A model generated the notes under the pieces. The model saw nothing but the letters and a program-made list of their open reading frames with translations, was not told the origin of the DNA and did not search any database. From Pseudomonas sp. MYb185 (GTDB taxonomy: Bacteria; Pseudomonadota; Gammaproteobacteria; Pseudomonadales; Pseudomonadaceae), in assembly GCF_002979975.1 (NCBI RefSeq), contig NZ_PCQD01000008.1, positions 62,001-126,000 on the forward strand: 64,000 bases of DNA. Reading direction: 5' to 3'. Below are positions 1 to 64,000 of this stretch, one piece after another. The position numbers were made by a program, and so were the translations under genes. How positions within the stretch are numbered: the first letter of the stretch is position 1; every line of letters starts with the position of its first letter.

Positions 1-27
1 GGCTGCGCCACATGAAGTGAGGTTGTC

Positions 28-627
28 GTGAACGATATCGCAAGTAATCAACAGTATTTTGACCAGGTGTTCGATCGGCAGCATCTGTCGTCAGCTGATA
101 TCAGGGAGTCCGTCTTCGAGGAGTGCGAGTTCAGCGATTGCGACTTTTCTGCCAGTACGCTGGCTCGCTGCAAGTTCGTCGACTGCACCTTCAAACGTTG
201 CAACCTGAGCCTCATGACCCTTTCTCAATCACGCTTCTCCACGGTGGAATTCATTGAATGCAAGCTGGTGGGAGTGGACTGGACCAAGGCCCAGTGGCCA
301 TCCTTCGACCTGGCTCCAGGGTTGGCCTTCAGAAGCTGCATACTGAATGACTCCAGCTTCTTTGGACTGACTCTTCACTCGCTGCAACTGCAGGATTGCA
401 GGCTGCATGACGTGGACTTCCGGGAGGGCAACTTTTCCGGATCTGCAATGCGTGATTGCGAGTTCAGCAACAGCGTATTCATGCGCACTGACCTGAGCAA
501 GGTCGATTTCAGTGGGTCAACGGATTTCACCATTGACGTATTGACGAACAAGATCACCAAGGCAACCTTCTCCCGCATGGAAGCCTTGAGCCTGCTGGAT
601 AGTCTCGGTATCGAGCTGGTTGATTAG
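28..627 (+). CDS. Pentapeptide repeat protein (Qnr/McbG-like fold)
   Basis: The 199-residue product is built almost entirely of five-residue A(D/N)LXX-type repeats (for example CEFSDCDFSASTLARCKF), which fold as a right-handed quadrilateral beta helix. There is no signal peptide or membrane segment, so it is cytoplasmic. The repeats are interrupted near residues 85-105, and the protein ends in a short helix-like segment (SRMEALSLLDSLGIELVD) resembling the C-terminal dimerisation segment of Qnr, MfpA and McbG, which bind DNA gyrase as DNA mimics. The length (199) is within that group's range. The start is GTG at 28 with AGTGAGG 5 bases upstream. The fold is clear; a gyrase role is only inference, because many pentapeptide proteins have no known function. 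Confidence 0.85.
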   Translation: MNDIASNQQYFDQVFDRQHLSSADIRESVFEECEFSDCDFSASTLARCKFVDCTFKRCNLSLMTLSQSRFSTVEFIECKLVGVDWTKAQWPSFDLAPGLAFRSCILNDSSFFGLTLHSLQLQDCRLHDVDFREGNFSGSAMRDCEFSNSVFMRTDLSKVDFSGSTDFTIDVLTNKITKATFSRMEALSLLDSLGIELVD

Positions 628-838
628 GTGTCGAACTGAGCAAAAACCGATGACAGTATCCAAAGCCTACTCGCTGCTCGAAGCCCAGTGCCTGCTGGCC
701 TGGGTTGGCATCTCACCCCACTGGCAATGAGCCGGGGCAGGCCCACTACCGTCACTGCAAGCTGGACAATGGTGCGGCTCGCAGCGCTAACCGGCTACAT
801 CCATTCCCCAGCGAGGCCAGGCACAGCTTTATACTCAC

Positions 839-1639
839 TCACTGCCTTCCAGGTGCCTCACTGAACGCAGTCACCTCGTCACCCCGGAGCGTTAGAACCT
901 CATAACCATTCCGCGTCACCGCAACCGTGTGTTCCCACTGGGCAGACAGCGTCTTATCGCTGGTCACGACAGTCCAACCATCCTTTTTCAATTTAACTTT
1001 GGCCTTTCCCTGGTTAATCATCGGCTCGATTGTAAATGTCATGCCTTCCTGCAGCACCAGTCCTTTCCCCTGCTGACCAAAATTCAGCACCTGCGGCTCC
1101 TCATGCATTTCCCTACCAATGCCATGACCACAGTATTCACGCACAACGGAATACCCATGCCGTGCTGCATGTTGCTGAATTGCGTGTCCAACATCGCCTA
1201 ATGTGGCCCCGGGCTTCACTACACGTATTCCTTCCCACATTGCCTCATAGGTTTGATCGACCAGTCGCTTTGCAAACGGTGAAACATCACCAATCATGTA
1301 CATCTTGCTGGAGTCGGCAATAAAACCACCATGTTCAAGCGTGATATCGACATTGACGATATCACCCGACTTCAGCTTCTGAACATCTGAAGGAATACCA
1401 TGGCACACCACATGGTTCACTGACGTGTTCAGCACATACTGATAGCCGTACTGCCCCTTGCTGGCAGGGCGTGCCTTCAGATGATCCACAATATAGCGCT
1501 CGGCCAGGTTATTGATATCCATCGTGGAGATACCCAGCGTTACCTGCTCATCGAGGTAACTGAAAACTGACGCAAGAAGCCGACCGGCCTCGCGCATTAT
1601 CTGCAATTCCTGTTCATTTTTTAGTATGACCTCAGCCAC
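839..1639 (-). CDS. map: Type I methionine aminopeptidase
   Basis: Removes the initiator methionine from nascent proteins in the cytoplasm. The 266-residue protein carries the dinuclear metal-site pattern of the family in order: VDIT and ADSS (two Asp), GHGIGREMHE (His), FTIEPM (Glu) and WEHTVAV (Glu). The start is GTG at 1639, which overlaps the 3' end of the upstream ParD-like gene by 8 bases and implies translational coupling. This Map is not next to rpsB or tsf, where the housekeeping pseudomonad copy sits, so it is probably an accessory second copy. Pairing of ParD-like proteins with Map is a recurrent gene arrangement. Function of the enzyme is confident; why it is coupled to an antitoxin-like protein is unknown. 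Confidence 0.95.
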   Translation of the reverse strand: MAEVILKNEQELQIMREAGRLLASVFSYLDEQVTLGISTMDINNLAERYIVDHLKARPASKGQYGYQYVLNTSVNHVVCHGIPSDVQKLKSGDIVNVDITLEHGGFIADSSKMYMIGDVSPFAKRLVDQTYEAMWEGIRVVKPGATLGDVGHAIQQHAARHGYSVVREYCGHGIGREMHEEPQVLNFGQQGKGLVLQEGMTFTIEPMINQGKAKVKLKKDGWTVVTSDKTLSAQWEHTVAVTRNGYEVLTLRGDEVTAFSEAPGRQ

Positions 1640-1838
1640 CCATGACCCTCCTTATATCAACATCTGCATGTTTCATCTGCTCGCTCACAATTTGAGAGAA
1701 CGACATGCTCGGATTGGTCTCCGCAAGCATACCTATTTTTATCCAGTACTCAGCCTGAGCATTGATGGAGCGCACCATGACCGAACTAGCCTTGCGGACT
1801 TCCTCGTGGAGGTCATCATTGATTTTCACGATACCCAT
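1632..1838 (-). CDS. ParD-like antitoxin-family protein
   Basis: A 68-residue protein (MGIVKINDDLHEEVRKAS...) with the ribbon-helix-helix layout of ParD-like DNA-binding antitoxins: a short beta strand (GIVKIND) and then two helices. The ATG at 1838 was chosen over an upstream in-frame start at 1895 because the strand-helix fold begins there and the longer version would run through the palindrome at 1849-1874. It is translated into map with an 8-base overlap. No toxin gene follows, only map. It probably binds its own promoter at the palindrome that ends 11 bases upstream of the start. Family assignment is moderate; regulation is inferred from the palindrome. Confidence 0.7.
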   Translation of the reverse strand: MGIVKINDDLHEEVRKASSVMVRSINAQAEYWIKIGMLAETNPSMSFSQIVSEQMKHADVDIRRVMGG

Positions 1839-1848
1839 AACAGATCCA

Positions 1849-1874
1849 TATATGAAACGTATACGAATCATATA
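1849..1874. promoter_or_regulatory. 26-bp near-perfect palindrome upstream of parD-like/map
   Basis: Eleven of 13 base pairs of this 26-base palindrome match; the only mismatches are 1856/1867 and 1857/1866, and the core is CGTATACG at 1858-1865. It ends 11 bases before the ParD-like ATG, a typical place for an operator bound by a ribbon-helix-helix autoregulator. Confidence 0.6.
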
Positions 1875-2072
1875 GAGAACCCGAACAGAGCGCAAAGATG
1901 ACCGCAGCGGTCCGGGAAAGCCAGAACCGCTTGCGACCTATGAATTGGTACGAGCGCTGACCTGACCGCCCCCGTGAAAGCAAGTAACGCGACAATGAAC
2001 CCACCCCGATAACGGGTGGTCAGGCTCAGATGAAGAAAGACGTACTTTTCATTGGAGCCCCATTCCCCGATT

Positions 2073-2531
2073 TCACAAAAGAAACACAAAACCCCCAATG
2101 ATCGCCGCAAACAGAACAGACAGGCCGATCATCACCTTCCAGGGAAAAGGCCGCGGGGGCGGCTGTACGGCTAACTGCTCGTTCAGATAGTTTCTCAGCA
2201 AGCGGGTATTACGCGTGTTGGCCTTGTAGACAGCATCGAAGGCATCCCCCACAACCGGTATCAGCCCACCGACAAAGTCGATCCCGATATTACGCAGCAT
2301 GCGCCGCTTCACCTCCTTGCTCGCACCAGCGCGCTGTGCCTCCCACAGCACATAGCCAGACATCGCCAACCCGATCAAATCACCAATACCCGGCACCAGG
2401 CCAATCAGGGGATCGACCCCGATCTTGAATCGGGTGAAAGGCAGACCGATGCTACTGTCGGTGAAACGGCTGAACTTATCGAGCCGCGCAAGTATGGCGC
2501 GTTGTTCGGCTTCGGATGGCTTTCTGGTCAT
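2073..2531 (-). CDS. DUF4112 membrane protein
   Basis: The 152-residue protein has the DUF4112 signature: a hydrophobic segment containing FKIGVDPLIGLVPGIGDLIG at residues 36-55, and a second Gly/Pro-rich hairpin (GGLIPVVGDAFDAVYKAN, about 88-105). A C-terminal transmembrane helix follows at about residues 131-150. It is probably an integral inner-membrane protein; the family has no established function. It is divergent from the ECF sigma gene with about 96 bases between the starts. Confidence 0.85.
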   Translation of the reverse strand: MTRKPSEAEQRAILARLDKFSRFTDSSIGLPFTRFKIGVDPLIGLVPGIGDLIGLAMSGYVLWEAQRAGASKEVKRRMLRNIGIDFVGGLIPVVGDAFDAVYKANTRNTRLLRNYLNEQLAVQPPPRPFPWKVMIGLSVLFAAIIGGFVFLL

Positions 2532-2627
2532 TACGGCTCCGGTAGCAAAGGGCGTCAGATCAATATAGGCTCAAAATGCGCCGCAAGCGTTGCCATACCA
2601 AGGCTCACGACAACCGAGCTGCCCATT

Positions 2628-3887
2628 ATGAATGCCATGTCCACTTCGCCAACACATATCGAACAGATCTACCGGGACCATTCTCGCCGGGTTCTCGCGA
2701 CGCTGATCCGCTTGCTCAACGACTTCAGCCTGGCCGAGGAATCCCTGCAGGAAGCCTTCGTCGCGGCCTTGCGGCAATGGCCACAGGAAGGCATACCCGA
2801 CAATCCTGCCGCGTGGCTGATCAGCACCGGCCACCGGCGTGGCATCGACCAGATCCGCCGCAACCAGACCGCACGCCGCCATGCCCACCTGGTGGAACCT
2901 GGCGACGCCTCCATGGAGGAAGCCGACGAGACTCCCATCGATGATGATCTGCTGCGATTACTGTTCACCTGCTGTCATCCCGCGCTGGCCATGGAAGCGC
3001 GGGTAGCACTGACCTTGCGGGAAATGTGCGGCCTTACTACCGAGCAGATCGCTCGAGCCCTGCTGCAGAAGCCCGTCACCGTGGCGCAGCGAATCGTCCG
3101 CGCCAAACGCAAGATCCGTGACGCCGGCATCCCCTACAAGGTGCCGGACAGTCACGAGTTGCCGCAGCGACTCCCCGACGTGCTCAAGGTGATCTACCTG
3201 GTGTTCAATGAAGGTTACTCACGTACCGAAGGGCAGCATGTCCTCGATGTCAGCCTCGCGGGCGAGGCTATTCAGCTGGCCGAATCCCTCGCCCGGCTGC
3301 TCCCCCACGGCGAGGTGTTCGGGCTCGCCGCGCTGATGTACCTGCAGCACTCGCGCCGCGATGCCCGCCAGGACCCATGCGGCGAGCTGGTCACACTGGA
3401 ACACCAGGACCGCAATCTGTGGAACCAGGCGGATATCCGTCTCGGTCTCGACTGGCTGGCCCAGGCACTGCAGTTCACCCCCATCGCACCCTATACATTG
3501 CAAGCCTCGATCGCGGCGGAGCATGCTACCGCCAGACATGCCGGCGACACCAACTGGAAGCGAATCGTCCTGCTCTATGATGCCCTGCACCGACAACAAC
3601 CTTCCGCCGTGATAGCCCTCAACCGGGCGGTGGCAGTGGCCATGCGCGACTCACCGCAGGAAGGCCTGCGTCTGCTGGACCAACTCACCTCCACCAGGGA
3701 GGTGCTCAGCTACCACCTGTTTCACGCGGCTCGCGCCGATCTGCTGCGGCGCGCGGGTGATACCGAATCCGCTCGAATGGCTTATCAGCAGGCACTGGTG
3801 CTGGCGGTTCAGGAGCCGGAACGGCGCTTTCTGGCGCGCCAGCTGCGCTTACTCGATGACGATCCCACCAGCCGACCAGCGCCATGA
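2628..3887 (+). CDS. ECF-family sigma factor with C-terminal DUF6596/TPR extension (ECF42-like)
   Basis: A sigma-70 family extracytoplasmic-function sigma factor of about 419 residues. Region 2 (IYRDHSRRVLATLIRLLNDF..AEESLQEAF) and region 4 (VALTLREMCGLTTEQIARALLQKPVTVAQRIVRAKRKI) are followed by a long helical extension of about 220 residues (KVIYLVFNEGYSRTEG, then TPR-like repeats). This layout is that of the ECF42 group, which lacks an anti-sigma factor and is encoded beside DGPF/YCII proteins, exactly as seen downstream here. ATG 2628 was chosen because the conserved sigma sequence starts just after it; ATG 2637 is also possible and no strong ribosome site favours either. The extended frame from 2502 overlaps the divergent DUF4112 start and is unlikely. 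Confidence 0.88.
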   Translation: MNAMSTSPTHIEQIYRDHSRRVLATLIRLLNDFSLAEESLQEAFVAALRQWPQEGIPDNPAAWLISTGHRRGIDQIRRNQTARRHAHLVEPGDASMEEADETPIDDDLLRLLFTCCHPALAMEARVALTLREMCGLTTEQIARALLQKPVTVAQRIVRAKRKIRDAGIPYKVPDSHELPQRLPDVLKVIYLVFNEGYSRTEGQHVLDVSLAGEAIQLAESLARLLPHGEVFGLAALMYLQHSRRDARQDPCGELVTLEHQDRNLWNQADIRLGLDWLAQALQFTPIAPYTLQASIAAEHATARHAGDTNWKRIVLLYDALHRQQPSAVIALNRAVAVAMRDSPQEGLRLLDQLTSTREVLSYHLFHAARADLLRRAGDTESARMAYQQALVLAVQEPERRFLARQLRLLDDDPTSRPAP

Positions 3888-3976
3888 AAATTTCATAAAA
3901 AGATCGATACCGCTGTCGATCTGGCCCCTCTCCGCACGACTCAAGGGTAACTACCCCAGCAGAGGAGAACGACAAA

Positions 3977-4834
3977 ATGAAATTCATGTTGATGCGCAAA
4001 GCGGACGAGGAAACCGAAAAAGGCACCCTGCCATCGGCCGAGGTCCTGCAGGCCATGCACGCCTACAACGAGCGCATGATCCAGGCAGGTATCTTCCTGT
4101 TCGGCAATGGCGTAAGGCCCACCAGCGAAGGTTGTCGTATCGTCTTTCGCAACGGAGAAGCCAGTGTTATCCGCGGCCCCTTCTCCCCCACCTCGGACCA
4201 ACTGGCCGGCTATTCGGTACTGGAAGTGGACTCCCTGGAAGAGGCCATCGACTGGGCCAGGCAATGGCCACGCGAGGACAGCGATGGCAACACTACCCTG
4301 GAGTTGCGCCGCTACTTCGAGCTGAGCGATTTCAATCTCGATGCTGCGCTCACGGATAAGCATCAGCGTCAGATGCAACTGCCGATGGAGCTGAACATTC
4401 ATCTGTCATTTCCCGGTAACTGCCGTGAAGCCATGACCTTCTACCAGCAAGTCACCGGCGGCGTTCTGGAAGCCATGATCCCTTATGCCGAGACACCCGC
4501 CGCAACGGAAGTGCCGGCCGAGCAGGCCGACCGGATCATCCATGCCTCGCTGAACATCCGCGGCCGGCGCCTGATGGCAGCGGACATGAACGGCGACTGC
4601 CATCAGGCAATGCAAGGTAGCTGTGTCCACCTGGAATTCGACAGCCTCGAACGCGCCGCCGAGGTGTTCGATCAACTGCAACAGGGCGGCCAGCTCATCA
4701 TGCCCTTTGAAGAAACCTTCTGGGCCAAACGCTTCGGCATGACCACCGACCGCTTCGGTACCCACTGGATGATCGGTTACGGTACCGGTCATTGTCCCCA
4801 GGCTCTCAACACAGAGGAGGTTAACGCTCCATGA
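3977..4834 (+). CDS. DGPF/YCII-domain and VOC-domain fusion protein
   Basis: The 285-residue product joins two small alpha/beta domains. Residues 1-120 form a YCII-related DGPF domain (start MKFMLMRKADEETEKG; the motif appears as IRGPFSPTSDQLAGY). Residues 136-275 form a PhnB-type VOC (glyoxalase/bleomycin-resistance fold) domain (LNIHLSFPGNCREAMTFYQQ; ending FGTHWMIGYG). It lies 89 bases downstream of the ECF sigma gene and overlaps the next DGPF gene by 4 bases (ATGA). Such proteins are the usual partners of ECF42 sigma factors, but no catalytic activity is established. The start has the ribosome site GAGGAG upstream. The fusion rather than two separate genes is the notable point. Confidence 0.88.
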   Translation: MKFMLMRKADEETEKGTLPSAEVLQAMHAYNERMIQAGIFLFGNGVRPTSEGCRIVFRNGEASVIRGPFSPTSDQLAGYSVLEVDSLEEAIDWARQWPREDSDGNTTLELRRYFELSDFNLDAALTDKHQRQMQLPMELNIHLSFPGNCREAMTFYQQVTGGVLEAMIPYAETPAATEVPAEQADRIIHASLNIRGRRLMAADMNGDCHQAMQGSCVHLEFDSLERAAEVFDQLQQGGQLIMPFEETFWAKRFGMTTDRFGTHWMIGYGTGHCPQALNTEEVNAP

Positions 4835-5190
4835 AATATGTCGCACTGGTGTACTACCAGGAAAGTCTCATTGAAGCCATGACCGAGCAGGAGTGGCACG
4901 ACCTCAACCAGGAATGCATCGCAGGGGTCGAACGGCTGTGCGCCGAGGGGAAGTACATCAGCGGTCAGCCACTGCAACCGGTGACAACGGCCACCACGGT
5001 CCGGGTGCGCAACGGGGAAACGCTGATTACCGATGGCCCCTTTGCCGAAACCAAGGAACAACTGGCCGGCTTCTACCTGCTCGATGCCACCAACCTGGAC
5101 GAAGCCCTCCAGCTCGCCAGTCGCATTCCTCCGGCGCGCCTCGGCAGCATCGAAGTACGGCCCGCCCGGGAATTACCAGCCAAAGACTGA
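4831..5190 (+). CDS. YCII-related DGPF-domain protein
   Basis: A 119-residue protein with the family core and the diagnostic motif TDGPFAETKEQLAGFYLL at about residues 67-84. It is translated from ATG 4831 inside the 3' end of the fusion gene (ATGA overlap), with GAGG as its ribosome site. DGPF proteins have a dimeric ferredoxin-like fold; their substrate is unknown, but they are co-conserved with ECF42 sigma factors and probably belong to their regulon. Confidence 0.9.
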   Translation: MKYVALVYYQESLIEAMTEQEWHDLNQECIAGVERLCAEGKYISGQPLQPVTTATTVRVRNGETLITDGPFAETKEQLAGFYLLDATNLDEALQLASRIPPARLGSIEVRPARELPAKD

Positions 5191-5223
5191 AACAGTCCCG
5201 AACACCGAAACAGGAGTCCGAAC

Positions 5224-5577
5224 ATGAACTACATCGATGGTTTTGTCGCAGCGGTTCCCACCGCCAACCAGGAAGCCTATATTCGCCACGCCCGTCTGGC
5301 CGCACTGGTGTTCAAGGAGCATGGCGCACTGCGGGTAACGGAATGCTGGGGTGATGACGTCCCCGAGGGTGAGACCACGTCCTTCTCCATGGCGGTGAAA
5401 CGAGAGCCCGAGGAAGCCGTGATCTTTTCATGGATCGAATGGCCCTCCCGCGAAGCACGGGATGCTGGCATGGCCAAGGTCATGCAGGATCCCCGCCTGC
5501 AACCGGACAGCAATCCCATGCCCTTCGACGGCAAGCGTTTGATCTATGGCGGGTTCCGTATGCTGCTGGATGAGTGA
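5224..5577 (+). CDS. DUF1428 family protein (YbaA-like)
   Basis: A 117-residue cytoplasmic protein matching DUF1428 throughout: start MNYIDGFVAAVPTANQEAYI, central ECWGDDVPEGETTSF, and the end PFDGKRLIYGGFRMLLDE. This family shares the dimeric alpha/beta-barrel (ferredoxin-like) fold of the DGPF proteins upstream. It starts 34 bases after the DGPF stop with AGGAGT as ribosome site, so it is probably the last gene of the ECF42-linked operon. Function unknown. Confidence 0.92.
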   Translation: MNYIDGFVAAVPTANQEAYIRHARLAALVFKEHGALRVTECWGDDVPEGETTSFSMAVKREPEEAVIFSWIEWPSREARDAGMAKVMQDPRLQPDSNPMPFDGKRLIYGGFRMLLDE

Positions 5578-5858
5578 GGCCATTAACGACCACGCCAGCC
5601 GGGAACGCTCGATGGGTACCTACCTGGCTAAACGGGCCATGCGCTGAGGCATGGCCCACTCTACTCCCATCTTCTCGGACCATGCCCAACAAATGTACTC
5701 CCACGAACCACGGCGGTGCACCCCCACGTCATAAATGCCAACACAACCCCGCTCACAATGGCCACAGCCGGTATAAACCGGGAAAAACGAGAAGTTGGAA
5801 TACATTCTGCTTGGGAATCGGTGGTCACCAAGCCGTAGCCGTTCGGAGGAGAGGGAGC

Positions 5859-6206
5859 ATGATCGATGAAGCCCGTTTCAACCGCAGCACCCTGGATCGC
5901 ATGGTCACTCTGCGCAGACGCCTCAAGCAAACCATGGGCGTGACCATACACCTGGGCGAGCCTGGCGCGTTCGAACAGATGATCAAACTCAGCGAGGCCA
6001 GCACAGATGAAGAGGTGCGCAAACTGGGTGCGGAGCTGGCGCCGACCGCTTCTCACCAGCAAAAGGCAGCGACACTCGGGAAAGGAATGATAGAGACGAT
6101 GCGCGAGCGGCTCACCAGCAACACCCAAGCCAGGCAAACCGAATCACATACCAGCCTATCCGGTAACAGGGTGCAGATTTACCGCGGGCGGATCGTGCAA
6201 CAATAA
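5859..6206 (+). CDS. Hypothetical protein, 115 residues
   Basis: ATG 5859 (MIDEARFNRSTLDRMV) is preceded by GGAGGAGAGGGAG, a strong ribosome site, so this start is preferred to the longer frame from 5574 that overlaps DUF1428. The product is basic and helical with no membrane segment or signal peptide. I do not recognise a family. The C-terminal third is Thr/Ser/Gln-rich and probably disordered. The 281 bases upstream hold no gene. Confidence 0.6.
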   Translation: MIDEARFNRSTLDRMVTLRRRLKQTMGVTIHLGEPGAFEQMIKLSEASTDEEVRKLGAELAPTASHQQKAATLGKGMIETMRERLTSNTQARQTESHTSLSGNRVQIYRGRIVQQ

Positions 6207-6228
6207 CGACAGGCCCATTATCAAATGA

Positions 6229-6867
6229 TCAGGGGGTTTCACTCATCTGACTACTACCAGCGAGTGCAATACCACCAGAAGCACTGCCGCCGCCTCCGCC
6301 ACCACCACCGCCACCTTTACCACCAGACCCACCGCCTCGTTTACTACTACCACCTGCAGTAACACGCATAGGGCCCTGGTTAGGGACGGTAATACCTGTC
6401 GGAATTGCTGTTAGATCCAGAGCCTGACGAATAAAGTCACGCAATGAAATCACCAGTTCAGCGGTTTCGATATTTTTCCCTGCCACCATATCGTTAGCTG
6501 CTTGCGCAGCCAGCCGAACCTGTTCCTCTGTACCCAGTAAAACAACATCTGACAGTGCCGCTTCAACCGCATCGCGGATACGCCTGCGGCGCTCGGAAGG
6601 ACTGGCCTCGTCATCTGTACCGGCAAACTCACGTAAATGAGCAGGATCAACCGCCAGCTCGCCCGTAAAGGAACCTCCCAGCACCTTGTAGGCAGCAATA
6701 AGCACCTTTAATCGTTCATTGATCTGCCGATTTTCACGCTCACGTCGACGCTGAAAGGTCTGCATGAAAATGAGACGAACACCGACCACTACCACAGACA
6801 TCAATACCAAAGTCAGCAGTGTCGTCATGATTGCGAAGCCAGAACTGAAATCAAGCAGGTTCCGCAT
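6229..6867 (-). CDS. Membrane-anchored hypothetical protein with Gly-rich tail
   Basis: The 212-residue protein has one N-terminal transmembrane helix (about residues 13-35), a basic segment (QRRRERENRQINERLKVL), a helical soluble domain of about 110 residues and a low-complexity tail (SSKRGGGSGGKGG, then a run of ten Gly). The soluble domain would face the cytoplasm under the positive-inside rule. The upstream VF530 gene ends 14 bases before this start, so the two are probably cotranscribed. I do not recognise a named domain. Confidence 0.7.
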   Translation of the reverse strand: MRNLLDFSSGFAIMTTLLTLVLMSVVVVGVRLIFMQTFQRRRERENRQINERLKVLIAAYKVLGGSFTGELAVDPAHLREFAGTDDEASPSERRRRIRDAVEAALSDVVLLGTEEQVRLAAQAANDMVAGKNIETAELVISLRDFIRQALDLTAIPTGITVPNQGPMRVTAGGSSKRGGGSGGKGGGGGGGGGGSASGGIALAGSSQMSETP

Positions 6868-6881
6868 AAATCACCTGTTGC

Positions 6882-7103
6882 CTAATGATGAAAGGTGGCT
6901 ACGTATAGCCTTTCAACCTTGTCTCTTGCCCACTGGGTTCTGCGCAGGAACTTCAAGGAAGATTTGATTGACTGATCCTTCTTGAAGCAGTTGATATCGA
7001 TCCGCTGAGCCAAACCATCCCAGCCATAGTGACTTTCCAACCTGGTGACGATCTGCTCGAGCGTGACACCGTGCAACGGGTCACGCGGGTTTTCATTACT
7101 CAT
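6882..7103 (-). CDS. VF530 family (DUF2132) DNA-binding protein, copy 1
   Basis: The 73-residue protein matches the VF530 family end to end: [60 protein letters not shown]. The family has a compact helical fold with a proposed double-stranded DNA-binding role. A paralogue lies at 14720-14950, and only scattered residues differ. It is upstream of, and close to, the Gly-rich membrane protein. Confidence 0.93.
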   Translation of the reverse strand: MSNENPRDPLHGVTLEQIVTRLESHYGWDGLAQRIDINCFKKDQSIKSSLKFLRRTQWARDKVERLYVATFHH

Positions 7104-7256
7104 GAATCGACAATTACCCCTGTAGTGTAGTCAGCAGAACTGAGCACCATTGATGATACCCCTCCGGTGAGCTCTCTGCACTCCGCAAGCATAGTTCAGA
7201 GACTGGCGTTGCCAGGTGTTACTGGCTCTAGCTCGCGTGACCTGGCAACAGGTTGA

Positions 7257-8228
7257 TCAGGCAGGCATGCTCATGCGCGTTTCGCGGCGCAGCTTGGTGA
7301 CGTCTGCGCGCGGCGGCGCACCGAACATGCGGCTGTATTCGCGGCTGAAGTGCGAAGGACTTTCATAGCCGACCCGATAGCTGGCCGTCGCAGCTTCAAG
7401 GCCTTCACTGAGCATCAACCTCCGCGCTTCGTGCAGGCGCAGCTTCTTCTGGAACTGCACGGGTGACATCCGCGTGACCTGCTTGAAGCTGTGGTACAGC
7501 GCCGACTCACTCATGTTCACGTCTTCTGCCAGCTCCCGTACCCGCAGCGGCTCGGCGAAACGGCTCTTGAGCACTGAAATCACCCGGGAAATACGGTGTG
7601 ACTGACTATCGGCGGAAACAAACTCGCGCATGCGCGGGCCCATCTCACCGACCAGCGCACGGTAGATGATCTCGCGCTGGATCAGGGGCGCCAGCACCTT
7701 CGCATCGGTTGGCGAGTCGAGCAGTTGCACCAGCCGGGTCATGGCATCGAGTATGCCCAGATCGACCTGGGCGATACACAGACCGCAGGCTGAATAAGGG
7801 CAGTCAGTCGGCCCCCCGCTCGCCTCGGCATCGCCTAATTGCAACACCAGATCGGCGACTTCCGCCGGATCGATACTGATCTTCACCGCCAGATAGGGCT
7901 GCTCTGGAGAGGCATCTATTACGCGCCCCTTCACCGGCAGATCGACACTGGACACCATATAACTGAGCGCACCATAGACAATTTCCCGGTCGCCCAGTTC
8001 GACCGTCTTGCGGCCCTGGGCAATGACACACAACGAGGGCTCGTACACGGTGGACACGCAACCGGAGGGCGCATCGATGCGAAACAGCTCCAGGCCGGGA
8101 ATGATGGTTTTGTGGATGCCCTCGGTGGTGATTCTGGCTGAGACCAGATCGGCCAATTGCCGGCACATGGGTTCGGCGGGTGGCTGTATCGGGTCAAGTA
8201 CAGGGGTTGGGTAGGCGACGTTGAGCAT
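7257..8228 (-). CDS. AraC-family transcriptional regulator
   Basis: A 323-residue regulator. The N-terminal half matches the AraC_N type sensor (FRIDAPSGCVSTVYEPSLCVIAQGRKTVELG) and the C-terminal 100 residues carry two helix-turn-helix motifs (LRVRELAEDVNMSESALYHSFKQ and EAATASYRVGYESPSHFSREYSRMFG). ATG 8228 is chosen because GGAGG lies 7 bases upstream; the frame extends to 8333 but without such a site. It is divergent from the RND efflux operon across 330 bases, which suggests it controls that operon, but no operator was identified. Confidence 0.92.
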   Translation of the reverse strand: MLNVAYPTPVLDPIQPPAEPMCRQLADLVSARITTEGIHKTIIPGLELFRIDAPSGCVSTVYEPSLCVIAQGRKTVELGDREIVYGALSYMVSSVDLPVKGRVIDASPEQPYLAVKISIDPAEVADLVLQLGDAEASGGPTDCPYSACGLCIAQVDLGILDAMTRLVQLLDSPTDAKVLAPLIQREIIYRALVGEMGPRMREFVSADSQSHRISRVISVLKSRFAEPLRVRELAEDVNMSESALYHSFKQVTRMSPVQFQKKLRLHEARRLMLSEGLEAATASYRVGYESPSHFSREYSRMFGAPPRADVTKLRRETRMSMPA

Positions 8229-8558
8229 GGCAGACCTCCAGAGAGTGGAGCCAGTATATACAGGATCAGGTAAGCCATAAGACCGGCACCGACGATTTGC
8301 AGGAATAGGCAATGATTCTGGAGGATCACTCAAACCATTACAGATAAAGCGCTACGGAGAAGGAAAAATTTCTGTTCAGGCAAACTTGTCGATCTTGAAT
8401 GCACAGCGTGCGAGGCCGTCAAAAATAGAATCAGGCAAGCATGCCGCAGTAACGCGCTACCCCTTGCAAGAGCACAGGTCTTATCGTTCAACCCTACCAG
8501 GGCGCCCTGCGCCCATGACTCAGACCCAGTAATCCCTGACGGGAAGCGAGAACAGACC
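8229..8558. promoter_or_regulatory. Divergent intergenic region, araC-type gene / RND operon
   Basis: 330 bases between two divergent starts. It must hold both promoters, and the size leaves room for regulator sites. I see no clear palindrome or nod-box-like repeat and no credible ORF. Confidence 0.4.
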
Positions 8559-9713
8559 ATGCACGCAATCCCTTTCTATCAGGCCCGAGTGACCTTGCTC
8601 GGTGTCCTGTTACTGATCGCCCTCGCCGGCTGCGATGCCCAGGGCCAGGCCCAGGATAATGCCATGCCTCCGCCGCCTGAAGTCGAGGTAGCCGAGGTCA
8701 AAGCCGAACAGGTTACCCTATGGGGCGCGTTCAGTGGGCGGGTCGAGGCGCCGCAGACCGTGGAACTGCGACCGCGGGTCAGCGGCTATATCGATCAGGT
8801 CAACTTTGAAGAAGGCGAGCTGGTCAGTGAAGGCGACGTGCTGTTCGTCATAGACCCACGCCCTTACAAGGCCCGTGAGCAATTGGCTCAGGCAGAACTG
8901 GCACGCATGCGCAGTCAGTTGGCGCTGGCTGGCAGCGAGGCGGCTCGTTCCGAACAGCTATGGGAGCGCCGGGCGATCTCTCGCGAGGAATTCGAACAAC
9001 GCAACGCGGCGAAGACCATGGCACAGGCAGCAGTGAATGCAGCGGCTGCGACAGTGCAGAGCGCCCAGCTGGATCTGGAATACACCCAGGTCAAGGCACC
9101 GGTCAGCGGGCGCATCGGCCGCGCCGGGGTGACCCGCGGCAATCTGGCCACCGCCGACGCCACCTTGCTGGCGACCCTGGTATCGGTCGATCCGCTGTAT
9201 GTGTATTTCGAAAGTGATCAGCAAACCGTGCAGGACAATCCCCACGGTCAGGCTGTGCCGGTGCGCATTGGGCTGTCAGGCCGGCAGGATTTCCCGTACC
9301 AGGGCCAACTGGACTTCGTCGACAACCAATACAACGCGCGCACCGGCACCCTGCAATACCGCGCACAGGTGGCCAATCCCGATGGCAAGTTGCGCCCTGG
9401 CCAGTTTGCCCGGGTAGAAATGCCGGTGGCCGCGGCCAGTGCCGCGTTGCTGGTCGATCAGAAAGCCGTGCTGACCGATCAGGATCGCCGTTACCTGTAT
9501 GTACTGGGTGATGACAACAAGGTCGAGCGACGCATTGTTGAAACCGGCCGCCGGGTGGATGGATTACTGGTGATCACCGCTGGTCTGGCCGCAGGCGAAC
9601 GTGTCGTGGTCAACGGCCTGCAGAAAATCGGCTTCCCCGGTATTGAAGTGGTGCCACAGCAGGTAGCGATGCGTCGTACCCCGGCACCGATAGTGGTGGC
9701 GACAGCGCCGTGA
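8559..9713 (+). CDS. RND efflux periplasmic adaptor (MexE-type lipoprotein)
   Basis: The 384-residue membrane-fusion protein bridges the inner-membrane pump and the outer-membrane channel of a tripartite efflux system. It has a lipoprotein signal peptide with lipobox LAGC (Cys25), a lipoyl half-motif (VSGYIDQVNFEEGELVSEGDVLFVIDP), an alpha-hairpin at about residues 105-170, the second lipoyl half (VKAPVSGRIGRAGVTRGNL) and beta-barrel segments (NARTGTLQYRAQVANPDGKLRPGQFARVEM). It is the first gene of an operon with the RND pump and OMF. The proline-rich stretch after the lipobox and the MexE-like beta-barrel motifs point to the MexEF-OprN branch; the substrate cannot be read from sequence. Confidence 0.95.
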   Translation: MHAIPFYQARVTLLGVLLLIALAGCDAQGQAQDNAMPPPPEVEVAEVKAEQVTLWGAFSGRVEAPQTVELRPRVSGYIDQVNFEEGELVSEGDVLFVIDPRPYKAREQLAQAELARMRSQLALAGSEAARSEQLWERRAISREEFEQRNAAKTMAQAAVNAAAATVQSAQLDLEYTQVKAPVSGRIGRAGVTRGNLATADATLLATLVSVDPLYVYFESDQQTVQDNPHGQAVPVRIGLSGRQDFPYQGQLDFVDNQYNARTGTLQYRAQVANPDGKLRPGQFARVEMPVAAASAALLVDQKAVLTDQDRRYLYVLGDDNKVERRIVETGRRVDGLLVITAGLAAGERVVVNGLQKIGFPGIEVVPQQVAMRRTPAPIVVATAP

Positions 9714-9795
9714 CGCTCTAGCGCTCCCTTTAGCTTTCTTCTTACTCTGACTGATACGGGCGCGTCTCCCAGACGCGTTCCGGGAGGCTGTTGCC

Positions 9796-12700
9796 GTGAA
9801 TTTCTCGCGTTTCTTTGTAGACAGACCGATCTTCGCTTCGGTGTTGTCGATCATCATCTTCGTGGTTGGGCTGATCAGCATTCCACTGCTGCCGGTCAGC
9901 GAGTACCCGGAGGTGGTGCCGCCCAGCGTGCTGGTCAGCGCCAGCTATCCCGGCGCCAACCCCAAGACCATCTCCGAGACCGTAGCCACGCCATTGGAGG
10001 AAGCCATCAACGGCGTCGAGAACATGATCTACATGAAATCGGTAGCCGGGAGTGACGGCAGCCTGGCGCTGACCGTGACCTTCGCACTGGGCACCGACCC
10101 GGATCAGGCCCAGGTGCAGGTGCAGAACCGGGTATCCCAGGCACTGCCGCGGCTGCCCGAGGATGTACGTCAGCTCGGTGTGACCACCCAGAAGCAGTCG
10201 CCCAACCTGATGATGGCGGTGCACCTGACCTCCCCGGATGACAGCCTGGACGCCACCTACATACGCAACTATGCGGTCCTGCATATCCGTGACGAGCTGG
10301 CGCGCATCCCCGGTGTGGGCCAGGCCGGCCTGTTTGGCTCCGGTGACTACGCCATGCGCCTGTGGATCGACCCGCAGCGCGCCGCTGCCTTGGGCGTCAC
10401 TGCCGGTGACATCAGTACGGCTGTGCGCGAGCAGAACATCCAGGTCTCCGCCGGCCAGATCGGCGCACCGCCCATGCCGAATGGCTCCGACCTGCTGATT
10501 TCGATCAACGCCAAGGGCCGCCTGGAGTCGGTCGAAGAGTTCGAAAACATCGTGCTGAAAACCGGTGAGCAGGGTGAAGTGACTCTGCTCAAAGATGTAG
10601 CCCGGGTCGAGCTGGCGGCCTCGCAGGATGCATTGCGGGCGCTGCTCAATAACCGCCAAGCGGTTGCACTCCCCATATTCCAGGCCCCCGGCTCCAACTC
10701 TCTGGAAGTCTCGGCAGCGATACGGGAAAAAATGGCCGAACTGGAAGCCGACTTTCCCCAGGGCCTTGGCTGGGAGATTGCCTACGACCCGACCGTGTTC
10801 GTCAGTACCTCCATCAAAGCCGTGATCATTACCCTGCTGGAAGCCGTCGCCCTGGTGGTGCTGGTGGTCATCCTGTTCCTGCAGACCTGGCGCGCCTCCT
10901 TGATCCCCCTACTCGCGGTGCCGGTGTCCATCGTCGGTACCTTTTCGGTTCTGCTGCTGATGGGCTTTTCCATCAACACCCTGACCCTGTTCGCCATGGT
11001 ACTGGCGATCGGTATCGTGGTGGACGACGCCATCGTGGTGGTGGAAAACGTCGAACGTAACATCGAAGACGGTCTGGCACCTCTGGCGGCTGCGCATCAG
11101 GCGATGCGCGAAGTCAGCGGGCCGATCGTGGCAATCAGTCTGGTGCTCTGCGCGGTCTTCGTGCCCATGGCCTTTCTCGACGGCATCACCGGCCAGTTCT
11201 ACCGCCAGTTTGCGATGACCATCGCTATCGCCACGGTGATCTCAGCGATCAACTCGTTGACCTTGTCGCCGGCTCTGGCGGCAGCGCTGCTGAAACCGCA
11301 CGGAGCAGCGCCGGATCTGCCTGCGCGGATCATCGACCGCCTGTTTGGCTGGATTTTCCGCCCCTTCAACCGCTTCTTTCTGCGCAACGCGCAGCGCTAT
11401 GAATCCCTGGTCGGTCGCAGCCTGAGTCGTCGTGGATGGGTGTTCGGGGTGTATCTGTTGTTGCTGGCTGGCACCGCCCTGATGTTCACCCAGGTGCCCG
11501 GCGGTTTTATCCCCACCCAGGACAAGACCTACCTGATCGGCAGTATTCGTCTGCCGGAAGGCGCCTCACTGGACCGTACCGAAGCTGTTGCACGTCGGGT
11601 CAGTGAGCTGGCATTGGAAACCGAAGGCGTTGCCGACGCGCTGGCCTTTGTCGGCTTCAACGCCCTGCAGGGCACCAACACGCCGAATGTCGGTACGGTG
11701 TTCATGGTGTTCGACGACTTTGCCGACCGTGACCGCACTGCCCAGGAAATATCCGACGAGATCAATGCCAAACTGGCCGACATCAACGAAGGCTTCGCCA
11801 TTACCTTCATGCCGCCGCCGGTGTTCGGATTGGGCGCGGGCTCGGGTTATTCACTCTACGTACAGGACCGGCGCGGCGCTGGTTATGGCGAGCTGCAAAC
11901 AGCCACCAACGAGCTGGCCCTGGCGCTGAGTGAAACACCGGGCATGTTCTACCCGTTCAGCTCCTACCAGGCCAACGTGCCGCAGCTGGATGCCGATGTA
12001 GACCGTATCCAGGCCAAGGCCCAGGGTGTGCGGCTGGATGATCTGTTCGGCAGCCTGCAGCTGTACTTCGGCTCGCAGTACATCAACGACTTCAACCTGT
12101 TCGGCCGCACCTACCGGGTCATGGCCCAGGCGGATGCGTCGTTCCGCGACAACCCCAGCGACATCGACCACCTGTATACCCGCAACGCCAACAACCAGAT
12201 GGTGCCGCTCAACACCATGGTTACGCTACGCGAGAGCTTCGGGCCAGACCCGGTGATCCGCTACAACGGCTACCCGGCGGCAGATCTGATCGGCCAATCC
12301 GACCCTGCCCTGCTGTCTTCGGCGCAGACCCTGGCCGCGGTCATGGGCGTGGCCGACGAGGTACTGCCGGCCGGCATGTCATTGGAATGGACCGACCTGA
12401 GCTTCCAGCAGGTTACCCAGGGCAATGCCGCCATGGTGGTCTTCCCGGTGGCCCTGCTGCTGGTGTTCCTGGTACTCGCCGCGCTGTATGAAAGCTGGGT
12501 AATGCCCCTGGCGGTAATCCTGATCGTGCCCATGTGTCTGCTCGCTGCGCTGTTTGGCGTGTGGCTGGTAGACGGCGATAACAACATCTTCGTCCAGGTC
12601 GGCCTGGTAGTGCTGATGGGCCTGGCGTGCAAGAACGCCATCCTCATCGTCGAGTTCGCCCGTGAACTCGAACTGCAAGGCCGCGATACCATCAGCGCCG

Positions 12701-12984
12701 CGCTGGAAGCCAGCCGCCTGCGGCTGCGCCCGATCATCATGACCTCGGTCGCCTTTATCGCCGGCGTCGTGCCGCTGGTACTGGCCACGGGTGCGGGTGC
12801 CGAAGTGCGTAACGCCATGGGTATCACCGTGTTCACCGGCATGATCGGCGTAACCCTGTTCGGCCTGCTGCTGACACCGGTGTTTTATGTCGCGCTGCGG
12901 ACGCTGGCCAAGCATTTTGAGCACAAGGCAGAAAAGCCTGAAAGCGATGTACAAGCAGAACTTGAAGGAGCGTCACATGAGTAA
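9796..12984 (+). CDS. RND multidrug efflux transporter, HAE-1 family (MexF-type)
   Basis: A 1062-residue proton-driven inner-membrane pump with the full RND plan: TM1 at the N terminus (RPIFASVLSIIIFVVGLISIPLLPVSEYPEVVPP), two large periplasmic loops, and a TM4 proton-relay motif with paired Asp (AIGIVVDDAIVVVENVER). The C-terminal TM block has LVVLMGLACKNAILIVEFA. The GTG start at 9796 follows GGGAGG by 8 bases. It lies 82 bases after the adaptor and overlaps the OMF gene by 8 bases. Family assignment is firm; MexF orthology is likely rather than proven. Confidence 0.96.
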   Translation: MNFSRFFVDRPIFASVLSIIIFVVGLISIPLLPVSEYPEVVPPSVLVSASYPGANPKTISETVATPLEEAINGVENMIYMKSVAGSDGSLALTVTFALGTDPDQAQVQVQNRVSQALPRLPEDVRQLGVTTQKQSPNLMMAVHLTSPDDSLDATYIRNYAVLHIRDELARIPGVGQAGLFGSGDYAMRLWIDPQRAAALGVTAGDISTAVREQNIQVSAGQIGAPPMPNGSDLLISINAKGRLESVEEFENIVLKTGEQGEVTLLKDVARVELAASQDALRALLNNRQAVALPIFQAPGSNSLEVSAAIREKMAELEADFPQGLGWEIAYDPTVFVSTSIKAVIITLLEAVALVVLVVILFLQTWRASLIPLLAVPVSIVGTFSVLLLMGFSINTLTLFAMVLAIGIVVDDAIVVVENVERNIEDGLAPLAAAHQAMREVSGPIVAISLVLCAVFVPMAFLDGITGQFYRQFAMTIAIATVISAINSLTLSPALAAALLKPHGAAPDLPARIIDRLFGWIFRPFNRFFLRNAQRYESLVGRSLSRRGWVFGVYLLLLAGTALMFTQVPGGFIPTQDKTYLIGSIRLPEGASLDRTEAVARRVSELALETEGVADALAFVGFNALQGTNTPNVGTVFMVFDDFADRDRTAQEISDEINAKLADINEGFAITFMPPPVFGLGAGSGYSLYVQDRRGAGYGELQTATNELALALSETPGMFYPFSSYQANVPQLDADVDRIQAKAQGVRLDDLFGSLQLYFGSQYINDFNLFGRTYRVMAQADASFRDNPSDIDHLYTRNANNQMVPLNTMVTLRESFGPDPVIRYNGYPAADLIGQSDPALLSSAQTLAAVMGVADEVLPAGMSLEWTDLSFQQVTQGNAAMVVFPVALLLVFLVLAALYESWVMPLAVILIVPMCLLAALFGVWLVDGDNNIFVQVGLVVLMGLACKNAILIVEFARELELQGRDTISAALEASRLRLRPIIMTSVAFIAGVVPLVLATGAGAEVRNAMGITVFTGMIGVTLFGLLLTPVFYVALRTLAKHFEHKAEKPESDVQAELEGASHE

Positions 12985-14392
12985 GCTGGCAGGTATCTTT
13001 TCGATGGCAGCGCTGCTCAGTGCCTGCGCCGTAGGCCCGGATTATCAGCCTCCTGAGCCAGTACAGCTGGAGCAGTTTGCCCACGATCAGGCAACCACAG
13101 ATGCTGCCGGAGCGGCGCTGGAACGCAACGAACAGCAGTTCTGGCAAGGCTTTGCCGACCCCCTGTTGGCCGACCTGATCAAGCAAACCATGGCCGACAA
13201 CCAGAGCCTGCAGGCTGCCCTGGCCCGCTATCAGGAAGCTGAAGCCCTGCTGCGCGGCTCGCGCCGGGATCAGTTACCCAGCGTCACCGCCGGTGCCAAT
13301 GTTGCCGGCCAACGCCTGGCAGAAGTGGAGCGCACTCAGCCGGGTCAGGAGCGAGTGGAGTTATACCAGGCCGGTGTCGCGCTCAGTTGGGAACTGGACC
13401 TGTTCGGGCGGCTGCGCCGCGCCACCGAGGCCAGCGAAGCACAGTTGCAGGCCGCCGGTGCAGACCAGCAGACACTGCAGGTTGCGCTCGCCGGCCTGAT
13501 GGCCAGCAGCTACTTCCAGCTCCGCGGCCTGCAACAGCAACTGCGGGTAGCCGAGGAGAACGTCAGCCTGCAGCAGGCCTCGCTGGATATCGTCAGCGCA
13601 CGACTGGAAGCCGGCCGCGGCACCCTGTTCGATCAGGTGCGGGCCCGCGCCCAGCTGGATGCCACCCGGGCAGAGATACCCCAGCTCAAAGCCGACATAG
13701 GCGCCGCCATGCACCGCATCGGCGTACTGACCGGCCAGACACCCACCGCACTGGTTTCCCTGCTTGAAGTCCCTGCGGACCTACCGGACAGTCGGCCGTC
13801 CATTGCGGCAGGCAGCCCCGGTGATGTACTGCGCCGCCGCCCGGATATCCAGGCCGCTGAACGGCGACTGGCCGCAGCCAACGCCCGCATCGGCATCGCT
13901 ACCGCCGACCTGTTCCCCCGCTTCACCCTAGGTGCCCTGCTCGGCTCCCTGGCCGGCACCGGGTCAGACCTCTTGACCGGCGGCGCCCAAACCGGGCGCG
14001 TCGCCTTGGGTATCGACTGGTCCTTTCTTGATCGGGCCATGGTTCAGGCACGCATAGACGCCGCCGACGCCCGCTACGCAGAACTGCTCGCCGACTACCG
14101 GCAGACAGTGCTGCTGGCACTGGAAGAAACAGAAACCTGGCTGCTGCGCTACCAGCAATCCCACGAACGCACAGCGTTGCTGCAAAGCGCCACCGACGCC
14201 GCCACCCAGGCCGTGGAGCAGGCGCGCGACCGTTATGATCAGGGCTTTATCGGCTACTTCGAGCTGTTGGCAGCGGAGCAGGAATTGACCGCCATGCGGG
14301 ATAACCTGGTGCAGAGCCAGACAGCCATGGTGCTGGCGATGGTGAATGTGTATCGGGCATTGGCTGGGGCACCGGTGCCGTCAAGCGTATGA
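12977..14392 (+). CDS. Outer-membrane efflux channel lipoprotein, NodT/OprN-type
   Basis: The 471-residue TolC-like channel of the RND system. It has a lipoprotein signal (LLSAC, Cys17), the conserved VGPDYQPPE after it, and two OEP repeats (LSWELDLFGRLRRATEAS; then VLRRRPDIQAAERRLAAANARIGIATADLFPRFTL). ATG 12977, preceded by GAAGGAG, was chosen because the lipoprotein signal begins there; it overlaps the pump stop by 8 bases, so the two are translationally coupled. This is the last gene of the operon. Confidence 0.95.
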   Translation: MSKLAGIFSMAALLSACAVGPDYQPPEPVQLEQFAHDQATTDAAGAALERNEQQFWQGFADPLLADLIKQTMADNQSLQAALARYQEAEALLRGSRRDQLPSVTAGANVAGQRLAEVERTQPGQERVELYQAGVALSWELDLFGRLRRATEASEAQLQAAGADQQTLQVALAGLMASSYFQLRGLQQQLRVAEENVSLQQASLDIVSARLEAGRGTLFDQVRARAQLDATRAEIPQLKADIGAAMHRIGVLTGQTPTALVSLLEVPADLPDSRPSIAAGSPGDVLRRRPDIQAAERRLAAANARIGIATADLFPRFTLGALLGSLAGTGSDLLTGGAQTGRVALGIDWSFLDRAMVQARIDAADARYAELLADYRQTVLLALEETETWLLRYQQSHERTALLQSATDAATQAVEQARDRYDQGFIGYFELLAAEQELTAMRDNLVQSQTAMVLAMVNVYRALAGAPVPSSV

Positions 14393-14523
14393 TCTGTGGA
14401 ACTCCAGACTACCCGGGCGCACCTCAAGCTTCCGATGCTTCATCTGCACTTCCGATCCATGCGCCAGAGCCGCCTTCCACCTTGGCACCTTCTTCGTAGC
14501 GACTTGCATTGGGCAGGGAGTTA

Positions 14524-14545
14524 CATTTTTATGCGCGTAAAAATG
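14524..14545. promoter_or_regulatory. Palindrome copy 1 (CATTTTTA-N6-TAAAAATG)
   Basis: A 22-base palindrome with 10 of 11 pairs matched (mismatch 14532/14537) and the core TGCGCG. It is identical to the second copy 32 bases further on. Paired sites at this spacing, about three helical turns, suggest cooperative binding by a dimeric regulator. Confidence 0.55.
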
Positions 14546-14555
14546 GATAAATTCA

Positions 14556-14577
14556 CATTTTTATGCGCGTAAAAATG
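14556..14577. promoter_or_regulatory. Palindrome copy 2 (CATTTTTA-N6-TAAAAATG)
   Basis: Identical to copy 1 over 22 bases, and extendable by one further matched pair on each side (14555-14578). No gene start lies within 150 bases on either strand, so its regulated gene may have been lost. Confidence 0.55.
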
Positions 14578-14719
14578 TACGGTACAGGTTGTTTACCCTC
14601 CGAGGTGCCGCTGTACTTTGTGCAATATGTCGTCGGTGAACATTTGAAGTGATATCGCACAAACGCACGGCTTTGCTGCAAAGCGCCAGCTCTCTCCAAT
14701 TACAAACGCCTGCCCAGGC

Positions 14720-14950
14720 TTAGTAAGCCTTACCGTGAAAGGTTGAAACATACAGTTTCTCTACCTTGTCCCGGGCCCATTGGGTCTTACGCAAAAACTT
14801 CAGGGATGATTTGATTGACTGATCATTCTTGAAGCAGTTGATATCGACCCGCAGAGCCAGGCCGTCCCAACCGTAGTGGCCTTGCAACCGGGTAACAACC
14901 TGCTCCAGCGTGACGCCATGCAAGGGATCGTTCGATCTTTGTTCAGTCAT
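14720..14950 (-). CDS. VF530 family (DUF2132) DNA-binding protein, copy 2
   Basis: A 76-residue paralogue of the 6882-7103 protein, with [20 protein letters not shown] and [20 protein letters not shown] conserved. Its ATG lies 7 bases after the stop of the restored CBS reading frame, so the two genes were probably an operon. Two copies 8 kb apart on the same strand suggest an old local duplication. Confidence 0.93.
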
Positions 14951-14957
14951 CTGTTCC

Positions 14958-15309
14958 TCACTCCGAGGCGGCTGCAGCGTTGCCTGCTCGGACTATTTCA
15001 ATCAGTGCATTCAGTGCATCAGTAGCCGTAAAGATCTCCAGCAGTGTGACCGTCCCCATCCTTGATGATCACACTGCCAACCCTTCTCTCCGACATGAGA
15101 TACGCCACCTCATCCGGCGGCGTGTCTGCAGTCACGCACAGCGGATCAGCCGCCATGATATCGGAAGCCCGCACCTGAAACTTCTCCGCAGCACCAAAAC
15201 CCGAGAAAAGCCGCACCGTCCGCGGTGCGTCAAGCCGACTCTCGCGGTGCAATCTTTTGTGCAGTCCGGCATTAGCGAAGCGGCAAACTCTGAGCTTTAA
15301 TTGACACAA
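14958..15309 (-). pseudogene. CBS-domain protein, frameshifted
   Basis: The frame encodes one CBS unit (VRASDIMAADPLCVTADTPP, VAYLMSERRVGSVIIKDG) and then stops at 15019 after GHTAGDLYGY. Shifting by one base near 15030-15040 restores the expected ending ([18 protein letters not shown]) and carries the frame to a TGA at 14958-14960, 7 bases before the VF530 ATG. So a single inserted base, or a sequencing error, splits a CBS protein. CBS modules normally bind adenosyl ligands. The N-terminal 40 residues are unlike a second CBS unit. The call of a frameshift is strong; whether it is real or an error is open. Confidence 0.75.
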
Positions 15310-15351
15310 TGAACCGACATTCGCCGTGGTTCATTTTTCCAGGAGAACAAT

Positions 15352-15681
15352 ATGGCAGGTAAATTTGAGGTCTATCAGGACAAGGCTGGTGAATACCGCT
15401 TCCGACTCAAGGCATCCAATGGGCAGAACATCCTTGCCAGTGAAGGGTACAAAACCAAAGCCAGTTGCATGAACGGTGTCGAATCAGTCAAGGCCAACGC
15501 CCCGGAAGACGACCGCTACGAGCGCAAGGAGTCCAGCTCTGGCAAGTTCATGTTCAATCTCAAGGCAGCAAACCACCAGATCATCGGCTCCAGCCAGCTA
15601 TATGAATCAACAGCGTCCCGTGAAAACGGTATCGAGTCCGTCAAGAAGAACGCCCCCGAGGCCACAGTAACAGAGGTCTGA
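15352..15681 (+). CDS. YegP family protein (two DUF1508 repeats)
   Basis: The 109-residue protein has two copies of the DUF1508 unit: residues about 4-50 (KFEVYQDKAGEYRFRLKASN, then GYKTKASCMNGVESVKANAP) and 56-104 (YERKESSSGKFMFNLKAAN, then LYESTASRENGIESVKKNAP). This matches YegP for length and arrangement. It is a small cytoplasmic protein of unknown function. The start has GGAGAA 7 bases upstream. Confidence 0.95.
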   Translation: MAGKFEVYQDKAGEYRFRLKASNGQNILASEGYKTKASCMNGVESVKANAPEDDRYERKESSSGKFMFNLKAANHQIIGSSQLYESTASRENGIESVKKNAPEATVTEV

Positions 15682-15687
15682 TGAGTT

Positions 15688-15715
15688 CCCCCTCTCCCGG
15701 CCCTGGGAGAAGGGG
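15688..15715. terminator. Hairpin after yegP
   Basis: CCCCCTCTCCC (15688-15698) pairs with GGGAGAAGGGG (15705-15715) at 10 of 11 positions, 7 bases after the yegP stop. It is a plausible transcription terminator, although the T-run that follows is poor; it may instead be a dispersed REP-like hairpin. Confidence 0.5.
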
Positions 15716-15797
15716 AGTTCCTCTGTTGTTGCAAAGCGTCATACCTGGCTTTTCTGCCGGCACTCGCTCGTGCTCAGTTCAAGCCGCTCGCGTCGAG

Positions 15798-16166
15798 TCA
15801 CTCGACCTGTGCATCACTGTATATCTCCACCCGCAATCCATGCTCCCGGGACTCAGCATAAGCACAAAGGTCCGCCATCAACTGAATCCAGTCTGCCAGA
15901 TCAGCTTTATCCACCTCCGCCGCGCCATCAATTGAAAAACGCCAGAGCGCAGGTGCTGTTAGCTGATCCACCTCATCAAGCAACAGGTCATAGGCCGCAT
16001 CCCAGTTTCCACCGAAATAATCCGGAAAACGGAAGGACTCGCTGAGCGCCCGCAGCAGGGTCGACTTGTTCAGCTTGTTACCTGCATCCAGCGCGATGGC
16101 CGGTTGATCAAGCTGGCCCCTGGGCCACCAGGTGATTGCCGCTGGCTGGCTGGCTGCTGTGCTCAT
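15798..16166 (-). CDS. Barstar-family ribonuclease inhibitor
   Basis: The 122-residue protein matches barstar: a strand then helix beginning NKSTLLRALSESFRFPDYFGGNWDAAYDLLLD, which corresponds to the barnase-binding helix 2 region, and a C-terminal strand (LRVEIYS). It would bind and inhibit the adjacent secreted ribonuclease inside the producing cell. ATG 16166 follows the ribonuclease stop after one base (TGAGATG), giving tight coupling. Confidence 0.9.
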   Translation of the reverse strand: MSTAASQPAAITWWPRGQLDQPAIALDAGNKLNKSTLLRALSESFRFPDYFGGNWDAAYDLLLDEVDQLTAPALWRFSIDGAAEVDKADLADWIQLMADLCAYAESREHGLRVEIYSDAQVE

Positions 16167-16167
16167 C

Positions 16168-16572
16168 TCAGTGCCCCTTGATGCGGGTGAAGGAACGGTA
16201 ATGATCCTCCGTGTAATAGAACTCCACAGGCGGATTGCCACCCGTCACCACTCGCCGCGGGCCACGGTGTGATAAGCCCGGCGTGTCCACCGTGTATTCC
16301 CGGTAGTACCCCCTCGGCTTGATCGGCAACAGCCGTTCCCGATTTTCAAAGGTGATGCCATCACGCTGGTAGGGAAACGGCCCATTCCGACTAATCCGCT
16401 CCAGCGTGTTGTGCAGCTGCTGGTCCTGCGCCGACAGCTGCGAGTGGTTGGCAGAGCCGGACTGAGTAAGGCCGGCGCCATCAAGCAAGCCATCGAGATG
16501 CCCACCCTGCTGAAGCTGGAACAGGCCAAAAGCGAAGGCCAGAACAAGTAGAATTTTCTTCACGGTATGCAC
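16168..16572 (-). CDS. Secreted guanyl-specific ribonuclease (RNase Sa/barnase family)
   Basis: The 134-residue protein has an N-terminal signal peptide (residues 1-22) and a C-terminal microbial RNase domain very like RNase Sa: YREYTVDTPGLSHRGPRRVV, then YYTEDHYRSFTRI. The expected catalytic residues are present: Glu92, Arg106/107 and His124. It would cleave RNA after G by transesterification, outside the cytoplasm. The barstar gene directly follows. Known members are extracellular RNases or toxin domains; here the enzyme is stand-alone with its immunity protein. Confidence 0.92.
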   Translation of the reverse strand: MHTVKKILLVLAFAFGLFQLQQGGHLDGLLDGAGLTQSGSANHSQLSAQDQQLHNTLERISRNGPFPYQRDGITFENRERLLPIKPRGYYREYTVDTPGLSHRGPRRVVTGGNPPVEFYYTEDHYRSFTRIKGH

Positions 16573-16614
16573 TCAGGTCCTTAGCAGCGCAATGGATGAG
16601 AGAGCTCCCCATCC

Positions 16615-17562
16615 TTATTTTTTATGGCTTTTCAGTTCACTGACTATACTGTTTTCGTCAGAAAAGTCCGTTATCCGCGCCACGACTGCATCATCCTTAA
16701 TGATCAAGAGTGTTGGGAGATCATGGACGGCGTATTTATGAAACAACCGATTGCTTTTGTCTATCTGCATAGAATGCGCTATTGAGTATTTTCTTCTGTA
16801 TTCCGCCATGTCTTCATCGCCAGTCCACAAGCGATTTATCACACCAAGCCAAGAGATATCCCCGGTTTCCTTGAAAACAGAATTTATTGTGTTTTGAGCT
16901 GCAGCGCAGCGCTCAGCAGACACTGGCCGCGTTTCTTTCAAATACCAGTCACACCAGGTGGCAGTGAAAAACAGAGCATGTACATCACCATCATTGGTGT
17001 CGATCGATATATCGGGTTCGTCCTCATTCAACACGGACGAGTCAATTATTTTATCTTTCTCCGACAGGCTTCGGGAAACCATGTCAATCTTATTATCCAG
17101 TGAGGAATCGGCTTCATGCCCCAGATGAATCAGGTTCATCTGCTTATCAAATAAAAGATGGTAAGGCGTACCGATAAGGCGGAATTTCTGGGCCAGATCA
17201 CCACCTTCATCAATGGCCATCGGCATCGTTAATCCAAATTCTGCAATCGTGTCTTGTACCGCACGCAGGTCATCATTGAGGCCCAGATTTATGCCGATGA
17301 CTTCGATCTCATCACCATATTTTTCCTGGACATGCTCGAAGTGCGGCATCTGCTGGCGGCATGGCTGGCACCAGGTTGCCCAAAACTTCAAATACACAGG
17401 CTTTTCACCTTTGTATTCGGCCAAGCTGACAGTCTCTCCTGAGATAAGGTGTATGGGCGCATTCAGCAGCTCGTCAGGTAAACCGTCGGCAACGGAGTGA
17501 GTGGCAATGAACAGCATCATGAAAATAATTTTATTTATATGGATCAGATAATTACGCATCAA
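16615..17562 (-). CDS. TlpA-like thioredoxin-fold protein with second thioredoxin-like domain
   Basis: The 315-residue exported protein has a signal peptide (residues 1-25), a TlpA/ResA domain with the redox motif WCQPC (Cys65, Cys68) and the cis-Pro loop (GTPYHLLFD), and then a second thioredoxin-like half (FFTATWCDWYLKETRP, with Cys204 and Cys219, and cis-Pro DLPTLLIIKD near residue 285). The second site is not CxxC, so it may bind or have a different redox role. It acts in the periplasm. Codon use is more AT-rich than its neighbours, which hints at transfer. Confidence 0.85.
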   Translation of the reverse strand: MMRNYLIHINKIIFMMLFIATHSVADGLPDELLNAPIHLISGETVSLAEYKGEKPVYLKFWATWCQPCRQQMPHFEHVQEKYGDEIEVIGINLGLNDDLRAVQDTIAEFGLTMPMAIDEGGDLAQKFRLIGTPYHLLFDKQMNLIHLGHEADSSLDNKIDMVSRSLSEKDKIIDSSVLNEDEPDISIDTNDGDVHALFFTATWCDWYLKETRPVSAERCAAAQNTINSVFKETGDISWLGVINRLWTGDEDMAEYRRKYSIAHSMQIDKSNRLFHKYAVHDLPTLLIIKDDAVVARITDFSDENSIVSELKSHKK

Positions 17563-17640
17563 TCAGTCCTATTTTGATAGCAGGATGAGGAGTATCGACT
17601 GCAGTACCGCACTCACCGCTCGGCAGGAGCCGCTTGCAGC

Positions 17641-18279
17641 TCATTGAGCCGCTCCAAGTATTGCTCTGCCAATATTCGTCGTATCCATGGTTGAGATCAG
17701 AGCTTCCCGATCTGCGTTCAGTTGCTCCTCATCGAGAAATGCCGTCGCTTGCAGAGGAAAGAACTGCAACGAAGTTACGCCCACGCATCCAAATGCAGCA
17801 GTCAGGTAAGGGATGAGAAAATCGGGCTGTTTTGCGTGGTCACCTGTGAATATACCGCCGGAGGCAATCCCAATATAGACCGGCTTGTCTTGCAGCAGGC
17901 CAATTTTCTCTCCTGTGGATGCGGCACCAATCGTGCGGCCCATCCGCAGAACCTGATCGATCCAGGCCTTGAGTACCGAAGGCACAGTGAAGTTGTTCAT
18001 CGGCGTACCAATCACCAGCACGTCCGCAGCTTCCACCTCCTGGATCAATTGCTCCGACAGACGCACGGCGCTATCCGACTGCCACGCTGCCAACTCCCCA
18101 GGTGACGAGATCGCGGTGGCGTAGCTGGTCTCCGCGTGCGGTATGGGCTCCCGCCCCAGATCACGGCGAGTGACATGAGCAGCAGGATCCATAGCGAGCA
18201 GCCGCGCAATGATGGCTGCCGACAACTTCCGGCTATGCGAGTTGGGCCTGGGACTACAGTCAATCAGCAGTATGTTCAT
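17641..18279 (-). CDS. FMN-dependent NAD(P)H:quinone/azo oxidoreductase (AzoR-like)
   Basis: A 212-residue flavodoxin-fold enzyme. The FMN phosphate loop is SPRPNSHSRKLS (residues 9-20), the flavin-ring loop is GTPMNNFTVPSVLKAWIDQV and the loop IASGGIFTG is also present. This is the AzoR pattern of two-electron reduction of quinones and azo compounds in the cytoplasm. ATG 18279 has GGAGGT 4 bases upstream, so the frame upstream to 18399 is not used. It lies 61 bases downstream of the NDH-2-like gene, probably in one operon. Confidence 0.9.
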   Translation of the reverse strand: MNILLIDCSPRPNSHSRKLSAAIIARLLAMDPAAHVTRRDLGREPIPHAETSYATAISSPGELAAWQSDSAVRLSEQLIQEVEAADVLVIGTPMNNFTVPSVLKAWIDQVLRMGRTIGAASTGEKIGLLQDKPVYIGIASGGIFTGDHAKQPDFLIPYLTAAFGCVGVTSLQFFPLQATAFLDEEQLNADREALISTMDTTNIGRAILGAAQ

Positions 18280-18340
18280 ATCACCTCCGGCCATGGCCTC
18301 GTGAAAGGAGCAGAGCGATCGGGTAGACCGCTCTGTTCGT

Positions 18341-19552
18341 TCAAGCAACAACGATGCGACTGGGATCCGCCAGGGCAAAGACTTCAGCGCGATCGCCACT
18401 CGGGGGATAGATCCACTCGGTATTGATCTTCGTCTTCAGCGCCTTGGCCTCTGCACCAGCCAACTTTACCTGGCGATCCCAGCCTTCCGTGTAGACGGCG
18501 CCCCAGGGGCCCAGGTCCAGGCAAGTCACGTACTGCGGCTGGCTATACGGGATCGGCTCCTCGCCAATCAGGTCTGCAGCCACATTATGGCCTGCGGAGC
18601 GACCGAGATTCATGGCGTGCTGGCAGGACATCATCGCGTAATTCCCGTCGTCATCGGTGGCCGCATAGGCGCAGTCGCCCGTGGCGTAGACCGTATCGAG
18701 GCCGTTGACCTTCAGATTACGATCAACATGAAGCCGACCGAAGTTGTCGCGCTGCGCCGGGATTTGCGCGGTCAGCTTGCTGGCGCGCGCACCAGCGGTC
18801 CAGATAACAGTATCAGCCTCGATATATTCCCCATTCTCGAGCGTGACTCCTTTTGCATCGATGCCAGCAGCGCCGGAGCCGAGCTTCCAAGTGACTCCCA
18901 GCTCAGCCAGCGCTTGGGTAATCACTGGCCGCGGACCGGCACCCAGATCCGGGCCCACGTCGGTATTGCGCTCAATCATGATCACGCGCACTGCTGCATC
19001 CTGACCGAGGACTTCGCGTAAGCGGGCTGGCATTTCGGCCGCGGTCTCGATGCCAGTGAAGCCGGCGCCGGCAACGACCACGGTATTGCGCCCTGCACTT
19101 TCCGCCCGACTGGCCAAACCGTGGATATGTGTCTCGAGTTTCGCAGCGTCAGCAATCTGATCAACATTGAATGCATGCTCAGCCAGCCCCGGGATCGGCG
19201 GACAATTCAGTCGGCTGCCCGCAGCCAGTACCAGACGGTCATAGCTGATGGTCCGGCGCGATGTGTCCATACCGGTACCGACAATGTTCACCTGCTGGTT
19301 CGTCACATCAATGTGCTCGACCAGCCCCTGAATGAACGCAACACCGGTCGCCTGGAAAATGTCCTGCAACGATGCCTTCATTCCCTCGGGATTATGCTCA
19401 TACAAGCGGGGCCGGACATGCAGCTCCGGTTCTGGCGCAATCAGTACGACCTCCACGTCGGTGCGCCCCGCCTGATCGAGCAGACGAGCGGCGCCCAGCG
19501 CGCTCCACATACCGGCAAATCCGGCACCTATGACAAGAATACGTTTCGACAT
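18341..19552 (-). CDS. NAD(P)/FAD-dependent oxidoreductase (NDH-2-like)
   Basis: The 403-residue flavoprotein has two Rossmann folds: FAD-binding GAGFAGMWSALGAA at the N terminus and NAD-binding VVVAGAGFTGIETAAEMPARL near residues 160-180. The second FAD contact is YATGDCAYA. It resembles type II NADH dehydrogenases and ferredoxin reductases, which pass electrons from NAD(P)H to quinone without proton pumping. The neighbouring azoreductase and AhpD-like genes suggest a quinone or oxidative stress group. Confidence 0.9.
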   Translation of the reverse strand: MSKRILVIGAGFAGMWSALGAARLLDQAGRTDVEVVLIAPEPELHVRPRLYEHNPEGMKASLQDIFQATGVAFIQGLVEHIDVTNQQVNIVGTGMDTSRRTISYDRLVLAAGSRLNCPPIPGLAEHAFNVDQIADAAKLETHIHGLASRAESAGRNTVVVAGAGFTGIETAAEMPARLREVLGQDAAVRVIMIERNTDVGPDLGAGPRPVITQALAELGVTWKLGSGAAGIDAKGVTLENGEYIEADTVIWTAGARASKLTAQIPAQRDNFGRLHVDRNLKVNGLDTVYATGDCAYAATDDDGNYAMMSCQHAMNLGRSAGHNVAADLIGEEPIPYSQPQYVTCLDLGPWGAVYTEGWDRQVKLAGAEAKALKTKINTEWIYPPSGDRAEVFALADPSRIVVA

Positions 19553-19615
19553 GCGTTATGCTCCTGAATCAAATCGCGCGCCAGGAACCTGGCGGCTGTG
19601 GGGGTGTACTGATAC

Positions 19616-20050
19616 TTACTGGCGCATCCCGATCGCCAGGCGATTGAATGCGCTCATCAAGGCAATGGCAAAGGTCAGGTCGGAAATTTCAACCTCGTTG
19701 AAATACGCCTTGAGCGGCTCGAAATCCTCGTCGGGTGCATGCGTGCGATCTACGTGCGTCAGTGCCTCCGTCCAAGCCAATGCGGCACGCTCACGTTCGC
19801 TGAAACGATCGCTCACGCGCCATCCCGCCAAGCTGTCGATCTTGGCATCTGGAACGTTGTCGGCGCGCAGGGCTTTCGCATGCATTTCCAGGCAGAAAGC
19901 GCAGCCATTGATCTGCGACATTCGCAGCCATACAAGCTGGATCAGCTCCATACCGAGACTGCTTTTCTCCAGCGCTGCTTTTGTAGCACCGAGCCCGCGA
20001 TAGGCCTCGGGAGAGAGCGTGTGATAGGGCAAACGTTTTGGGGTACTCAT
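19616..20050 (-). CDS. Carboxymuconolactone decarboxylase/AhpD-like protein
   Basis: The 144-residue all-helical protein has the AhpD core CAFCLEMHAKAL (CxxC and a His four residues on), the peroxidase-like redox site of the family. It would act as an alkylhydroperoxidase or a related redox enzyme in the cytoplasm. ATG 20050 has TGAGGAAAA just upstream. The gene is divergent from the MocR regulator over 106 bases and in line with the NDH-2-like and azoreductase genes, so the three may be one MocR target operon. Confidence 0.92.
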   Translation of the reverse strand: MSTPKRLPYHTLSPEAYRGLGATKAALEKSSLGMELIQLVWLRMSQINGCAFCLEMHAKALRADNVPDAKIDSLAGWRVSDRFSERERAALAWTEALTHVDRTHAPDEDFEPLKAYFNEVEISDLTFAIALMSAFNRLAIGMRQ

Positions 20051-20156
20051 GTAGATTTTCCTCAGGTGAAGATCCTTGTTGCATGGACAGTACTGTAGGA
20101 AAATCATGACCCAGCAGGTAGGTGCAAGAATTGACTAATTTAATGGGGCATTCGAT

Positions 20157-21578
20157 ATGGACTTGCAGCACCTCAGACCGAGCCAGGAACAGGGCGTGCC
20201 GCTCTATCTGCAGTTGTATCGGCGCTATCGGGAGGCGATTGCCGCTGGCAAACTCCGTCCTGGAGACCGCGTGCTGTCCGTGCGCAACCTCGCCAGTGAG
20301 TTAACCCTGGCGCGTGGCACAGTCGAAATGGCCTATCAGATGCTGGCAAACGAAGGCTACTTCGTGACGCGTGGTGCCGCGGGAACCATCATCTCGCCCC
20401 GCTTGGAGAGCCTGGCCGCAGATCACGCCAAGCTGTCAGAGCCTACCGCTCCTGCATCACCGCCACTGCACGCGATATCCAGTGAAGTGCTGCCGTTTCA
20501 GCTCGGTTTACCGGCGTTGGATGCATTCCCACGGAAGACCTGGTCGCGCCTGGCTGGCCGCACTATGCGCTCGTTGGAAACCACCTCCATGACCTACCCC
20601 GATCCAGCAGGCTATGAGCCTCTGCGGCGCGCCATTGCGACTTATCTGGGAATCTCACGCGGGATTGCCTGTTCACCCGAGCAGGTGTTCGTGACGACAG
20701 GTTATCTGGGCGCGCTGGAACTGGTATGCCATGCGCTATTGAAGACGGGTGACTTGGGATGGTACGAGGACCCGGGATACATCCTGGCCCGGCAGTTCCT
20801 GGAGCGCACGGGGATGCGCCTGGAACCGGTGCCGGTCGATGAGGAAGGTCTGAACGTGGCGACTGGTCAGCGCCGGGCACCCCATGCGCGTTTCGCCGTC
20901 GTCACCCCGACCCATCAAAGCCCGCTGGGTGTTGCCTTGTCATTGCCGCGACGGCTGGAGCTGTTGGAGTGGGCGAACCATCGCCAGGCCTGGATTATCG
21001 AAGACGACTACGACAGCGAGTTCCGTTACCACGGCCGGCCCCTGCCCGCGCTGAAAAGCCTGGATCGCGATGGGCGGGTGCTCTACACCGGGACTTTCAG
21101 CAAAGTGCTGTTTCCCGGTTTACGTCTGGCCTATCTGGTGGTCCCCGTCTCTCAAATCGGCCAGTTCAGGGATGCGGTGAACCACCGCTCCGGCTCAGGC
21201 TCCATCCTGCCCCAGGCCATGGTGGCTGACTTCATGGAACAGGGTCACTTTGGCAGGCATCTGCGCAAGATGCGAACCTTATACGCCACCCGGCGGGGCC
21301 ATCTGGTTGATGCGTTGAAACAGGAGATGGGGGAACACTTGTATATCCAGCCACAGGCGGGCGGCATCCATGTCCTGGCCCATCTGCGCGCCGAGCAGAA
21401 AGACAGAGCTCTGGCGGAGGCCGCCCAATCCAGCGGGCTCGCGGTTCACGCCTTGAGCGACTGGCAGATGTGCAACTCATCGCAGGGAGGTTTGCTGATG
21501 GGGTTTGCCAATTTTGCAACTGCAGAAGAAGCACGGGTGTCGGTTCAGCGGCTCAAGACGGTGTTGGCAAAGTGCTGA
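20157..21578 (+). CDS. MocR-family PLP-dependent transcriptional regulator
   Basis: A 473-residue fusion of a GntR-type winged helix (residues 13-80; LRPGDRVLSVRNLASELTLA) to a class I aminotransferase-like domain. The PLP-binding features are present: DDYDSEFRYHG (Asp for the pyridine N) and TGTFSKVLFPGLRLAY, with Lys316 the expected Schiff-base residue. The ATG 20157 start is the family's usual N terminus. It is divergent from the AhpD-like gene and probably regulates it; the effector is unknown. Confidence 0.94.
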   Translation: MDLQHLRPSQEQGVPLYLQLYRRYREAIAAGKLRPGDRVLSVRNLASELTLARGTVEMAYQMLANEGYFVTRGAAGTIISPRLESLAADHAKLSEPTAPASPPLHAISSEVLPFQLGLPALDAFPRKTWSRLAGRTMRSLETTSMTYPDPAGYEPLRRAIATYLGISRGIACSPEQVFVTTGYLGALELVCHALLKTGDLGWYEDPGYILARQFLERTGMRLEPVPVDEEGLNVATGQRRAPHARFAVVTPTHQSPLGVALSLPRRLELLEWANHRQAWIIEDDYDSEFRYHGRPLPALKSLDRDGRVLYTGTFSKVLFPGLRLAYLVVPVSQIGQFRDAVNHRSGSGSILPQAMVADFMEQGHFGRHLRKMRTLYATRRGHLVDALKQEMGEHLYIQPQAGGIHVLAHLRAEQKDRALAEAAQSSGLAVHALSDWQMCNSSQGGLLMGFANFATAEEARVSVQRLKTVLAKC

Positions 21579-21609
21579 GATACTTGCTCTGCCAAATAGC
21601 TGCTGATCA

Positions 21610-21891
21610 CTACAACCGCTCGCGAACCACATCCGTCACCCTGGCCTCGACTGTACGTTGAATCCGGTCTTCAATCTCGCTACACAGCGAGTCCAGCTCT
21701 GGTGACGAGGTGCCCACCACAACGAAAGTCCATTCACTTGCATCCAGTCGCTCACGATCACCACTTTCACAAACGGCCACCGCAGGGTTACGCCCGTAGC
21801 GCTCGTGAATCCCACCCATTCGCTGGCGCTTCTCCTTCAGCGAGCGACAGCCTGGGAGTGAAAATGTCAGGGTTAACACAACGATTTGCAT
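21610..21891 (-). CDS. DUF503 family protein (YlxP-like)
   Basis: The 93-residue protein matches DUF503: start MQIVVLTLTFSLPGCRSLKEKRQ, followed by the conserved VAVCESGDRERLDASEWTFVVVGTS. It has a ferredoxin-like fold and no known function. ATG 21891 is used because homology begins there. It is convergent with the MocR gene, 31 bases away. Confidence 0.85.
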   Translation of the reverse strand: MQIVVLTLTFSLPGCRSLKEKRQRMGGIHERYGRNPAVAVCESGDRERLDASEWTFVVVGTSSPELDSLCSEIEDRIQRTVEARVTDVVRERL

Positions 21892-22021
21892 GAAGCAGTC
21901 TCCAGCCAGTTGACGGTACCCCCTCCCGGTAAGAGGCCCCACAGGAGCCTAAGGTTTGCCAGCCATGGAAACCAGAGCCCCTATGGTAAAGTAGCCACAA
22001 AATTCAACCCGGACAGTTCAA

Positions 22022-22393
22022 ATGCTTATATACCTGCTGATCGCCTGCGACCGCCTTGAAGAAAAGCGAGAGAAAAAACTGAGGCAGAACCTGCCGGAGC
22101 TGCAAGCGGCCTTGCAGGCATATGTTGATGCCAATGCGGCCAACAATGTCACGCTGATCAACGAGTGCGAGAGCGACGATTGCGAAGACTGGCAGCTGGG
22201 AATAAGTCAGCCCGTGACGAAAAACATTCACCTTAACTTCCCAGTGGACCTGTTCAACAGGCTGGCCGAGCAATATGGCATTGATTGCGAGGTGGGTTAT
22301 ATCGAAGACGATGCCCGCGAGCCAGTCAGCTATTTCGGTAAGTACGAAGGCAAGGGTGAAGCATTTTTGATAGCAGAGTATTTGGGGTTATAG
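22022..22393 (+). CDS. Hypothetical protein, 123 residues
   Basis: An acidic, mainly helical cytoplasmic protein (MLIYLLIACDRLEEKREKKL at the start; an acidic Cys-containing patch ECESDDCEDWQ in the middle). I recognise no family. The region upstream (21892-22021) is short, with no clear promoter motif, and 219 bases after it hold no gene. Confidence 0.6.
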   Translation: MLIYLLIACDRLEEKREKKLRQNLPELQAALQAYVDANAANNVTLINECESDDCEDWQLGISQPVTKNIHLNFPVDLFNRLAEQYGIDCEVGYIEDDAREPVSYFGKYEGKGEAFLIAEYLGL

Positions 22394-22612
22394 CAGTGCA
22401 CCCCAGCGTCTTGATAGTGACGCTGCCCATGTTGTCATCGGGGAGTGGGTCAGCGCAGCTCGACTAAGCTCAACCCCACAAGTCACTCTGGCCAGCGGGC
22501 GCTGGATGTGCAGTTTGAAGATACCGCGCAAGCAAGTGGCGTGCTGATCGACAACACCGTTTCAGGTGCAGTGGATTAAAGGGGGCATGTAAGTCGGGCC
22601 TCAACGCTTGAG

Positions 22613-23488
22613 TTAAGGCCCGTCGGGACGCGGAGGCGGCTCAAACGAATTGCTAGGCGGCTCCTCCTGCATTCTTTCCCAAGTTTGTACCATCAGTTTC
22701 TTTGTGGGACCCCAGCGATATCCGCCAAGCGCACCACTTTTCTGTATAACCCGGTGACAGGGAATCAGCAAAGCGACCGGGTTTGAACCAATGGCATTAC
22801 CGACGGCTCTTGCAGCATTGGAGGCGCCCAATGACTCTGCTATTTGGCCATAGCTAGCCACGGTGCCCGGAGGTATTTTCAGCAGCGCACGCCACACGGC
22901 GATCTGAAAATTGGTCCCTGCCACATGGAGCGAAAGCGGACCCTCTTTGGAGCCGGCATTGCCGCTAAAAATAGCGTCGATAACATGGCGCGTAGACGAG
23001 GTGCTTTCCGTGATTGAACTGAATGGCCAAGCAATACGAAGGTCATCCAGTAATTCGTCCTTGCTGTTGAAGTCCATAAAGCCCGCCCGACACACACCAC
23101 GCGGGGTCACTGCCACAAACAGGGCCCCCAGCGGGGTAGAATGTACGCCGTACTCTATTTTTAGCTGCTTTCCTCGGTTCTTGTATTCCCCAGGCGTGAC
23201 TGCTTCCAGCTGCACAAAATGGTCATGCAACCTTGAGCTGCCGCTTAACCCAAGTTCATGTGAGACGTCGAGCAGAGAACTAGACTTATCCAGCAGTCCT
23301 TTACCTCGCTCCAATGTGAGGACCTGCAAGAATCGCTTCGGTGTCGTGCCTGCCCAACGACAAAAGAGCCGCTGAAAATGATAAGGACTCAAATGCACAT
23401 GGGCGGCTATTTCCTCCAAATTGGGCTGATCAGACGCCCTATTCACAAGATAAGTCATAGCGCTCGCGATTCGGTCATAGTCTGACAT
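22613..23488 (-). CDS. AraC-type HTH fused to methylated-DNA cysteine methyltransferase (Ada-like, lacks N-terminal zinc domain)
   Basis: The 291-residue protein has an AraC HTH domain at residues 1-100 (NLEEIAAHVHLSPYHFQRLF) and a C-terminal O6-alkylguanine transferase domain with VASYGQIAESLGASNAARAVG and the active-site PCHRVIQ (Cys244). It repairs O6-methylguanine by irreversible alkyl transfer to this Cys and can bind DNA through its HTH. The zinc-binding methylphosphotriester sensor of full Ada is absent. ATG 23488 is chosen with GAGAGGCGG upstream. It follows the decayed SDR gene by 13 bases. Confidence 0.92.
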   Translation of the reverse strand: MSDYDRIASAMTYLVNRASDQPNLEEIAAHVHLSPYHFQRLFCRWAGTTPKRFLQVLTLERGKGLLDKSSSLLDVSHELGLSGSSRLHDHFVQLEAVTPGEYKNRGKQLKIEYGVHSTPLGALFVAVTPRGVCRAGFMDFNSKDELLDDLRIAWPFSSITESTSSTRHVIDAIFSGNAGSKEGPLSLHVAGTNFQIAVWRALLKIPPGTVASYGQIAESLGASNAARAVGNAIGSNPVALLIPCHRVIQKSGALGGYRWGPTKKLMVQTWERMQEEPPSNSFEPPPRPDGP

Positions 23489-23501
23489 GTGGCACCGCCT
23501 C

Positions 23502-23893
23502 TCAGACACGATTTATGGATATGCCGCCATCTACCAGCATCGCTGACCCAGTAGTAAAACTGGAAGCATCGGAAGTCAGGTAGAGCGCTGATCGGGCAAT
23601 TTCTTCAGGCTGCGCGATACGCTTGAGCGCGTGAAGATTGGATACAAACTCTTTCGCCTCAGGAGTATCCGCAAATTCCTGTGCCGCCGCTGTATCAGTA
23701 CCACCTGGCAGAAGCGCGTCACCCGGATGTTATGGGAACCATACTCAGATGCAAGCACTTGGGTCAGGCCAATCAGCCCTGCCTTGCTAGCTGCATATGC
23801 CGCCATCCCCGGCATACCTGCTGTGTAGCCGACTCACGACCAACCTGCACTGGCGCCAGTAACAATAGCGACTTTATTTTCGAGGGTACTCAT
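23502..23893 (-). pseudogene. Short-chain dehydrogenase, decayed
   Basis: The reading frame starts correctly (MSTLENKVAIVTGASAG) but meets a TGA after GWS. It then resumes in the same frame at the active-site region (AAYAASKAGLIGLTQVLASE, with YxxxK), missing roughly 110 codons in between. A one-base loss near 23715-23726 then shifts the frame to the C terminus (ALLPGGTDTAAAQEFAD, later IAQPEEIARSALYLTSDA), ending at 23502. So there is an internal deletion, a stop and a frameshift. It was probably the first gene of an operon with the Ada-like gene. Confidence 0.85.
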
Positions 23894-24144
23894 ATAGTTG
23901 ACCTCTCTGACTCTGTTCTTGATGGATGGGGATCTAACCGGAACAGAAACAATACTAAGAGGCCGATTCGAGCTTGCCGACCCGAATCTTGCTATGTTGC
24001 TTTAATGCTGTAACGCTCGGCACACGTGCCGATTTGTAGCCGCGGAGCGGCGGATCACGCAAGCGCTAAGGGCTTGCTCCGCATCTTGTGCGGTAACACC
24101 GGTTAGCGAAATACCAGACCACTCAACCTTTGCAGGAGAACAAA

Positions 24145-25272
24145 GTGTCAGATACCAACATCGAACTCACTTCGACCATTAGCGAAGACAACAAACTGGA
24201 ACTGGCCCTGCGCGAGATTGAGATCCCGCAGCCAGGCGAAAACCAAGTGGTCATCCGCATCGAAGCCGCCCCTATCAACCCGTCTGACCTGGGAGTGATG
24301 TTCAGCGCGGCCGATATGACAACCGCCAGCCAATCCGGTAGCGCCGATCGCCCGGTCATCAGTGCCGATGTTCCGGCCAAGTTCATGGGTGCCGTTAAAA
24401 AGCGGGTTGGCAAGTCTATACCCGTAGGCAACGAAGGAGCCGGTACAGTCGTCACTGCTGGCTCATCCGCCGCTGCGCAAAGCCTGCTGGGCAAAACCGT
24501 TGCGGTCATTGGCGGTGGCAGCTACCGCAAATATCTCTGTGCCAATGTTCAAAGCTGTCTGGAACTGGAGCCGGGTACGACTGCAGCCGAAGGCGCTTCA
24601 AGCTTTGTTAATCCGCTTACTGCATTGGCCATGGTAGAAACCATGCGAGCTGAAGGTCACAAGGCGATCGTTCACGCTGCCGCCGCCTCCAACCTCGGAC
24701 AAATGCTCAACCGCATCTGCATCGCCGACGGCATAGACCTGGTCAATATCGTCCGCAAGCCAGAACAGGAAGCCTTGCTGCGCGACATGGGCGCCAAATA
24801 CGTGGTCAACTCCAGCAGCGACAGCTTTATGGCAGACCTGACCGAAGCACTTATCGAAACCGGCGCTACCATCGCCTTCGACCCTATCGGTGGCGGACGA
24901 CTGGCTAGCGACATCCTCAGCTGCATGGAAGCCGCCGTTTCTCGCAACATGACTGAATACAGCGTGTACGGATCTGACACCTATAAACAGGTTTATATTT
25001 ATGGGGGCCTTGATCGTGGCCCGATTACTCTGAACCGCAGCTTCGGTTTTGCCTGGGGTGTGAACGGCTTCTTGCTGTTCAATGCGTTGGGAAAGCTCGG
25101 CAAGGACACCACCGCCGCCATGCGCAAACGCGTAGCCGCCGAGATCAAGACCACGTTCGCCAGTCACTACACTCACGAAGTATCCCTGGCCGGTGCCTTA
25201 CAACTGGATGCGATCTCGGTTTACGGCAAACAGGCTACCGGAGAGAAGTTCCTGATCAAACCACAGAGTTAA
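24145..25272 (+). CDS. MDR-family zinc-free alcohol dehydrogenase/quinone oxidoreductase-like protein
   Basis: A 375-residue medium-chain dehydrogenase/reductase. The N-terminal catalytic domain holds VVIRIEAAPINPSDLGVMF and the Gly-rich GNEGAGTVVTAG. The Rossmann domain follows, with a nucleotide-binding stretch near residues 175-210 (KAIVHAAAASNLGQMLNRIC) and IAFDPIGGGRLASD. It lacks the Cys/His zinc ligands of alcohol dehydrogenases, so it is probably a quinone/enone reductase using NAD(P)H. GTG 24145 follows AGGAG by 7 bases. It is the first intact gene after the divergent SDR/Ada pair. Confidence 0.85.
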   Translation: MSDTNIELTSTISEDNKLELALREIEIPQPGENQVVIRIEAAPINPSDLGVMFSAADMTTASQSGSADRPVISADVPAKFMGAVKKRVGKSIPVGNEGAGTVVTAGSSAAAQSLLGKTVAVIGGGSYRKYLCANVQSCLELEPGTTAAEGASSFVNPLTALAMVETMRAEGHKAIVHAAAASNLGQMLNRICIADGIDLVNIVRKPEQEALLRDMGAKYVVNSSSDSFMADLTEALIETGATIAFDPIGGGRLASDILSCMEAAVSRNMTEYSVYGSDTYKQVYIYGGLDRGPITLNRSFGFAWGVNGFLLFNALGKLGKDTTAAMRKRVAAEIKTTFASHYTHEVSLAGALQLDAISVYGKQATGEKFLIKPQS

Positions 25273-25674
25273 CGTTTAGCGTAAGGCCGTAAGGCCAGCC
25301 TAGGGCGCTGGAGTGAGGTTGACTCCGGCGTCTGCATGACAGGTAACCCTGCCGACCAATATTTCTGAAGTTTTGCAGCTTCCATAATGACGTTCATTGT
25401 TCTCTCCGAATTAAGCGGAGAGCCCCCCGAGCGGGGATTTCTCCCCGCGTGGGATGGTAGTTATGCAGCGTTTACAGCGAAGATATCCTCCTGGAAGGGC
25501 TTCCCCGCACCGCCAGGGGAAAAGGCGAGGCAACAGATATCATGTGTGATAACACTTTCAAGATAAAAAAATTGTACCTGACCCTATTTCCCCTTATTTC
25601 CCCAGGCTGGCGCGGATCAGGCGACGCACTTCGTCAATCAAGTCTGATTTATTTCTGGAAAATGTACCTGACCC
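25273..25674. other. Intergenic region left of the IS element
   Basis: About 400 bases with no intact gene. It contains short hairpins (CTCCG-N7-CGGAG at 25404-25420; GCGGGGA-N4-TCCCCGC at 25431-25448) that could terminate the upstream gene. There are two copies of TGTACCTGACCC (25573-25584, 25663-25674). A minus-strand coding remnant at 25594-25656 reads SDLIDEVRRLIRASLGK then stop, and may be the tail of a lost gene. Confidence 0.45.
25665..25674. repeat. Target site duplication, left copy
   Basis: The 11-base sequence GTACCTGACCC (25664-25674) directly abuts the left inverted repeat and recurs directly after the right one (27183-27193). A length of 11 bp is typical of IS4-family insertion. 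Confidence 0.75.
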
Positions 25675-27182
25675 GAATGGCACTTACTTAGGCTCTAAGC
25701 ACTTGAAATTGAAATGAAAAAGCTGGCTCAAGGTCACAGGTTGAAAGCGACCAAACCTTCACCTGACAACACAAGAGCCAGCCTTCCATGCATCCTAGAC
25801 TCCGAGCCACCCATCATCAACAGCAACGTGTCCGCCATCACGCTCAAGGCCTTGATTCCCACGGTTTTTTCAACCTGCTGACAAGCCCTGAGCTGCTGGA
25901 CTCCGTGGAATCCTTGCTGCCCGAGCATCGAGAAAGACTGTTTCCACCAACAGAAACTCTTTCCCTGTTTCTGGCTCAGGCCATGAGTGCAGACCGCTCC
26001 TGCCAGAAAGCTGTGAACGAAGCCGCTATCAAGCGGCTGGCTTGTGGACTGCCAAACTGCAGCACGCAGACAGGAGCTTACTGCCGGGCGCGACAGCGGT
26101 TACCTGTTAGCATGGTATCCGCACTAAGCCGACAGGCTGGACGCATGATGACAGAGCAGGCTCCACGAGCGTGGCAGTGGCGCGGTAGGCCAGTACGTCT
26201 GGTGGATGGCACCATGATTTCCATGCCGGATACCCCGGCCAATCAGAAGTGTTACCCCCAACCAAATAGCCAGAAACCGGGGCTGGGCTTTCCCTTGTGT
26301 CGGCTGGTAGGCATCGTTTGCCTGTCCAGTGCTGCTGTTCTGGACGCAGCCATTGGCCCATACAACGGTAAGGGCGGAGATGAGCAAACACTGCTCAGAA
26401 GCATGCTGTCGACCCTGCATGCAGGTGACGTTCTGATTGGCGATGCGTTCTATGCCACGTACTTCCTGTTGAGCGAGTTACAGCGCCGCCACATCGATGG
26501 GGTGTTCGAACAGTATGGCGCCCGTAAACGCTCAACCGACTTCAATAAAGGGGTATCCCTGGGGTCCAAAGATCACCTTGTTGAATTGACCAAACCGGTG
26601 CGCAAACCTCGTTGGATGAGCCAAGAGCAGTATGACCAGGTTCCTGCCACCCTGACCGTACGAGAGCTGTATTGCGGCGGCAAGATCATGGTCACTACCT
26701 TGTTGAATGCCCGACAGACAAGCAAAGCTGATATCAAGCAACTCTATCGTAGCCGTTGGCATGTTGAGCTTGATATACGCAATCTAAAAAGTACGCTGGG
26801 GCTGGAAGTTCTGAGCTGCAAAACACCCGATATGGCGATCAAGGAGATCTGGGTCTACCTGCTGGCCTACAACCTCATTCGCCTGTTGATGGCGCAGTCA
26901 GCCTTGCTGGGAGACTGCTTGCCTCGGCAGCTGAGCTTCAAACATACGCTGCAACTGTGGGGAGCGTGGCGACAATATCACGATGAATGTGACGAGGAAC
27001 AGCTGACGTCATTGCTACTGCTGATTGCCGAGCAGCGGGTGGCTGATCGTCCCGGGCGGATCGAGCCCAGAGTGGTCAAACGACGACCGAAAACCCACCC
27101 GCTACTGACCCAGCCAAGACCTCAAGCTCGCAGAAAGGTGGCGAAATATGGGCATCCTAAAAAGGCTAAGTAAGTGCCATTC
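25675..27182 (+). mobile_element. IS4-family insertion sequence, complete
   Basis: A 1508-base element bounded by perfect 17-base inverted repeats: GAATGGCACTTACTTAG at 25675-25691 and its complement at 27166-27182. It is flanked by the 11-bp direct repeat GTACCTGACCC. One transposase gene fills it. Intact ends, intact gene and intact duplication indicate a recent insertion. It has landed within, or at the edge of, the cassette array's downstream end. Confidence 0.92.
25788..27173 (+). CDS. IS4-family transposase
   Basis: The 461-residue DDE transposase catalyses cut-and-paste movement of the element. First Asp: LVDGTMISMPDTPANQ. Second Asp: VLIGDAFYATYFLL. Glu lies in the diagnostic YREK motif, YRSRWHVELDIRNLK. 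The N terminus includes an IS4 N-domain (ESLLPEHRERLFPP). The stop lies inside the right inverted repeat. Full length, no frameshift. Confidence 0.95.
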   Translation: MHPRLRATHHQQQRVRHHAQGLDSHGFFNLLTSPELLDSVESLLPEHRERLFPPTETLSLFLAQAMSADRSCQKAVNEAAIKRLACGLPNCSTQTGAYCRARQRLPVSMVSALSRQAGRMMTEQAPRAWQWRGRPVRLVDGTMISMPDTPANQKCYPQPNSQKPGLGFPLCRLVGIVCLSSAAVLDAAIGPYNGKGGDEQTLLRSMLSTLHAGDVLIGDAFYATYFLLSELQRRHIDGVFEQYGARKRSTDFNKGVSLGSKDHLVELTKPVRKPRWMSQEQYDQVPATLTVRELYCGGKIMVTTLLNARQTSKADIKQLYRSRWHVELDIRNLKSTLGLEVLSCKTPDMAIKEIWVYLLAYNLIRLLMAQSALLGDCLPRQLSFKHTLQLWGAWRQYHDECDEEQLTSLLLLIAEQRVADRPGRIEPRVVKRRPKTHPLLTQPRPQARRKVAKYGHPKKAK

Positions 27183-27342
27183 GTACCTGACCCCTTTTCT
27201 GGATTTCGGAATTAACTTCTGCAGCAAATTGTTTTACCTGCTCCATCTCAAATGCCTTCGTACAGTTTCGATAAACCTGCAGGCCATTCTTTTCAGCGTC
27301 GCTCATATCTAGCGCCGCGATATCTTCATCCCATTCGGACAT
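27166..27342 (-). pseudogene. Truncated cassette gene next to the IS
   Basis: ATG 27342 opens 58 codons (MSEWDEDIAALDMSDAEKNG...VNSEIQKRG) that run through GTACCTGACCC and stop within the IS inverted repeat. The start lies 23 bases inside the cassette junction at 27365, the usual position for a first gene in an integron cassette. Its natural 3' end and attC are missing. No family recognised. It is probably a seventh cassette cut short by earlier rearrangement at the GTACCTGACCC motif and then by the IS. Confidence 0.5.
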
Positions 27343-27364
27343 TCTCACGAACCGCAAGGAAATT

Positions 27365-27462
27365 TAACGCTTTTGTTCAGCGGCGACCTTTCTGCAGCGA
27401 AGCCGAGAAAAGGGCATCCGGTGGAGGCCGTCAGGCCCGATACGAACTGCAACTACTGGTTA
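27365..27462 (-). other. attC site 6 (cassette recombination site)
   Basis: On the minus strand it runs from TAACCAGTAGTTGCAG to AACAAAAGCGTTA, 98 bases. The outer arms pair with an unpaired G in one arm, as in attC. It begins 3 bases after the 27465 gene's stop codon, in the correct orientation. Confidence 0.65.
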
Positions 27463-27464
27463 GA

Positions 27465-28055
27465 TTATAGAGGTCCATGCTTGTTAAGCGCGGCAATGAG
27501 TCCGCGAAAGGCACCTACAGCACGCATGTGAAAATCGTTGTCATAATCATTTTGGTATTCACGCCCAGGGAGCATGAAAAAGTGCATCCGATTTCTTGCT
27601 TCCCATAGCCAATCGAGTTCACTTTGAAGCTCTTCGTCGATAATATTTTTGCTTTTGAGATACTCAGTTCGACCTTTGTAGCCCTTACCGCAAGTTCCAT
27701 GAAGATAATTTTTAGTTAAGCTTTCGCATAGTGAGCCCAATAAAAAAGCATAAAGCTTAGTGAGCATTTGCTGAGGGATCCCCCACAAATCGGTTCGTAA
27801 GCTTAGCCACAAAACTGCGTCAGAAAGTATTAACGTGTACGCAAGGTTGCTTTTTAAATCAGGATCTCGAATAAATGCAATCCTCGAACGCTGGAGGGCC
27901 GCTTGCCGGATAAACCCTCTTGGAAAGCGAACTTTTGCCGCTTCAACCTCAGCATGAGTTAAATTTTTTCCGGCGCAATAGTTGTGAATCTCCTGCAGAA
28001 GTTCACTAGCTTTATCTACCGCAGCTTTGAGCTCTTCATCATTATTTATAGGCAT
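27465..28055 (-). CDS. Hypothetical cassette protein, HEPN-like features
   Basis: The 196-residue protein is soluble and mainly helical. A C-terminal segment (EARNRMHFFMLPG, Arg154 to His158) is reminiscent of the Arg-Asn...His signature of HEPN-fold proteins, but the spacing (R-x3-H) is one shorter than the ribonuclease consensus, so RNase activity is doubtful. I do not recognise a named family. Codon use is AT-richer than the flanking chromosome. It lies in a cassette bounded by attC sites at 27365-27462 and 28069-28134. Confidence 0.6.
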   Translation of the reverse strand: MPINNDEELKAAVDKASELLQEIHNYCAGKNLTHAEVEAAKVRFPRGFIRQAALQRSRIAFIRDPDLKSNLAYTLILSDAVLWLSLRTDLWGIPQQMLTKLYAFLLGSLCESLTKNYLHGTCGKGYKGRTEYLKSKNIIDEELQSELDWLWEARNRMHFFMLPGREYQNDYDNDFHMRAVGAFRGLIAALNKHGPL

Positions 28056-28068
28056 ACGACTCTTAATC

Positions 28069-28134
28069 TAACATTATGCTCACCGGCAAATTTAAAGTGC
28101 AGCGGAAAATTTGTCCGTGTGCAGCACCTTGTTA
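28069..28134 (-). other. attC site 5 (after the ABC-3C cassette)
   Basis: A 66-base site reading TAACAAGGTGCTGCAC ... GAGCATAATGTTA on the minus strand. The arms TGCT-CAC pair with one extrahelical G, and the inner arms (CGGACAAATTT / AAATTTGCCG) also pair. It begins 67 bases after the ATPase stop. Confidence 0.8.
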
Positions 28135-28200
28135 TACGCACGACATACACTTGCACACCTATGAATATTGACAAGCAAGCGCCGCCCCATTTACTTACAT

Positions 28201-30078
28201 TTACTCCTGGCTTTCTTTAAAAGGAAAGAGGCCGAAACGACCATACTGAGGGTTCTTCGTAAATACCGTTAACCCAAGCTGGCCGTCAAAAGACTCTGGC
28301 GGATGCTCGTTTTCAACGATAATGACTTGGCTGTCGGAATGTTCTTCGATCAGATATTTAAAAAATTTTTGTTTAAGAGTCGTGCCCTGAAGGCTATCGC
28401 CCTCGCCCTCCGGCTTGTAGTAGGCAAGCAAGGGTGAATCAAGTACAACAAACCCCGGGTGAGGGAGCGAGCGCTCTTTACAAAATTCGAGCAACCCTAA
28501 AGTGGCGGCGGCATGCGTTATCGCTCTGAGACCTTTGCCCCTGTTGCCACGAAGCTTACCATTGATGACAAAATCCATAGCAGTTTCGTCAAAATAAACA
28601 CTGCCTGTATCAGGAAAGTCCCAAGCCTCAAGTATTCTTTCTACCGTTTTAGAGAAATCATGTAGAACCTGGGTCGATAGCCTCGCGGCAATCTTTTGAT
28701 TACCTATTTCCGCTTCGTTCTCGTCTCCGAACAACTCTTCTCTTTGTTCACGGAGCTTGTCTAATCTGCTAAATACCGAAAGGTGCGAAACAACTTTGCT
28801 ACGGGTATCAACAAACTCGGCGTAGTCAGACTGTACATCTGACAGTTCTGGAGCAATGGCGTTTTTAATCTCACCATCAATGCCATTGAACTTGTTTCCG
28901 ATCTCAATCAGAGCTTCGGATAGACGGGCCGACTCGCCATGCAACGAAGTAACTGTAGAATCAAGATCACTAGCCAGTCTCTTGATCTTTTCCATCTCCG
29001 CTGCTGCAGCAACGACTATTGACTCAACATCGCCATCGCACTCTTCGGTACCATGTTGAGATTCAGGTGAAGCGCCGCAAAGCGGGCAAGGCACTCGTTC
29101 ATGGTGCACAAAAAGCGAACCGGATTCTTCGATGGCCATCAATCGACGCAAATCTGTTACATATTGCGCCTTCAGTAAAGCAAAGCGTTCCAACATGTTG
29201 GCTATGTCATCTATCCTGTCTTTAATCGCCTCGCGGTTATTCACAATCTCCCGTCTTTGGGTGGTCATTTCATTGAGCTGAGTCTGAGCCAGTTGAAGCT
29301 TCTCTCTACTGGATGAAATAGACTCATCTAGCTTTTCGAGTTGATCTTCCAGTTCTTCACGCCCAAAACCGTGTTCAGTAATCTCGTCCTCTACATCAGC
29401 TATCCATTGTTCGAGAAGTTCGGCTTTTGCTCGGTCATTTGACTCCGATTGCTTGCGAGCACCTGCTGGCACTATTGCGCTATCATCCGCTCCCGTAAGC
29501 ATGAGCTTCAGGGCAGACTTTTCAGCAGTTTTAGAAACATATTGACCAGTTAAGAACGGAGAATCTTGGCGGATTATTTCCTGCTCATTAACAATGATAA
29601 GTCGAGCAATGTCGCGGAAACTTAGGGAACGGCAATCTCCATTCGCATTCTTTCGCACATATTTGCTTAGCAAATCTATAGCGCCAAGGAGCCAACCGGA
29701 AATATTGTCCTCCCTGCCTGCTGCGTGTTTCATCTTCATCGTGCCGCTTTCCTTGGCATCAGTCGCAGCTTCAATATCCCCTTTAAATACCCGGTAGTTA
29801 CCGCCCTCTATACTGCGTTCGAATGTCCAGAGGCCTTTTTCCGAGGATTCAATACCAATGCGGGCTTTTTCGTATCCGGCCAGCTCTGGAATTCCTCGTA
29901 GTTCTTTACCACCAAGGAGGAAGTCAATGGCCTCGACAAGAAAGGATTTTCCGGTATCAGATGCACCGCATACAACACTCAAGTTTTGATCGAAACCAAT
30001 CAAGGCGGGGGCAACTCTACTACCCAGAAAGCTTATATTTCTTATTTGAATTGTTTCATCCATTTGATTAACTATCAC
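28201..30078 (-). CDS. ABC-3C system ATPase (DUF3732, Rad50/SMC-like)
   Basis: The 625-residue ATPase has Walker A GASDTGKS at residues 38-45, a coiled coil from about 210 to 450 broken by a zinc-hook-like CPLC (331-334), a signature-like RGNRGKG (510-516) and Walker B GFVVLDSP (Asp547), then IIVENEHPP. This is the SMC/Rad50 plan of the ABC-three-component conflict systems, in which the ATPase is thought to sense an invader and control the nuclease partner. It is third in the operon. GTG 30078 overlaps the middle-component gene by 11 bases with AAGG 5 bases upstream; ATG 30063 is an alternative start. Confidence 0.88.
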   Translation of the reverse strand: MIVNQMDETIQIRNISFLGSRVAPALIGFDQNLSVVCGASDTGKSFLVEAIDFLLGGKELRGIPELAGYEKARIGIESSEKGLWTFERSIEGGNYRVFKGDIEAATDAKESGTMKMKHAAGREDNISGWLLGAIDLLSKYVRKNANGDCRSLSFRDIARLIIVNEQEIIRQDSPFLTGQYVSKTAEKSALKLMLTGADDSAIVPAGARKQSESNDRAKAELLEQWIADVEDEITEHGFGREELEDQLEKLDESISSSREKLQLAQTQLNEMTTQRREIVNNREAIKDRIDDIANMLERFALLKAQYVTDLRRLMAIEESGSLFVHHERVPCPLCGASPESQHGTEECDGDVESIVVAAAAEMEKIKRLASDLDSTVTSLHGESARLSEALIEIGNKFNGIDGEIKNAIAPELSDVQSDYAEFVDTRSKVVSHLSVFSRLDKLREQREELFGDENEAEIGNQKIAARLSTQVLHDFSKTVERILEAWDFPDTGSVYFDETAMDFVINGKLRGNRGKGLRAITHAAATLGLLEFCKERSLPHPGFVVLDSPLLAYYKPEGEGDSLQGTTLKQKFFKYLIEEHSDSQVIIVENEHPPESFDGQLGLTVFTKNPQYGRFGLFPFKESQE

Positions 30079-30562
30079 CTATACCTTGTGATGGGTGAAA
30101 TTGGGTCGTCCATTTATCAAAAAACCTGCTGATCAAATCTTGAAGCTCGGCAGTGTCCATATTCCCGAAAGTCTCCCCAACCCAGTGAGCTCTATCCATC
30201 AATGTGCGCATATAAGGGGTAGCCATTGAGTCGACGAATGGCTTCGCATAGTCACTTGCTTGATAAAAGAACCCTTTCGCCCCCGCAATCCTGGTGACAA
30301 GCCCACGGCTCATCATTAAAGAAAGTCCTGACTCAATAATTTTACGCCTAACCAGAAGCTCACCTTCTCTCATAGGAAGAGGTGGATGGAGGCTTTCGGG
30401 GCCGTTAACATCGCCTGAATGAACAACCAGATAGTCAAAATCAACAAGACGCTGCAAATCCAAAGCAACGGGAAAATTAGCTGCAAGAATGACTAACGAG
30501 CGAACACCTGTCTCAAGTGCACTGTTAAATACCGTGACATTTGGCTGACGCTCTTCACTCAT
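30068..30562 (-). CDS. ABC-3C middle component 2 (MC2)
   Basis: The 164-residue protein has the MC2 signature: an N-terminal FNSALETGVRSLVILAANFP, the core LQRLVDFDYLVVHSGDVNGP and SLHPPLPMREGELLVRRKII, and a C-terminal helical part (VDSMATPYMRTLMDRAHWVG). It is a winged-helix-like adaptor linking the ATPase and effector components. ATG 30562 with GGGTGAG upstream overlaps the effector gene by 8 bases. Confidence 0.88.
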   Translation of the reverse strand: MSEERQPNVTVFNSALETGVRSLVILAANFPVALDLQRLVDFDYLVVHSGDVNGPESLHPPLPMREGELLVRRKIIESGLSLMMSRGLVTRIAGAKGFFYQASDYAKPFVDSMATPYMRTLMDRAHWVGETFGNMDTAELQDLISRFFDKWTTQFHPSQGIGDS

Positions 30563-31655
30563 CGTGCTCACCCCAGTTCAACCGACTGTCATTCACAAGT
30601 TGGTGGCACATTCCTTGTTTGTCCCGCGTGCGTGTGACGCTGGCAAGCGGGCTTGCATCAACGGCAACATTGGCTGCCTGGCTCATTGTTGCATTTAAAC
30701 GATCAATACCGCAGTCGTGCTTGGACTCGCACACATCCACAACGCCATCAAAAATATCATCTAGAAGAGCTTCGAAGACACCTGGGGGAACTGTGTCTCG
30801 GGAAAAGTTGCGCAAGGACTCCGCATGATAGAAGCGCTCACGCTGTCTTCGGAAGTTGTTCCGTATGCCATCGTCTTTTTCTAGCAGGGAAAGATCGGGC
30901 GATTTCAGGTTATCGCCAATGGACTGTGCATATACGCGTAATAGCTGTCTTACGTAGCGATGATCCATAGATACCGTATCTTCTGGCGGTATTTCAGGTT
31001 CGGGGCGTGTGGCTAGCCCTCCACCAAATCTTACGGAATGAAAGGGCGTGGAGGCATGTTGTTCAATCATTCGAACAAGTGACACCGAGTCGAATATGGT
31101 AAAATCAAAGCTCTCAAAATGGGCAAGGAGATCGCTCTCGAGCTTTATTTTGGCTGTAGACGTAATGCCATCTTCGCAATGTTTTTCCCAGTTATATTTG
31201 AGCTCTTCTTTTAATTTTTGAGCATCGGCGAGTAGCTTGCCCAGTTTTGTCCCGATTTGCTTCGGAGCAACAAAGAAATACTTTCGCGGTGACGTATATT
31301 CACCGCAATGCGTAAAGTAAATAATCTTACCTAACTCAACCCAGACATCGGAAGGAGCTAACGGCTTATCGTAAAATTTACACTGGTAGTTGTCCCAGCC
31401 ATCACTAAACTGGCTAGAGGCGATAAAACCTACGACGTCTAGTCCTTTGTCGCCTGCACCAGCAAAGCGCTTGACGCAACGATAGAGATTTTCAAGCGAT
31501 GAAGCCCATTCCTCGGTGAACTCCTCCCACTCGTCCGCACCAAATAGCTGCACGCGCTTCGCTTTCGGGATAGGAATACCGGAAATTACATGCTCTGAGC
31601 TATACAATCCTTTTTGAGGATTGGGTGAAAGCTCTTTGAAATCTTCTTGGTTCAT
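30555..31655 (-). CDS. ABC-3C effector: PD-(D/E)xK-like nuclease with C-terminal ABC-3C domain
   Basis: The 366-residue protein is the first gene of the operon. Residues 35-105 form a restriction-endonuclease-like domain: WEEFTEEWASSLENLY (Glu helix), GDKGLDVVGF (Asp73) and WDNYQCKFY (Gln91-x-Lys93), as in Mrr-type nucleases. The remaining C-terminal half (HRYVRQLLRVYAQSIGDNL; the helical end with FRRQRERFYHAESLRNF) fits the ABC-3C C-terminal module. ATG 31655 is preferred; the upstream ATG 31703 lies inside the preceding attC. Nuclease activity is predicted from motifs only. Confidence 0.82.
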   Translation of the reverse strand: MNQEDFKELSPNPQKGLYSSEHVISGIPIPKAKRVQLFGADEWEEFTEEWASSLENLYRCVKRFAGAGDKGLDVVGFIASSQFSDGWDNYQCKFYDKPLAPSDVWVELGKIIYFTHCGEYTSPRKYFFVAPKQIGTKLGKLLADAQKLKEELKYNWEKHCEDGITSTAKIKLESDLLAHFESFDFTIFDSVSLVRMIEQHASTPFHSVRFGGGLATRPEPEIPPEDTVSMDHRYVRQLLRVYAQSIGDNLKSPDLSLLEKDDGIRNNFRRQRERFYHAESLRNFSRDTVPPGVFEALLDDIFDGVVDVCESKHDCGIDRLNATMSQAANVAVDASPLASVTRTRDKQGMCHQLVNDSRLNWGEHDE

Positions 31656-31688
31656 TATTTTTCGCAAGTGCTCGTGTTCTGTATCGTA

Positions 31689-31730
31689 TAACGCTGCGTT
31701 CACCGGCTTGTCCGGTGCAACGCTTGGTTA
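31689..31730 (-). other. attC site 4 (unusually short, 42 bp)
   Basis: TAACCAAGCGTTGCACCGG (minus strand) pairs with CCGGTGAACGCAGCGTTA across a 5-base loop, with an extrahelical G in the left arm. It is much shorter than the usual 57-140 bases. It overlaps the stop codon region of the 31728 gene. Confidence 0.7.
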
Positions 31731-32807
31731 GATGTGATTTTGGATACCATAAAATTTCTTTAAAGGGAGTCCGTTATTCCACATGTAAAGAACATTACCA
31801 TTCGCAATTGTTCCCTGATAAAATCCTTTACCCAAGAGACTGCTTGGGAATTCCACCTCCTTACCTCGAATAGATCTTTCAAACTCCCGAGCAACACAGT
31901 AGCTTATGAAATCTGCAACTTCCAAGAGGTAGTGAGTTCCCGGCTCAACAAATGACGGCTTTACTATAGCTGCACCAGCCGATAGCCATGTAAATAAAGG
32001 TGTGTATTGCAATCCCAGAAAACATTCCTCAGCCCACCCCTCAGTTCTCTTTCCACCTGTAGTGTCTTTGATGTTATCAAATATCCACTCTACGCTTTTA
32101 TTGTGTGCTCTCATTTGCTTTAACGTAGTCAGGATCGATTGAGCAAATACGTCTTGTTTTTGATGGTTGATATGAACCGATCTATCTTTTGCGCTTTCAG
32201 GTGAATATAAGCACCCAGAAATATTAAAAGTTACCAACTCAGGGCGTGACTGCCTTATTATCTTGGCAAATTCCTTTGCATGTTTAATTTTTTCTTCTTT
32301 GTTTCTTAGGTTGTATTCTCCTGAATTAGGGCTTGATGACCAAACTTTTGTAAAATGATGGCTCCATGTTTCAGGGTCAGAATCAGGAACAATTTTTCGT
32401 TTAATCTTATTGATTCTTTTTTTAAGCCTATTCTGTTTGCTATTGTGCATTCCAACCAGTGTGATGCAAAAGAAATTTAGCGGTCTTTGTGAATACTGAT
32501 CGAGCGGATCAACAATATACCTACCAGCCTCATCACCATAAAGAAACCATTTGCTTTCTTTTTTTAAGATGGTGACCCTAGCGTCAAAAGAATCACTACA
32601 AAAAACACACGTTAATGGAAAGCTAACTGGTACAAAATGGCCACCTCCACCTGTTGGTTGAATTGGCTGCTTGGGAAACTCCATTTTCTCTAACCAAGGA
32701 ACCTGTACATCCGAGTTGCATTTAGGACATTTAAAGCATCTATCAATAAGTTCTTGTGGAATTAACCCAGGAGCAGATCGATAAGGTAATCGACGAACAT
32801 CCTTCAT
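31728..32807 (-). CDS. Zinc-ribbon DUF3800-like protein
   Basis: The 359-residue protein has an N-terminal zinc ribbon (Cys27, Cys30 in FKCPKC; Cys67, Cys70 in CVFC) and then a DUF3800-like RNase-H-fold domain starting WFLYGDEAGRY (Asp92). Later acidic residues (VEWIFDN; EVADFISY) sit where DUF3800 proteins keep theirs. DUF3800 proteins are common in defence and mobile regions, but their activity is not established. It is a single-gene cassette. AT-rich codon use indicates acquired DNA. Confidence 0.7.
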   Translation of the reverse strand: MKDVRRLPYRSAPGLIPQELIDRCFKCPKCNSDVQVPWLEKMEFPKQPIQPTGGGGHFVPVSFPLTCVFCSDSFDARVTILKKESKWFLYGDEAGRYIVDPLDQYSQRPLNFFCITLVGMHNSKQNRLKKRINKIKRKIVPDSDPETWSHHFTKVWSSSPNSGEYNLRNKEEKIKHAKEFAKIIRQSRPELVTFNISGCLYSPESAKDRSVHINHQKQDVFAQSILTTLKQMRAHNKSVEWIFDNIKDTTGGKRTEGWAEECFLGLQYTPLFTWLSAGAAIVKPSFVEPGTHYLLEVADFISYCVAREFERSIRGKEVEFPSSLLGKGFYQGTIANGNVLYMWNNGLPLKKFYGIQNHI

Positions 32808-32862
32808 AAATCACCATTTGAAACCAATCCCATCAACTTCCCCTCTTATCCGGCTTAATATC

Positions 32863-32941
32863 TAACGCCAGCCAGCATGCGCGCCTACGGAATGGAGGCG
32901 AAGCCGCAATGTAGTAGGTGTCGCCGTGCCTGGCCTTGTTA
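32863..32941 (-). other. attC site 3
   Basis: A 79-base site reading TAACAAGGCCAGGCACGGCG ... GCATGCTGGCTGGCGTTA on the minus strand, arms paired with one extrahelical G. It is closely related to the site at 34393-34470, sharing GGCACGGCGAC and CATTGCGGCT. Confidence 0.85.
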
Positions 32942-32944
32942 TAT

Positions 32945-33727
32945 TTAGAACACCCATCCCAAGAAACCTTCGTCGTACATATCACTGATTTTCCCGGCAA
33001 ACAGCGAACGTAGCTCACTGTCGAATTTCTTTTGAATCTGGAATATTTGTTGTTCAGTTTTCATCATAATCTGGTTATGTTCGATTACGGAAGATGCAAT
33101 TTTTCTGAACTTTGTCATAAACTTTTCTCTCTCGGCCTCAGACTCGAGCTGCGTTGCGAGAAGGGTTCGCATCATTGGCATCATGTCGTTCACTTCGACG
33201 TCTTTGGTTGCAGCTTTAGATAGTTCAGACCTAGCGTCGTGAACCTCATTGATTGACGTTACCTTTTCGTCGACCATGTTTGAAAACTTATCATAAGTAC
33301 CGGTCATTAAAGCCAAGCTTTCGTACTTTCTAAATAATTCAAGCCTGCAGTTGGCTACAGTCTCTTTTAATTCACTAGCTTTTACATTGGTTTCGGAATG
33401 CGTTTGAAAAATAGATTTTAGGAGAACTTCATAGTCCCTGCCGAGCTCCGATTCAGGTGTCGAAAAAATGTGCTCCAGCTCGTCAAACATGAGCTGGTAA
33501 GAACCGCTCAAGTTTCCGTATTGAAGATACAGATCATTATGAGATGTGTGGCACGACCCCTGTAATTCACGCATTGGCGTGAAGTTTTTTTCTATTATCG
33601 TGCCTTCCAATCGCGAATCGTTCCTATAGTTTTCTAACACGCCCGCAAATAAAAATGAGCCGAAAAAGACAGGAAGAAATGCCACTAAAACTTGTGCCCA
33701 AATAGGCTGATTATTGCTACCGCTCAA
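32945..33727 (-). CDS. Membrane-anchored coiled-coil cassette protein
   Basis: The 260-residue protein has one N-terminal transmembrane helix (IWAQVLVAFLPVFFGSFLFA, residues 9-28), followed by a long helical region with heptad-like spacing (residues 45-250), including two Cys (CHTSHND and VANCRLEL). No enzymatic motif is visible. By topology the bulk probably lies in the periplasm or at the membrane surface. I recognise no family. Single-gene cassette. Confidence 0.65.
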   Translation of the reverse strand: MSGSNNQPIWAQVLVAFLPVFFGSFLFAGVLENYRNDSRLEGTIIEKNFTPMRELQGSCHTSHNDLYLQYGNLSGSYQLMFDELEHIFSTPESELGRDYEVLLKSIFQTHSETNVKASELKETVANCRLELFRKYESLALMTGTYDKFSNMVDEKVTSINEVHDARSELSKAATKDVEVNDMMPMMRTLLATQLESEAEREKFMTKFRKIASSVIEHNQIMMKTEQQIFQIQKKFDSELRSLFAGKISDMYDEGFLGWVF

Positions 33728-33744
33728 AACAACTCCTTAAAATA

Positions 33745-33814
33745 TAACGTTTGGTTAAGGGGCGGGCTTTAGCCCGTCCCAGTGAGCGAAGCGAGCGGTT
33801 TGAACCAGTTGTTA
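33745..33814 (-). other. attC site 2
   Basis: A 70-base site reading TAACAACTGGTTCAAACCG ... CCCTTAACCAAACGTTA on the minus strand; TGGTT-AA arms pair with an extrahelical C, and a GGGC/GCCC inner arm follows. It begins within the stop codon of the upstream HEPN-like gene. Confidence 0.82.
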
Positions 33815-34369
33815 TAACCCTGCAGCAAGAGTTACGTTCTGAGCCACTGTGCGACCGCTTCTGAAATTATCGATTACTTCGTTGAACAGTGATTTTTCAT
33901 TTTTGAAAGGCTTGGGCCTGCCTGCTTTTAAATTTTCAATAAAAGCTGAATATTCAGTGTTGGCAACTAGCAGGTGTGACCAATTCAGCCCAAACCAAAG
34001 ATGAAATGCAATTGTTTCAGGAATCCACATTTTCTTAATGGTGGAGTGTAAATTTATGGCTTCTATTAATGAGAAATCATTGAATTCGTCTTTGAATTCA
34101 TGCTTTTCATTCTTGTCTCTGTCCGCATGCTTAAAGAAATTTCTTGATTTAAATAGGATCGCTAAAAACTCCTTCCTTTTGTCTTCGCGAATTCTATCGC
34201 TATCTCGGAACATGCTGTGTGCGCCAATATCTTTTCCAATGTCATAAAGTATTTGAGATGCAGCTTCCGAAAGCGTATGGATAGATACTGAATCTTCTTC
34301 TCTGAAGAACAACCGAATAGCTTGAATTAGTTGGCGCTCTGCTGCATCGAATTTCGTTATGAGTCCCAT
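33812..34369 (-). CDS. HEPN-domain-like cassette protein
   Basis: The 185-residue, mainly helical protein contains SRNFFKHADRD with Arg76 and His81 in the R-x4-H arrangement of HEPN ribonucleases and toxins, on the second long helix of the fold. ATG 34369 was taken as start, because the longer frame runs into the attC of the preceding cassette. No nucleotidyltransferase antitoxin is adjacent. It could be a toxin, an abortive-infection protein or an inactive HEPN; the motif favours the first two. Confidence 0.65.
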   Translation of the reverse strand: MGLITKFDAAERQLIQAIRLFFREEDSVSIHTLSEAASQILYDIGKDIGAHSMFRDSDRIREDKRKEFLAILFKSRNFFKHADRDKNEKHEFKDEFNDFSLIEAINLHSTIKKMWIPETIAFHLWFGLNWSHLLVANTEYSAFIENLKAGRPKPFKNEKSLFNEVIDNFRSGRTVAQNVTLAAGL

Positions 34370-34392
34370 AGTTGCTGTTGCCTGGCTGGTTA

Positions 34393-34470
34393 TAACGCCC
34401 GCAGCACGCGCGGCTTTGTAATGTAGGCGCAGCCGCAATGAAAAAGCCGTCGCCGTGCCTGCGATTGTTA
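34393..34470 (-). other. attC site 1
   Basis: A 78-base site reading TAACAATCGCAGGCACGGCG ... GCGTGCTGCGGGCGTTA on the minus strand, arms paired with an extrahelical G. It is close in sequence to attC 3. It follows the repeat-protein gene by 8 bases. Confidence 0.85.
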
Positions 34471-34477
34471 ACCATCA

Positions 34478-34837
34478 TCACTTTGGAACCAACTTTAAGC
34501 GACCATTAGGTTGCTGTGTAGCTGTACGCCCTGGTGGTATAGCAAGAACGCGACCATCAGCCCCTTGACGGGATGAATAACCTTTCGGTATGGCGACAAC
34601 CCTACCATCAGAGCCTTGGCGACTTGTACCTCCGGGAGGAATTGCCACCACACGTCCATCAGAGCCTTGTCGTGAAGTAAAACCTTTGCGTATTTCCACA
34701 ACTCTGCCATCTGAGCCTTGCCGAGAAGTGGAACCGGCGCGCAGTGGGACTACTCGACCATCGGAACCTTGCCTAGATGTCCAGCCATCCGGGATTTTTA
34801 TCTTACGGCCGTCGGAGCCTGTTCTTGTTGTTGGCAT
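34478..34837 (-). CDS. Tandem-repeat cassette protein (17-residue repeats)
   Basis: The 119-residue protein consists almost wholly of a 17-residue repeat, TSRQGSDGRVVAIPPGG and variants, with five full copies, a partial first (RTGSDGRKIKIPDGW) and a degenerate last (TATQQPNGRLKLVPK). Each repeat has a turn (GSDGR) and a strand (VVAIP), which suggests stacked beta hairpins. ATG 34837 fits better than 34843, with AGGAGG 8 bases upstream. I know no named family. The 51-base DNA repeats could expand or contract by slippage. Confidence 0.65.
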   Translation of the reverse strand: MPTTRTGSDGRKIKIPDGWTSRQGSDGRVVPLRAGSTSRQGSDGRVVEIRKGFTSRQGSDGRVVAIPPGGTSRQGSDGRVVAIPKGYSSRQGADGRVLAIPPGRTATQQPNGRLKLVPK

Positions 34838-34843
34838 GGTCAT

Positions 34844-35457
34844 TTCCTCCTGTGATGGTTAACAGTGATTAGACCTCACGCGGCACTAATACATAAACAG
34901 TGACTGCGGTATAACTCCGCTTCACCGAAGTGACGACGCCAGAAATATTTAAAAATCAATAACTTACAGCTCACACCACAGCCCACCCCGTATTCGCTTG
35001 ACTGCGTCTTTTCATGAATCCATTACTACTGGATACAAACCCACCCCGCCAGGGACGCTACCGCCCGACCCTCAACAGGCAGGCAAGCCGGTACGCTCTC
35101 AATTCGGGTATGGAAGGTAGGCTGTCCTTGCCCCTTGGGCGGGAACGGCTGCGATCCATGCTTTGGGGTCAACATAGCCCAGAGAATGGCGCTTGGCCAT
35201 AGTCGGAAAGTCATAGGAGGTGAAGGCAGGTGCCAGTCGGCGCATGACCGGCGTTCAATGCACCCTACACGCCATGCAAACAAGGATGCGACCACCCTCC
35301 CTCCTCGCTATAATGGCCGTTTTTGCGACTCTGTCTCATGGCGCGCGGAGTTCCTGCTTTATATAGCCCCACCGATCGGCGGGTCATGCGGGACTCCTGT
35401 AAGCTGCCGTGGCACCCTTTACCGTCGCCAGCCATATACCGGACAGCCAAAACACCC
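34844..35457. other. Intergenic region upstream of valS, cassette array edge
   Basis: About 600 bases. The cassette junction (GTTAAC) is at 34858-34863; beyond it I see no seventh attC and no integrase gene, so any attI or intI has been lost or lies elsewhere. A minus-strand stretch at 35099-35216 reads KRHSLGYVDPKAW then a stop and resembles a transposase tail. The rest must hold the valS promoter. Confidence 0.5.
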
Positions 35458-38307
35458 ATGGATAAAACCTACCAGCCCCACGCTATTGAATCCTCCTGGT
35501 ACCAGACCTGGGAGCAGAACAATTACTTTGCTCCGCAGGGTTCTGGCGAGTCGTACACCATTGCCCTACCGCCGCCGAACGTGACCGGCAGCCTGCACAT
35601 GGGCCATGGCTTCAATAACTCGATCATGGATGCACTGATCCGCTTCCGCCGTATGCAGGGGCGCAACACCCTGTGGCAGCCGGGTACTGATCATGCGGGC
35701 ATCGCTACGCAGATGGTGGTGGAGCGTCAGCTGGCAGCGCAGGGTCAGTCGCGGCATGACCTGGGCCGGGACAAGTTTCTGGAGAAGGTCTGGGAGTGGA
35801 AGGAGGAGTCCGGCGGCAACATTACCCGGCAGATTCGCCGGCTGGGTAGTTCGGTGGATTGGAGCCGTGAGCGCTTCACCATGGATGAGGGTATGTCGGC
35901 GGCGGTGCAGGAAGCCTTTGTGCGTCTGCATGAGGATGGGCTGATCTACCGTGGCAAGCGTCTGGTCAACTGGGACCCGAAGCTGCATACGGCGATTTCC
36001 GATCTGGAGGTGGAGAACCACGACGAGACCGGTTCGCTGTGGCACCTGCGTTATCCGCTGGCCGATGGCGCAACCACCGCTGAAGGCAAGAATTACCTGG
36101 TCGTTGCCACTACCCGCCCGGAAACCATGCTCGGTGATACCGCCGTGGCGGTGAACCCGGAAGATGAGCGCTACCAGGCACTGATCGGCAAGTTCGTCGA
36201 GCTGCCTTTAGTGGGTCGGCGTATTCCGATTGTCGGCGACGACTACTGCGATCCCGAGTTCGGCACCGGCTGCGTGAAGATCACCCCGGCGCATGACTTC
36301 AATGACTATGAGGTGGGCAAGCGCCACAACCTGCCGCTGATCAACGTGTTGGATAAAGAGGCCGCCATTCTGCCGCGGGCTCAGGTATTCAACGTCGATG
36401 GCAGCGTCAATGGCGAAGTCGATGCCAGCCTGCCCGCCGCCTATGCCGGTCTGGATCGTTTCGATGCACGCAAGCAGATCGTTGAGGACTTCGACGCTGC
36501 CGGCCTGCTGGAGAAGATCGAGCCCCATAGCCTGAAGACGCCCAAGGGCGACCGCTCCGGCGTGGCTATCGAGCCCTGGCTGACCGATCAGTGGTATGTG
36601 TCGACCAAGCCGCTGGCCGAACCGGCGATTGCCGCGGTGGGAGATGGCCGTATCCAGTTCGTGCCCAAGCAGTACGAGAATATGTATTTCTCCTGGATGC
36701 GCGATATCCAGGACTGGTGTATTTCCCGCCAGCTGTGGTGGGGCCATCGTATCCCGGCCTGGTATGACGACGCTGGTAATGTCTATGTCGGCCGTGATGA
36801 AGCTGAAGTGCGGGCCAAGCACAACCTGGGCGATGCACCGCTGCGTCAGGATGAGGATGTGCTGGACACCTGGTTCAGCTCCGGGCTGTGGACCTTCTCC
36901 ACCCTCGGCTGGCCGGAACAGACCGAGGCGCTGAAGACCTTCCACCCCACCGATGTGCTGGTCACCGGTTTCGACATCATCTTCTTCTGGGTGGCACGCA
37001 TGATCATGCTGACCATGCACCTGATGAAGCATGGCGATGGCAGCGCGCAGATTCCGTTCAAGACGGTGTATGTGCATGGTCTGGTGCGCGATGGTCAGGG
37101 CCAGAAGATGTCCAAGTCCAAGGGCAACGTGCTCGACCCGCTGGATATCATCGACGGCATCGACCTGGAATCGCTGGTGCAGAAGCGCACCAGCGGCATG
37201 ATGCAGCCCAAGCTGGCGGAAAAGATCGAGAAGCAGACCCGGGATGAGTTCCCCGACGGCATCGCCGCCTACGGTACCGACGCACTGCGCTTTACCAACC
37301 TGTCGCTGGCATCCACCGGCCGCGATATCAAGTTCGACATGGGCCGGGTCGAAGGTTACCGCAACTTCTGCAACAAGATCTGGAACGCTACGCGCTATGT
37401 GATGATGCAGTGCGAGGACAAGGATACCGGCGTCAATGGCGAGCCCGTGGAATTGACCCTGGCCGATCGCTGGATCATTTCCCAGTTGCAGCGCACCGAG
37501 GCGGAAGTGACCCGTCAGCTCGACCAGTTCCGCTTCGACCTGGCCGCTACCGCGCTGTATGAGTTCATCTGGAACCAGTACTGCGACTGGTATCTGGAGC
37601 TGTCCAAGCCGGTACTGTGGGACGAGAACGCCCCGGCCGAGCGCCAGCGCGGCACCCGCCGTACCCTGGTGCGCGTGCTGGAAACCGCCCTGCGCCTGGC
37701 GCATCCGTTCATGCCCTTCATTACCGAGGAAATCTGGCAGCGCATCGCGCCGATGGCTGGCAAAGCTGGTGAGACCATCATGCTGCAGCCCTGGCCGGTT
37801 GCCGCGGATGACCGCATCGATACCGCCGCTGAAGGTGATATCGATTGGCTGAAGAACCTGATCCTCGGTGTGCGTAATATCCGTGGTGAAATGAATGTCG
37901 CCCCGGGCAAGGAGCTGGAACTGCTGCTGCGCAAGGCCGGCAGTGAAGATCAGCGCCGCCTGAACGAGAACGATGCCTTCCTGCGCAAGCTGGCCAAGCT
38001 GTCATCCATCCAGGTACTGGCCGAGGGCGACGAAGCACCGCTGTCCGCCACCGCGCTGGTCGGCGAGATGGAAGTGCTGGTGCCGATGGCCGGTCTGATC
38101 GACAAGACCGCCGAGCTGGCCCGTCTGGACAAGGAGATCGGTCGCCTCGAAGGTGAGGTCAAGCGTATCGGTGGCAAGCTCGGCAACGAAAGCTTTGTTG
38201 CCAAGGCGCCACCGGCGGTGATCGACAAGGAACGCGCCAAGCTGGCCGATGCCGAAAAGGCCCTGGCCCAGCTCAGCGAACAACGGGCGCATATCGCCAA
38301 CCTGTAA
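35458..38307 (+). CDS. valS: Valyl-tRNA synthetase
   Basis: The 949-residue class I aminoacyl-tRNA synthetase charges tRNA-Val in the cytoplasm. It has the ATP-binding HMGH (residues 47-50, in [15 protein letters not shown]), a CP1 editing domain in the central part, the KMSKS loop (550-554), an anticodon-binding domain (TATRYVMMQ onward) and the C-terminal coiled coil ([15 protein letters not shown]). Length is normal. ATG 35458 is chosen because the conserved start [11 protein letters not shown] follows; the frame upstream is non-homologous. Confidence 0.97.
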
Positions 38308-38386
38308 TCTGGATCCCGTGACTCTCAGCGAACACGGACACAACAACAAGCAAACAGGGCCGATGACGGCCCGATAGGATATGCAA

Positions 38387-39358
38387 ATGAAGTCACCCAT
38401 CGGTAAATGGCTGTCCCTGGGCGCGCTGGCACTGGCGCTGGCTACCCCGTTCTCCAACGTTGTCGCCGAGACCAAGTCGGTGGCGGCGACCGCCATCGTC
38501 GAGCACCCGGCACTGGATTCGGTGCGTGACGGCGTACGTGCCGCGCTGGAAGAAGCCGGCTACAGCGGCGACAAGCTGAAATGGCAGTACCAGACCGCCC
38601 AGGGCAACACCGCCACCGCCGCGCAGATCGCTCGCAAGTTCGTCGGTGACCGCCCGGACGTGATCGTCGCCATCGCCACCCCCTCGGCCCAGGCCGTGGT
38701 AGCCAGCACCAAGTCGGTACCCGTGGTGTTCGCCGCGGTCACCGATCCGCTGGCCGCCCAACTGGTGCGCAGCTGGGACGCCTCCGGCACCAACGTCACC
38801 GGTGTCTCCGACGAGCTGGAGCTGGATCGCCAGATGGAGCTGGTCAAGCGTGTGCTGCCCAATGCCACCCGTGTGGGCATGGTCTATAACCCCGGTGAAG
38901 CCAACTCCGTGGTAGTGGTCGAACGCCTGCGCGAGCTGCTGCCGACCATGGGCATGACCCTGGTTGAAGCTGCTGCCCCGCGTACCGTGGACGTAGGCTC
39001 TGCCGCCCGCAGCCTGGTCGGCAAGGTGGATGTGATCTACACCAACACCGACAACAACGTGGTGTCGGCCTATGAGTCGCTGGTCAAGGTCGGTACCGAT
39101 ACCAAGACTCCGCTTATCGCCTCCGATACCGACAGCGTCGCACGTGGCGCCATTGCCGCCCTGGGCATCGACTACTACCAGCACGGTGTCCAGGCTGGCA
39201 AGGTCGCTGTGCGTGTGCTCCAGGGCGAAGCACCCGGCAGCATTGCGCCGCAGAAGACCGGCGAGCTGAGCCTGTACGTCAACCGCTCCGCCGCTGCCGC
39301 CCAGGGTGTTACCCTGTCCCAGGAACTGCTCGACTCGGCCGCCGAGATCATCGACTGA
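38387..39358 (+). CDS. ABC transporter substrate-binding protein (ABC_sub_bind family)
   Basis: The 323-residue periplasmic protein has a Sec signal peptide (residues 1-27, AVA/E-like cleavage). The ABC_sub_bind family pattern follows (VAATAIVEHPALDSVRDGVR; QIARKFVGDRPDVIVAIATP). Two in-frame ATGs (38381, 38387) are possible; AGGA lies 7 bases before the second. Members include TrpX-type aromatic amino acid importers; the substrate here is not certain. First gene of a three-gene import operon. Confidence 0.9.
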   Translation: MKSPIGKWLSLGALALALATPFSNVVAETKSVAATAIVEHPALDSVRDGVRAALEEAGYSGDKLKWQYQTAQGNTATAAQIARKFVGDRPDVIVAIATPSAQAVVASTKSVPVVFAAVTDPLAAQLVRSWDASGTNVTGVSDELELDRQMELVKRVLPNATRVGMVYNPGEANSVVVVERLRELLPTMGMTLVEAAAPRTVDVGSAARSLVGKVDVIYTNTDNNVVSAYESLVKVGTDTKTPLIASDTDSVARGAIAALGIDYYQHGVQAGKVAVRVLQGEAPGSIAPQKTGELSLYVNRSAAAAQGVTLSQELLDSAAEIID

Positions 39359-39417
39359 TCTGACCTGCGCCGATGCACCCGCATCGGCGCAGCCGCTCAC
39401 CATAGGCTTAACATCCC

Positions 39418-40308
39418 ATGTCATTGTTCTCCCTGTTTGGCGCCCTCGAAGTCGGCCTGATCTTCAGCCTGGTGGCGCTTGGTGTATTCATTTCCTTCCG
39501 TTTGCTGCGCTTTCCTGACCTCACGGTAGACGGCAGCTTTCCGCTGGGCGGCGCCGTTTGCGCCGTTCTGATTGCCAATGGCATGGATCCTTTTCTCGCC
39601 ACGCTGATCGCCACCCTCGCCGGTGCGCTGGCCGGCATGGTCACCGCCGTGCTCAATGTGCATCTGAAGATCATGGATCTGCTGGCCAGTATCCTGATGA
39701 TGATCGCGCTGTACTCGATCAACCTGCGCATCATGGGCCGGCCGAATATTCCGCTGATCATGGAACCGACCATGTTCAGTATCCTGCAGCCGCAGTGGCT
39801 GGCCGATTACATCGCTCGCCCGCTGATTTTGCTGATGGTGGTGCTGGTGGCCAAGGTGCTGCTGGATGCCTACTTCTCCACCCGCCAGGGTCTGGCGATC
39901 CGCGCCACCGGCTCCAACCCGCGCATGAGCCGCGCCCAGGGTGTGAATACCGGGGCCATGGTGATTCTCGGCATGGCCATTTCCAACGCACTGGTCGGCC
40001 TGGCGGGCGCCATGTTCGTGCAGACCCAGGGTGGCGCGGATATCTCCATGGGCATCGGCACCATCGTGATCGGTCTGGCGGCGGTCATCATCGGCGAAAG
40101 CATCCTGCCGGCACGGCGGATCATCTTCCTGACCCTGGCCGTGGTCATCGGCGCGGTGATCTACCGCTTCTTTATCGCGCTGGCCCTGAACAGTGACTTC
40201 ATCGGTCTGCAGGCCCAGGACCTGAACCTGATCACCGCGGTACTGGTGGTTATCGCCCTGGTCATTCCGTTGATCAAGCAACGTCTGACCCGCAGGAGGC
40301 ACACCTGA
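39418..40308 (+). CDS. ABC transporter permease (TrpY-type)
   Basis: The 296-residue integral membrane permease has about eight hydrophobic segments, beginning LFSLFGALEVGLIFSLVALGVF, and a loop KMG-like region (MDLLASILMMIALYSINLRIMGRP). It belongs to the branched-chain/TrpXYZ-like permease group. The stop overlaps the ATP-binding gene start by one base (TGATG). It channels the substrate delivered by the upstream binding protein. Confidence 0.9.
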   Translation: MSLFSLFGALEVGLIFSLVALGVFISFRLLRFPDLTVDGSFPLGGAVCAVLIANGMDPFLATLIATLAGALAGMVTAVLNVHLKIMDLLASILMMIALYSINLRIMGRPNIPLIMEPTMFSILQPQWLADYIARPLILLMVVLVAKVLLDAYFSTRQGLAIRATGSNPRMSRAQGVNTGAMVILGMAISNALVGLAGAMFVQTQGGADISMGIGTIVIGLAAVIIGESILPARRIIFLTLAVVIGAVIYRFFIALALNSDFIGLQAQDLNLITAVLVVIALVIPLIKQRLTRRRHT

Positions 40309-41102
40309 TGCTCAGCGCCCAGAATCTGAAAATCACCTTCAACCCCGGCACGCCGATCGAGACCAAGGCGCTGCAGGGGCTGTCGCTGGAGATCCCCACT
40401 GGCCAGTTCGTTACCGTGATCGGTACCAACGGCGCGGGCAAGTCCACCTTCCTCAATGCCGTGTCCGGTGACCTGTCGGTGGACAGTGGCAAGATCCTGA
40501 TTGATGGCGATGACGTCACCCGCCTGCCGGTATGGAGCCGCGCCACCCGCGTGGCGCGGGTATTCCAGGACCCCATGGCGGGCACCTGCGAAGACCTGAC
40601 CATCGAGGAAAACATGGCGCTGGCCCATCAACGCGGCCAGCGCCGTGGCCTGGGCAAGGCGGTGCAGACCTCCATGCGCGATGAATTCCGCAGCCATCTG
40701 GCGACCCTCGGCCTGGGACTGGAAAACCGCCTCACCGACCGCATCGGCCTGCTCTCCGGTGGCCAGCGCCAGGCCGTCAGCCTGCTGATGGCAGCGCTTC
40801 AGCCCTCACGTATCCTGCTGCTGGACGAGCACACCGCCGCACTCGACCCGCGCACCGCGGATTTTGTCCTGCAACTGACTGCGCGCATCGTCGCCGACAA
40901 GAAACTCACCACCATGATGGTTACCCACAGCATGCGCCAGGCACTGGATGTCGGTGACCGCACGGTGATGCTGCACCAGGGCCAGGTGGTGCTGGATGTG
41001 GCCGGGGATGAGCGCAAGGGGCTGGATGTGCCCGACCTGCTGCAGATGTTCGAGAAGGTGCGCGGGGAAAAGCTGGCGGATGATGTGCTGCTGTTGAGCT
41101 GA
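40308..41102 (+). CDS. ABC transporter ATP-binding protein (TrpZ-type)
   Basis: The 264-residue ATPase has Walker A GTNGAGKS, signature LSGGQRQAVSLL, Walker B RILLLDEHTAAL and a final switch His (TMMVTHSMRQAL). It powers import through the permease upstream, and shares the TGATG overlap that couples their translation. Confidence 0.95.
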   Translation: MLSAQNLKITFNPGTPIETKALQGLSLEIPTGQFVTVIGTNGAGKSTFLNAVSGDLSVDSGKILIDGDDVTRLPVWSRATRVARVFQDPMAGTCEDLTIEENMALAHQRGQRRGLGKAVQTSMRDEFRSHLATLGLGLENRLTDRIGLLSGGQRQAVSLLMAALQPSRILLLDEHTAALDPRTADFVLQLTARIVADKKLTTMMVTHSMRQALDVGDRTVMLHQGQVVLDVAGDERKGLDVPDLLQMFEKVRGEKLADDVLLLS

Positions 41103-41209
41103 ATCACGGCCTACAGGTGTAGTGCGCCCGCGCTATGCCTGCTCCAGCGGTACAGAAATCAGCCGTCGAACAGGTGCTCGACAACCCGGGATAGGGGTTC
41201 GTTCGGGGT

Positions 41210-41227
41210 GTAGCGCACCTGCGCTAC
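41210..41227. terminator. REP-like hairpin GTAGCGCA-CC-TGCGCTAC
   Basis: A perfect 8-base stem with a 2-base loop. A degenerate copy (GTAGTGCGCCCGCGCTAT) lies at 41119-41136, so it is repeated. It is likely a dispersed repeat that may also end transcription from the ABC operon. Confidence 0.4.
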
Positions 41228-41381
41228 GCCTTCCATGGCAAGCCATACCTCTCATCCTCACTACCGGTCGATACTGAGCTTGCCAGACTACCGCAGGCTA
41301 ACAAGCACACCACAATTTCCTTCAATACCCGGACCGAAACCTTCCCGCAGACTCCCTGCCTTTACCCCAAGGAATCTGCCC

Positions 41382-41972
41382 ATGCTGTCGATAGTCCTAC
41401 CCATGTCCATCTTCGCACTGGCCGCATCCATTACTCCGGGACCGGTGAACCTGGTGTGTCTGAGCACGGGCATTCGCCGTTCCATTCCACAGGGACTGGT
41501 GTTCGTTACCGGTGCCACGCTGGGCTTTGTGGTCCTGTTCCTGGGTATCGGATTCGGCCTGAATTCACTCCTGACCAGCCTGCCGGGCTTCGAACGCTGG
41601 CTGAACTGGGCGGCGATCGGCTTCCTGCTGTTTCTCAGCTACCGGCTTGCCCGTGATGACGGCGGGATTCCCGACGATGCGCGGCATGAGAGCTCCGGCT
41701 TTGTCACCGGCGCATTGATGCAATGGCTCAATCCCAAGGCCTGGCTGGCCTCCATTGCCGGCATCGGCGCCTATACCAATGGCGGCGACGCCTCGCTGGT
41801 CTGGCTGTTCGCTGCGCTGTACCTGCCCATCTGCTGGCTATCACTGAGCTGCTGGGTGTACGCCGGCGCGTTTCTGCGGCATCTGGTGCGACGCCCGGCA
41901 ATATTGCGTGGTATCAATCGCACCCTGGCGGCCCTGCTCGCGGCGAGCTGCAGCTTATTTCTGCTCGACTGA
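41382..41972 (+). CDS. LysE/RhtB-family amino acid exporter
   Basis: The 196-residue inner-membrane protein with about six membrane helices has the LysE-family start (LPMSIFALAASITPGPVNLV, then GIRRSIPQG). It would export amino acids or related metabolites. ATG 41382 has AAGGAA upstream; the longer frame is not homologous. It is convergent with, and overlaps by 18 bases, the AraC gene on the other strand. Confidence 0.92.
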   Translation: MLSIVLPMSIFALAASITPGPVNLVCLSTGIRRSIPQGLVFVTGATLGFVVLFLGIGFGLNSLLTSLPGFERWLNWAAIGFLLFLSYRLARDDGGIPDDARHESSGFVTGALMQWLNPKAWLASIAGIGAYTNGGDASLVWLFAALYLPICWLSLSCWVYAGAFLRHLVRRPAILRGINRTLAALLAASCSLFLLD

Positions 41973-42806
41973 TACCTGCAGGTACTGTTTCGGTGTCGCG
42001 GCCACCAGCCGTTTGAAAGTACGCTGGAAATGCGCCTGATCGGCAAACCCGGCATTCAGTGCGACCTCGGCCAGGGCGACGCCCGCTTTCAGTTGCCGCT
42101 GGCTGTATTGAATGCGCCGGTTGATCAGCCAGGCGTGGGGCGTCATGCCGAAGTGCTGCCTGAAGGCGCGGATCAGATGGCCGGGGCTGTAGCCACTGTG
42201 GGCGCACAGCTCATCCAGCGACAGCTCCGCGGTGCAATGGCGGTCCATGTGGGCTGCCAGTTCCTGCAACCGATCGGGTGCCGGCGGCCGGGCTTGAATC
42301 GATTGCCCGGACAACGCCTGCATCAGGATCGATAGGTACTCGACTACCTTGGTCTGCTTATCCAGCAGCTCGCGCCTGCCATCCAGCAGGCAGTGCGCCA
42401 TGGCGCAATAGCCGTCATACAACACCTTGTCGGTTACTACCGCGGCGTCGATATCCTGCCAGCGGGGCTCGTCCAGCAACCCCAGCTCATACCGCAGCCG
42501 GGTGAGCCAATCGAGATCCACGTACAGCATCAGATAGGCCCAGGCCTGGTTGTCGATGGGGTTGCAGGCGTGCGCCGCCTCGGGGTTCATCAATACCAGC
42601 GTGCCCTGGTGCACCTGATGATGGTCATCCCGATAGACAAAGGTGCTCTGCCCGGCCGTAATGGCTCCCAGCGACCAATGGGTATGGCTGTGCAGGGCGT
42701 AACACACCTCCCGCCCGTCGGCGACCTTGCGCAGCTCCACATGGGGCATGCGCGTATCACGCCAGAAGATCGGAGCATGCACAGCGGCCACAGGTGATGT
42801 CCTCAT
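41955..42806 (-). CDS. AraC-family transcriptional regulator with cupin sensor
   Basis: The 283-residue regulator has an N-terminal cupin-like AraC binding domain (YALHSHTHWSLGAITAGQST, LVLMNPEAAHACNP) and a C-terminal HTH pair (LSLDELCAHSGYSPGHLIRAF, and VALAEVALNAGFADQAHFQRTF). It is convergent with the LysE exporter and may control it. ATG 42806 is the first Met before the conserved sequence. Confidence 0.92.
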   Translation of the reverse strand: MRTSPVAAVHAPIFWRDTRMPHVELRKVADGREVCYALHSHTHWSLGAITAGQSTFVYRDDHHQVHQGTLVLMNPEAAHACNPIDNQAWAYLMLYVDLDWLTRLRYELGLLDEPRWQDIDAAVVTDKVLYDGYCAMAHCLLDGRRELLDKQTKVVEYLSILMQALSGQSIQARPPAPDRLQELAAHMDRHCTAELSLDELCAHSGYSPGHLIRAFRQHFGMTPHAWLINRRIQYSQRQLKAGVALAEVALNAGFADQAHFQRTFKRLVAATPKQYLQVSVEQK

Positions 42807-42859
42807 TGCAGGGCGTCGAACGACGCAACAGGGACATGCTACCCCGCCGCAGGACGCAA

Positions 42860-43114
42860 TTAAAACGCTTCGCCAAACCGAATCTGCGCAAAATGCGGAT
42901 TTTCCACCAGCGCCGTCATGTTCTGTACCCCATCCAGCACCACCCACTCCTCCCTGTCACCCACCATCATCAACAGGCACTCCTGCCGCTGCTCGTTGTA
43001 GCCTGTATCCAGCGGCGTGCCTTCAACCCGAAGCCCACCCGCCCAGCTCAGGGCAATGGGGATACGGTAAAGACAGGCGATTTCCAGGTAATCCGACTGA
43101 TCGCAGGTAATCAT
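42860..43114 (-). CDS. rof: Rho-binding antiterminator (Rof/YaeO family)
   Basis: An 84-residue protein with the Rof signature: MITCDQSDYLEIACLYRIPI at the start, then a core including LRVEGTPLDTGYNEQRQECL and an ending WVVLDGVQNMTAL. E. coli Rof binds the RNA-binding domain of Rho and blocks termination. The start at 43114 has CAGGAC just upstream. Good match by pattern; the symbol is transferred from the family. Confidence 0.8.
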   Translation of the reverse strand: MITCDQSDYLEIACLYRIPIALSWAGGLRVEGTPLDTGYNEQRQECLLMMVGDREEWVVLDGVQNMTALVENPHFAQIRFGEAF

Positions 43115-43194
43115 GGGAATGTCCTGTAAGGAAAATGAACGGGCGATAGAAGAAGGGTAGCAACTGAATACGGCTCGCGCTGGCGTGAACACCG

Positions 43195-43217
43195 TTATGC
43201 GCATAAGATATGCGCAT
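43195..43217. promoter_or_regulatory. Tandem palindromes upstream of ccdAB
   Basis: TTATGCGCATAA (43195-43206) is a perfect palindrome; ATGCGCAT (43210-43217) is a second, with centres 13 bases apart. They lie 21 bases before the ccdA ATG and fit an operator for the CcdA/CcdAB repressor. Confidence 0.6.
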
Positions 43218-43237
43218 CATGCTCAAGGAGTATGCAT

Positions 43238-43483
43238 ATGCAAGCTACCTACGATATTCGCGCGCCCAAGCGGTCAGCCAATCTTAGTGTCAATGAGGAT
43301 CTGCTCAACAAGGCCAGGGAGCAGAACATCAACCTTTCCGCCACTCTGGAGCAGGCGTTGGCCTCAGCTCTGAAGGAGAAGCAACGTGCAGCCTGGCTGG
43401 CGGAAAACAAGGCCGCCATGCAAGCCTACAACGACCATGTGGAGGGGCACGGCGTGTTCAGCGATGGACTCCGGAGCTTCTGA
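43238..43483 (+). CDS. ccdA: CcdA-family antitoxin
   Basis: The 81-residue antitoxin has an N-terminal ribbon-helix-helix (KRSANLSVNEDLLNKAREQNI) and a C-terminal acidic tail that binds and neutralises CcdB (AWLAENKAAMQAYNDHVEGHG). ATG 43238 is preferred (AAGGAG 7 bases upstream) over 43232. It shares one base with the ccdB start (TGATG), giving translational coupling. Confidence 0.92.
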   Translation: MQATYDIRAPKRSANLSVNEDLLNKAREQNINLSATLEQALASALKEKQRAAWLAENKAAMQAYNDHVEGHGVFSDGLRSF

Positions 43484-43800
43484 TGTCCCCGTTCACAGTG
43501 CATGAAAATACCAATCCTGCCACCAGAGCTGCCGTTCCTCTGCTGCTGAACGTCCAGAGCGATCTGATTGAAGAACTGGGCACACGGGTGGTGGTGCCGC
43601 TCTACCCCGTCGGCGATATACCAGGAAAGACGATGCGCATTCTGACGCCCATCTTCGATATCGATGCCGAGCGATACGTGATGATGACGCCGCAATTGGC
43701 AGGTATTCAGAAGAAACTGCTCGGTCCAGCCGTCGCCGACCTGTCTGCGCATCGTGAGGATATAATCGCCGCTCTCGACCTACTGATTACTGGAATCTGA
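43483..43800 (+). CDS. ccdB: CcdB-family DNA gyrase toxin
   Basis: The 105-residue toxin matches CcdB (VHENTNPATRAAVPLLLNVQ; RVVVPLYPVGDIPGKT; ILTPIFDIDAERYVMMTPQL). CcdB poisons the gyrase A subunit. The C terminus here is ...LLITGI: Gly-Ile are kept, but Thr stands where classical CcdB has the essential gyrase-contacting Trp. So the toxin might be weak or target differently. Confidence 0.9.
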   Translation: MSPFTVHENTNPATRAAVPLLLNVQSDLIEELGTRVVVPLYPVGDIPGKTMRILTPIFDIDAERYVMMTPQLAGIQKKLLGPAVADLSAHREDIIAALDLLITGI

Positions 43801-43926
43801 GCAGCAGATCTTTCCGGCGTGTAGCTCCAACCATGTGTGCGCCGGATCGGTAATTGCCAGGGCTGCCGCCCGCTCCGATCGTGTATTCTCGACAGCATTT
43901 CACCTCAGCCTTGCGGACAGGGATTC

Positions 43927-45753
43927 ATGAGTACCGAGTTGACTATTGTGCTGGCACTGCTGCTGGGCAGCATGCTGTTGTTCATCCGCAACAAGCCGCG
44001 CATGGATGTGGTCGCCGTACTGGTGATCGTCGCCCTGCCGTTGACCGGCGTGCTCAGTGTGGAGGAAGCCATTGCCGGCTTCGCCGATCCCAGCGTGCTG
44101 CTGATCGCGGCGCTGTTCGTGATTGGGGATGGCCTGGTACGTACCGGTATCGCCTACAAGCTGGGCGACTGGATGGCCCGGCAGGCGGGCAGCAGTGAGA
44201 CGCGATTGCTGATACTACTGATGCTGACCGTGGCAGCGCTGGGTTCGGTGATGAGTTCCACCGGGGTGGTGGCGATCTTCATTCCGGTGGTGATGAGCGT
44301 GAGTGTGCGCATGGGCATTCCGGCGTCCCGGCTGATGATGCCGCTGAGCTTTGCCGGGCTGATCAGCGGTATGCTGACGCTGGTCGCCACCCCGCCCAAC
44401 CTGGTGGTCAGCAGCGAATTGATGCGCCACGGTCTGGACAGTTTCTCGTTCTTCAGTTTCACGCCCATCGGTCTGGTGGTTCTCGTCTGCGGCATCGGCT
44501 ACATGCTGCTGGTGCGCCGCTGGCTGGGTGGCTCCGGGGCCGGCAAGGATGAGCCCGAGCGCCAGACCATGCAGGACCTGGCGACACTCTACCGGCTGCC
44601 GGAGCGCGAACGCCGGCTGCGACTGAATGAGGACTCACCCTTGATCGGTCGTCCGCTGAACGAACTGGAGCTGCGCAGCGAGTATGGCATCAATGTGATC
44701 GCCATCGAGCGCCAGCGGCGCTTCCGCAACCTGCTGCAGGTGGCTACCGGCAATACCGTGCCGCAACCGGGAGACATCCTGCTGGTGGACCTGGCCAGCC
44801 CGGCCATCGCCCTGCTCGGCGCCTATCAGGAAATCGGCGTGACGCCGCTGGAACTGGAGCATTCCTACTACAGCGTGCACTCCCACCAGCTGGGATTGGC
44901 CGAGGTGGCGCTGCCGCCGGAGTCGCGCCTGCCGGGCAGGACCATTCAGGAACTGGCATTCCGCAGCCGCCACCGGCTCAATGTGGTCGGCCTGCGGCGC
45001 AAGGGCAAGGCCCTGCAGGGCCTGCTGGTGGATGAGAAGCTGGAAGCCGCCGATACCCTGCTGGTTGCCGGGAGTTGGAAGGACATCGACCGCCTGCATA
45101 TGCTGACCCGCGATTTTGTGCTGCTCAGCCTGCCCAGCGAGATCAAGGAGGTGGTACCGGCAGCACGCAAGGCGCCCTATGCCCTGTTCAGTCTCGGCGT
45201 GATGGTGGTGTTGATGGTCTCGGGGGTGGTGTCGAACCTGATGGCGGCGCTGATCGGCTGTTTGCTGATGGGTGCCTTCAAGTGCATCAGCATGGACTCG
45301 GCCTACAAGTCCATCCACTGGCCGAGCCTGATCCTGATTGTCGGCATGCTGCCCTTTGCCCTGGCGTTGCAGAAGACCGGCGGTATCGACCTGGCCGTGG
45401 GCGGCTTGCTGAACCTGTTCGGCGATGCCGGGCCGCGCGCGTTGATCGCCACGCTGTTCATCGCCACGGCGGTGACCGGGCTGTTCATCTCCAATACCGC
45501 CACCGCCGTGTTGATGGCACCGGTGGCGGTGGCCACCGCCCAGGCAATGGGCGCCTCGCCCTACCCCTTCGTGATGACCGTGGCACTGGCAGCGTCGGCG
45601 GCGTTCATGACGCCGGTGTCATCACCGGTCAACACCCTGGTGCTGGACCCCGGCGGCTACCGTTTCAGTGATTTCCTGAAGATTGGCGTGCCTTTCACCA
45701 TTCTGGTGTTGATCATTACCGTGTTGCTGGTGCCAGTGATTTTTCCGTTGTAG
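43927..45753 (+). CDS. SLC13-family permease with two TrkA-C domains
   Basis: The 608-residue inner-membrane transporter has N-terminal and C-terminal membrane halves separated by a cytoplasmic region with two RCK/TrkA-C domains (NEDSPLIGRPLNELELRS; PPESRLPGRTIQELAFRS). The C-terminal half has the paired Ser-Asn-Thr-like motif (SNTATAVLMAPVAVATAQ). It is a sodium-coupled anion symporter family (sulfate or dicarboxylate). ATG 43927 follows GGGA. Substrate unknown. Confidence 0.9.
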   Translation: MSTELTIVLALLLGSMLLFIRNKPRMDVVAVLVIVALPLTGVLSVEEAIAGFADPSVLLIAALFVIGDGLVRTGIAYKLGDWMARQAGSSETRLLILLMLTVAALGSVMSSTGVVAIFIPVVMSVSVRMGIPASRLMMPLSFAGLISGMLTLVATPPNLVVSSELMRHGLDSFSFFSFTPIGLVVLVCGIGYMLLVRRWLGGSGAGKDEPERQTMQDLATLYRLPERERRLRLNEDSPLIGRPLNELELRSEYGINVIAIERQRRFRNLLQVATGNTVPQPGDILLVDLASPAIALLGAYQEIGVTPLELEHSYYSVHSHQLGLAEVALPPESRLPGRTIQELAFRSRHRLNVVGLRRKGKALQGLLVDEKLEAADTLLVAGSWKDIDRLHMLTRDFVLLSLPSEIKEVVPAARKAPYALFSLGVMVVLMVSGVVSNLMAALIGCLLMGAFKCISMDSAYKSIHWPSLILIVGMLPFALALQKTGGIDLAVGGLLNLFGDAGPRALIATLFIATAVTGLFISNTATAVLMAPVAVATAQAMGASPYPFVMTVALAASAAFMTPVSSPVNTLVLDPGGYRFSDFLKIGVPFTILVLIITVLLVPVIFPL

Positions 45754-45791
45754 ATGCTGGTACTACCGCGCTGGCTTCAGCTGTCATTCTG

Positions 45792-46649
45792 CTACCACTG
45801 CGCACAATGATCCTTCTCCGGTGCCGCCGGGGTCAGCCACAGGTAGTCAGCCTGTTCAGCACCGGGCAGCGGCTTGCCGGCCTCGTGCAGCATGACCACC
45901 ACTGGCGCCGGCCCATCCAGGTGCAGTGGTACGCCCAGGTCCTTGCGCACATGGAAGTTGCCGGCCAGCAGCAATGCCGGGGCCGCTGCGGTGGCCAGTT
46001 GCTCACCCATACGCACATCGCGCTGCTGCTGGATGCCGCGCATGGCGCTGAGTTGCGGCTCGGCTATCTGTCCACAATGGGACGCTTCGATGGTCTCGCG
46101 CAGTTCGGCCAGTGCCTGATCGGAATAGCGAGGCGAGGCCGCTACCGGCGTGCGGTACAGGGTACTGATCTCCTCCCGGTCGAGGTTGGCGGCGTGCAGG
46201 TTGATACCGGCCTCCAGCGCCCAGGTGACAATCGGCCCGTAGACATCCCAATCCCAGCCAGGGCCCCAGTTCAGCTGCTCAGCCAATTGTTCGGGCTGCA
46301 CTACGATATCGCCGTTCTGCAGGCTGTCCACGGCGGGCTGTTGCGAGGGCGTCAGCATTTCCAGCAGCAGGCTGGCTTGCGGCCGCTGCTGCTGCAGGCG
46401 CTGCAGCAGCCATAGTTGCAGACGATGATGGTCATCATTGTCGTGCTGCTCGCCCACCAGCACCTGGCTGGCCGGCGCCAGGCGCTGCACCAGTTCATCG
46501 GCCGTGAGCCATTCACCAGTCGCCGTATCCTGCGCCTGGCCCAGCCGCTCACGCTGGTCGGACACCGTGTTCTGCCAGGCGGGCAAAGGCTCTGCGCCGC
46601 TCATCGACACCCAGACGGCCAGCAGCCCGGCCAACATTCCCCGTTTCAT
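45792..46649 (-). CDS. ChaN-like protein (heme/iron-related family)
   Basis: A 285-residue exported protein with a signal peptide (residues 1-18, no lipobox Cys visible) and the ChaN motif VLVGEQHDNDDHHRLQLWLL. The family binds heme or is linked to iron uptake. The ATG 46649 start has AAGGGGG upstream. The stop is 38 bases from the convergent SLC13 gene. Confidence 0.88.
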   Translation of the reverse strand: MKRGMLAGLLAVWVSMSGAEPLPAWQNTVSDQRERLGQAQDTATGEWLTADELVQRLAPASQVLVGEQHDNDDHHRLQLWLLQRLQQQRPQASLLLEMLTPSQQPAVDSLQNGDIVVQPEQLAEQLNWGPGWDWDVYGPIVTWALEAGINLHAANLDREEISTLYRTPVAASPRYSDQALAELRETIEASHCGQIAEPQLSAMRGIQQQRDVRMGEQLATAAAPALLLAGNFHVRKDLGVPLHLDGPAPVVVMLHEAGKPLPGAEQADYLWLTPAAPEKDHCAQW

Positions 46650-46780
46650 GAAGCCCCCTTGTACAATGCATCCATCACCCAGTATCTGCGGTTTGCGACG
46701 CGCCGTGAACTGGAGTAACGTGCTGCAGACTTTCGGCCCAGCCGACAGCATGCCCTTTGTTCTACCGCTGCGGATAATCC

Positions 46781-47788
46781 ATGCCCATCGACAACAGTAT
46801 TGTTCATCAGATCCACAAGAAGCCTGACGGCCAGCCCGCCAGCCTGAGCCTGCGCGATGCCGAGCTGGCCAACTCCGAGGCGCTGGAGCAATTGCTGGCC
46901 GGACTGATCGAAGCCTACAACAGCAAGCCGAACAAGGCCTGGGGCTATTTCCATGAGGAAAGCGGTGCCTACCCGTTCAGCGGCTGGCTGCAGCAATTGC
47001 TGGATGAGGAACAGGACTTCGTCGGGTTTTCCAAGCGCTCGGCCGAGCACCTGAAGACGCTGATGGAAGGGTCCAACCTGGCGCTCGGTGGGCATGTGCT
47101 GTTCATCCGCTACCGCCAGGGCATGACCGCCTTCCTGATCATCGCCCTGTTGCACCATACCGAAGGCGTTACCGTGACCGACGACCTCAACGTGGCGGCA
47201 GCGCGGCACCTGGATCTGTCCAGCCTGAACATGGCGGCGCGCATCAACCTCACCGAGTGGAAGCAGAACGCCAACTCGAAACAGTACATTTCCTTCATTC
47301 GCGGACGCAGCGGCAAGCGGGTGTCGGACTATTTCCGTGACTTCATCGGCTGCATCGAAGGCGCCAACCCCGAGCAGGAAACCACCACCCTGCTGCAGGC
47401 CTTCCAGGATTACGTCGGCGAAGCCGACATGCCGGTCGATGAGCTCAAGGACAAGACCAAGGCCATGAGCGGCTACGTCAGCAGCCAGGCGCGCCAGGGT
47501 GAGCAGGTGGCGCTGGAGGAGCTGTCCGGGCTGATCGACGAGGAACAGCCGCGCGCCTTCTATGATTACATCCGCAACAAGGATTATGGCCTGTCCCCGG
47601 AGATTCCGCCGGACAAGCGCACGCTGAACAACTTTCTGAAGTTCTATGGCAAGGCTGACGGTCTGTCGATCAGCTTCGAGGCGCACCTGCTCGGTGACCG
47701 GGTCGAGTATGACGAAAGCGAGGACTCGCTGGTGATCAAACATCCGCCGAAGGGATTGATCCAGCAACTGCGCAACAAGAGAAAGTAG
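46781..47788 (+). CDS. yejK: Nucleoid-associated protein YejK (NdpA)
   Basis: The 335-residue protein matches the YejK/NdpA family throughout: start [40 protein letters not shown], and the C-terminal KYDKPDG-like segment near [19 protein letters not shown]. It associates with the nucleoid; its biochemical role is poorly defined. Start and length are as expected. Confidence 0.95.
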
Positions 47789-47889
47789 CGCGGATACATT
47801 TTGATTGTTTTTCGTTCGGGGTTTTCCCTGAACAACGCAGCCCAGCGGGGAGTCACTTGTTTTAGACAAATGACAAACCCGGAGCTGCC

Positions 47890-48891
47890 ATGGCCAGTCT
47901 TTCCAACAAGATCGTGGTGATCAGTGGGGCCTCGGCCGGTGTCGGCCGGGCCACTGCGGTCGGGTTCGCCCGTCAGGGTGCTACCGTGGCGCTGCTGGCC
48001 CGGGGCGCCAAGGGGTTGGAAGGAGCCCGGGCGGAAGTCGAGGCCGCCGGCGGCAAGGCCTGGGTTCGCACCCTGGATGTGGCCGATGCGCAGCAGGTGG
48101 ATGCGGCCGCCGCCGCTATCGAGTCCGAACTCGGCCCGATCGATATCTGGGTCAACAACGCCATGGTCACCGTGCTGTCCCCGGTCAGTCAGATGAGCGC
48201 CGACGAGTACCGCCGGGTGACCGAGGTGACCTACCTGGGCACGGTACATGGCACCTGCGCCGCCCTGCGCCATATGCGTCCCCGTAACCGCGGCAGCATT
48301 GTGCAGGTCGGCTCGGCGCTGGCCTACCGCGCCATTCCCCTGCAATCAGCCTACTGCGCGGCGAAGTTCGCCTGCCGCGGCTTCACCGATGCGCTGCGGG
48401 TGGAGCTGCAGCATGAGAATAGCGCCATCCATGTCACCACCGTACATCTGGCGGCCTTCAATACACCGCAGTTCGACTGGGCGCGTACCCGTCTGGAACG
48501 CAAGCCACAGCCGCTGCCACCGGTCTTCCAGCCGGAAGTGGCAGCGCGCGGTATCGTCTGGGCGGCGGGCCAGCGCCGGCGCGAGGTGTACGTGGGTTTT
48601 CCCGCCGTCAAGACCATCTGGGGCAACAAGTTCGTGCCCGCCTTCGCCGATCATGTTCTGCAGACCCAGGGTTATGACGGCCAGAAGGATGACCAACCGC
48701 TGCCGCCGGACCGCCCGGACAATCTGTTCGAGCCGGTGGACCGGGATATGGGCAGCCATGGCCGGTTCGACAGCGAGGCGCGGGATCACAGCGGCCAGCT
48801 GTGGCTGACCATGCATCGGGGCAGCGTTACCGGTGTCATCGCTGGTGCCGTACTGTTGCCACTGGCGCTGTTGCTGCTGAAAAAACGCTGA
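47890..48891 (+). CDS. SDR-family oxidoreductase with C-terminal membrane helix
   Basis: The 333-residue protein has the Rossmann motif SGASAGVGRATAVGFARQGA and the catalytic YCAAK (Tyr-x3-Lys), then a long C-terminal extension ending in one transmembrane helix (VTGVIAGAVLLPLALLLL, residues 314-331). The membrane anchor suggests a membrane-bound dehydrogenase acting on a lipophilic substrate. The GH15 gene follows 26 bases after the stop; the three genes after it point the other way. Confidence 0.92.
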   Translation: MASLSNKIVVISGASAGVGRATAVGFARQGATVALLARGAKGLEGARAEVEAAGGKAWVRTLDVADAQQVDAAAAAIESELGPIDIWVNNAMVTVLSPVSQMSADEYRRVTEVTYLGTVHGTCAALRHMRPRNRGSIVQVGSALAYRAIPLQSAYCAAKFACRGFTDALRVELQHENSAIHVTTVHLAAFNTPQFDWARTRLERKPQPLPPVFQPEVAARGIVWAAGQRRREVYVGFPAVKTIWGNKFVPAFADHVLQTQGYDGQKDDQPLPPDRPDNLFEPVDRDMGSHGRFDSEARDHSGQLWLTMHRGSVTGVIAGAVLLPLALLLLKKR

Positions 48892-48917
48892 ATACCTACC
48901 CCTGCAGGGAGTCGCCC

Positions 48918-50720
48918 ATGACCCAGCCCATCAAGGACTATGCTCTGCTTGGCAATCTGCGCTGCGCCGCCCTGGTCGGGCGCAACGGCAGTATCGACTG
49001 GTTCTGCCCACCACGCTTCGACGCCCCCGCCTGTTTCACCAAGCTGCTGGGTACCGAGCAGCATGGCTTCTGGCAGATCGCCCCCGCACAGTCGCCACAC
49101 AAGGTGGAGCGCCATTACCAGCAAGATACCCTGGTGCTGTGCACCGAGTTCGAAGTCGATGGCGGCAGGGTGCGCGTGACCGACTTCATGCCGTTGCATG
49201 AGAAGACCCTGATCGTTCGCCAGGTCGAAGGCGTGGAGGGCTCAGTGGCGATGCGCATGCAGCTGTCGCCGCGTTTTGGTTACGGCGCCCGTGCCGCGCA
49301 CTGCGAGCAGCATGCCGACGGCTGCAGCCTGTGGGATGAAGACCGCCAGCGTCTGGTGCTGTACAGCGATACTGCCCTGCAACTCGAGTCCGATCAGGCG
49401 ACCGCCCGCTTTACCTTGCAGGCGGGCGACAACGTGCACTTCATCCTCGAGCATCTACAGGCCGGCGAGGCGCCAGCGTCCATCGAAGATCCCCGCCAGT
49501 TGCTGGATGCCTGCTGCCAGTGGTGGCGCCGCTGGGTCAGTGAGTCCACCTACCACGGCCGCTGGCGCGATGCGGTGATCCGCTCGCTGATCACCCTCAA
49601 GGCGCTGACCTATCAGCCGACCGGCAGCATGGTGGCGGCTCCCACCACCTCCCTGCCGGAGGCACCTGGACTCGGCGCCAACTGGGATTACCGGTTCTGC
49701 TGGCTGCGTGATGCGGTCTGGGCGCTGGATATTCTCATCGACTCCAATTACCTGGACGAGGCCCATGCCTGGCGCGACTGGCTATCACGCCTGCTGGACA
49801 AGAATGACGGCGACATCCGCGTACTCTACGACCTCGATGGCGAGGCCACCCCGGATGAACGCGAGCTCGACTGGCTGCCCGGTCATCTCGACTCCCGCCC
49901 GGTGCGTATCGGCAACGCCGCGCGCGATCAGCACCAACTGGATGTGTATGGTCAGTTGATCGACCTGCTGCATATAGGGCGGCGCAGCGGCATGCAGCTG
50001 AGTCCGCATAGCTGGCACCGCCAGCGTCTGCTGATGGACAGGATAATCGCCTGCTGGCACGAGCCGGACGAAGGTATCTGGGAGCTGCGCGGACGGCGGC
50101 GCAACTATATCCATTCCAAGGTCTATGCCTGGGTCGCCGTCGACCGCTCCATCCGCGACGCCGAGGAGTTCGGCTTGCATGCGCCACTGGAGCAGTGGCG
50201 TGCGGTGCGGGATGAAATCCACGCGCAGGTCTGCGAACAAGGCGTCGACCCGCAGCGCGGGGCCTTCAAGCAGAGCTACGAAGACGCCGAGCCGGATGCC
50301 AGCCTGCTGATGATCCCGCTGCTGGGTTTTCTGCCGGTGGAGGATCCGCGGGTACGGGCCACCATCGCCTGGATCGAGCAGGACCTGCTGCGCGACGGGC
50401 TGGTGCATCGCTTCCGCCCGAATGACAGCGAGGCCGGCTGGGAGGGTACCTTTATCGCCTGTTCGTTCTGGATGGTGGACAACCTGATCATGGATCAGCG
50501 CGAGGGTGAGGCCGAAACCATGTTCGCCCGCCTGCTGGCCCTGCGTAACGATGTTGGCCTGCTGGCCGAGGAGTACCATCCCGCGCATGGCCTGCTGGGC
50601 AATTTCCCCCAGGCGCTGTCGCACCTGGCGCTGGTCAAGACCGCCTACCTGATACAGGCTTGCGAACAGGTGCACCATGGTGGCAGCCCCGAGCGGCATT
50701 CCTACCGGCCGGTGGAATAG
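48918..50720 (+). CDS. Glycoside hydrolase family 15 protein (glucoamylase/trehalase-like)
   Basis: The 600-residue enzyme matches GH15: N-terminal domain (IKDYALLGNLRCAALVGRNG, IDWFCPPRFDAPACFTKLL) then the (alpha/alpha)6 barrel with the substrate-site motif NWDYRFCWLRDAVWALDIL, plus catalytic-acid-like acids (PDEGIWELRG; GEAETMFARLLAL). It hydrolyses alpha-glucosidic bonds; maltose, trehalose or glycogen are all possible. ATG 48918 with GCAGGGAG. There is no signal peptide, so it is cytoplasmic. Confidence 0.92.
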   Translation: MTQPIKDYALLGNLRCAALVGRNGSIDWFCPPRFDAPACFTKLLGTEQHGFWQIAPAQSPHKVERHYQQDTLVLCTEFEVDGGRVRVTDFMPLHEKTLIVRQVEGVEGSVAMRMQLSPRFGYGARAAHCEQHADGCSLWDEDRQRLVLYSDTALQLESDQATARFTLQAGDNVHFILEHLQAGEAPASIEDPRQLLDACCQWWRRWVSESTYHGRWRDAVIRSLITLKALTYQPTGSMVAAPTTSLPEAPGLGANWDYRFCWLRDAVWALDILIDSNYLDEAHAWRDWLSRLLDKNDGDIRVLYDLDGEATPDERELDWLPGHLDSRPVRIGNAARDQHQLDVYGQLIDLLHIGRRSGMQLSPHSWHRQRLLMDRIIACWHEPDEGIWELRGRRRNYIHSKVYAWVAVDRSIRDAEEFGLHAPLEQWRAVRDEIHAQVCEQGVDPQRGAFKQSYEDAEPDASLLMIPLLGFLPVEDPRVRATIAWIEQDLLRDGLVHRFRPNDSEAGWEGTFIACSFWMVDNLIMDQREGEAETMFARLLALRNDVGLLAEEYHPAHGLLGNFPQALSHLALVKTAYLIQACEQVHHGGSPERHSYRPVE

Positions 50721-50732
50721 CCCATCCCGCCT

Positions 50733-52085
50733 TTACAAGCCGCTGGGCCAGGTCTCGCCCAGCTCGCCACTGGCCGTCGAGTGCCGCGTCAATGGCTGCA
50801 GCGCATGGGTATGCTGATAGTGCAGCATGAAGTCGAACTGCTCCGGCAGGCGGCTGTAGTAATAGTGACTGTGGCGTTCGGTCTGCGGTCGATAGATCAC
50901 CCCGATGGCACGCTGCAGACGCGCCTCGGCCAACGCGGCGGACAAGGCGTCATTGCCGCGCAGGTCGAGTAGAAAGTCATCCTCGGGTACCGCCTGGAAC
51001 AACGCCTCGTAACTACCCGGCAGCGGCGGCCGGATCGTCCTGGTTTCCGCCGGGCCGTCCCAGTCCGACGCCGCGGTCACCTCGCCAGTGGCGGTGGAAA
51101 AGCCGACCAGCAAGGCCTGCTCGCCGTACTGCTGTCGAGCCAACTGGCCGATATTGAACTCGCCCCGGGCACCCATCTCGGTGGCGGCGGCATTGCCCAC
51201 ATGCGAGTTGTGCGCCCATACCACCATTCCCGCCGGCTCGCCAAGCTGGTACGTCAGATGGCTGCGCAGCGCCTCCAGGGTTTCGAACATGTGGCCGTCA
51301 CGCAGGTTCCAGGAGCTGGGCCGGCCGCGGAACATCGCCCGATAGTATTCCTCGGCATTGCGCACCAGCCGGGCATTCTGCTCGGCGCAGAAACGCTGTT
51401 CATCGGCCACCAGGCCCAGGCCTTCCAGGCGCTGGAAGGCGCGGGTCTGCATTTCCCGCAGTTGCTCGGTGATCGCCTGTTCACAGGAGGTGCTGAGACC
51501 GAATTCCACCGACTGGCCGTACAGATGCGGCTCATGGAGAAACTGATCCAGGCAGGCATAGCGCTCCCGCGCCCGAGCCGCAGCCGGCGGGTCCTGCTTT
51601 TCCAGGTAGTCGATCACCGCCCGGGTGGAACTCTGCAGGCTGTACAGGTCCAGCCCATAGAAGCCGACCGGACGCAGCCCGGCAGCGGCCCGGGTCGGCA
51701 TGGCATTGAACTCGGCCAGCCAGCGGACGAAGTCCAGCACCTCGGTGTTGGCCCACATCCATACCGGGAAACGCTCGAACGCCTGGAATGCCTGCTCGGC
51801 CCGCTGATCCGGGTCCAGGTTCCAGACATGGCGGTTGATTGCATAGGCGTCGGGCCAGTCCGCCTCGACCGCCACCCCGGCAAATCCCAGTTCGCTGATC
51901 AGGCGCCGTGTCAGCCGTGCCCGCGCCCGGTAGAACTCACTGGTGCCATGGGAGGCTTCACCGATCATCACCAACGGTTTGCCGCGCGCCGCCTCGATGA
52001 GGCTGTCGAAGTCCTCCGCCGCGCCGGTCAATGGCTGCGCCTGGCGGGCAATGGCGCGGCTCAGCGCGCTGTCAGTGCTGTTCAT
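50733..52085 (-). CDS. Erythromycin esterase-family protein
   Basis: The 450-residue protein matches the erythromycin-esterase superfamily: LVMIGEASHGTSEFYRARAR (Glu and His of the site), GFAGVAVEADWPDAY, and WAHNSHVGNAAATEMGARGE. Real esterases of this type open macrolide lactones, but most chromosomal members have unknown substrates. ATG 52085 overlaps the upstream phosphoribosyltransferase stop by 14 bases. In many genomes the two activities are fused, so they probably act together. Confidence 0.9.
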   Translation of the reverse strand: MNSTDSALSRAIARQAQPLTGAAEDFDSLIEAARGKPLVMIGEASHGTSEFYRARARLTRRLISELGFAGVAVEADWPDAYAINRHVWNLDPDQRAEQAFQAFERFPVWMWANTEVLDFVRWLAEFNAMPTRAAAGLRPVGFYGLDLYSLQSSTRAVIDYLEKQDPPAAARARERYACLDQFLHEPHLYGQSVEFGLSTSCEQAITEQLREMQTRAFQRLEGLGLVADEQRFCAEQNARLVRNAEEYYRAMFRGRPSSWNLRDGHMFETLEALRSHLTYQLGEPAGMVVWAHNSHVGNAAATEMGARGEFNIGQLARQQYGEQALLVGFSTATGEVTAASDWDGPAETRTIRPPLPGSYEALFQAVPEDDFLLDLRGNDALSAALAEARLQRAIGVIYRPQTERHSHYYYSRLPEQFDFMLHYQHTHALQPLTRHSTASGELGETWPSGL

Positions 52086-52731
52086 CAGTGGCCTCCGGAC
52101 GATGCCGCTGCAGCAGCTCAATGACCTCCTCATCGCTGACCTGCTGGAAATCCGCGTACCACAGGCCCACGCCACGAAAGAACTCGAGCCGGTGGGGGCA
52201 GACCAACCGATCCACCAGCACTTCGAGCTGGCGGCAGGTCTCGGCGGCAACCACCGGTACCGCCACCACCACGGTCTGCGCACCGCCAGCCCGCACCGCG
52301 TCGATGGCGGCACGCATGGTCGCTCCGGTAGCCAGGCCATCGTCCACCAGGATTACGTCGCAACCCTGCAGATCCGGCTCGGCGCGACTACCGCGGTAGA
52401 CCTGGCTGCGGCGCTGCAGCTCGGCCTGCTCGCGCTGCAAGGTCGCCTCGACCTGCCCGGCGCTGATGTTCAGCTCACCAATCACATCACGATCCAGATA
52501 GCAGCTGCCGCCACTGGCAATCGCGCCCATGGCGAATTCCTCATGCCCGGGTATGCCCAGCTTGCGCACCAGCAGGATATCCAGCGGCAATTGCAGAGCA
52601 CTGGCGATCTCCGCCGCCACCGGCACGCCACCACGCGGCAGCGCCAGCAGCCGCATATCCCGGCGGCCGGCATAGTCGCCCAGTTCCGCGGCCAGCGCCT
52701 GGCCAGCCTCGATTCGGTCGGAATAGATCAT
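52072..52731 (-). CDS. Phosphoribosyltransferase-fold protein
   Basis: The 219-residue protein has a type I PRTase PRPP loop, DVILVDDGLATGATMRAAI, and the N-terminal ALPRGGVPVAAEIASALQLP. It probably hydrolyses or transfers a phosphoribosyl group, but the base is unknown. ATG 52731 is preferred to 52737 by spacing from AAAGG. It is translationally coupled to the erythromycin-esterase-like gene. Confidence 0.88.
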   Translation of the reverse strand: MIYSDRIEAGQALAAELGDYAGRRDMRLLALPRGGVPVAAEIASALQLPLDILLVRKLGIPGHEEFAMGAIASGGSCYLDRDVIGELNISAGQVEATLQREQAELQRRSQVYRGSRAEPDLQGCDVILVDDGLATGATMRAAIDAVRAGGAQTVVVAVPVVAAETCRQLEVLVDRLVCPHRLEFFRGVGLWYADFQQVSDEEVIELLQRHRPEATDEQH

Positions 52732-52807
52732 GGTCATTCGCCTTTAGCTGATCCCATGCTACAGAGACCGGCCTGGCAGATGACTGTTCAACCCTTTTCC
52801 CGGAAGG

Positions 52808-53569
52808 TCAGGGCTTGAGCTTGTAACCGGTACGGAAGATCCACCACACCAGCGTCAGGCAGACCAGCAGGAACACCAGGGTCATGCCCAGGCTGACGGC
52901 GATATGCACATCGGCCACCCCATAGAAGCTCCAGCGAAAGCCGCTGATCAGGTAGACCACCGGATTGAACAGGGTAATGGTCTGCCACATCGGTGGCAGC
53001 ATGCTGATCGAGTAGAAGCTGCCACCGAGAAAGGCCAGCGGCGTGACTATCATCATCGGAATGATCTGCAACTTCTCGAAGCCATCGGCCCAGACGCCGA
53101 TGATGAAGCCGAACAGACTGAAGGTCACCGCCGTGAGGACCAGGAACGACAGCATCCACAGCGGGTGCTCGATCTGGTAGCTGACGAACAGCCGCGCGGT
53201 GAGCAGGATCAGCAGCCCCAGCAGCACCGACTTGGTGGCGGCGGCGCCAACATACCCAACAACGATCTCGATCGGCGACACCGGCGCGGACAGTACCTCG
53301 TACAGGGTCCCGGTGAACTTGGGCATGTAGATGCCGAAGGAGGCATTGGCGATGCTCTCGTTGAGCAGCATCAGCATGATCAGCCCGGGAATGATGAAGG
53401 CGCCGTAACTGACGCCGTCGACCTGCTCCATGCGTGCACCGATCGCCGCGCCGAACACGATGAAATACAACGAGGTGGAAATCACCGGAGAGGCGATGCT
53501 CTGGAACAGCGTGCGCCACATGCGCGACAGCTCCGAATAGTAGATCGCCCACATACCATGCAGATTCAT
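52808..53569 (-). CDS. ABC-2 type transporter permease (YadH-like)
   Basis: The 253-residue membrane protein has six hydrophobic helices and the ABC-2 signature at the end of helix 5/6 ([32 protein letters not shown]). It pairs with the ATPase gene upstream (4-base overlap). The family exports lipids or drugs or other substrates. The out-of-frame ORF 52788-53552 on the same strand is a shadow. Confidence 0.93.
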
Positions 53570-54531
53570 GCGCGCTCCCGCTGCTGATTGCTGCCGTGCA
53601 CCAGCCCGACGAAGATCTCCTCCAGCGAGCTCTGGCTGGAATTCACATCCTTGAACTCGATGCCCTCGCGCGCCAGGGCACGCAGCAGATCCGCCACCCC
53701 GGTCTGCTCACCCTGGGCATCGAAGCTGTACACCAGGCTGCAGCGGTCCGCGCTGACTTCCAGCGCCCGGCTATCCAGGGCTGCAGGCAGCTCGCCCAGC
53801 GGCTGCTGCAACTGGATGGTCAGACGGCGCTTGCCCAGCTTGCGCATCAGCACCGCCTTGTCTTCCACCAGGATCAACTGGCCGCGGTTGATCACGCCGA
53901 TGCGATCGGCCATCTCTTCGGCCTCCTCGATGTAGTGGGTAGTGAGGATGATGGTCACCCCGCGCTCGCGCAGGCCCCGCACCATATTCCACATGTCCCG
54001 GCGCAGTTCCACATCGACCCCGGCGGTCGGCTCATCGAGAAACAGGATCTGCGGCTCATGGGCCAACGCCTTGGCGATCAACACCCGCCGCTTCATGCCA
54101 CCGGACAGGGCCATCATCTTCTCGTGGCGCTTATCCCATAGCGACAGGTCGCGCAGCAGCTGTTCCAGGTAGGCCCGATCCGGCGCCTTGCCGAACAGGC
54201 CGCGACTCAGGCTCACCGTCGCCCAGACGGTATCGAACAGGTTGTTGGTCAGCTCCTGCGGCACCAGCCCGATGCGGCTGCGTGCCTTGCGATAGTCACG
54301 CACGATGTCGTAGCCATCCACCGTCACCGTGCCGCCACTGGCATTGACGATGCCGCAGATGATACTGATCAGCGTGGTCTTGCCCGCGCCGTTGGGTCCG
54401 AGCAGCGCCAGGATCTCGCCCCGGCGGATCTGCAGATCGACCGCCTGCAGCGCCCGGAATCCCGAGGCATAGGTCTTGCTCAGACCGCTGACGCGGATCA
54501 CCGCATCCACGCCCTCTGTCAGAGCCGACAT
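53566..54531 (-). CDS. ABC transporter ATP-binding protein (YadG-like)
   Basis: The 321-residue ATPase has Walker [10 protein letters not shown], signature [15 protein letters not shown] and Walker [21 protein letters not shown], plus switch His [19 protein letters not shown]-terminal extension of about 80 residues follows. It powers the ABC-2 permease downstream. Its start overlaps the end of the GST gene by one base. Confidence 0.95.
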
Positions 54532-55466
54532 CAGGCCGCGTCGACCCGGTAGCCCAGCCGCGGGAAATGCACGTGCACCAGACCGGCACGCTCGTCCTCC
54601 CGGGCAATGACGATTTCATCCAGCTCCTCGTGGACCAGCCTGCCGGCGACCGGATCGCAGCCGTAATCCACCGCCTGGACGGTCACTTCCTCACCCAGGG
54701 TGAACCCACGGGTGCTGACGAAACCGTGTTCGGGCAGCTCCTCCGGGGTGGCATCGCGGGCGATGCGGATGGCCTCCTCCGCGCTCATCTTCACCGGCGC
54801 CCCGGCACCGAAATCATTGATCCGCGCCATCCACGCACGAATATTCGGATAGTCGTCCAGCAGAATCGACACCGCCGCATTGGCCGCCATGAACCACAAC
54901 GGGTGATACCAGGCCAGATCGGCAATGCTGGGCTCATCACCCAGCAGATACTCGCCGTTGCGATCGAGCTGCATCTCCAGCCGACTCATCAGCACCGGCC
55001 ATTGGGCCAAGGCCACGTCGGGCTCGGGGCGGCTGGCCGACCCATTGTCGAACAGTGCCTTGCGGTCAGCGACAAACCCCTTGACCACCTCCTGGGGCAG
55101 GCCGGTAAAGCGTGCCTCCAGCGCATGCGGCTGGAAGTTGATGGCAATCGAATTCTGGAACAGCACCTGATCCCCAAACTGCGCCAGTGCCGCCGCCACC
55201 GCCTCCTGCCCCTCGGGGAACAGCGCAGGCACCGCCTTCTCGCGCTCCAGACGGCGGGCGATCAATGCCGTATCACAGTAGATATCCGCCCCTATCTGCA
55301 GCACCGGAGTGCGCCGATAGCCACCGGTCAGGGCAGTGAGATCCGGCTTGGGCATGACCGGCGGAATCAGCACCGAATGCCAGGACAGCCCCTTGACTCC
55401 CAGCATCAGGCGGGCTTTCTCGGCGAAGGGCGATTGCGGATAGTGGTGCAGGATCAGCTCGTTCAT
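54531..55466 (-). CDS. Glutathione S-transferase-family protein
   Basis: A 311-residue protein with an N-terminal thioredoxin-like GST domain ([21 protein letters not shown]), a C-terminal helical domain ([23 protein letters not shown]) and a further 70 residues beyond typical GSTs ([20 protein letters not shown]). It is first in an operon with the two ABC genes. Catalytic Ser/Cys in the Pro-Phe-Ala region suggests a Ser-type or stringent-starvation-like member. Substrate unknown. Confidence 0.85.
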
Positions 55467-55569
55467 GACAACCTCAGATCAATACTCGAAGTGGATTCAG
55501 CTTAGCTGCTGACGCTCGATTCTGCACCGCTGGGGGTCCAGATCAAAGGGAATGATGAGGAAGCCGCGG

Positions 55570-55911
55570 TCAGGTCGTCCCCTCCCGCTCTGGCAGGGGA
55601 TAATCCCCCCTGATCAGTGCTTCCTTGGTTTTCTTCGCCAGCCGTTTCAGCGCAATTTCCCGCCGCAAGGCATCAGAATGATCGACGCAACTCTGCTGCC
55701 AGACCAGCGCCCGCGCCGGGCTGCGATTGAAGAAACGCGCTCCCCGCTTCCCGCTGACATGTTCCTGGAAGCGGCGCTCGGGATCGGTGCTGATGCCGGT
55801 ATACAGATGGCCGTTCTCGGCACGCACCATGTACACCCACCAGGTTTTCACTGGCGTGGCGGTGTCGGGGCTGTGTTCGTCGGTATCAGACGGCATACTT
55901 GGGGCAATCAT
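55570..55911 (-). CDS. GIY-YIG nuclease-family protein (YhbQ-like)
   Basis: The 113-residue protein has the GIY-YIG core [26 protein letters not shown] (Tyr-Gly pattern) and the family tail ([18 protein letters not shown]). GIY-YIG single-domain proteins are metal-dependent nucleases. The start at 55911 is uncertain; an alternative ATG is at 55896. It overlaps the promoter side of the divergent asparaginase-like gene. Confidence 0.85.
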
Positions 55912-55925
55912 CCTGGGAGAAAGTC

Positions 55926-56408
55926 ATGTTCGTACAGATCTTCAGCACCGGCGGCACCATCGACAAGGTGTATTTCGACGCACTCAGCGAGTACCAGATC
56001 GACGAGCCCATGGCCGGCGAGTTGCTGGAACAGGCGCGGGTCGGTTTCGATTATGCCATCGAGTCGCTGGTAAAAAAGGACAGTCTGGAATTGAATGACA
56101 CCGACCGCGAACTGATCCACGCCAAGGTCGCCGCCTGCCCCGCCGAGCATATCCTCATCACCCATGGCACCGACACCATGACGGTGACCGCTGCAGCATT
56201 GGCCGATATCGACAACAAGGTGATCGTGTTGACCGGCGCCATGCAACCGGCGCGCTTTCGTGATTCGGATGCGCTGTTCAACCTGGGCTTGGCCATCGGC
56301 GCGCTGAATGTCTGCCAGCCGGGCGTATATATCGCCATGAGCGGCAAGGTGTTTGCGGCGGATCAGGTGACCAAGAATCGGCTGGCGGGAAGGTTCGAAG
56401 GGCTCTGA
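55926..56408 (+). CDS. Short asparaginase-like protein (N-terminal domain)
   Basis: The 160-residue protein has the asparaginase N-terminal domain only: catalytic Thr motif STGGTID (residues 7-13), the second motif THGTDTM, and the flexible-loop region. Normal L-asparaginases have about 330 residues in two domains. It ends cleanly with a stop rather than a frameshift, so this may be a natural short form. Start ATG 55926 has GGGAGAAAG upstream. Confidence 0.8.
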   Translation: MFVQIFSTGGTIDKVYFDALSEYQIDEPMAGELLEQARVGFDYAIESLVKKDSLELNDTDRELIHAKVAACPAEHILITHGTDTMTVTAAALADIDNKVIVLTGAMQPARFRDSDALFNLGLAIGALNVCQPGVYIAMSGKVFAADQVTKNRLAGRFEGL

Positions 56409-57095
56409 ACATTGAGCACGACAAGCCATACAGGAGCGCGGCAATCCAGCGGACTCGCCACATACACTGGTACTCCCCATGGATTGCTTCACCTGCGGCT
56501 CGCAATGACGGCGGGGAGGAGCCGGTGCCCAAGGCCATACGTCATTGCGAGCCACGCAGGGGCGCGGCAATCCAGCGGACCCGCCACATACTCTGGTACT
56601 CCGCATGGATTGCTTCACCTGCGGCTTGCAATGACGGCGGGGAACGGCGAATCCTGTCGACCGGGCCAGGAGCCGGTGCCCAAGGCCATACGTCATTGCG
56701 AGCCACGCAGGGGCGCGGCAATCCAGCGGACTCGCCACATACACTGGTACTCCCCATGGATTGCTTCACCTGCGGTTCGCAATGACGGCGGGGGACGGCG
56801 AATCCTGTCGACCGGGCCAGGAGCCAGTGCCCAAGGCCATACGTCATTGCGAGCCACGCAGGGGCGCGGCAATCCAGGGGACTCGCCACATGCACTGGTA
56901 CTCCGCATGGATTGCTTCACCTGCGGTTCGCAATGACGGTGGGGAACGGCGAGCCCGAAGGGCGGCAATCCAGAGGCAACAGCACACAGAGTACTGTTCT
57001 GATTAACCATCCTGTTCAATATTTGTGAGCTGATTCCGGCAATCCCATGCTCGTACAGGATAGGTTCTGCTTTTCATCTCGAAAGCCCCAAGCCC
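56409..57095. other. Intergenic region with 151-bp tandem repeats
   Basis: About 690 bases containing the tandem repeats below, and no credible gene. ORFs on both strands here are repeat-driven and share the same amino-acid repeats. Confidence 0.6.
56431..56990. repeat. Three to four tandem copies of a 151-bp palindrome-containing repeat
   Basis: CGTCATTGCGAGCCACGCAG starts at 56540, 56691 and 56842, exactly 151 bases apart. Each unit also carries GGCAATCCAG...GGATTGCTTCACCTGCGG...GCAATGACGG, with CGTCATTGCGAGCC opposite GGCTCGCAATGACG as an inverted pair. A partial first copy spans 56431-56517. They resemble dispersed REP/ERIC-like palindromes and not a CRISPR. Confidence 0.85.
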
Positions 57096-57386
57096 ATGAA
57101 CAGAATGCCTTGCGTTTATATTCTCGCCAGCAAGAAGAACGGTACGCTGTATGTTGGAGTGACCTCAAACCTGCCGGGGCGGATATGGCAACACAGGGAG
57201 AAGGTATTATCCGGTTTCACCGCCCGATATGGGGTCGACCGTCTGGTTTGGTTCGAGCCCCATGAGTCGATGGAAGCCGCGATTCTACGGGAAAAGCAGC
57301 TGAAGGCCGGCAGCAGGCAGAAAAAGATCGCATTGATCATCCAGCACAATCCCGAATGGACCGATCTGTATCCTGCGCTGAGGTGA
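57096..57386 (+). CDS. GIY-YIG nuclease-family protein, second copy
   Basis: The 96-residue protein has PCVYILASKKNGTLYVGVTS (Tyr...Gly-Val-Thr) and KQLKAGSRQKKIALI. It is distant from the 55570-55911 protein but of the same fold. The two flank the 151-bp repeat. Confidence 0.9.
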   Translation: MNRMPCVYILASKKNGTLYVGVTSNLPGRIWQHREKVLSGFTARYGVDRLVWFEPHESMEAAILREKQLKAGSRQKKIALIIQHNPEWTDLYPALR

Positions 57387-57456
57387 TACTCAGCCTCCCC
57401 GCAAGTTGTCCAGTCCATGGCCTGTCGCCTCACCGGCGCCCTTGATAACCCGCCTC

Positions 57457-58902
57457 TTACGCCCCGGTACCACCCACAGTGATCTGATCGATCTTCAGGG
57501 TCGGCTGCCCCACGCCCACCGGCACTGATTGACCATCCTTGCCGCAGGTACCCACGCCGCTGTCCAGCTGCAGATCATGACCGACCATGGAGACGCGATT
57601 CATCACCTCCGGGCCGTTGCCGATCAGCGTGGCGCCTTTTACCGGGGCGGTGATCTTGCCATCTTCGATGAGATAGGCCTCGCTGGTGGAGAACACGAAC
57701 TTGCCGCTGGTGATATCCACCTGACCACCACCGAGGTTGGCGCAGTAGATGCCCTTCTTCACCGACTTGATGATATCTTCCGGATCGCTTTCGCCGGCCA
57801 GCATGTAGGTGTTGGTCATGCGCGGCATGGGCAGGTGCGCGTAGGACTCGCGGCGGCCGTTGCCGGTAGGCGCCACACCCATCAGCCGGGCGTTGAGCTT
57901 GTCCTGGATGTAGCCCTTGAGGATGCCATTCTCGATCAGCATGGTGCAGTTGGTGGGGTTGCCTTCGTCATCCACGCTCAGCGAACCACGGCGGCCCGGC
58001 AGGGTGCCGTCATCGACGATGGTGCACAGGCTGGAGGCAACCTTCTCGCCCACCCGCCCGCTGTAGGCCGAACTGCCCTTGCGGTTGAAGTCGCCCTCCA
58101 GGCCGTGGCCGACGGCTTCGTGCAGCAACACTCCCGACCAGCCCGGGCCCATCACCACCGGCATACTGCCGGCGGGTGCGGCGATGGCATCGAGGTTGAC
58201 GATAGCCTGGCGTACCGCCTCGCGGGCGTAGGCCATGGCCCGTTCCTCGGCCTCGAAGAAGCGGTAGTCGGTACGCCCGCCACCACCGAAGCTGCCGCGT
58301 TCGCGGCGCCCGTTGTGCTCGATGATGACACTCACGTTCAGACGCACCAGCGGACGGATATCCCCGGCCCAGGTGCCGTCACTGGCTGCGACCAATATGG
58401 TGTCGTGCACACCGCCGAGGCTGATGGAGACCTGCGTGATGCGCGGATCGAGGCTGCGGGTGTAGGCGTCCAGGCGTTGCAGAAAACTCACCTTGTCGGC
58501 CTGGGCCATGCTGTCCAGCGGGTTGTCCGCGGCGTACAGCGGCGCGTTGTCGCTACGCTGCCAGGCCTGGACTGCGCCCTGCTGGCCGCTGCGGGCGATC
58601 GAGCGCGCAGCGCCAGCGGCCTGGTTCAGCGCGTTCAGGCGCAGGTCGTTGCTGTAGGCGAAGCCGGTCTTTTCCCCGGACTGGGCGCGCACGCCGACAC
58701 CATGATCGACATTGAAGCTGCCGTCCTTGACGATGCCGTCCTCCAGCACCCAGGACTCGCTGATCTGGTGCTGGAAATACAGGTCCGCGGCATCGACGCC
58801 GGGGGCGGAAACCAGTTGCCCCAGCACGCTGGCGATACTGTCGGCGCCCAACTCGGCCGGCAGCAGCAAGCGGCTTTCAACCTGGGTCAGCAGATTACTC
58901 AT
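57457..58902 (-). CDS. tldD: Metalloprotease TldD
   Basis: The 481-residue protein is the TldD subunit of the TldD/PmbA heterodimeric zinc protease that degrades unfolded peptides and processes microcins. It contains the zinc motif [11 protein letters not shown] and the C-terminal Gly-rich [12 protein letters not shown] region. ATG 58902 starts the conserved [10 protein letters not shown]. It lies 4 bases downstream of the nitrilase gene in a tight cluster. Confidence 0.96.
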
Positions 58903-58906
58903 AAAC

Positions 58907-59755
58907 TCAAGACTCCCTGGTGGCCGGGACGATATCGTCGACCGGCACGAAGCGGCAATGCGCGGCAACCGGCATGCGCCCGCGAATGGAATTCAGATGC
59001 TGCAGATCGATCTCGCCGCAGATGACGCCTTCGCCCTGCGGCAGGCAGGCGGTGATCTCGCCCCACGGATCGATCAGGCAGCTGTGACCGAAGGTTTCGC
59101 GGCCATTGGCATGCCGGCCACCCTGGTTTGCCGCGAGGATGTAGCACTGGGTTTCGATCGCCCGGGCCCGCAGCAACACGTCCCAGTGGGCGGCACCGGT
59201 CACCGCGGTAAACGCCGAGGGCACCACGATCAGCTCGGCACCGTCGCGACGCAGCGCCTGGTACAGTTCGGCAAAGCGTACATCGTAACAGATGCTCAGC
59301 CCCAACCGGCCCACCGGGGTATCGATACAGACAAAACGATCGCCATAACCGTAGTCCTTCGACTCCCGATAACTGCGCTGATTGTCCGCCACCTCGACAT
59401 CGAACAGGTGCAGCTTGTCATAGCGCGCCACCTCGTTGCCCTGGGCATCCAGCACCAGGCAGCAGGCCATCGCCTTGCCAGCGGCCTGTGCCGGCAGCGG
59501 AATGCTGCCAGCGACCAGCCAGATGCCGTACTGGCGGGCCTGCTCGGCGAGAAACCGGCGAATCGGTCCGCTGCCGTCATACTCGGCGGCGCCGATCTCC
59601 TGCAAGGCGCGGTTACCGAAGGCAGCGAAGCATTCGGGCAGCAACGCCAGTTGCGCACCCTGCGCGGCGGCTTCGGCAATCAGTCTGGCGGCGGTATCCA
59701 GGTTGGCCTGCACATCCGCGCCACTGATCATCTGTATGGCGGCAACCTGCGACAT
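58907..59755 (-). CDS. Carbon-nitrogen hydrolase (nitrilase family)
   Basis: The 282-residue protein has the Glu-Lys-Cys triad: [10 protein letters not shown] (Glu), KLHLFDVEV (Lys) and [12 protein letters not shown] (Cys). It hydrolyses amide or nitrile bonds, as in the Nit1-like branch. ATG 59755 lies one base after the yhdP stop and overlaps the ribosome site GGAGGA, so yhdP, nitrilase and tldD are probably one transcript. Confidence 0.93.
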
Positions 59756-59756
59756 T

Positions 59757-62700
59757 TCAATCCTCCAGTGCGGCTTTGTCATCGAACGCCCGGTCGAACT
59801 CGACCGACGGTTGTTTCCAGTCGCCGCTGATGCGGTACTTGACCGAGGCGAAGCGCGCGACGCGGTCGCCGAGAATGCGGTCGACCAGGAACAGTACCCC
59901 GCCAATGTGCGGCGCCCCGGCAATGATCGCCGCCAGCGGCAGGTTGTTGGTTACCGGCAGGGTCACCAGCAGGCCCATGTCGACACGGTCGGCGGGCAGG
60001 TCCAGGGTGCCGTCGAGCTGCAGCTTGGCACTGGGCCCATCCATCACCAGCGGGGTCATGGTGTGCATCAACCCGTTGGTCATGGCCACCTCTCCACTGA
60101 AGGTATCATAGGCGGTGCCCTTGCCGAACAGATCCGAGAAATCCAGCCGCAGGCGCCGGGTCAGGGTATTGAAATTCAACAGGCCGAATACACGCAGCGC
60201 CTCGGCCCCGCTTTCACCACTTTGCAGCATGCCGTCTTCGGCCTGCACCGCCAGCGAGCCGGAACTGCGTTTCAGGGCGAACCAGGCCGGCGAGCCGGGC
60301 CAGTCCAGACCGAGTTGCGCCTGGAAGGATTTACTGGTCACCGTCGGCGCATAACGCCAGGCGCGCAGCACCTGGCCGATATCCGCGGCAGCCAGATTGC
60401 CATCGAAGCGGGTGCGCTCGGCATCCCAGTGCATGCGCCCGTTCAGTTGCAGACCGCCACGCAGGGACAGGTCGATATCCTGGATATCCAGACCCGCTGA
60501 ACCCGGCTGCAGATTGAAGCGGGTAGCACCGACCAGATCCTCACCCCAGTACAACTGCTCGATATTCACCTGCATCGCCGGGAGAGTGGCCGGATCGAGC
60601 TGCCGGAGCGGATCCTCCGGTACCAGCGGCTCGATCAGGCCATCAGTGTCCGTGGGCAGTTCGGCGCTGCGGGGAAAGCCCAGGCGCTGCAGGTCAAGGA
60701 TGATGGGCGCATCATGCATGGCTGGCAGATGGATGCGGCCTTGCAGGTCCGGGTGCGCCGAGGTCAGTTCCCAGCCGGCGGCGACCGGCCGCGCGCTGAC
60801 GCTCAGGTCACGCAGGTCCAGGCCGAAGCCGGTAAAGTGCCCGGCCTGCACCTGTACCCTGTTCAATAACCGGACCGGCGCCTGCCCCGAAGCGGCGGAG
60901 GTGCCGGTCAATGTCTCTGACGGCAGCCCCCCGGAGGCGAACCACTGCTGCCAGTCCTGCCAGTCGAACTCGTCGAAGCGGGCAGTGATATCGATGCCGC
61001 TGCCGGGCGGCTGCTGGGCCAGCCCCTGGCGATAGCGGATATCACCGGACAGCGCATCGTCCCGCTGCAGCAACAGGCCGCGCAGGTCGTCGCCAAGCTG
61101 GAATTGCCAGCGTGAGGTCTCGCCCATGTCCAGCTGCAGGCGGCTGGGCAGGCTGGCATCCTGCGCCTTGGCCAGCGCACCGGGCAGACTCAACTGGATG
61201 CCGCGCAGGTCACTGTTGAGGTTCAGGCGGCGCAGGTCATCGCCCAGTAGCAGTTCGGCATTCCAGCTGGCGCTGCCCTGTGCCAGCTGTGCCGGCAACG
61301 CCGCCAGCAGCGGCCAGCTGCGCAGGTTGTCTACCCCGTGGGTGCCACTCAGGCGCAGGCGCTGGTTGCCCCCCTGCAGGTCGATGCGTGCAGTGACCGG
61401 CTGCTCGAGAAAATGCAGCTTGATCGCTTCACTGGTCAGCCCCTTGCCATGGTCATAGTCGAACAGGCCATCGACCTCACGCAGCGGCGCCTGCAGTTGG
61501 GGAATATCCAGCCGGTCGGCACGCGCCTGCAATCGCAGATGCACCTGCGGCTGGTGCTCGCCGCCCAGCGGGATACCCAGTTGCAGGTCACCCTGCAGTT
61601 GCCCGCTGCCGCTCCAGCCATGCAGCGGATCACCGGTCAGCCGTGCCAGCGGAGTGCCCTGCATCACCTGCAGCCCATCGCCCAGGGGCCCGCTGAGATT
61701 GCCGCCGACCTGCAGCTCCAGGGCATGATCGGCCAGGCGCCCGAGGGTGACACGGACGTCATCCAGTTGCGTCTGCAGCAGCCGGGCCTGCGCCTGGTTG
61801 ATATCCAGGTCGGCGTTATGCAGATACAGCGAACCACTGACCTCCTCCAGCGCCGGCCAACCGGGCTGGAAATTCAGGCTGCCCTGCTCCAGGCGACCGA
61901 ACAGGCTGATCAGCCGTTCCTCGCTGGTCGCCGTGTGCAGCAACGAGCCCTGATAGGCAAAGATCGCCAGTGGTACCGCACCACTGAGCTGGGAGTCCTG
62001 CAACCATTCGATCAACGCCGGCTCCATCGCCGGGGACAGCGTCGGCAGGTAGTTGGCGTGAAATTCGGCGCGGCTGTCACGCAGGGCCACCCGCAGGTCC
62101 ATGGTCGGCGTCCCGCCCGGCGGTGGCACGTGCAGTTGCAGGGTCGCCGAGGCGGCGCCTTCGCTGCCGCGTACCGCCGCCCCAGGCACCGCCAGATGCA
62201 GCCCCTGCTGCTCGGACCAGCGCCAATCCATCGCCCCGACCAGTGCATCATACTGCCAGCGATTGGGAAACAGCTGGGGCAGGTGCATGCTCCAGTCGCG
62301 GGTGTCGACCCGCAATTCACCGGCACTGGGTGTGCCCGAGACCACACCACTGATACCGGCGAATGCCGGCACCCCTTCCCAGGCCTCGACACTGACCCGG
62401 TCCAGGCGCGCCAGCAACGACCAGTCAGCGAATGCGGCCAGGCCGCCGCCGCTCACCTGCACATCCCGCAGCGTACCCTGCGGCGCCAGGGTGGTGAGAA
62501 TCTCGGCATCGTCTTCATCGGGGAGCACACCCGGCAGCCATGCACCGAGCAACCCCAGCGGTAACTGATCCGCCCGTGCCTGCCACTGGCCATCGCCGGG
62601 GCTGCGGGTCAGCTGCAGGCGGGTCGCCGGCCATGCATCCTCACCCAGGCGCAGGCTCAACTGCTCGATATCCAGGCGCTGCTGGTCATCCTCGAGCCGC

Positions 62701-63608
62701 AGGTCGAACTGCAGTTGCAGGTCCTGCACTCCAGGAGCAGCGCGCAGCAGGTCAAGTTCGACTACCGGTGCCGCCAAATGGCCGCTGAGCTGCTGCAACC
62801 GGGTCTGTTGCCAATGCCCCCATACCTGGCCGCCAGCGACCATCCGCTGGATGCGGGCACGCTGCAGCAGTTCGGCAGGCAGCCACTGACTCCAGTCGCT
62901 GGCCGGCAAGTCGGCGAAAAAGTCCATGTCGGCCTGGCGCCAGTCCCGATCGGGCAACGAGCCATCGAGCTGCAGGCTGACCAGTTGCTCGTCCGGCAAG
63001 CGCATGCGTGCATCCAGCCGATGGCGCTCGCCACGGTTCAGCAGGGTCAGGTCGCCATCGCTGAATACCCAGTCGGGCTGTGCCCAGGGGCTGATGCGGA
63101 TGCTGGTGTCCAGCAGGGTGATGCGGCGCTGCTCGAACAGCCGCTGCAGAGCCCGGTCCAGGCCATTGACCTCGGGCGTGCTCTGGCCCAGGCCGCTCAG
63201 TTGCCAGTTGCCCTCTGCATCCTCGATCACTTCCAGCGACAACCCTTCCAGCTGCAGCGCATCCATCACCGGCTGGCGGTGCCACAGGCTGGAAAATACA
63301 TCGACCCGCGCCGTGACATGCTCCAGGTCGAGCAGCACCGGGCTGTCGGGGTCCGCCGCCTCGTGAACGCGCAGGCCCCGCAGGGTCAGCACCGGCTGTG
63401 CGCCCTGCATCTCGCCCTGCAGGCTGTGCAGCTCGATGGCACGACCGGTCTCGCGCTCGACCCAGGCAACCAGTTCGGCCTGGTAGTCGGCCACCGCCGG
63501 CACGAACTGACGGCCGAGACTGACGTAGGCCGCGGCCAGCAGCAGCCAGCCGACCAGCAGCAGGATCAGGCCATCGAGAAAACGCCGCAACCAGCGTTGC
63601 CAGCTCAT
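59757..63608 (-). CDS. yhdP: YhdP family protein (AsmA-like, DUF3971)
   Basis: The 1283-residue protein has an N-terminal membrane anchor (FLDGLILLLVGWLLLAAAYVSLG) and a long beta-rich repeat region of the DUF3971/AsmA-like family. YhdP helps move phospholipids to the outer membrane, by a periplasm-spanning beta groove. The C-terminal AsmA-like segment (FGLLNFNTLTRRLRLDFSDLF) is conserved. Length is normal. Start ATG 63608. Confidence 0.94.
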   Translation of the reverse strand: MSWQRWLRRFLDGLILLLVGWLLLAAAYVSLGRQFVPAVADYQAELVAWVERETGRAIELHSLQGEMQGAQPVLTLRGLRVHEAADPDSPVLLDLEHVTARVDVFSSLWHRQPVMDALQLEGLSLEVIEDAEGNWQLSGLGQSTPEVNGLDRALQRLFEQRRITLLDTSIRISPWAQPDWVFSDGDLTLLNRGERHRLDARMRLPDEQLVSLQLDGSLPDRDWRQADMDFFADLPASDWSQWLPAELLQRARIQRMVAGGQVWGHWQQTRLQQLSGHLAAPVVELDLLRAAPGVQDLQLQFDLRLEDDQQRLDIEQLSLRLGEDAWPATRLQLTRSPGDGQWQARADQLPLGLLGAWLPGVLPDEDDAEILTTLAPQGTLRDVQVSGGGLAAFADWSLLARLDRVSVEAWEGVPAFAGISGVVSGTPSAGELRVDTRDWSMHLPQLFPNRWQYDALVGAMDWRWSEQQGLHLAVPGAAVRGSEGAASATLQLHVPPPGGTPTMDLRVALRDSRAEFHANYLPTLSPAMEPALIEWLQDSQLSGAVPLAIFAYQGSLLHTATSEERLISLFGRLEQGSLNFQPGWPALEEVSGSLYLHNADLDINQAQARLLQTQLDDVRVTLGRLADHALELQVGGNLSGPLGDGLQVMQGTPLARLTGDPLHGWSGSGQLQGDLQLGIPLGGEHQPQVHLRLQARADRLDIPQLQAPLREVDGLFDYDHGKGLTSEAIKLHFLEQPVTARIDLQGGNQRLRLSGTHGVDNLRSWPLLAALPAQLAQGSASWNAELLLGDDLRRLNLNSDLRGIQLSLPGALAKAQDASLPSRLQLDMGETSRWQFQLGDDLRGLLLQRDDALSGDIRYRQGLAQQPPGSGIDITARFDEFDWQDWQQWFASGGLPSETLTGTSAASGQAPVRLLNRVQVQAGHFTGFGLDLRDLSVSARPVAAGWELTSAHPDLQGRIHLPAMHDAPIILDLQRLGFPRSAELPTDTDGLIEPLVPEDPLRQLDPATLPAMQVNIEQLYWGEDLVGATRFNLQPGSAGLDIQDIDLSLRGGLQLNGRMHWDAERTRFDGNLAAADIGQVLRAWRYAPTVTSKSFQAQLGLDWPGSPAWFALKRSSGSLAVQAEDGMLQSGESGAEALRVFGLLNFNTLTRRLRLDFSDLFGKGTAYDTFSGEVAMTNGLMHTMTPLVMDGPSAKLQLDGTLDLPADRVDMGLLVTLPVTNNLPLAAIIAGAPHIGGVLFLVDRILGDRVARFASVKYRISGDWKQPSVEFDRAFDDKAALED

Positions 63609-63652
63609 GGGAAATCAGTCACTCCGGGTCATCTCCCCTGCGGGGCGTGGCG

Positions 63653-64000
63653 TTACATCAACACCACATCGTATTGTTCCTGGGTATACATGGTTTCTAC
63701 CTGGAACTTGATCGGCCGTTCAATGAACATTTCCAGATCGGCCACGTTGCCCGACTCTTCGTCGAGCAGCCGGTCGATCACCGCCTGCGAGGCCAGTACC
63801 ATGTAGCCACCGGCCTGGTAGGCCCGGGCTTCACGCAGGATCTCGCGGAAAATCTCGTAGCACACGCTTTCGGCGGTCTTCTGGATACCACGTCCGGAAC
63901 AGCACGGGCAGGGTTCGCAGAGAATCTGCTCGAGGCTCTCGCGGGTACGCTTGCGGGTCATCTGCACCAGCCCCAGTTCGGTGATGCCGATGATGTTGGT
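63653..64000 (-). CDS. rng: Ribonuclease G, C-terminal part
   Basis: The gene runs off the right edge: the visible 115 residues are its C terminus (TNIIGITELGLVQMTRKRTR, and CPCCSGRG with the zinc-link cysteines). RNase G (CafA) matures 16S rRNA 5' ends and degrades some mRNAs. It is the start of a rng-yhdP-nitrilase-tldD cluster typical of pseudomonads. The 5' part is outside the window. Confidence 0.93.
   Translation of the reverse strand, partial: TNIIGITELGLVQMTRKRTRESLEQILCEPCPCCSGRGIQKTAESVCYEIFREILREARAYQAGGYMVLASQAVIDRLLDEESGNVADLEMFIERPIKFQVETMYTQEQYDVVLM

Follow-up and report, generated by a model that had tools for sequence, protein, structure and literature searches.

Introduction

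PDC-S01, which PADLOC lists as a phage-defence candidate, ranks fourth in frequency among the defence types of all prokaryotes and combines an ATPase domain with a fused PD-(D/E)XK member, according to the available passages of the account that describes it, in which validation is pending for most candidates of this kind (PMC12988326). The available part of a second account finds PDC-S01 to be very common in rumen genomes (PMC13356809). The locus described here resembles PDC-S01 in that the gene found behind the same paired site elsewhere matches PDC-S01 profiles over nearly its own whole length and in that the C-terminal end of such a gene appears to be kept; it differs in that the gene itself is lost, and in that the available passages of both accounts mention no control site (PMC12988326, PMC13356809).

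With regard to the control site, the closest published parallel that we found is RptR, which the available text presents as a stand-alone repressor that controls a defence island by way of short palindromes in repeats (PMC12255303). When the two systems are compared by description, the likeness lies in a gammaproteobacterial defence unit that is, or in our case would be, repressed via at least two palindromic sites, which lie across the promoter and move together with it; according to the available account, RptR is encoded by its own small repressor gene, and its 6-bp palindromes (TAGCTA) form part of 9-bp repeats that cover the -10 box (PMC12255303). Unlike the RptR sites, the pair described here is made of 22-24-bp palindromes that lie 32 bp apart, is located upstream of a likely -10 box and was not seen with a regular regulator neighbour. 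Tandem 16-bp palindromes about three helical turns apart are also found 5' of the promoter at nrd genes, where they form the NrdR boxes. These boxes are like the pair in their tandem layout and unlike it in sequence, in their 16-bp length and in fronting nrd genes and not an ATPase gene.

Two identical palindromes lie between convergent genes

The window, which is the whole stretch of 64,000 nucleotides from Pseudomonas sp. MYb185 that was analysed, contains an exact CATTTTTA-N6-TAAAAATG palindrome at 14524-14545 and a second one at 14556-14577, with a start-to-start distance of 32 bp. Identity between the two copies extends over 23 nt (14523-14545 against 14555-14577), and the palindrome core TGCGCG is a near-palindrome in its own right. 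The region comprises the following features.

14393..14715, no strand: segment between convergent genes, absent from the sister genome G007 (sequence comparison)
14524..14545, no strand: palindrome 1, putative outer operator copy (CATTTTTATGCGCGTAAAAATG), resembling paired sites 5' of PDC-S01 genes
14556..14577, no strand: palindrome 2, putative gene-side operator copy (CATTTTTATGCGCGTAAAAATG), 32 bp from copy 1
14578..14604, plus strand: short stretch, presumed former site of the lost gene's promoter region, with no promoter-like match left (position taken from intact loci, former content presumed)
14605..14652, plus strand: putative PDC-S01 ATPase gene remnant, last 15 codons (VPLYFVQYVVGEHLK) and stop TGA (C-terminus comparison)
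14654..14688, plus strand: 35-bp fragment like RND outer-membrane gene interior, matching window 14158-14192 at 89% and one place of the same-genus genome G008 at 97%

On the left, an RND-type outer-membrane gene (plus strand) ends at 14392, and on the right a VF530 gene (14720-14950, minus strand) has its 3' end at 14720; the neighbours are thus convergent and leave the pair without an adjacent target gene. Both the twin identical palindromes and the lack of a target gene, which an earlier note on this DNA had reported, were therefore borne out. The whole window holds no further copy of the palindrome at up to three mismatches (expected 0.06), and two matches occurred in 0 of 100 shuffled windows. 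In the genome-wide motif search that had been suggested in the same note, the pair is unique in the assembly (4.1 Mb, 30 contigs), with 0 further places at 0-2 mismatches and three places at three mismatches, and in many other genomes it fronts PDC-S01 ATPase genes. The shorter core TTTTNNGCGCNNAAAA has no exact match elsewhere in the genome and three at one mismatch.

Three further features of the window were recorded. A second VF530-like copy (6879-7100, minus strand) is 77% to 14720-14950 and contains an in-frame TAG; an ORF at 15019-15309 (minus strand) matches positions 1-44 of 57 of the CBS domain only and possibly represents a truncated CBS protein; and a predicted ribonuclease (PF00545) beside a barstar-like inhibitor (PF01337) at 15798-16241 and 16168-16572 (minus strand) constitutes a barnase-barstar-type pair.

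The pair precedes PDC-S01 ATPase genes in other genomes

When 194 genomes (the own genome and relatives) were searched for the palindrome with at most one mismatch, the same core was detected in several distant members of the order, and in the loci read it was mostly paired, 32 bp apart. Directly downstream of the site, four of the seven loci read more widely encode an ATPase of about 440 aa, which contains the Pfam domains AAA_14 (PF13173) and DUF4143 (PF13635), as seen in four proteins. PADLOC identified the ATPase as PDC-S01 with a near whole-length profile match (E 5.7e-121), an assignment that applies to three homologous proteins and not to the window itself. We scanned genome_contigs, with one genome per species and 84,980 species, for the paired pattern with intact palindromes and obtained at least 118 stretches and at least 80 loci, nearly all listed loci being Gammaproteobacteria by their titles. 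The start of an ATPase gene adjoins the site in 61 of the 80 loci listed, with the gene reading away from it. The whole gene is spanned by 53 of these 61 loci (at least two of which, L062 and L073, have a disrupted reading frame), seven are cut by the locus end and one, L129, is 3'-truncated, with the first 384 ATPase codons present and the last 55 missing. The other 19 listed loci comprise one with the C-terminus alone (L122, Marinomonas gallaica) and 18 with no ATPase gene.

A motif-independent test, in which 293 genomes of the order were searched with the ATPase protein, yielded 27 matches in 25 genomes. All of the 13 closest matches (at least 57% identity, rounded) carry the site within 400 bp upstream at up to two mismatches, and 12 of them carry the pair. 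Among the 14 more distant homologues, which include a C-terminal fragment (L231) and an N-terminally incomplete match (L232), 13 have no site at up to two mismatches and one (L225) has two sites farther upstream; we counted the 13 against the reading of the window pair as an orphaned operator. Outside this sample, E. coli E14 and an Acinetobacter plasmid have the same pair approximately 70-105 bp 5' of the gene, and a Vibrio plasmid has one site only, at up to two mismatches. The gene was present in 4 of 5426 E. coli genomes in a near-identity search with the Pectobacterium copy as query, and its neighbourhood in E14 includes genes with the annotations MADS MAD1 and type I restriction. An ATPase homologue was found in 53 plasmid records (two of them examined), in 4 of 120 genomes in a phylum-wide family search and, as seven distant homologues with 25-35% identity, in phage records. 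As a separate observation, Oceanospirillum linum (L114) carries at 4438-5049, just 5' of the intact copy, an additional ATPase fragment confined to the C-terminal part (residues 236-439, 83%).

The relationship between site and ATPase was also followed into diverged members by searching de novo for palindromes in tandem at a distance of 31-34 bp, where a result was taken as significant when at most 1 in 100 resampled sequences was as good. This search covered 71 of the 73 collected loci, most of them motif-found, two with short or unread upstream sequence being omitted. It was significant in all 56 loci with an ATPase of at least 57% identity, with a spacing of 32 in 54 and of 33 in two. For 15 more distant ATPases, eight loci gave 0/100, three gave 0.05 and four were not significant, and in several of the more distant loci the arms CACTTTTA...TAAAAGTG were kept and the core was changed. 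That the core changes while arms and spacing stay in diverged ATPases suggests that the site tracks the ATPase.

A related tandem motif, with cores such as TTTTGTGCGCATAAAA and copies 30 bp apart, was seen in viral contigs (L273 14611-14656, L274 9790-9835 and L276 87-132). None of the five stretches with palindrome-like pairs in viral contigs contained the ATPase by tblastn, and this motif is possibly an unrelated operator.

The layout of intact loci suggests repression

The -10 box was surveyed in 58 of the 73 loci, namely those with a near-exact palindrome upstream, many of which are close relatives. In 40 of these 58 loci (22% in shuffles) the interval 5-30 nt beyond the last palindrome core contains a TATAAT-like box with at most one mismatch, and in 33 of the 40 the box has the same position, some 9 nt beyond the palindrome edge. 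Since this arrangement places the gene-side palindrome over the -35 region, repression appears, from the sequence layout, to be the likeliest role of the pair in intact loci. We infer that the palindromes are bound by protein. In intact loci, a dimeric DNA-binding protein would occupy each palindrome, the distance of three helical turns would favour cooperative binding on one face of the helix, and occupation of the gene-side palindrome over the -35 region would keep the ATPase gene off until a trigger, perhaps phage infection, is received. The regulator could be the ATPase itself, whose model has a winged-helix-like middle part and whose gene was not seen with any recurrent regulator gene as neighbour; the other candidate is a host repressor encoded elsewhere in the genome.

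The AlphaFold2 model of the ATPase (mean pLDDT 89.8, pTM 0.89) consists of an AAA part, a winged-helix-like middle (helix-helix-helix-strand-strand) and a C-terminal alpha/beta part. When residues 1-325 were compared by structure, the first matches were 2qen (Z 16.5, rmsd 4.7, 273 aligned) and 2fna (Z 15.2, rmsd 4.3, 268 aligned), both archaeal AAA+ ATPases, followed by CED-4 and plant NLR proteins, and the Foldseek ranking was led by ORC, CED-4 and Cdc6/Orc1 chains. The structure matches scarcely extended into the PD-(D/E)XK part of the model. A sequence search of solved structures gave seven entries, which were five midasin chains, a helicase loader and a guanylate kinase, and an NCBIfam search with the ATPase gave no match. 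A winged helix can bind DNA, and in CED-4 and NLR proteins it need not. Given that the winged helix of the model may or may not bind DNA, autoregulation by the ATPase is possible.

The window retains a putative remnant of the ATPase gene

The remnant starts 27 bp past the second palindrome, in the orientation and order expected of the gene, and its VPLYFVQYVVGEHLK-stop resembles ATPase C-termini such as IPLYFAEFAVNKHLKS-stop in Shewanella sairae. When scored against 43 C-termini it reached 55, the best value in the window, with the next place at 33, compared with a top score of 42 in 40 synthetic windows of equal composition. A C-terminal profile ranked the remnant first of 2542 segments, yet at just 9.0 bits, and a full-length profile ranked it sixth in the window at 0.4 bits; its shortness (15 codons) and these low profile scores were counted against the reading of a lost gene. 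Compared with intact loci, the window thus contains the paired palindrome with TTTTNNGCGCNNAAAA cores at a spacing of about 32 bp and, behind the gene-side palindrome, PDC-S01 coding sequence as a remnant only. The -10 box beyond the gene-side palindrome is missing, there being no promoter-like match in 14380-14960, as expected for a decayed copy.

No full-length copy of the PDC-S01 ATPase was found in the own genome by protein search, in which the control G179 was recovered, and an AAA_14 search of this genome gave nothing over the family cut-off and four weak matches below it. Protein searches of the same genus found the ATPase gene in 0 of 37 genomes, with the positive control (G179) only in a separate search. 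The sister genome G007 is approximately 97% identical on both flanks and has 29 unmatched bp between them versus 323 in the window, which indicates that the place is polymorphic among close relatives. For the window, of which an 11-kb piece was compared, no intact partner with matching flanks on both sides was found.

We consider it highly probable that the window pair is an orphaned cis-regulatory site, a putative operator, of a lost single-gene unit of the PDC-S01 type encoding an AAA_14/DUF4143 ATPase-nuclease. In the lineage of the window the promoter and about 425 codons would have been deleted, with the operator and the C-terminus left behind. The earlier proposal of the operator of a lost operon is accordingly well supported in its main point: the linkage of the pair to PDC-S01, the C-terminal remnant and the failure to find a full copy in the genome all argue for an operator-like site of a lost unit, but this unit would have been a single gene and not an operon.

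Orphan loci and alternative explanations

Orphan sites in other genomes bear on how the window pair came about. We compared 24 orphan stretches, the window included, with intact loci, and for 12 of the 24 an intact partner with flanks matching on both sides was available. In 10 of these 12, by the best-ranked pairing, the homology on the site side breaks off at the palindrome's gene-side edge or 1 bp away from it.

hipA-island group with the edge at the palindrome: L048, L056, L075, L103, L108
Methyltransferase group with the edge at the palindrome: L057, L063, L246, L248
Aliidiomarina with the edge at the palindrome: L127 (96% to L088 over 3.7 kb)

L097 shows the edge as well if its second-ranked pairing is used, and L107 does so when compared separately with L117. 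This sharp boundary would be explained if the pair were a boundary or docking site, at whose gene-side edge a PDC-S01 cassette of promoter and gene is repeatedly gained, lost or swapped, the window being an emptied dock; it also fits the finding that, among the 20 listed loci in which the gene is lost wholly or partly, the N-terminal part is kept in L129 alone. The intact loci of the hipA-island group and of Aliidiomarina also have this edge as the end of homology; those of the methyltransferase group carry one extra palindrome towards the gene. However, several loci share one event by descent, so that the 10 loci amount to about three independent groups, and the scan itself required intact palindromes. 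The homology restarts 5-51 bp past the ATPase stop after an unmatched filler of 41-77 bp, which clean excision would not be expected to leave (L108 is an exception, with its best right-hand matches 1.3-2.3 kb past the stop, although in a separate comparison with L083 it restarts 22 bp past the stop). Moreover, the C-terminal remnants in the window, in L122 and, weakly, in L093, together with the 3'-truncated gene of L129, point to ordinary deletion, no recombinase gene was seen travelling with the ATPase gene, and a shared edge could mark the difference between two old alleles. On balance we regard a docking site as very unlikely. The stricter version, in which the pair is a fixed dock for base-pair-precise gain and loss of the ATPase-nuclease, possibly by its own AAA and PD-(D/E)XK domains, and orphan pairs are vacant docks and not dead relics, strikes us as highly improbable.

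A different question is whether the palindromes serve more than the ATPase gene. Loci with a PEMT/ICMT-like methyltransferase in Rheinheimera-type genomes were collected with the methyltransferase as query, without use of the palindrome (n=30). The ATPase is present in 13 of them, all 13 with at least one upstream site at up to one mismatch; the 17 without it, the more distant of which are perhaps another place, have the pair in seven, a single copy in three and neither in seven. Across six ATPase-less loci with the pair retained, identity within the palindromes is 95%, versus 57% for the sequence upstream, 65% for that downstream and 79% for the first codons of the methyltransferase. These six were picked for keeping the pair, so the constraint is overstated, yet it exceeds what simple decay predicts, and no ATPase was found in the four of their genomes that were searched. 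Such persistence of the palindromes counts against the ATPase as sole binder and fits another regulator or a second role. A conserved host transcription factor could thus bind the palindromes and serve host genes too, in which case the window orphan may still function. Consistent with this, no full-length ATPase was found at E up to 1e-10 in any of 20 genomes that have a site with no full gene beside it (G000, G009, G077, G114 and 16 orphan-locus genomes, L058 and L093 being omitted), the genome of L122 having the C-terminal fragment only and the control G179 being found. On the other hand, the pair occurs once in its own genome, no second gene family lies regularly behind it (21 loci, by eye), and the core changes with diverged ATPases while arms and spacing stay, all of which makes a host factor of this kind unlikely in our view. 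Hardly any credence is left for an RNA hairpin, a terminator or a small RNA between the convergent genes: a transcript would fold into a 24-bp stem (z -6.2) and the location between two gene 3' ends would suit it, but any two identical palindromes yield such a stem, and intact loci have the site upstream of the likely promoter. Positions 14380-14960 contain no promoter-like (sigma-70-like) or terminator-like match, and no Rfam family reached its gathering score in the window. With the palindromes upstream of the likely -10 box in intact loci, the small RNA promoter that had been suggested earlier finds no support in these results.

Three candidates were tried and rejected. An intrinsic terminator, recognised as a G+C-rich stem followed by a T run, was not found in 14380-14960. 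A hipBA operator was considered because a Cro-type/HipA-like gene pair lies approximately 215-260 bp from the palindromes in L056, L072, L075, L103 and L108, but intact loci place the ATPase on the opposite side of the pair; L108 gives a clear HipA_C match (E 1.9e-52), with its small gene falling slightly short of the HTH_26 cut-off, and the other four hipBA-like loci were named by eye. A MITE common to two MAGs (L058, L093) proved to be a match of 1480 bp of ordinary synteny and not a short repeat.

In six loci (L238, L239, L246, L248, L250 and L251) the pair persists 5' of the PEMT/ICMT-like gene, mostly at 33 bp spacing and with no ATPase, and in such Rheinheimera-type loci it may now serve the methyltransferase gene.

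Discussion

We favour the interpretation that the window pair is the orphaned operator of a lost PDC-S01-type gene. A search within open access, a scope outside which most subscription journals and bioRxiv preprints fall, found no description of the paired site, and matches to the core sequence in this literature were limited to the shortest 12-mer. Operators of defence genes are a known kind of site; an operator family of PDC-S01 genes looks new within the literature searched. As a conserved paired putative operator for the gammaproteobacterial PDC-S01 branch, the site would provide a handle on the regulator of these genes and on the trigger. The motif also marks places of gene loss, and gain and loss of PDC-S01 would thus be traceable from DNA alone.
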